Shown in pieces: positions 1-43,292 of a stretch of 43,292 bases of DNA; the first letter of the stretch is position 1, and every line of letters starts with the position of its first letter. A model generated the notes under the pieces. It ran no database searches, was not told where the DNA came from, and saw only the letters and a program-made list of their open reading frames with translations. Source of the DNA: Helicobacter sp. (lineage in GTDB: Bacteria > Campylobacterota > Campylobacteria > Campylobacterales > Helicobacteraceae). The translations under genes were made by a program, and so were the position numbers. The stretch spans positions 1-43,292 of the forward strand of contig JARHYT010000016.1 in assembly GCA_029264775.1 (NCBI GenBank), read 5' to 3'.

Positions 1-2
1 GT

Positions 3-1952
3 AGGCATGGTCATTTAAATGAGTTTAAAAGTGGTTTTGAAAAAATAGCACAAGGTGTTGATGAAAATAATGCGGTTGTATTGCCATTTTATATACGCGG
101 TATGTGGGGTAGTATATTTAGCAGAAGCAATGAACAATTTAGAGAACGCAAAAAAAGTTTCACAAAAAGAAATGTTAGTATTGCATTTGGAACGCCATTG
201 CCACTACACACACAAAAAGATAAAATTAAGGCTAAAGTTTTTGAAATGAGTTTTAAAGCTTGGGAACATCAATGTCAAAACTCATCAACGCTATCTGGAG
301 CTTTTATAGAATCTTGTAAAAGAGGTGGTGGAGATATAGCTATTATAGATACACAAACAGGCAGTATGTCATATAGAAAACTTTTAACCTTATGCGTGAT
401 GCTTAGTCAAGATATGAAAGAACTAGAGTTTAAACCTTTGCCTAAAAAAACCTCTAGCTGTTCTCTACCAAATGATTGTATAGGCATAATGCTTCCAGCT
501 TCAATTGCTAGTGTAATTTGTAATTTTTCTGCCATTATGGCAGGTAAAATAGTTGTGAATATAAATTTTACTGCTGGACAAAAAGCAGTCAAGAGTTCCA
601 TAGAATCATCAAACTTGAAACACATATATACATCAAAAAAATTCCTAGAAAGATTAAAATCTAAGGGTGTAGAGTTTGATTTCAATGATATGGTGCTACA
701 TTTCATGGAAGATATTGTGGAAAATGTAAAAAGACAAAAAATAGCATTCATAATTAATGCAATATTTGTTAGTATTGCTCCAACATGGCTTTTAAAGCTA
801 TTGTTTGCAAAAGATGGCAATATAAATTCTGTGTGTGCTATATTGTTTAGCAGTGGAAGTGAAGGGATTCCAAAAGGTGTTATGCTAAGCCATTTAAATA
901 TCATGAGTAATATAGCTCAAATTGCCGATGTTATACATGCTAAAAATGATGATACAATACTATCTTCATTGCCACCATTTCACGCATTTGGATTAACCGT
1001 TACTACTTTTATGCCTTTAATTGAAAATATGCTTGTTGTATCCCACGCAGATCCCACAGACGCATTAGGTGTGGCAAAGGCTATTGCACAAAATAAGGTA
1101 ACTATTATTTGTGCTACCTCAACACTGCTTGGCATATATGCAAGAAATCAAAAAATTGATAGAATCATGTTTGATAGCATTAGATTAACTGTTGCAGGTG
1201 CAGAAAAACTAAAACAGGAAATAAGAGAAGCATACACAATGAAATTCAATAAACCAATATATGAAGGTTATGGTGCAACAGAGACTACGCCTGTTGCTAG
1301 CGTAAATCTACCCGATGAGTTTGATGTTACTTTTTGGCAGATTCACAGAGCAAATAAAGAAGGTAGTGTAGGTATGCCTTTACCCGGAACTGCTGTAAGA
1401 ATTGTTGATTATGATACACTAGAAGAGCTGCCCACGGGGGAACATGGTTTAATACTAATTGGCGGGCATCAAATTATGGTTGGTTATCTAAACAATGAAG
1501 AAAAAACTAATGAAGTAATTATTGATTTACATGGCATCAGGTGGTATAAAAGTGGCGATAAAGGATACCTAGATTCCGATGGTTTCTTGCATATAACAGA
1601 TAGATATTCAAGATTTGCAAAAATTGGCGGTGAAATGATAAGTTTATCAAGTGTTGAGGATGAAATTGCAAAGGTATTTAAACTAAAAGATATTTCAAGC
1701 GAAGTAAAATTTTGTGCAGTAGGATTAGATGATACCAAAAAGGGAGAAAAAATTGTTCTGCTCATAGAATCTCCTGAGGATTTATATAAAGGAGCAATTG
1801 AAGCTATAAAAAAATCAGAAATAATAGCACTGAAAAAACCTAGTGAATATTTCGTTGTTGATAAAATACCAATACTTGGTAGCGGTAAAGTTGATTTAAA
1901 AAATACAAAGGAGCTTGCAAAAGACATAGAAAAGCAGAAAAATGGTGCTTAG
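3..1952 (+). CDS. aas: Bifunctional acyltransferase / acyl-ACP (acyl-CoA) synthetase, Aas-like; 5' end truncated by window edge
   Basis: Reading frame stays open upstream of the track ORF start (81) to the window edge (..RHGHLNEFKSGFEKIAQGVDENNAVVLPFYIRGMWGSIFSRS.., an Aas acyltransferase tail), followed by an AMP-binding domain (LFSSGSEGIPKGVMLSHLN, YEGYGATETTP, WYKSGDKGYLDSDGFLHITDR). Confidence 0.88.
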   Translation, partial: RHGHLNEFKSGFEKIAQGVDENNAVVLPFYIRGMWGSIFSRSNEQFRERKKSFTKRNVSIAFGTPLPLHTQKDKIKAKVFEMSFKAWEHQCQNSSTLSGAFIESCKRGGGDIAIIDTQTGSMSYRKLLTLCVMLSQDMKELEFKPLPKKTSSCSLPNDCIGIMLPASIASVICNFSAIMAGKIVVNINFTAGQKAVKSSIESSNLKHIYTSKKFLERLKSKGVEFDFNDMVLHFMEDIVENVKRQKIAFIINAIFVSIAPTWLLKLLFAKDGNINSVCAILFSSGSEGIPKGVMLSHLNIMSNIAQIADVIHAKNDDTILSSLPPFHAFGLTVTTFMPLIENMLVVSHADPTDALGVAKAIAQNKVTIICATSTLLGIYARNQKIDRIMFDSIRLTVAGAEKLKQEIREAYTMKFNKPIYEGYGATETTPVASVNLPDEFDVTFWQIHRANKEGSVGMPLPGTAVRIVDYDTLEELPTGEHGLILIGGHQIMVGYLNNEEKTNEVIIDLHGIRWYKSGDKGYLDSDGFLHITDRYSRFAKIGGEMISLSSVEDEIAKVFKLKDISSEVKFCAVGLDDTKKGEKIVLLIESPEDLYKGAIEAIKKSEIIALKKPSEYFVVDKIPILGSGKVDLKNTKELAKDIEKQKNGA

Positions 1953-2074
1953 TTTAACTCAAGTAAAATTAAATTTTTGTGTACTTTGTTTTACACAACA
2001 TATTTAGCTTTGTTGTTTAAATAATAACAATAAAATTATTTAACAATAAGATAACAACCAAGAAAGGACAATAA

Positions 2075-4546
2075 ATGAATAATAAGGAATTACATAAAGA
2101 AAACTACAATCATGTATCCATAGAATCTAAATGGCAGAAAATATGGCTTGATTCAAAGGTGTTTGAGCCAAGCGATGATTTTTCAAAACCAAAAAAGTAT
2201 ATATTGTCAATGTTTCCATATCCAAGCGGTGCTATTCATATGGGACATGTTCGTAATTATTGTATAGGTGATGCCATAGCTAGATATTATCGAATGCATG
2301 GTTTTAATGTTTTGCATCCAATAGGATTTGATGCGTTTGGTATGCCAGCCGAAAATGCAGCAATTAAGCACAAAGTTCATCCAAAAGAATGGACATATTC
2401 AAATATGGAAGTTATGCTAAAAGAGTTAAATAACTTGGGATTGAGTTTTTCTCAAGATAGAATCCTAGAAACTTGCAATCCAACATATAGCAGGCATGAG
2501 CAAGAGTTTTTTATACAAGCATGGAAAAAGGGGCTAGTGTATAGAAAAAAGGCTTTTTTAAATTGGTGTCCAAAGGATTTAACAGTCCTTGCAAACGAAC
2601 AAGTTATAGATGGTAAATGTTGGCGTTGCGATACAGATGTAGTGCAAAAAGAGATGTATCAATACTATCTTAAGATAACAGATTACGCAAATGAGTTATT
2701 ACAAGATCTAGATACCTTGGAGGGCAAATGGCCACAGCAGGTTCTCAGTATGCAGAGAAATTGGATAGGTAAGTCTGAGGGATTAGAATTTCATTTTGAG
2801 CTAGATTCTAAATCAAAAGAAATGCTTGATAATAAAATATCTCATTTAGGTGTTTATACCACAAGGGCAGATACATTGTATGGCGTTAGCTATTGCGTAG
2901 TTGCTCCAGAACATAAAATAGTAGATATTTTGATAGAAAAAAAACTTTTATCAGATGATTCAATCAAGCAAATAAATATTATAAAAAATCAAGGTGAAAA
3001 AGAGCGTTCAAAGGCGGACAAAGAGGGCTTAGAATTACCACTTTTTGTAATTCATCCTCTAACACAAAAAAAGATTCCATTATGGGTAGGTAATTTTGTG
3101 CTTATTAACTATGGTTTTGGTGCTATTATGAGCGTACCTAGCCACGATGAAAGAGATTTTGAGTTTGCAAAAAAATATAATCTACCTTTTGTTCCAGTAA
3201 TATGTGCTAATGGAGATCATGATGGTATTAATCAAGTAAATACCGATGATGGGATTTTATGTAATAGTGATGTATATTCAAATCTAACAAGCAAAGAAGC
3301 TAGAAAAAAAATTATTGATTTTTTCGAAAAAAATAATATTGGTAAAAGAACTATAAACTACAGACTAAGGGATTGGGGAATATCAAGACAAAGATACTGG
3401 GGTACTCCTATACCATTAATACATTGTGAAAAATGTGGCATTGTAGAGGAAATAAATTTGCCAGTAATCCTACCAGAAGATATAGAAATAACAGGAGAAG
3501 GTAATCCATTAGAAAATCATGCTACTTGGAAGTATGTAAAATGTCCAAAATGTAATTGTGATGCAATTAGAGAGACAGATACTATGGATACATTTATGGA
3601 ATCTAGTTGGTATTTTTTACATTACACCACACCAAAACATTTAAGAGACAGACAAGCATTTTGCAATGATTTTTTAAAATATTTTATGGAAGTAGATGAG
3701 TATATAGGTGGTATAGAACACGCAATATTACACTTATTATATGCAAGATTCTTTACAAAGATGCTTAGAGATCTAGACTATATTGATTTTAGCGAACCTT
3801 TTATGAATCTATTAACACAAGGTATGGTTTTAAAAAATGGTGCAAAAATGAGTAAAAGTATCGGTAATATAGTAGAACCTAGCGACATAATAAATACTTA
3901 TGGTGCAGATACTGCTAGATTATTTACACTTTTTGCTGCACCTCCAACATATGCGTTAGAATGGAATGATGAGGGTGTAAAAGGCTGTTATAAATTTATT
4001 TGTAGATTAATAGATAGAAAAATTAGAGTACAAAAAACAACAGAGATTCCAACAATCAATGTTGGCACATTGTCAAAAGATTCTAAAATAGCAAGAACAA
4101 AGGTATATGAAGCATTACAAAAGCAACAAAATATATTTAGCAAAAAAATAGAGAATTATCCATTCAATGTAATAATTGCAGCGTGTATGGAAGCACATAA
4201 TGCAATATCTGCACAAGATGATGATATGGTATTTACAGAGGGATATTTTGTATTGTTACACATTTTAGAATGTTTTATCCCACACATAGCTAGTGAATTA
4301 AGCAAAGAACTTTTTGATTTATCAAACTTTAAGCCCATACAAATAGATAATAATGCGTTTATAAAAGATGAAATCATATTCATTGTAAGTGTAAATGGTA
4401 AAAAAAGAGGGGAAATATCAGTAGATCCAAATACAACAAAGGATGAAATATTAAGTAAAGCAAAAATATCTGTACAAAAATGGATAACAAGCGATATTAA
4501 AAAAGAAATATATGTTCCAAATAAACTGGTAAATTTTGTTATATAA
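2075..4546 (+). CDS. leuS: Leucyl-tRNA synthetase
   Basis: [21 protein letters not shown] (HIGH-type motif), KMSKSIGN (KMSKS), editing domain, 823 aa. Confidence 0.98.
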
Positions 4547-4763
4547 GTGAATTGTAAAATGATTTATAAATGCATCTTAGATATTGTATAGCTTAATATA
4601 AAATGGAATCTAAAATTTATCTATTTTTATTATCATCTCAAAATCCTTATAGCTTATAAGTAGTATTAAGATATACAGATACAAGGGTTGTGAATTTAAG
4701 TAAAGTTTATGTTGGTTATCAGATTTCACAATGTTATTATTGGTAAAACACCAAGAATTATTT

Positions 4764-4769
4764 TATAAT
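4764..4769 (+). promoter_or_regulatory. Putative -10 element (TATAAT) of the phosphoramidate-type operon
   Basis: TATAAT 33 bp upstream of ATG 4802, with AAAGGAA ribosome-binding site just before the start. Confidence 0.5.
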
Positions 4770-4801
4770 ACCATTTCGGATTTGTACTAAAAAGGAATTT
4801 A

Positions 4802-7129
4802 ATGTTACCATTTAAAAGTAAAGCACAAAATTTGCAATCTCTTAGCAAAATTTTAAAATCTGCGGAGATTCTACCACTTATTATCATAAAAAAAGATTCG
4901 CTGAAACATGATTTAGAAAGTATATTGCAAGATATTTATGATTTAAATGCAAAAAGGATCATAGTTAGAAGTTCATCTTTAAATGAAGATTCTATAAATA
5001 GCTCTAATGCGGGGGCTTTTTTAAGTATATCTAATATTGATGTGAATAGTAAAGAGTCTGTTGTAAATGCTTTATGTAAGGTAGCAGATTCTATGCCAAA
5101 TGATAATGATGAGATATTGGTGCAACCATATTTACAAAATATTGAACTTTTTGGTGTCGCTTTTAGTGTTGATAAGGATAATTTTGCCCCATATTATTGT
5201 ATAGAATGTGATGATAGTGGCTCTAGTAGTAGCATTACAGATGGTAGTAGCAAAAATAAAATAAGTTATTTTTGTCATAGAGATACTACTGAATATACGA
5301 GCGATATTTATTTAACACAAATAATTGAGCTTATTAGGGAATTAGAATCTATATTTAATCATACCTTTTTAGACATAGAGTTTGCTTTTGTAAATACTAA
5401 CAAAAGAACACAATTATATTGTTTGCAAGTTCGCCCACTAGTAAAAAATGAAATAAATCTATTTCATTCATTGCCATATGATGCACTTTCTAGGCTACAC
5501 AAGAGATTTTGTGGCTTTTCTAAAAAGATGCCAAAAATATTAGGCGATAAAGCCATATTTGGTGTTATGCCAGATTGGAATCCTGCTGAAATAATAGGCT
5601 TGCGTCCAAAGAGATTAGCACTTAGTTTGTATAAAGAAATTGTTACAGATAATATATGGGCTTATCAAAGAGATAATTATGGCTATAGAAGCTTGCATTC
5701 ACACCCGCTTATGCATTCATTTTTAGGGATTCCATATATCGATGTTAGATGCTCTTTTAACTCTTTTATACCCAAAACGCTAGATGATAGAATCTCTGAA
5801 AAATTAGTTAATTATTATATAAACAAATTAATACAAAATCCGCAGTTTCACGACAAAATAGAATTTGAAATTGTGTTTTCGTGCTACGACTTTAATACGC
5901 CAAATGCCCTTTTATCACTGAAAAATCAAGGCTTTAATACAAATGAGATAAAACGAATTGAATTTGCACTATTGGAGCTTACTAATTTGATTATTGATAC
6001 GGATAATGGATATTATGCAAAAGATTTAAAAAAGATAGAAAAATTAAAAGATTCTTATGAGAACATAATAAATTCTAATTATTCTTTAATCGATAAGATC
6101 TATTGGAGTATTGAAGAATGCAAAAGACTTGGAACCCTACCTTTTGCTGGTATAGCTAGAGCTGGATTTATTGCTATGCTTTTACTTAATTCTCTAGTTA
6201 AAATAGGCTTTTTAAGCATAGAACAAAAACAACAATTTTTAAACTCATTAAACACAGTGAGCAAACAATTAAGCAATAGTATAGCACATTTAACAAATGA
6301 TAACAAAGATTTATTTTTGCATAAGTTTGGTCATTTAAGGGCAGGTAGTTATGATATATTATCTCCTAGATACGATGAAGATTTTGATAAATATTTTAAC
6401 ATTAACACAAATACACATGATGTATCAAAAATAGAATTTAATCTAAGTGATGAAAAACTAAAAGAGCTTGATATTATTCTAAATGAGCATGGCTTGAAAA
6501 TAGATTCTAAAAACTTCTTTGCTTTTATAAAAACTGCTATTGAGGGCAGAGAATATGCAAAATTTGAATTTAGTAAATTATTATCATACACTCTTTACTT
6601 AGTTGGCGAGCTTGGAAAACATTATGATATTAGCAAAGAAGATATGGCACATTTAGATATTAATGATATTCTATCATTATATTCTAGTTTATATTCAAGA
6701 AGTCCAAAGCAAAGATTACTAGATAATATCAAATTGCATAAAGAAGAATATAATCTTACGCTGGCAATTAAATTGCCTCAATTAATTAGTAATCCAAATC
6801 AAATATTTTCTTTTAAAACAGATAGCATAATGCCAAATTTCATTACACAAAAATCAATTATGTGCTTAACCGCTAAAGCTGATGATAAAGATTTAGAGGG
6901 AAAAATTGTACTTATTTATGCTGCCGATCCGGGATTTGATTATCTATTTACAAAAAATATTGCTGGTTTTGTTACTTGCTATGGCGGTGCAAATTCACAT
7001 ATGGCTATTCGTGCATCTGAACTTTGTTTGCCCGCTGTTATTGGAGTTGGTGAAGAAAATTATCAAAGATACTTAAAGGCAAAACGATTGAAGATTGATT
7101 GTGAAAGCGAGCAAATAATATGTCTTTAA
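4802..7129 (+). CDS. PEP-synthase/PPDK-like kinase, probable L-glutamine kinase (Cj1418-like)
   Basis: N-terminal PPDK-type ATP-binding signature ([20 protein letters not shown]); C-terminal PEP-utiliser mobile domain with swivelling His ([28 protein letters not shown]). Neighbouring genes match the Cj1418-Cj1415 set. Confidence 0.8.
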
Positions 7130-7737
7130 AAAAATGTATTGCTATTTCGCAAAGATTATACAAGGTAACAGAGTACTATGAATTAAGAGAAACACTAAGT
7201 CTTGATTGGGGTATATTTTTTAGAAACTATTTAAGTGATTTCTTAATGCTTCCTTTAAGTGTAGAGCAAGATTTTTCATCATATATTCCATTAATAAAAG
7301 GTGTAATTCTCAGTGGCGGTAATGATTTATCAATATTTAGCAATCATATGCTTTCTAAAAAAAGAGATAAATTTGAAACAAATGTAATAGAAGTATGTAT
7401 AAAATATTCTATACCTATTTTGGGAATTTGTCGTGGTGCACAGCTAATAGCACATTATTTTGAATCAACTTTAGAAACATGCAAAGAACATATAGGAAAA
7501 CATGATATACAACAAGGTAGCGAAAGGTTTGTTGTAAATTCATATCATAATTATGGCATAAAAAAATTAGGCAACAATTTAGTGCCTCTTGCGTTTAGTG
7601 ATGATTTCTACATAGAATCTTTTAAACACGAATTGTTACCCATATATGGTATTATGTGGCATATTGAAAGAGATGATGGTATGATAAATGATGGTATTTT
7701 TAAAGATTGGATTAATCTAGTAAAGGATAAAAAGTGA
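7120..7737 (+). CDS. Class I glutamine amidotransferase-like hydrolase (Cj1417-like gamma-glutamyl-CDP-amidate hydrolase)
   Basis: [11 protein letters not shown], nucleophile motif [27 protein letters not shown]26/PuuD-type catalytic Cys-His-Glu. Overlaps the upstream stop. Confidence 0.8.
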
Positions 7738-8498
7738 AAGCAATTATATTAGCTGCTGGTTTTGGTTCTAGGCTTATGCCACTAACAGAAAATATTCCAA
7801 AATGTATGGTGAGATATAAAGGTAAAAGACTTATTGATTATGAATTAGAAGCTCTAAAACATGCTGGTGTAAAAGAAGTTGGCATTGTTGGTGGATACTT
7901 GTTTGAGGTATTAAAAAAATATGTTGATTCTAAATATAATGATATAAAATTTTATCAAAACATAAATTACGATAAAACAAATATGCTTTATACTTTATTT
8001 TGTGCTAGGGAATTTATGGAGAGTTGCATAAGAGATAAAGAAGATATTGTTATATCTTATGCAGATATTGTATATTTTAGCGATAGTGTTTCAAAGCTAA
8101 TAAATTGTAATTTTGATTTAGGCATAATAATTGATAAAAGATGGCAAGAACTCTGGCAAAAGAGGTTTGATGATCCACTTAGTGATGCAGAAACACTAAA
8201 GCTTAACAACAATAATATTATTGAATTGGGTAAAAAAGCAAAAAATTATACAGATATACAAGGACAATATATAGGGCTCTTTAGAATCTCTCATGGCTTT
8301 TTATCTGAAGTATTAAAATTTTATGATGGTCTAGATAGAAACAGAATCTATGATTCTAAGGATTTTAATAACATGTATATGACCAGCTTTTTACAAAGTT
8401 TAATTGATAAATTTCACAATGCCTTTGCAGTAGAAATTTTTGGTAACTGGTGTGAAATCGATTTCAAAAGTGATTTAGATATTGATTATGTGAGGTGA
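7734..8498 (+). CDS. Nucleotidyltransferase (Cj1416-like CTP:phosphoglutamine cytidylyltransferase)
   Basis: [41 protein letters not shown], a classic NTP-transferase N-terminus; GTGA overlap with the upstream gene. Confidence 0.8.
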   Translation: MKAIILAAGFGSRLMPLTENIPKCMVRYKGKRLIDYELEALKHAGVKEVGIVGGYLFEVLKKYVDSKYNDIKFYQNINYDKTNMLYTLFCAREFMESCIRDKEDIVISYADIVYFSDSVSKLINCNFDLGIIIDKRWQELWQKRFDDPLSDAETLKLNNNNIIELGKKAKNYTDIQGQYIGLFRISHGFLSEVLKFYDGLDRNRIYDSKDFNNMYMTSFLQSLIDKFHNAFAVEIFGNWCEIDFKSDLDIDYVR

Positions 8499-8501
8499 AT
8501 T

Positions 8502-9005
8502 TTGGAATACGGATTAATTTTTATTACAGGGCTTAGTGGTAGCGGTAAAAGTACTTTATCACAAGAACTAATTAAGCAACTGCAGATTAAAAACAATATA
8601 AAAGCCATATGGCTTGATGGAGATTTACTTAGAGAATGCGTTGGAAATATTGATTATAGCAAGGAGGGTAGAGAGAATATGGCAATGTATTATGTTAGAA
8701 CGGCTAAAATGCTTGTGGAGCAGGGATTTTTAGTTGTTCTTTCTACAATATCCATGTTTGATTCTGTAAGAAAGTTTAATAGAGATAACATTAAAAATTA
8801 CATTGAAATATATCTAAATGTATCAAAAGATATTCTTGCAAAGAGGGATAGCAAGGGATTTTATAAAAATAATGCTAATAATATGGCAGGGATAAATCAA
8901 GAAATAGAATTGCCAACCAAAAGCGATTTAATATTTTGCGATAATTATGATATTAATGAAGCAATTACGCAAATCTTAAATATATGTAAGGATAAATGTG
9001 ATTAA
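8502..9005 (+). CDS. APS kinase (CysC)-like kinase (Cj1415-like cytidine diphosphoramidate kinase)
   Basis: P-loop ITGLSGSGKSTLS, WLDGDLLRECVG, REN, overall CysC layout in 167 aa. TTG start with upstream AGGTGA. Confidence 0.8.
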   Translation: MEYGLIFITGLSGSGKSTLSQELIKQLQIKNNIKAIWLDGDLLRECVGNIDYSKEGRENMAMYYVRTAKMLVEQGFLVVLSTISMFDSVRKFNRDNIKNYIEIYLNVSKDILAKRDSKGFYKNNANNMAGINQEIELPTKSDLIFCDNYDINEAITQILNICKDKCD

Positions 9006-9936
9006 GATAGATACATCATTTCTTTATGAAATTGTTATGATTGCTATAGAATCTGGTGATATTGTAATGAGTTTTTATGATAATATGGATTTTAGATTAA
9101 AAGATGATAAAAGCCCGATTACACAAGCAGATATAGAATCTAATAATCATATTGCAAGTAGATTAAAGGCTATAAGTGATTATAAGATATGTTCTGAAGA
9201 AGCAATAATGGATTATAATCAAAGATGCAATTTAAAGCATTATTGGCTAGTAGATCCACTTGATGGCACAAAAGATTTTTTAGCTAAAAATGGAAATTTT
9301 ACAATAAATATAGCATTAATTCATTATAATAGCCCAATTTTAGGAGTTGTATATGCTCCTTGCTTGCATGAAATGTATTTTGGATATAAAAATTATGGTG
9401 CATTTAGTTACAATATTGACAGCCTTAAGAATACATTAGCAAGAAAACAAATTAATAAAAAATGGCTTGATTCAAATAAAATAGCACTAAAAGAAAATAA
9501 TATAGCAAAAATATATGGGAATAATTTAGAATATTTATGCTTAATTGATGAAAATATCCGTAACCACATGCTGAATAATATTAATAATTTGCAAAATAAT
9601 TATATAACTATTGCATGTGATTCTATTTTTCACAGCTCCAAAACAACACAGGATTTTATAAAAAAATATGATTTAGCAGTTTTAAAAAGAGGTTCATCTC
9701 TTAAGGTCTGCTCTGTTGCAAGCGGATTGGCTAGTATTTATCCCCGTTTTAATGGAACTAGCGAGTGGGATACTGCTGCAAGCGATATAATACTTAGAGA
9801 ATCTGGAGGCATAATACTTGATTTAGCAACAAAACAACAAATGATTTATAATAAAGAAAATATAAAAAATAATTATTTTATCGCATTTGGTAAAAATCAA
9901 ATAGATAAGATAATTTATAAAGAATGCTTTGATTAA
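8998..9936 (+). CDS. CysQ-like 3'(2'),5'-bisphosphate nucleotidase (inositol monophosphatase family)
   Basis: CSEEA..WLVDPLDGTKDFLAKNGNFTINIALI; SSLKVCSVASGLASIYPRFNGTSEWDTAASDIILRESGG: IMPase/CysQ metal and substrate motifs. GTG start overlaps the upstream stop. Confidence 0.87.
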   Translation: MIKIDTSFLYEIVMIAIESGDIVMSFYDNMDFRLKDDKSPITQADIESNNHIASRLKAISDYKICSEEAIMDYNQRCNLKHYWLVDPLDGTKDFLAKNGNFTINIALIHYNSPILGVVYAPCLHEMYFGYKNYGAFSYNIDSLKNTLARKQINKKWLDSNKIALKENNIAKIYGNNLEYLCLIDENIRNHMLNNINNLQNNYITIACDSIFHSSKTTQDFIKKYDLAVLKRGSSLKVCSVASGLASIYPRFNGTSEWDTAASDIILRESGGIILDLATKQQMIYNKENIKNNYFIAFGKNQIDKIIYKECFD

Positions 9937-10111
9937 AAATATATTACATTATGCAAAATATTTTGTCATCGTGGTTTTTTGTGTGTTTTAGAATCAGTTT
10001 TAATGCTTAGATTAATTAAGCATTTATAAATCTATTAAGGTACAATTTATTAAAAAGAAATACAAGTTTGCTACAATAAAGACTAATAAATAATAACTTA
10101 AAGGATTTCAA

Positions 10112-11632
10112 TTGACTTTTGAATATGACTATATAAACGCAAATATGCTTACACCATTGGCGGTATATAAAGGCATAAATGCTAATTTTTTATTAGAATC
10201 AGCACAGCTTGAACGAGGTAGGGGCAGATATTCTATAATAGTTCGTAATGTAAATTTTGCAATTAAAAAAGTTATTGAAAACAAACAATCATCATATATA
10301 TTCGAGAAATACAAAGATTTAAATCCAAAGTCTGATAAATCTAGTTACAACCTAGCAAGACTTAATGATTATGATAATTTACCAGCAATTTTAGAAAAAT
10401 TTCATGATTCTATTGAATCATTGAAAAATGCTAATAATTTAAAATCAAAACACAATGATTTTGATTTTTTAGATTTGATAGCACTATTTAGACAAATATT
10501 CCCGCCATTACCAAAAGATTTAGAATCTTTACCATTACCATTTGGTGGGTTAGGATTTGTTGGATATGAATTTTTTGATGAATGTGAATCTGTAAGATTT
10601 CAAGATACAAGCCTATATGATGCACCGCAAGCATTATTTGTATTCCCTCAAGAATGTATTATATTTGATCATTTTTTTGATTCCATGTACATAGTTATAT
10701 GTGATGGTGATAATGCAAAAGAGCAACTAAAAAAAACAAAAGAACTAATAGATTCTATAACCATATCGCAAACGCCGAAATTTATATCAAATAATGATAA
10801 ATTAGATACTAAGATTATATATGAAGATTCTAAAGAATGGTATGAAAGCAATGTTAAACAAATAAAAGAAGAGATATATAATGGTACTTTTTTGCAATGT
10901 GTTTTAAGCAGGGCTATTGCATTAAAAAGCAATATGAATCCTCTATATTTTTATGAATCCTTAAGGCATAATAATCCAAGCCCTTATATGTATTACTTAG
11001 ATTTTAGTGATTTTATAATTATTGGTGCTAGCCCTGAAGTTATGTTGCAATGTAAAGATAATGTTCAATTATTACGACCAATAGCAGGGACAAGAAAACG
11101 AGGTAAAACACCACAAGAAGATAAAATGCTAGAGCAAGAACTACTGCTAGATGAAAAAGAAAATGCAGAGCATTTAATGCTTGTGGATCTAGGACGCAAC
11201 GATATAGGTAAGAATGCAGAAATAGGACAAGTGAAACTCAACGCATTCAGAGTTATAGAGAGGTATTCAAGCGTTATGCATATAGTATCAGAGGTAGTAG
11301 GAAAAATAGCAAAAGACAAAAGTGTTAATGATTGCTTTAAGGCATGCTTTCCAGCAGGCACTGTAAGTGGTGCGCCAAAGATAGAGGCTATATCTAAATT
11401 AACAAACTATGAGAAACATTTAAGATCTATTTATTCTGGAGCTATTATGTATTTTACATTAGATGGAAATCTAGATTCAGCAATCACACTGCGTTCAGCC
11501 GTATTTAAAGACAATATATATTATTTGCAAGCAGGTGCTGGCATTGTAATAGATTCAAATCCCACTAATGAATATATAGAAACATGCAATAAAATGAAAG
11601 CATTATATGATATTTTAATGCAAACAAATTAG
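10112..11632 (+). CDS. trpE: Anthranilate synthase component I
   Basis: FLLESAQLERGRGRYSII, PIAGTRKRGKTPQEDKMLEQELLLDEKENAEHLMLVDLGRNDIG, FPAGTVSGAPKIEAI; TTG start with AAGGA site. Confidence 0.87.
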   Translation: MTFEYDYINANMLTPLAVYKGINANFLLESAQLERGRGRYSIIVRNVNFAIKKVIENKQSSYIFEKYKDLNPKSDKSSYNLARLNDYDNLPAILEKFHDSIESLKNANNLKSKHNDFDFLDLIALFRQIFPPLPKDLESLPLPFGGLGFVGYEFFDECESVRFQDTSLYDAPQALFVFPQECIIFDHFFDSMYIVICDGDNAKEQLKKTKELIDSITISQTPKFISNNDKLDTKIIYEDSKEWYESNVKQIKEEIYNGTFLQCVLSRAIALKSNMNPLYFYESLRHNNPSPYMYYLDFSDFIIIGASPEVMLQCKDNVQLLRPIAGTRKRGKTPQEDKMLEQELLLDEKENAEHLMLVDLGRNDIGKNAEIGQVKLNAFRVIERYSSVMHIVSEVVGKIAKDKSVNDCFKACFPAGTVSGAPKIEAISKLTNYEKHLRSIYSGAIMYFTLDGNLDSAITLRSAVFKDNIYYLQAGAGIVIDSNPTNEYIETCNKMKALYDILMQTN

Positions 11633-11648
11633 ATTAAGGTGTTGTTAT

Positions 11649-12299
11649 ATGATAAATATAAGTATAAGTAAAATCACCAAACATAATAAAGAAATACTAA
11701 AAGGGCTATATGGTATAAGCGACAATAAACTTACACCACACAACACAATATTTAAACAATTACAAATGGCTATAGATGGTGGATTGCGTATTTTTCAATA
11801 TAGAGATAAAATATCTAGCGACGATAACATACAAAGCTTAGTAAAAGAATTGCAAGATTTTTGTAGCTCACAAAATATATTATTTATATTAAACGATAGA
11901 TATAAACTAGCAATAAAATTGAATTTAAGTGGGCTACATTTGGGTAAAGATGAAATAATAAATTTTGATTCTATACGCAATGATTTCAAAGGCATTATAG
12001 GTGTTAGTTGCTATAATGATATATCTATGGCATATGATTTTTCACAAAGAGGGGCAGATTATGTAGCATTTGGATCCATGTTTGAATCTAAAACAAAACA
12101 GAATGCAATAAAATGTCCCCTAAACATATTGCAAGAAGCAAAAAAAATAATACAGATTCCAATATGTGCTATAGGCGGCATAACAAGATATAATGTGCAT
12201 TTGCTAGAATGCGATATGATAGCCGTAATATCAAGTCTTTGGGAAACAAACACAATTACAGATAATGCCAAAAACCTAATAAATTCAAGATTATTATGA
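11649..12299 (+). CDS. thiE: Thiamine-phosphate synthase / TenI family protein
   Basis: FQYRDKISS, LHLGKDEI, IGVSCYN, GADYVAFGSMFESKTKQ, ICAIGGIT. Confidence 0.8.
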   Translation: MINISISKITKHNKEILKGLYGISDNKLTPHNTIFKQLQMAIDGGLRIFQYRDKISSDDNIQSLVKELQDFCSSQNILFILNDRYKLAIKLNLSGLHLGKDEIINFDSIRNDFKGIIGVSCYNDISMAYDFSQRGADYVAFGSMFESKTKQNAIKCPLNILQEAKKIIQIPICAIGGITRYNVHLLECDMIAVISSLWETNTITDNAKNLINSRLL

Positions 12300-12612
12300 A
12301 GCAAAATTGCATGTTCTAGAATGATATATCTGCAAACTATTATCTAAATTTATAGACACAAAATTAGCTTTTGTTGCAAAACAAAGCTTGCTAGATTTTA
12401 TATTGCTTTTTTGCTATCATTTCGTTATTATTAAGACAAATAAGAAGGATTAGAAGTAAATCACAATAAGTTATGTGTCCAATAAATTATTATCACATTA
12501 AAAATAATAATTATGTTAATTAGCCTATCTCTACATGATACATTGTGTCTAAAATTTAATAATGATTTGTATATTATGTATAGAATCTATCAAACACAAT
12601 AGTGAGTAGTAT

Positions 12613-13341
12613 ATGATTTATGTATTAAAATCTGATGATAAAAAAATTAGTTATGATAGAGAACTTATGGAAGGTGTGCATATATTGCAAATTTTAAACA
12701 TAAAATACATACCACTTATAATTAAGCAAGATACATTAAACACTATTGATTATGTTTTAGTTACTTCAAAGCATGCTATTAAAGCGATTTTAAACAGCGA
12801 TTATGCAACAACATTTTTGCAAAAGCCTATTATTGCAATTGGAGAGAGTAGCAAACAAGAATGGATAAAATCTGGCGGTATTGTAGCGATGAGTCAAAAT
12901 AAATTAAGTAGTGGAGAAAAATTTGCAGATTCTATAAAAGATTCCATAAGAGGCAAGCATATCTTATACATACACGGAAAAGAGATAGCAACAAATTTCA
13001 AATTACTATTGAGTGATATTTGCAATATAACCGAATTAATAGCATATGAAAGCTATGAAAATAAAAAAGCATTTTTTAATCATAGCTTGAATTGCAAAGA
13101 TTCAAAGCACATGGAATCTAAGATCAACTTTAAAGATGGAACAATATTTATTTTTGGTTCTCCAAAAAATTATGATATTTTTACCAAATATTACACATGG
13201 AATGAAACATGGTATGCCATATCGCTTGGAGATACAACCTATAATAAATTCCCAAAAAATATAAATAAATTTAATGCAAATGGAAATTTTTTATGTGCTA
13301 TAAAACTTGCTAAGAGCATTGACAACAAAGGCTTGCAATAA
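12613..13341 (+). CDS. hemD: Uroporphyrinogen-III synthase
   Basis: DYVLVTSKHAIKAIL, PIIAIGESSKQEW, GKHILYIHGKE, ELIAYESYENK: HemD domain layout. Confidence 0.72.
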   Translation: MIYVLKSDDKKISYDRELMEGVHILQILNIKYIPLIIKQDTLNTIDYVLVTSKHAIKAILNSDYATTFLQKPIIAIGESSKQEWIKSGGIVAMSQNKLSSGEKFADSIKDSIRGKHILYIHGKEIATNFKLLLSDICNITELIAYESYENKKAFFNHSLNCKDSKHMESKINFKDGTIFIFGSPKNYDIFTKYYTWNETWYAISLGDTTYNKFPKNINKFNANGNFLCAIKLAKSIDNKGLQ

Positions 13342-13369
13342 GACTACAGCTAATCTAAAAGGTAATTAT

Positions 13370-13933
13370 ATGAAGAAAAAAAAATATAAAAATAAATTTC
13401 TTGATGGCAGCAAACATACAAATAGAAATACAAAAAAAGATAAAACAAATGCAATAAATGATAAATTTAATTTTCTTTTTCCTAGATTAAAGGCTTTCAT
13501 AACAGATATGTTTTTGCTAAATATGCCTATATTATATATAACTACATATTTATTATTAGATGGTAAAAATGATTTTTTACATAATCAACTTGCTATTTTT
13601 ATGTGTGAATTTTTATATTGTTTCTTACTATTCTTGTTTTTTGCCTTAAAAGGACAAACACCGGGCTTTCGATATGCAGAGATTATGCTGTGTTCAAATA
13701 TATGTGAATCTGATTCGCATCAGAAACCACCAAAAGTTACACAAGTTATCATCTTTATACTGGTTTGGCTAATTGAATTAAGTTTTTTTCTATGGATTTT
13801 TACTTTTTTTAGAAAGGATAAAAAAACATTGCATGAATTAGCATCAAATACAAAAATAATATATAAAGCAAATCCAACTAAACAAAAATATGAGGAAGGA
13901 TTACAAACATATAACAAATATAAAAATATGTAA
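13370..13933 (+). CDS. RDD family membrane protein
   Basis: LKAFITDMFLLNMPILYITTYLLLDG.. GQTPGFRYAEIML: RDD topology. The track start at 13307 overlaps hemD; ATG 13370 with AAGG site is more likely. Confidence 0.7.
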   Translation: MKKKKYKNKFLDGSKHTNRNTKKDKTNAINDKFNFLFPRLKAFITDMFLLNMPILYITTYLLLDGKNDFLHNQLAIFMCEFLYCFLLFLFFALKGQTPGFRYAEIMLCSNICESDSHQKPPKVTQVIIFILVWLIELSFFLWIFTFFRKDKKTLHELASNTKIIYKANPTKQKYEEGLQTYNKYKNM

Positions 13934-13984
13934 ATAAAGAACATTAAAGCAATAGCATATTTGCATTGTATAATTAATTCTTGA

Positions 13985-13990
13985 TATAAT
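13985..13990 (+). promoter_or_regulatory. Putative -10 element (TATAAT) upstream of metB-like gene
   Basis: TGATATAAT 27 bp before ATG 14017. Confidence 0.45.
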
Positions 13991-14016
13991 CAAGTAAATA
14001 AACACGAGGGAGTTTT

Positions 14017-15174
14017 ATGCAAAATACACTTGATACAATTTTAATACATGGTGGAACTACAACAGATAAACACACAGGAGCAATTAATGTACCTATTTAT
14101 CAAACCTCTACTTATGCACAAAAGGCTTTAGGACATAATTTAGGGTATGAGTATTCGCGTACTAAGAATCCAACTAGAGATGGCATAGAAAGCCTTATAG
14201 CAGAATGCGAAAATGGCAAATTTGGCTTTGCCTTTTCATCCGGTATGGCAGCCATTTCTACAATTTTAAGTCTTTTTAAAAGTGGAGATTGCATAATTAT
14301 TTCTAGTAATGTGTATGGTGGAACTTTTAGAATCTTAGATAAAGTGTTTTCAAACTTTAATATAAGTTATAAAATTATAGATACAAGGGATTTGAATGCC
14401 CTAGATTCCGCCATTACAAATGAGGTTAAAGCGGTTTTAGTAGAAACTCCGGCTAATCCTTTATTAGGTGTAACACCACTTGAGAAAGTAGCTGAATTAG
14501 CAAAAAAGAAAGGCATTATAAGTATTGTAGATAATACTTTTATGACGCCATATTTACAAAGACCACTAGATTTTGGTATTGATATTGTAGTTCATTCCGC
14601 AACAAAATATCTTGGTGGACATAGTGACTTAATAGCTGGACTTGTTGTTGTAAATGATTGCAAACTTGCAGAAAAAATTAGTTTTTTACAAAATAGCATA
14701 GGTGGCATTTTATCTCCATTTGATAGTTTCTTGCTTGTAAGAGGAATGAAAACTTTAGGATTAAGAATGCAAAGGCATAGTGAAAATGCATTATTTTTGG
14801 CGGAATCTTTACATATGAATAAAGCTGTTAAGAAAGTATATTACCCCGGATTAAAGGATAGTAGAGATTATGAGGTACATAGCAAACAAGCTTTGTTGGG
14901 TGGTGGAATGCTAAGCTTTGAGCTAAAAGATAACTATGACTATAAGAAATTTTTTGAATCTACAAATATTATTGTTTTGGCAGAAAGTTTGGGCGGAGTA
15001 GAATCTCTTTTATGTCATCCTGCTTCCATGACACATGCATCTATACCGAAGAAAATAAGGGAGTCTATGGGCATAGGTGATAACCTCATTAGATTATCTG
15101 TTGGTATTGAATATGTTAAAGATTTACTTGATGATATACAACAAGCAATAGATAAGTCAAAAATTACAGCATAA
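14017..15174 (+). CDS. metB: Cystathionine gamma-synthase/lyase family PLP enzyme
   Basis: YEYSRTKNPTRDGIESLIAECENGKFGFAFSSGMAAIS, VHSATKYLGGHSDLIAGLV, PLP Lys motif; 385 aa. Confidence 0.9.
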   Translation: MQNTLDTILIHGGTTTDKHTGAINVPIYQTSTYAQKALGHNLGYEYSRTKNPTRDGIESLIAECENGKFGFAFSSGMAAISTILSLFKSGDCIIISSNVYGGTFRILDKVFSNFNISYKIIDTRDLNALDSAITNEVKAVLVETPANPLLGVTPLEKVAELAKKKGIISIVDNTFMTPYLQRPLDFGIDIVVHSATKYLGGHSDLIAGLVVVNDCKLAEKISFLQNSIGGILSPFDSFLLVRGMKTLGLRMQRHSENALFLAESLHMNKAVKKVYYPGLKDSRDYEVHSKQALLGGGMLSFELKDNYDYKKFFESTNIIVLAESLGGVESLLCHPASMTHASIPKKIRESMGIGDNLIRLSVGIEYVKDLLDDIQQAIDKSKITA

Positions 15175-15187
15175 ATAAAGGCATATC

Positions 15188-16114
15188 ATGATTTATCATT
15201 CTATTGTAGATCTTATAGGCAATACACCATTGCTTGAGCTATCAACGATATCAATACCAAATAATAATAAGATTTTTGCCAAATTAGAGTTTTTTAATCC
15301 TGCTGGTGGCATTAAAGATAGAATGGCTTTCTATATATTAAATAAGCTGAAAAATGAGGGTAAATTAAGTGAGAATAGTGTTATAATAGAGGCTACAGCT
15401 GGTAATACTGGGCTTGGCATTGCACTAGTTTCAAGCTACTTTAAATGTAAATCAATCCTTGTTGTGCCTGATAAATTTGCTATAGAAAAGCAAATCCTAA
15501 TGAAAGCACTTGGTGCAGAAGTAATTAATACGCCAAAAGAAGATGGTATGCTAGGTGCTGTAGAAAAAGCAAAAATATTAATGAAAAATATTCCAAATGC
15601 CATAAGTATAGATCAATTTAATAACAATGATAATCCAAACACGCATTATTTAACAACAGCTAGAGAAATTTATAATGATATGTTGAAATTTAACAAAGAT
15701 TTAAACAAACCTTGTATTGATTATTTTGTTAGCGGTGCTGGTAGTGGAGGCAGCTTTAGCGGAATTATACGGTATTTAAAGGAACAAGATTCTAAAATAC
15801 AAGGTGTATTATGTGATCCAATTGGCTCAATTATAGGAGGGGGAGAGGTTGGATGTGCTAATATAGAGGGAATAGGAAATAACTTTATTCCAAACACAAT
15901 GGATACTTCATTGATAGATAGAGTAGAAAAAATTTTTGATGATGAAGCATTTAGTGGCTTAAGACTACTAGCTAGTAATGGCATACTTGCCGGTATATCA
16001 TCTGGGGCTTGTTTGAAAGCATGTTTAAAATTAGCAAATAAAGTTACAAATAGCAATATTGTAACAATTTTTGCTGATGGTTTTAGTAGATATTTTAGTA
16101 AAAATCTAATTTAG
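15188..16114 (+). CDS. cysK: Cysteine synthase / O-acetylserine-dependent cystathionine beta-synthase-type protein
   Basis: VDLIGNTPLLEL, FNPAGGIKDRMA, EATAGNTGLGIALVS, SGAGSGGSFSG, GISSGACLKACL: OASS/CBS fold type II PLP enzyme. Confidence 0.85.
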   Translation: MIYHSIVDLIGNTPLLELSTISIPNNNKIFAKLEFFNPAGGIKDRMAFYILNKLKNEGKLSENSVIIEATAGNTGLGIALVSSYFKCKSILVVPDKFAIEKQILMKALGAEVINTPKEDGMLGAVEKAKILMKNIPNAISIDQFNNNDNPNTHYLTTAREIYNDMLKFNKDLNKPCIDYFVSGAGSGGSFSGIIRYLKEQDSKIQGVLCDPIGSIIGGGEVGCANIEGIGNNFIPNTMDTSLIDRVEKIFDDEAFSGLRLLASNGILAGISSGACLKACLKLANKVTNSNIVTIFADGFSRYFSKNLI

Positions 16115-16221
16115 TTATATGTTATTAATGAGTTTTTATATATTCGTAATTTTGAATAATTTTAGGATTTTAACTAGTAATAACACAAAATTTAGATAGA
16201 TATTTTTTTAGTTTTTTTGGG

Positions 16222-16227
16222 TATAAT
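16222..16227 (+). promoter_or_regulatory. Putative -10 element (TATAAT) upstream of receiver-like gene
   Basis: GGGTATAATACG 29 bp upstream of ATG 16256 with AAGGAG site. Confidence 0.5.
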
Positions 16228-16255
16228 ACGCATTTGCAAATTACAATAAGGAGAA

Positions 16256-17692
16256 ATGATGCTAGAGGGAAAAATTATAAGTTTGGATAAAGAAATGAAG
16301 GAAGGAAAAGTAGAACAAGCTTTAAACAAACGAGTATTTCCATTTTCTTTTAGTGTTTGGGAGGGGGAAGAGGAGGAGCTAACACCAAATATTGATGTTG
16401 AGTTTCTAGTAGAGAATCGTATTGTTGTAAAAATGAAATTTAAAATTTCCCTTGAGGATGAAGAAGCTATACCTGTTACAAAATCACCAGAAGATTGCAT
16501 TAATGAATACTTTTTAAGAGAAAAGTCTATACTTAGTCATCATAAAGATTTTATAGATGGACATAAAGAACTTGATTTTATGCGTATGAAAAGATTTTTA
16601 TTCACTGCCTATAATGATTTATGTGATTTAGATTCTATGCTTGAAAACAAAGAGCTTAAAGCAGTGAAACATGAGGTTTCATCTCTATACAAGGATTTTG
16701 AAGAATATAATAGAAAAATTCAATATCCGTTGTTATATTGCTTCGAAAAAATATTTCTTGTAAGACAAGTTGCCTTTACAAATTTAGAGCAATATATAGA
16801 GGATGTAAAAATAAGTATGGCTAGTGCTAAGTCAGAATGCGAACCTCTTGGTAGGAGACTAGAGGAAGAGGAAAGGAATTTAAAACTAATACCAGATAAA
16901 AAAAGTCGTGAATTTTTAGAATATGAAAAAGAAGTAAAGGTTTTGCGTAGGAGATTTGTTGATTTAATAGATTATATAGCAAAGCAAAAAGATATAATTG
17001 CAAGGGAAACTGCTCGCATGCAAGTTTTTAAGGAAAAACATTATAAGACATTTGCAGATGTATTTGCACCGATGACAGCAGAAATTAAAGCTAGATTTCT
17101 TCAATTACTTAATACAAAAGGATATGATTTAGACAAAGCTATGTGGTCTAGGGCAAAAACAAATCAATATGTAAAGAAATTCTTTAGAGATGCTGATATT
17201 CATGGGGGATATAATTCAAGAACTTATCTGCGATATTTTTTAAAAGGTCTTGATAAAAATAAAGTTGTTTCGCCAAAAACTAAAGAATTATTTGGATTGC
17301 TAAAGGACTTAGAAAAAACTAGCATACAAAATGTTATGGTTATACAAGAAAATGATACAAAATCATTTAAATCACAGCAATTAATAGAGAGAGTAGATTC
17401 GGCATTAAAGATACTAGTAGAACATGATCCATTTAGTGCGCTTACAAAATTAGGGCAAAAACCGCAAGATATAGTAGTTATAGATTACAAAATTAATGGT
17501 TTATTGGCTTTTGATTTTATAAGAGAGTACAACGAAACACCAAATGCAAAAAAAGATATAATTTTTATAGTAGTTACTCCAACACCTTTAGACTATAATA
17601 CTATGGAAGAAGGAAGGAATCTAGGTGTAGAGTATTATGTCTTAGCAGATGATTCTGAATCTTTTTCAGATGCAATAAGAATGGCAATTTAA
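16256..17692 (+). CDS. Hypothetical multidomain protein: N-terminal beta-rich CSD/OB-like segment, central coiled-coil, C-terminal degenerate response-regulator receiver-like domain
   Basis: N-term MLEGKIISLDKEMKEGKVEQ..VEFLVENRIVVKMKF; long charged helical middle; C-term NVMVIQENDTKSF..DIVVIDYKINGLLAFDFIREYN..IIFIVVTPTPLD..LGVEYYVLAD. Confidence 0.55.
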   Translation: MMLEGKIISLDKEMKEGKVEQALNKRVFPFSFSVWEGEEEELTPNIDVEFLVENRIVVKMKFKISLEDEEAIPVTKSPEDCINEYFLREKSILSHHKDFIDGHKELDFMRMKRFLFTAYNDLCDLDSMLENKELKAVKHEVSSLYKDFEEYNRKIQYPLLYCFEKIFLVRQVAFTNLEQYIEDVKISMASAKSECEPLGRRLEEEERNLKLIPDKKSREFLEYEKEVKVLRRRFVDLIDYIAKQKDIIARETARMQVFKEKHYKTFADVFAPMTAEIKARFLQLLNTKGYDLDKAMWSRAKTNQYVKKFFRDADIHGGYNSRTYLRYFLKGLDKNKVVSPKTKELFGLLKDLEKTSIQNVMVIQENDTKSFKSQQLIERVDSALKILVEHDPFSALTKLGQKPQDIVVIDYKINGLLAFDFIREYNETPNAKKDIIFIVVTPTPLDYNTMEEGRNLGVEYYVLADDSESFSDAIRMAI

Positions 17693-18285
17693 TTACCACT
17701 CAACTTAAAAAATTATAACAATAGGAATTATATATAGGCATATAATGATTAAAATTATGTAGTTTCTATACCTTTTTTATATAGATAAAATTATTATAGT
17801 TAGTTATCGGTAATAAAAAACCATTAACAACTATTGATTAGCTTTATATGTTATATAAGTATATATCAAAGTTTTCATGTTATAACACCATATACCACAA
17901 ATCGATATTAAAAAGCAAAAAGTTTTATAATAACTTTGCTTGTAATTAAAGTATGAGCATTATGAATTATGTGTTTATAAATACAAATACTATAAAGAAA
18001 TTGTAATAAAAAAGGCTAAATTGAAAATACAATAAAGATAGAATGCTAGTAAGGCATAGTATGCAAAATAGGATAATTAGAATAAATTAAATACTAAATA
18101 ATAAATATATTCTCATATTATTACAATAGGTATTGACATGAGATTCTAATATAGAAATTATAAACTTCAAACTATTTAAAATATTTTATAATCTATAAAC
18201 AATACACAATCTTGCAATACAAGCAAACGATTAACATAATATAAATTAATATTATTCTAAAAATACTTTAGATAATAATCACAGC

Positions 18286-19842
18286 CTAATGCAAAAAATG
18301 TCTTTTACCAGAGAAATATAAAGATATTTGATGATTGTTTGCTGATTGTATAACCTCATCATCCCTGATACTACCACCAGGCTCAATAATTGCTTTTACA
18401 CCTATGCTAGCAGCAAGCTCTATGCTATCTTTAAATGGAAAAAATGCTTCACTAGCTAAACTAGCACCATTTAAATCCAATCCCATTTCTTTTGCCTTTT
18501 TTATAGCAGCATGGCTTGCATCAACTCTACTTGTCATACCCATTCCAATTGCAACAAGAGTGCTATTTTTAACAAATGTAACACAATTTGATTTTGTTAA
18601 ACTAGCAATTTTATAGGCTATCTCTAAGTCAAGAAATTGCTCTTTTGTCGCCTTAACATTACTCATAAGTTTTGAATCTAGCACCTCATTTCTTTCTATA
18701 AAGTCACTATTTTGATATACGAAACCACCCTCTACATGTTTGAAATCATGTAAATCTCTTGGAAAATAGAGTTTATCATCATTGGAATCTATATTTCTAT
18801 ATTCAAATATCTTAATACGCTTTTTATTTTTAAAAAGCTCTAATACTTCTCTTTGCACATACCCAGCCACCACAACTTCAATATAACTTTTTAATATCTC
18901 TTCTGCAAGTTTTACATCAAGAGTTCCATTAATAGCAACTACACCGCCATATGCACTAACACTATCACATTTTAACGCCTCTCTGTAAGATTCTATAATA
19001 CTATCTTTTAATGCAAAGCCACATGGATTACCATGTTTTACAACACAAACACAATTTGCATCACCAAATGAAGTAGCAATTTTAATTGCAGCATTCATAT
19101 CTGTAATATTATTAAAACTAGCATTACCTTTTAAGCTTATTAAATATTTTGAATATATATTTTCAAATTCATACAATACACCTTTTTGATGCGGATTTTC
19201 ACCATAACTTGTATCCATAACCTTCTTGCCAACAATGAACTTATCTTCGCCCATAGATTCATTAAATCTATTATTCATATAATTTGCTATCATGCAATCA
19301 TACTTTGCAGTATGACTAAAAGCTTTTATCATTAAATTACGGCGAAAACTAATATCATCTCGGTTATTTCTCAATGTATTTATAACGCAATCATAGTCAT
19401 TAGAATCTACCACAACTATAACATAAGAAAAATTTTTTGCAGCAGCCCTTATCATACTAGGACCACCTATATCTATATTTTCTATGATTGTATCAAAATC
19501 ATCTGTCTTTTGTGTAGTTTCCTTAAATGGATATAGATTGACACAGACAAGGCATATATTAAAAATATCATTATCATTTGCTACTTGTATATCAGATTTA
19601 TTATTTCTCCTATACAAAATTCCACCATGAATCTTTGGGTGAAGTGTCTTTACTCTGCCATCAAACATTTCTTGACTTTTAGTATAGCTACTAACATCTA
19701 ATGCCTCTATATTGTTTTGTTTCAATACTTCCAAAGTTCCACCTGTACTCAGAATCTTATAATCTAGCTTTATCAAATCTTTTGCAAAAGATACTATGTT
19801 TTTTTTATCACTAACACTCAAAAGAGCATATTTTTGTCGCAT
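18286..19842 (-). CDS. purH: Bifunctional AICAR formyltransferase / IMP cyclohydrolase
   Basis: [66 protein letters not shown]-like [35 protein letters not shown]. Confidence 0.97.
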
Positions 19843-20069
19843 TTCATTCCTTATTATAAAAATACAAAATATTTCTTATTGTATCCTAAACTTAAGAAAA
19901 ATTAGTATTTTAATAGAGTTAAAACAATATTTCATATGCAACAAAGACATAAGATGCCATAATGTATTGAATGATTTTAATAAATTTATAATCAAATAAA
20001 CTAATATATTTTTGTATGAGTTTGTATTTATAAATACAAAATATTTATTTTTTCATAATACCATTAGGT

Positions 20070-20075
20070 TATAAT
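20070..20075 (+). promoter_or_regulatory. Putative -10 element (TATAAT) of kdsA
   Basis: GGTTATAATAATTG 31 bp upstream of ATG 20106, followed by AGGTGG site. Confidence 0.5.
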
Positions 20076-20105
20076 AATTGAAACTATAAAAAAGGTGGAA
20101 GCATT

Positions 20106-20933
20106 ATGATATTATTAAGTGGTCCATGTGTCATAGAAAATGAGAAAAATTTATACAAAATTGCAAAAGGCTTAGAATTTGCCAATGATGATGAAGATAT
20201 TGACTTTTATTTCAAGGCTAGTTTTGATAAAGCAAATCGGACAAGTTTAGATAGTTTTAGGGGACCCGGATTAGAAAAAGGATTAATATTATTAGAAAAA
20301 ATAAAAAAAGATTTTGGGTATAAAATAATTACAGATATACACGAAAGCTGTCAAGCAAAGGCACTTGCTGAAGTAGTTGATATTATACAAATACCTGCGT
20401 TTCTATGTAGGCAAACAGATTTAATTATTGAGGTTGCAAAAACTGATGCAATCATTAATATCAAAAAAGGGCAATTTATGAATCCAAATGATATGCAATA
20501 TAGTGTTTTAAAAGCGATAAAAACACGGGATTCTAATATAACAGATTCTGAATTTTCTAAAAATGCAAACGCTCTAAGCATAAAGCATAGAATATGGCTA
20601 ACAGAGAGGGGAAGTACATTTGGGTATGGTAACTTGGTTGTAGATATGCGTTCGCTTGTCATCATGAGAAAGTTTGCACCTGTAATTTTTGATGCAACGC
20701 ATAGTGTGCAAATGCCCGGTGGACTCAATGGCAAAAGCGGTGGAGATAGTAGCTATGTATCTTATTTAGCAAGAGCTGCTAGTAGTGTTGGTGTCGATGG
20801 TTATTTTATGGAAACACATTTTAATCCAAAAGAAGCCTTGAGTGATGGTCCAAATATGATCCAATTAGACAAATTAAAATCATTGATTGTGATTTTAAAG
20901 GAGCTTGATTCTATATCAACAAAGGTAGTCTAG
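20106..20933 (+). CDS. kdsA: 3-deoxy-D-manno-octulosonate 8-phosphate synthase
   Basis: [78 protein letters not shown]. Confidence 0.97.
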
Positions 20934-20964
20934 TAAAAATTATAGCATTAATATAAACATTTAA

Positions 20965-39261: not shown

Positions 39262-40693
39262 TAGTATAGATTTAGCAAACGATAATATCAATAAACTTTT
39301 TTTTACATATTTTATACCAATGCTAATCTCTATGCTTGCAATAGCTAGCTATATCACTGCTGATGGAATCTTTGTTAATAAAAAACTTGGTGATGATGCT
39401 ATGAAAGCAATCGCTATTGTTTGGCCAATATTTCCTGCAACAGGAGCTTTCTCTTTCATGTTTGCACTTGGAAGTTCAAGCCTTATTAGTTACTATTTAG
39501 CAAAGCAAAAGGTACAAATCGCAAGGATAATTTTTAGTAGCACATGTTATGTATTATTCCCTTTGTCTTTGTTAATTGGTGTTCTAGGGTACATTAATGC
39601 GGAATTTATAATCAATATTCTTGTAAAAGATGTTTCACCAAATATTCATTATATGGCGACTGAATACTTACGCGGTATCTGCATTGGATTTTTTGGTATA
39701 ATCTTGCACCCTGTTTTGGATTATTGCGTAATAAATGATAAAAGACCAAAATTCGCAATGTTTGCAATGTTTGTTGGTGCTAGTTTAAATCTTGTATTTA
39801 ACTACTTGTTTTTGTATGTATGGGAATTTGGAATAATAGGCAGTGCTATTGCTACGACACTTGCCCATATTATCGGCTCATTGATATTATTATGGCATTA
39901 CATAGAAACAAGACATAGATTATTATTGCTATCACTTTTTAATAAGAATCTTGTTGGCAGTGTGCAAAACAAATTAAGCTATATATGCAATAAGCAAGGA
40001 GATTTATACTTTGTATTAAATTTCAAATGGAGCTTTATTGTAAGGGTTATGAAGCTAGGTTCGCCCTATGCTGCTAGTGAAATAAGCGTTAGCATTGTAA
40101 TGTGGTTTTACAATCAGATTCTAAATGGCGTAGGTGGGGGAGATGCTCTAGCAATTTATGGCTGTTTGCTTTATGCTGGATATAATTTTTTTACAATATT
40201 GCTTGCATTGTCAGAATCTGTTCAACCTATTGCAAGCTTTAATTATGGTATGCGTAATTTTATGCGTCTTAAAAAAATTTTAAGTTTTTATATGTGTGCA
40301 ATGCTTATCGCATCATGTTTATTTTATGTAATCTTTTTTATATTCAGTGATTTTGTTGTTGCTTTGTATTTGAAGGACATAACATTAAAAGAACAAAGTG
40401 TAAGTGCTTTGAAAATATACTTTATAGGCTTTTTATTTTTAGGATTCAATATGCTTATCGCATTGTATTTACAGGCATTACAAAGGGCATTAGCTTCACT
40501 AATCGTAACCTTTTCATATACATTTGTTTTTATAATTATATGGTTACCTATTCTAACAAAATACTATGGTTTAAATGGTGCATGGATAAGCTATCCTGTA
40601 TCAGAAATGTGTGCTTTAACTGTAAGTATTATTGTGCTATATGTAACAATAAAAAATGGACTTTATCGCCATGCTAATAAAAGATTGCATTAA
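39242..40693 (+). CDS. MATE family efflux transporter
   Basis: About 12 TM helices; FFTYFIPMLISMLAIASYITADGIFVNKKLGDDAMKAIAIVWPIFP; QPIASFNYGMRNF. ATG 39242 overlapping the pssA end is the likely start. Confidence 0.87.
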   Translation: MTHQKSSSIDLANDNINKLFFTYFIPMLISMLAIASYITADGIFVNKKLGDDAMKAIAIVWPIFPATGAFSFMFALGSSSLISYYLAKQKVQIARIIFSSTCYVLFPLSLLIGVLGYINAEFIINILVKDVSPNIHYMATEYLRGICIGFFGIILHPVLDYCVINDKRPKFAMFAMFVGASLNLVFNYLFLYVWEFGIIGSAIATTLAHIIGSLILLWHYIETRHRLLLLSLFNKNLVGSVQNKLSYICNKQGDLYFVLNFKWSFIVRVMKLGSPYAASEISVSIVMWFYNQILNGVGGGDALAIYGCLLYAGYNFFTILLALSESVQPIASFNYGMRNFMRLKKILSFYMCAMLIASCLFYVIFFIFSDFVVALYLKDITLKEQSVSALKIYFIGFLFLGFNMLIALYLQALQRALASLIVTFSYTFVFIIIWLPILTKYYGLNGAWISYPVSEMCALTVSIIVLYVTIKNGLYRHANKRLH

Positions 40694-40904
40694 TCAAATG
40701 TTAAGGTGCTATATAGACTAAAACAACAATAAGTTTATGTATGCAATAAAAAATATTTACCATATTATAATTATACGAACTAATAAATTCTATTACTATT
40801 TATAATATTTTTCATATAATTTTAATTTATACAATTATTGTTTTAAATTATTTTAAAATTTGCATAAAAACCACTTATAAAAGTAGAAATTAATCTTATT
40901 ATGT

Positions 40905-40910
40905 TATAAT
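40905..40910 (+). promoter_or_regulatory. Putative -10 element (TATAAT) of exbB-exbD-tonB
   Basis: ATGTTATAATCGC upstream of GGAG site and TTG start at 40943. Confidence 0.5.
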
Positions 40911-40942
40911 CGCAAACCTATATCTTAATTTTGGAGAATATT

Positions 40943-41383
40943 TTGCAAGGTTTTATGGAATTTTTAAAGATTTATCTAGATCCTTTAATATTTAGCATTC
41001 TGGGTTTTATGGCTTTGTTAGCAATTTTTTTTAGCATAGAAAGAATGTTGTTTTTTCTTAGACTAAAATTTGATAAATATAAAGATGAGAAAGAGTTAGA
41101 GGAAGATGTAAGCAAGAATCTTACATTATTGTATGTGATTTTTTCAAATGCACCTTATGTAGGATTACTTGGAACTGTTGTTGGGATTATGATTGTTTTT
41201 TATGATATGGGAGATAGTGGCAATATAGATGTAAAGAGTATTACTCTAGGTCTTTCTATGGCACTTAAGGCTACTGCTTTAGGTCTTGTTGTAGCTATTC
41301 CAACATTGATGATTTACAACGCATTTTTAAGAATGGCAGACACAAGGGTAAATAGGTTTAGAATCTTAAAAGATAAGTCATAG
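40943..41383 (+). CDS. exbB: ExbB-like MotA/TolQ/ExbB proton channel
   Basis: APYVGLLGTVVGIMIVFYDMG..ITLGLSMALKATALGLVVAIPTLMIYNAF; GGAG site 6 nt before TTG 40943. Confidence 0.92.
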   Translation: MQGFMEFLKIYLDPLIFSILGFMALLAIFFSIERMLFFLRLKFDKYKDEKELEEDVSKNLTLLYVIFSNAPYVGLLGTVVGIMIVFYDMGDSGNIDVKSITLGLSMALKATALGLVVAIPTLMIYNAFLRMADTRVNRFRILKDKS

Positions 41384-41397
41384 GTGGGGGGGTTGTC

Positions 41398-41793
41398 TTG
41401 AAAAATATAAAAAGAGGAGATGGCTTAAATATAGTCCCATTTATTGATATTATGTTGGTGTTGTTGGCACTAGTTCTTTCTATATCAACTTTTGTTTCTC
41501 AAGGTAAGATTAAGGTAGATGTGCCAAATGCTAGTAATTCTAAGCAAGAAAATCAAGATGAAGATAAGCCTATTTCCATTGTTGTTGATGAAAACAATGT
41601 GATATATGTTGATGATAAAGAAATGAGCGAAGAAAACTTAGAAGCTTTCGTTAGTGAGATACCAAACGACAAAATGGTAAATTTCAATGGCGATAAAAAG
41701 TGTAGTCTTGATAGACTTGTTTTTGTAATTGATCAGCTAACAAAGAAAGGTCATGAACATGATAAATTTAGAATTAATACGCAACGCAATTAG
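41398..41793 (+). CDS. exbD: ExbD/TolR biopolymer transport protein
   Basis: LNIVPFIDIMLVLLALVLSISTFVSQGKIKVDVPNA; TTG start. Confidence 0.93.
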   Translation: MKNIKRGDGLNIVPFIDIMLVLLALVLSISTFVSQGKIKVDVPNASNSKQENQDEDKPISIVVDENNVIYVDDKEMSEENLEAFVSEIPNDKMVNFNGDKKCSLDRLVFVIDQLTKKGHEHDKFRINTQRN

Positions 41794-42496
41794 AAATCCT
41801 AGTTTCTATGGCGTTACATTATCTTTTGTGGGTGCCGTGGGAATTTTTATCTATAGTGGATATACTAGCTCTAATCTATGGAAAGAAAATGAGGTTGGGG
41901 AAAATTTTGTTACAATACAATTAGCAGCGTTTGCACCTCCAAGTAAGGATAAAGTAGCAGAAAAAATACAAAAGCCAAAACCATTAGTAAAAAAGCGTGA
42001 GGTGCATAAAAAACAAATACAAGCCCCACCTAAACCTGTCATATCAGAGTTACAAGCTATCGAAAAACCACAAGAGGAAGTAAAAGAAGTTAGCAAAGAA
42101 CAAGAAGTTATTAAAGAAGAGGTGCAAGAAGCTAGTGAAGCCACCACTATTAAATCAAGTCCAGACGCATTTGCACAAGAAAATATAAAGATAATGCGTT
42201 TTTCAGAGGGTATGGATAATGAATTTTTAAGGGCTATAAGACTTGCTATACAAAGAAGGCATGAGTATCCACACCTAGCAAGACAAAGAGGCTATGAGGG
42301 AAGAATCATAGTAAAATTTTTACTTGATATGAAAGGTAAAGTATCTAAAATTGAAGTGGTGAAAGCGTCAAAGCATGATATACTTAATAAAGCTGCTGTT
42401 AAGGCAGTTAAGAGAGCTTGCAGAGATTTTCCAAGACCAGATGAGATCACATTCATAGAGATACCCATTGTATATGAATTAAACGCAATGCAATAA
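41753..42496 (+). CDS. tonB: TonB energy transducer
   Basis: N-terminal TM, Pro/Lys/Glu-rich linker, C-term HEYPHLARQRGYEGRIIVKFLLDMKGKVSKIEVVKAS..AAVKAVKRACRDFPRP; overlaps the exbD end. Confidence 0.92.
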   Translation: MNMINLELIRNAIRNPSFYGVTLSFVGAVGIFIYSGYTSSNLWKENEVGENFVTIQLAAFAPPSKDKVAEKIQKPKPLVKKREVHKKQIQAPPKPVISELQAIEKPQEEVKEVSKEQEVIKEEVQEASEATTIKSSPDAFAQENIKIMRFSEGMDNEFLRAIRLAIQRRHEYPHLARQRGYEGRIIVKFLLDMKGKVSKIEVVKASKHDILNKAAVKAVKRACRDFPRPDEITFIEIPIVYELNAMQ

Positions 42497-42506
42497 TTTA
42501 TATTAT

Positions 42507-42539
42507 ATGTCTTATTTGTAGCAATATCAAATAAGACAT
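42507..42539. terminator. Perfect 12-bp inverted repeat downstream of tonB (possible terminator hairpin)
   Basis: ATGTCTTATTTG (42507-42518) - 9 nt loop - CAAATAAGACAT (42528-42539), 11 nt past the tonB stop; no strong U-tract follows. Confidence 0.45.
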
Positions 42540-42696
42540 TATAGACATATTGCTATTATGTTTGATTTGTAAAATCACTATACTGCAAACAAGCAAAATC
42601 ATACAACCAATAATTGAAATATTTTTATGCAATTCAATGAAATAAAATTAATTAACATGATACATAGCAATAATGGAAAATATATAACATAAATAA

Positions 42697-43292
42697 TCAA
42701 AATTTATAAAACTGCTTAGCCTTGTCTAAATCTTGTTCTGTATCAATGCCTATGCTATCACTTTTCACAATAGCAACCTTTATAATCTTATTATAAAAAA
42801 TAGCCCTTAATTGTTCTAATTTCTCTATATTTTCTAATGCAGTTTCAGGTAACTTAGAAAATTCTTCAAGACTATGTTTAAAAAATCCATATAAGCCTAA
42901 ATGCCCTAAATAGCTTTGCTCTGTTAAATCTTTTACATCTCTATGATATGGTATAATAGATCTAGAAAAATATATTGCTTGTTGAGAATTATTTAATACT
43001 ACCTTTACTAAATTGGGGCTTTGTGCTTCATCATATGTAATCTTTTTGGCACATGTTGCCATAAATACATCTTGTTTCATGCAATCTTTTAACGCAAGTA
43101 TTACGCCTTTCTCCAAAAATGGCTCATCAGCTTGTATATTTATAATCACTTCATTATCATTTAACCCTAAAATTCTACTTGCTTCAAGCACACGCAAACT
43201 ACCATTTGGTATATTAGGATCTGTTAATACAGCTTTAATATTATACTTTTTTGCTATATCATAAGTTTCTTGCGAATCTAATGCTAACACTA
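42697..43292 (-). CDS. kdsB: 3-deoxy-manno-octulosonate cytidylyltransferase (N-terminus beyond window edge)
   Basis: LTDPNIPNGSLRVLEASRILGLNDNEVIINIQADEPFLE; AIYFSRSIIPYHRD; HLGLYGF; LEQLRAIFYNKIIKVAIV. Frame open at the right edge. Confidence 0.93.
   Translation of the reverse strand, partial: VLALDSQETYDIAKKYNIKAVLTDPNIPNGSLRVLEASRILGLNDNEVIINIQADEPFLEKGVILALKDCMKQDVFMATCAKKITYDEAQSPNLVKVVLNNSQQAIYFSRSIIPYHRDVKDLTEQSYLGHLGLYGFFKHSLEEFSKLPETALENIEKLEQLRAIFYNKIIKVAIVKSDSIGIDTEQDLDKAKQFYKF

Follow-up and report, generated by a model that had tools for sequence, protein, structure and literature searches.

What does a phosphoramidate-donor operon make in a Helicobacter where it does not lie in a Kps capsule locus, and why does it include a CysQ-like phosphatase? 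The window analyzed here is a stretch of 43,292 nucleotides from a Helicobacter related to H. bilis, in which the five-gene operon is intact on the forward strand, with leuS upstream (ending at 4546) and trpE downstream (starting at about 10112). The ORF coordinates agree with the sequence-only reading of five co-directional genes joined by overlaps and a 3-bp gap (8499–8501). The single promoter proposed in that reading has a plausible candidate at 4740–4769 (TTGGTA-18-TATAAT, forward strand), but such consensus matches are no commoner than chance (50 versus 44 ± 6.6 in shuffles). Profile matches (NF004508, NF045546, NTP_transferase, APS_kinase, and TIGR01331) upheld the family assignments of all five ORFs. 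These genes keep their order in Helicobacter, Campylobacter, and several other phyla, and the cluster is therefore no chance grouping.

Homology and gene order relative to the C. jejuni locus (L089) support the interpretation of the first four genes as Cj1418–1415-type phosphoramidate-donor genes. The first ORF (4802–7129; 775 aa; 64% identity to C. jejuni) is predicted to be the L-glutamine kinase (Cj1418-like) of a C. jejuni-type donor pathway, matching the PRK05849/NF004508 profile at 1046 bits and carrying the 10-residue mobile-domain motif, with His733 invariant across the alignment. The second (7120–7737; 205 aa; 54% identity), a predicted gamma-glutamyl-CDP-amidate hydrolase (Cj1417-like) of the same pathway, scores 286 bits against NF045546, above the cut-off of 250, and has the GICRGAQ and MWHIER motifs in common with its C. 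jejuni counterpart. The third (7734–8498; 254 aa; 62% identity), with an NTP_transferase match, is likewise the predicted CTP:phosphoglutamine cytidylyltransferase (Cj1416-like). The fourth (8502–9005; 167 aa; APS_kinase, 91 bits) encodes a CysC-like kinase and putative cytidine diphosphoramidate 3'-kinase, whose earlier placement in the Cj1415 class holds only in part: family, motifs, gene order, and 39% identity agree with it, but the tree sets the protein in a separate clade, outside both Cj1415 and the true APS kinases. Its role as the pathway kinase thus rests on context. Motif comparison revealed operon-type motifs, and its clade also includes the kinases of H. bilis (L111), H. trogontum (L105), and H. 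didelphidarum (L088), with the kinases of phosphonate loci as the next grouping.

A genome search for phosphoramidate transferases recovered an intact DUF2972 transferase and two C. jejuni-like SAM methyltransferases (67–77% identity) outside the operon, on contigs C11 and C74, so that the pathway has its end; a donor operon without any transferase in the genome is thereby ruled out. DUF2972 is the C-terminal domain of the C. jejuni MeOPN transferases (PMC5808241). Three matches to this domain were found in the genome, one full-length and in frame and two fragments (C12 and C53), and one of the two methyltransferases is split at a G tract and out of frame in the assembly. As sequence profiles revealed no relation between DUF2972 and sulfotransferases, fold models were made. 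The DUF2972-type models resemble PAPS-dependent sulfotransferases in fold: the model from a relative matched PAP-bound sulfotransferases with a Foldseek probability of 1.00, and the genome's own model did so with a probability of up to 0.97, at weak E-values and with no match by profiles.

The sequence-only reading had noted no capsule genes near the operon, and this extends beyond the window, as KpsC/S (PF05159) has no match in the whole assembly. The assembly is 87% complete, and this and the other genome-wide absences are consequently provisional. Strong KpsC/S matches are also lacking in 42 of the 54 pathway-bearing relatives, and a Kps capsule is an improbable acceptor. Neither Wzy_C nor STT3 was found in the same 87% complete genome, which narrows the choice of acceptor; better candidates than a Kps capsule are a lipooligosaccharide or a protein glycan. 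In a quick glutamine-kinase tree, Campylobacter is nested inside Helicobacteraceae, suggesting that capsule use of phosphoramidate may be a derived state.

The fifth ORF (8998–9936; 312 aa) encodes a CysQ-like 3',5'-bisphosphate nucleotidase that scores 207 bits against TIGR01331, under the curated cut-off of 228.8. It retains the metal-site motifs SEE, DPLDGTKDF, and EWDxAA, and the closest PDB chain for the family profile is the CysQ structure 3b8b. The sequence-only reading had described this gene as an addition to the donor operon, but across 122 Helicobacteraceae genomes, CysQ regularly accompanies the pathway, being present in 53 of 54 hydrolase-positive versus 7 of 68 negative genomes (statistics that ignore shared ancestry), which rules out a single-genome oddity. 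It lies inside the cluster at 27 of 41 loci, and CysQ–kinase fusions occur in L040 and L042.

Based on gene content, order, homology, co-occurrence, fusion, and fold resemblance, we consider it likely that the operon supplies a phosphoramidate donor in activated form and disposes of the resulting by-product, with methylation and glycan transfer provided by genes elsewhere. Glutamine and ATP would be converted to phosphoglutamine by the first enzyme (4802–7129), and the cytidylyltransferase (7734–8498) would combine this with CTP to form gamma-glutamyl-CDP-amidate, which the hydrolase (7120–7737) would cleave to CDP-amidate. Phosphorylation at the 3' position by the CysC-like kinase (8502–9005) would then yield 3'-phospho-CDP-amidate. 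The two methyltransferases would methylate the phosphoramidate group, the DUF2972 transferase would place it on a surface glycan with release of 3',5'-bisphosphocytidine, and CysQ would convert this putative substrate to CMP. Such a cycle would copy the PAPS/sulfotransferase/CysQ scheme, with CDP-amidate as the head group. In its favor are the homology and order shared with C. jejuni, the methyltransferases and intact DUF2972 protein in the genome, the co-occurrence, clustering, and kinase fusion of CysQ, the sulfotransferase-like fold, and the failure to find CysD/PAPS reductase or KpsC/S in the genome. Against it count the kinase's 39% identity and position outside the Cj1415 clade, the CysQ score below the TIGR01331 cut-off, the lack of a sulfotransferase profile relation together with the weak E-values of the genome's own fold match, the out-of-frame methyltransferase, the provisional nature of the absences, and co-occurrence statistics that disregard ancestry.

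Pfam and NCBIfam label the kinase as adenylyl-sulfate kinase and the phosphatase as CysQ, so the locus could be read as a sulfate-activation or sulfation cluster, in which an APS kinase and CysQ stand beside unrelated enzymes. We regard this as extremely improbable. No PAPS reductase or CysD was found in the genome (87% complete), and both motifs and tree position place the kinase outside the true APS kinases, which in Helicobacteraceae adjoin CysD and sulfotransferases (e.g., L175); on these grounds we reject sulfate assimilation, an outcome that the sequence-only reading had named as contrary to its proposal. A different possibility is that the donor pathway operates as proposed, with CysQ serving general nucleotide housekeeping (PAP or oligonucleotide breakdown) and its place in the operon being fortuitous. 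Activity on PAP is an established property of the CysQ family, and in several Campylobacter the gene is unlinked to the pathway. Within Helicobacteraceae, however, CysQ tracks the pathway almost exactly, is mostly encoded in the cluster, and in some species forms a fusion with the kinase, pathway-negative genomes mostly lack it, and no second copy was found elsewhere in this 87% complete genome; a housekeeping role is accordingly unlikely.

The two DUF2972 fragments and the frame-shifted methyltransferase would also fit a decaying system, whose donor operon persists while its transfer module is being lost. Yet none of the five operon genes is disrupted, one DUF2972 gene is full-length and in frame, and in C. 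jejuni the methyltransferase and transferase genes are normally switched by homopolymer frameshifts (PMC13317227), leaving decay very unlikely. There is a small chance that the final group or acceptor differs, the product being an unmethylated phosphoramidate, a mixed phosphonate compound, or a secreted small molecule. The out-of-frame methyltransferase is consistent with this, as are the grouping of the kinase next to those of phosphonate loci and the relatives that combine both chemistries within one locus (L172–L174); in some relatives, the corresponding site is occupied by a phosphonate cassette together with a kinase of this type and CysQ. In contrast, no phosphonate genes adjoin the operon studied here, and its genome encodes the two C. 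jejuni-like methyltransferases and the DUF2972 transferase. Building on the donor-and-recycling cycle favored above, we tentatively suggest a broader scheme, possible rather than probable as a whole: capsule-less Helicobacter may place phosphoramidate on a non-capsular surface glycan by means of a PAPS-like cycle, with 3',5'-bisphosphocytidine recycled by CysQ, the kinase–CysQ module may carry phosphonates in relatives, and 3'-phosphocytidine may be a general handle for exchangeable head groups.

A 2019 review recorded the O-methyl phosphoramidate tag as identified in Campylobacter only (PMC6429109), where it is a phage receptor (PMC5808241) and where a MeOPN transferase affects serum resistance (PMC13317227). 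The donor genes occur in many Helicobacter, most of them lacking strong KpsC/S matches, which implies another acceptor that can now be searched for directly. The CysQ link offers a testable account of the by-product, and the fold result a testable mechanism for DUF2972, a Pfam family of unknown function. In the open-licence literature, we found no paper joining phosphoramidate with CysQ, MeOPN with sulfotransferase, or PEP mutase and phosphonate with Helicobacter, each being weak evidence of novelty.

Compared with the C. jejuni Cj1415–Cj1422 pathway, the Helicobacter system shares the four donor enzymes in identical order, C. jejuni-like methyltransferases along with a DUF2972 transferase encoded in the genome, and homopolymer tracts within the genes for both. 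It differs in lacking detected KpsC/S, in having CysQ within the operon, in its kinase clade, and in encoding the methyltransferases and transferase on other contigs. The loci of H. bilis, H. trogontum, and H. didelphidarum likewise contain the glutamine kinase, hydrolase, cytidylyltransferase, and kinase in order, but with methyltransferases and T6-type transferases directly upstream of the glutamine kinase; CysQ lies directly downstream in H. didelphidarum, as here, whereas in H. bilis it is several kb away. With the PAPS sulfation cycle (CysC, sulfotransferase, and CysQ), the system has in common the kinase family, the phosphatase family, and the sulfotransferase-like fold of the transferase model. 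Unlike that cycle, it has no detected CysD/PAPS reductase and no profile link between DUF2972 and sulfotransferases, and would use cytidine and phosphoramidate in place of adenosine and sulfate.

The sequence-only reading had placed five co-directional genes, overlapping or nearly so, in the window (contig C25 of its assembly), and all five ORFs are confirmed there and are intact: L-glutamine kinase (GlnK, 4802-7129), gamma-glutamyl-CDP-amidate hydrolase (7120-7737), cytidylyltransferase (7734-8498), a CysC-like kinase (8502-9005) and CysQ (8998-9936). Its likening of the first four to the Campylobacter jejuni donor pathway is supported, with 64%, 54%, 62% and 39% identity, respectively, to a C. 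jejuni locus (L089) and an identical order; the hydrolase scores above the NCBI equivalog threshold. The source assembly comprises 1.68 Mb in 100 contigs and is 87% complete. Among the relatives identified, an uncultured Helicobacter (L087; 81% identity in GlnK) is the nearest, with H. didelphidarum and the H. bilis/H. trogontum group coming after it.

The kinase, the sole APS-kinase-family match in its genome at E <= 1e-10, carries the operon-kinase motifs DGDLLRE and STISMF rather than the DGDN.R and FISPF of APS kinases, and neither PAPS reductase nor CysD was found in this 87% complete assembly. In an IQ-TREE phylogeny, APS kinases formed one clade (support 100/99), and the window kinase grouped first with H. 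bilis-type kinases and, at the next level, with phosphonate-locus kinases (98/96). Because it falls outside the Cj1415 clade, we infer its action on CDP-amidate from context.

Across 122 Helicobacteraceae genomes, the hydrolase was recovered in 54, and its presence was strongly coupled to that of CysQ (53/54 hydrolase-positive, 7/68 hydrolase-negative genomes; Fisher 1.6e-25, a value that ignores shared ancestry). DUF2972 occurred in 43/54 and 1/68, and strong KpsC/S matches (E below 1e-30) in 12/54 and 5/68, respectively. CysQ lay inside the cluster in 27 of the 41 examined loci, and in L040 and L042 it forms a single polypeptide with the kinase. Records from Sulfuricurvum, Spirochaetaceae and Holosporales likewise have CysQ within the operon. 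In two of the seven CysQ-bearing hydrolase-negative genomes (G045, G051), CysQ adjoins APS kinase and CysD. The order kinase-methyltransferase-GlnK-hydrolase-cytidylyltransferase recurs across several phyla, and Campylobacter nested inside Helicobacteraceae in a quick GlnK tree (FastTree, local support only). Six loci, mostly from Acidobacteriota records (L146, L149, L152, L154, L156, L157), encode a single ORF with glutamine kinase and CysC-like kinase matches.

Five g5 Helicobacteraceae genomes lacking the hydrolase (L167:8134-12874, L168, L169, L170, L171) carry a phosphonate cassette beside a topA-like gene, the site of phosphoramidate genes in relatives, and this cassette includes CysQ and a kinase of the same type. 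The L167 cassette encodes PEP mutase and phosphonopyruvate decarboxylase, both above the NCBIfam cut-off, and a radical SAM protein; L169 and L170 retain two methyltransferases alongside. At L170:9077-11872, a nucleotidyltransferase is fused to a CobD/HisC-like aminotransferase domain, and the C-terminal region of the adjoining CysC-like kinase weakly resembles aminoalkylphosphonate N-acetyltransferase. Three g4 genomes (L172-L174; L172:6557-18645) combine GlnK-type and PEP-mutase-type genes in one locus: a kinase fused to GlnK and genes resembling the hydrolase and the cytidylyltransferase, together with PEP mutase, phosphonopyruvate-decarboxylase-like and iron alcohol-dehydrogenase-like genes. 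The NCBIfam scan covered L167, L170 and, among the g4 loci, L172; other phosphonate loci were read from similar sequence and layout.

Candidate transfer and methylation genes lie on other contigs. Contig C11 encodes a full-length DUF2972 protein (542 aa), whose gene contains a C13 tract and is oriented divergently from two methyltransferase genes, the first split at a G11 tract and the second leaving the contig end and resuming on C74; given their 127-base overlap, C11 and C74 probably adjoin. A C-terminal DUF2972 has been described in C. jejuni O-methyl phosphoramidate (MeOPN) transferases (PMC5808241), and tracts of this type switch one capsule methyltransferase and two MeOPN transferases in that species (PMC13317227). 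Two further DUF2972 matches in the genome are fragments. One of these, on contig C53 (L078:7176-8092), overlaps an ORF resembling a truncated neuB, with a Cst-like ORF nearby (neuB and Cst assigned by eye); these are apparent remnants of a glycan locus. As to the acceptor, searches of the 87% complete assembly for KpsC/S, Wzy_C and STT3 found none of them. The window carries putative kdsA and kdsB genes, and a Kdo-containing LOS core may therefore be on hand as acceptor; protein glycans, on flagellin or elsewhere, could also serve.

Taken together, the operon products and the transferase mirror the PAPS cycle. With 3'-phospho-CDP-amidate as donor, the transfer step would leave 3',5'-bisphosphocytidine, a predicted CysQ-type substrate; the window CysQ retains its metal-site motifs, and the closest PDB entry to its family profile is 3b8b. 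As a test of this likeness, we modelled the DUF2972 protein of the window's genome and a relative with better coverage (L064:14024-15229), at mean pLDDT 69.6 and 82.1, respectively; their alignments match at hhalign probability 100, with some members common to both. The relative's best eleven Foldseek matches were all sulfotransferases, including PAP-bound SULT7A1 (probability 1.00, best E 4.7e-4; TM 0.31 by query, 0.43 by target); for the window genome's model, matches to sulfotransferases reached a probability of 0.97 at best and had weak E-values. DUF2972 sequence-profile searches found no sulfotransferase relation, so the modelled likeness is a fold resemblance, not proven homology.

In the C. 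jejuni locus L089, the transferase and two methyltransferases come first, GlnK, hydrolase, cytidylyltransferase and kinase follow, and two Capsule_synth proteins as large as KpsC and KpsS close the series; the locus lacks CysQ, which the tested C. jejuni-type genomes carry elsewhere. The phosphoramidate operon contrasts naturally with the sulfation cassette of the same-genus genome G045 (L175:4066-11992), comprising APS kinase, CysQ, sulfotransferase-like genes, CysD and a CysN-like gene.
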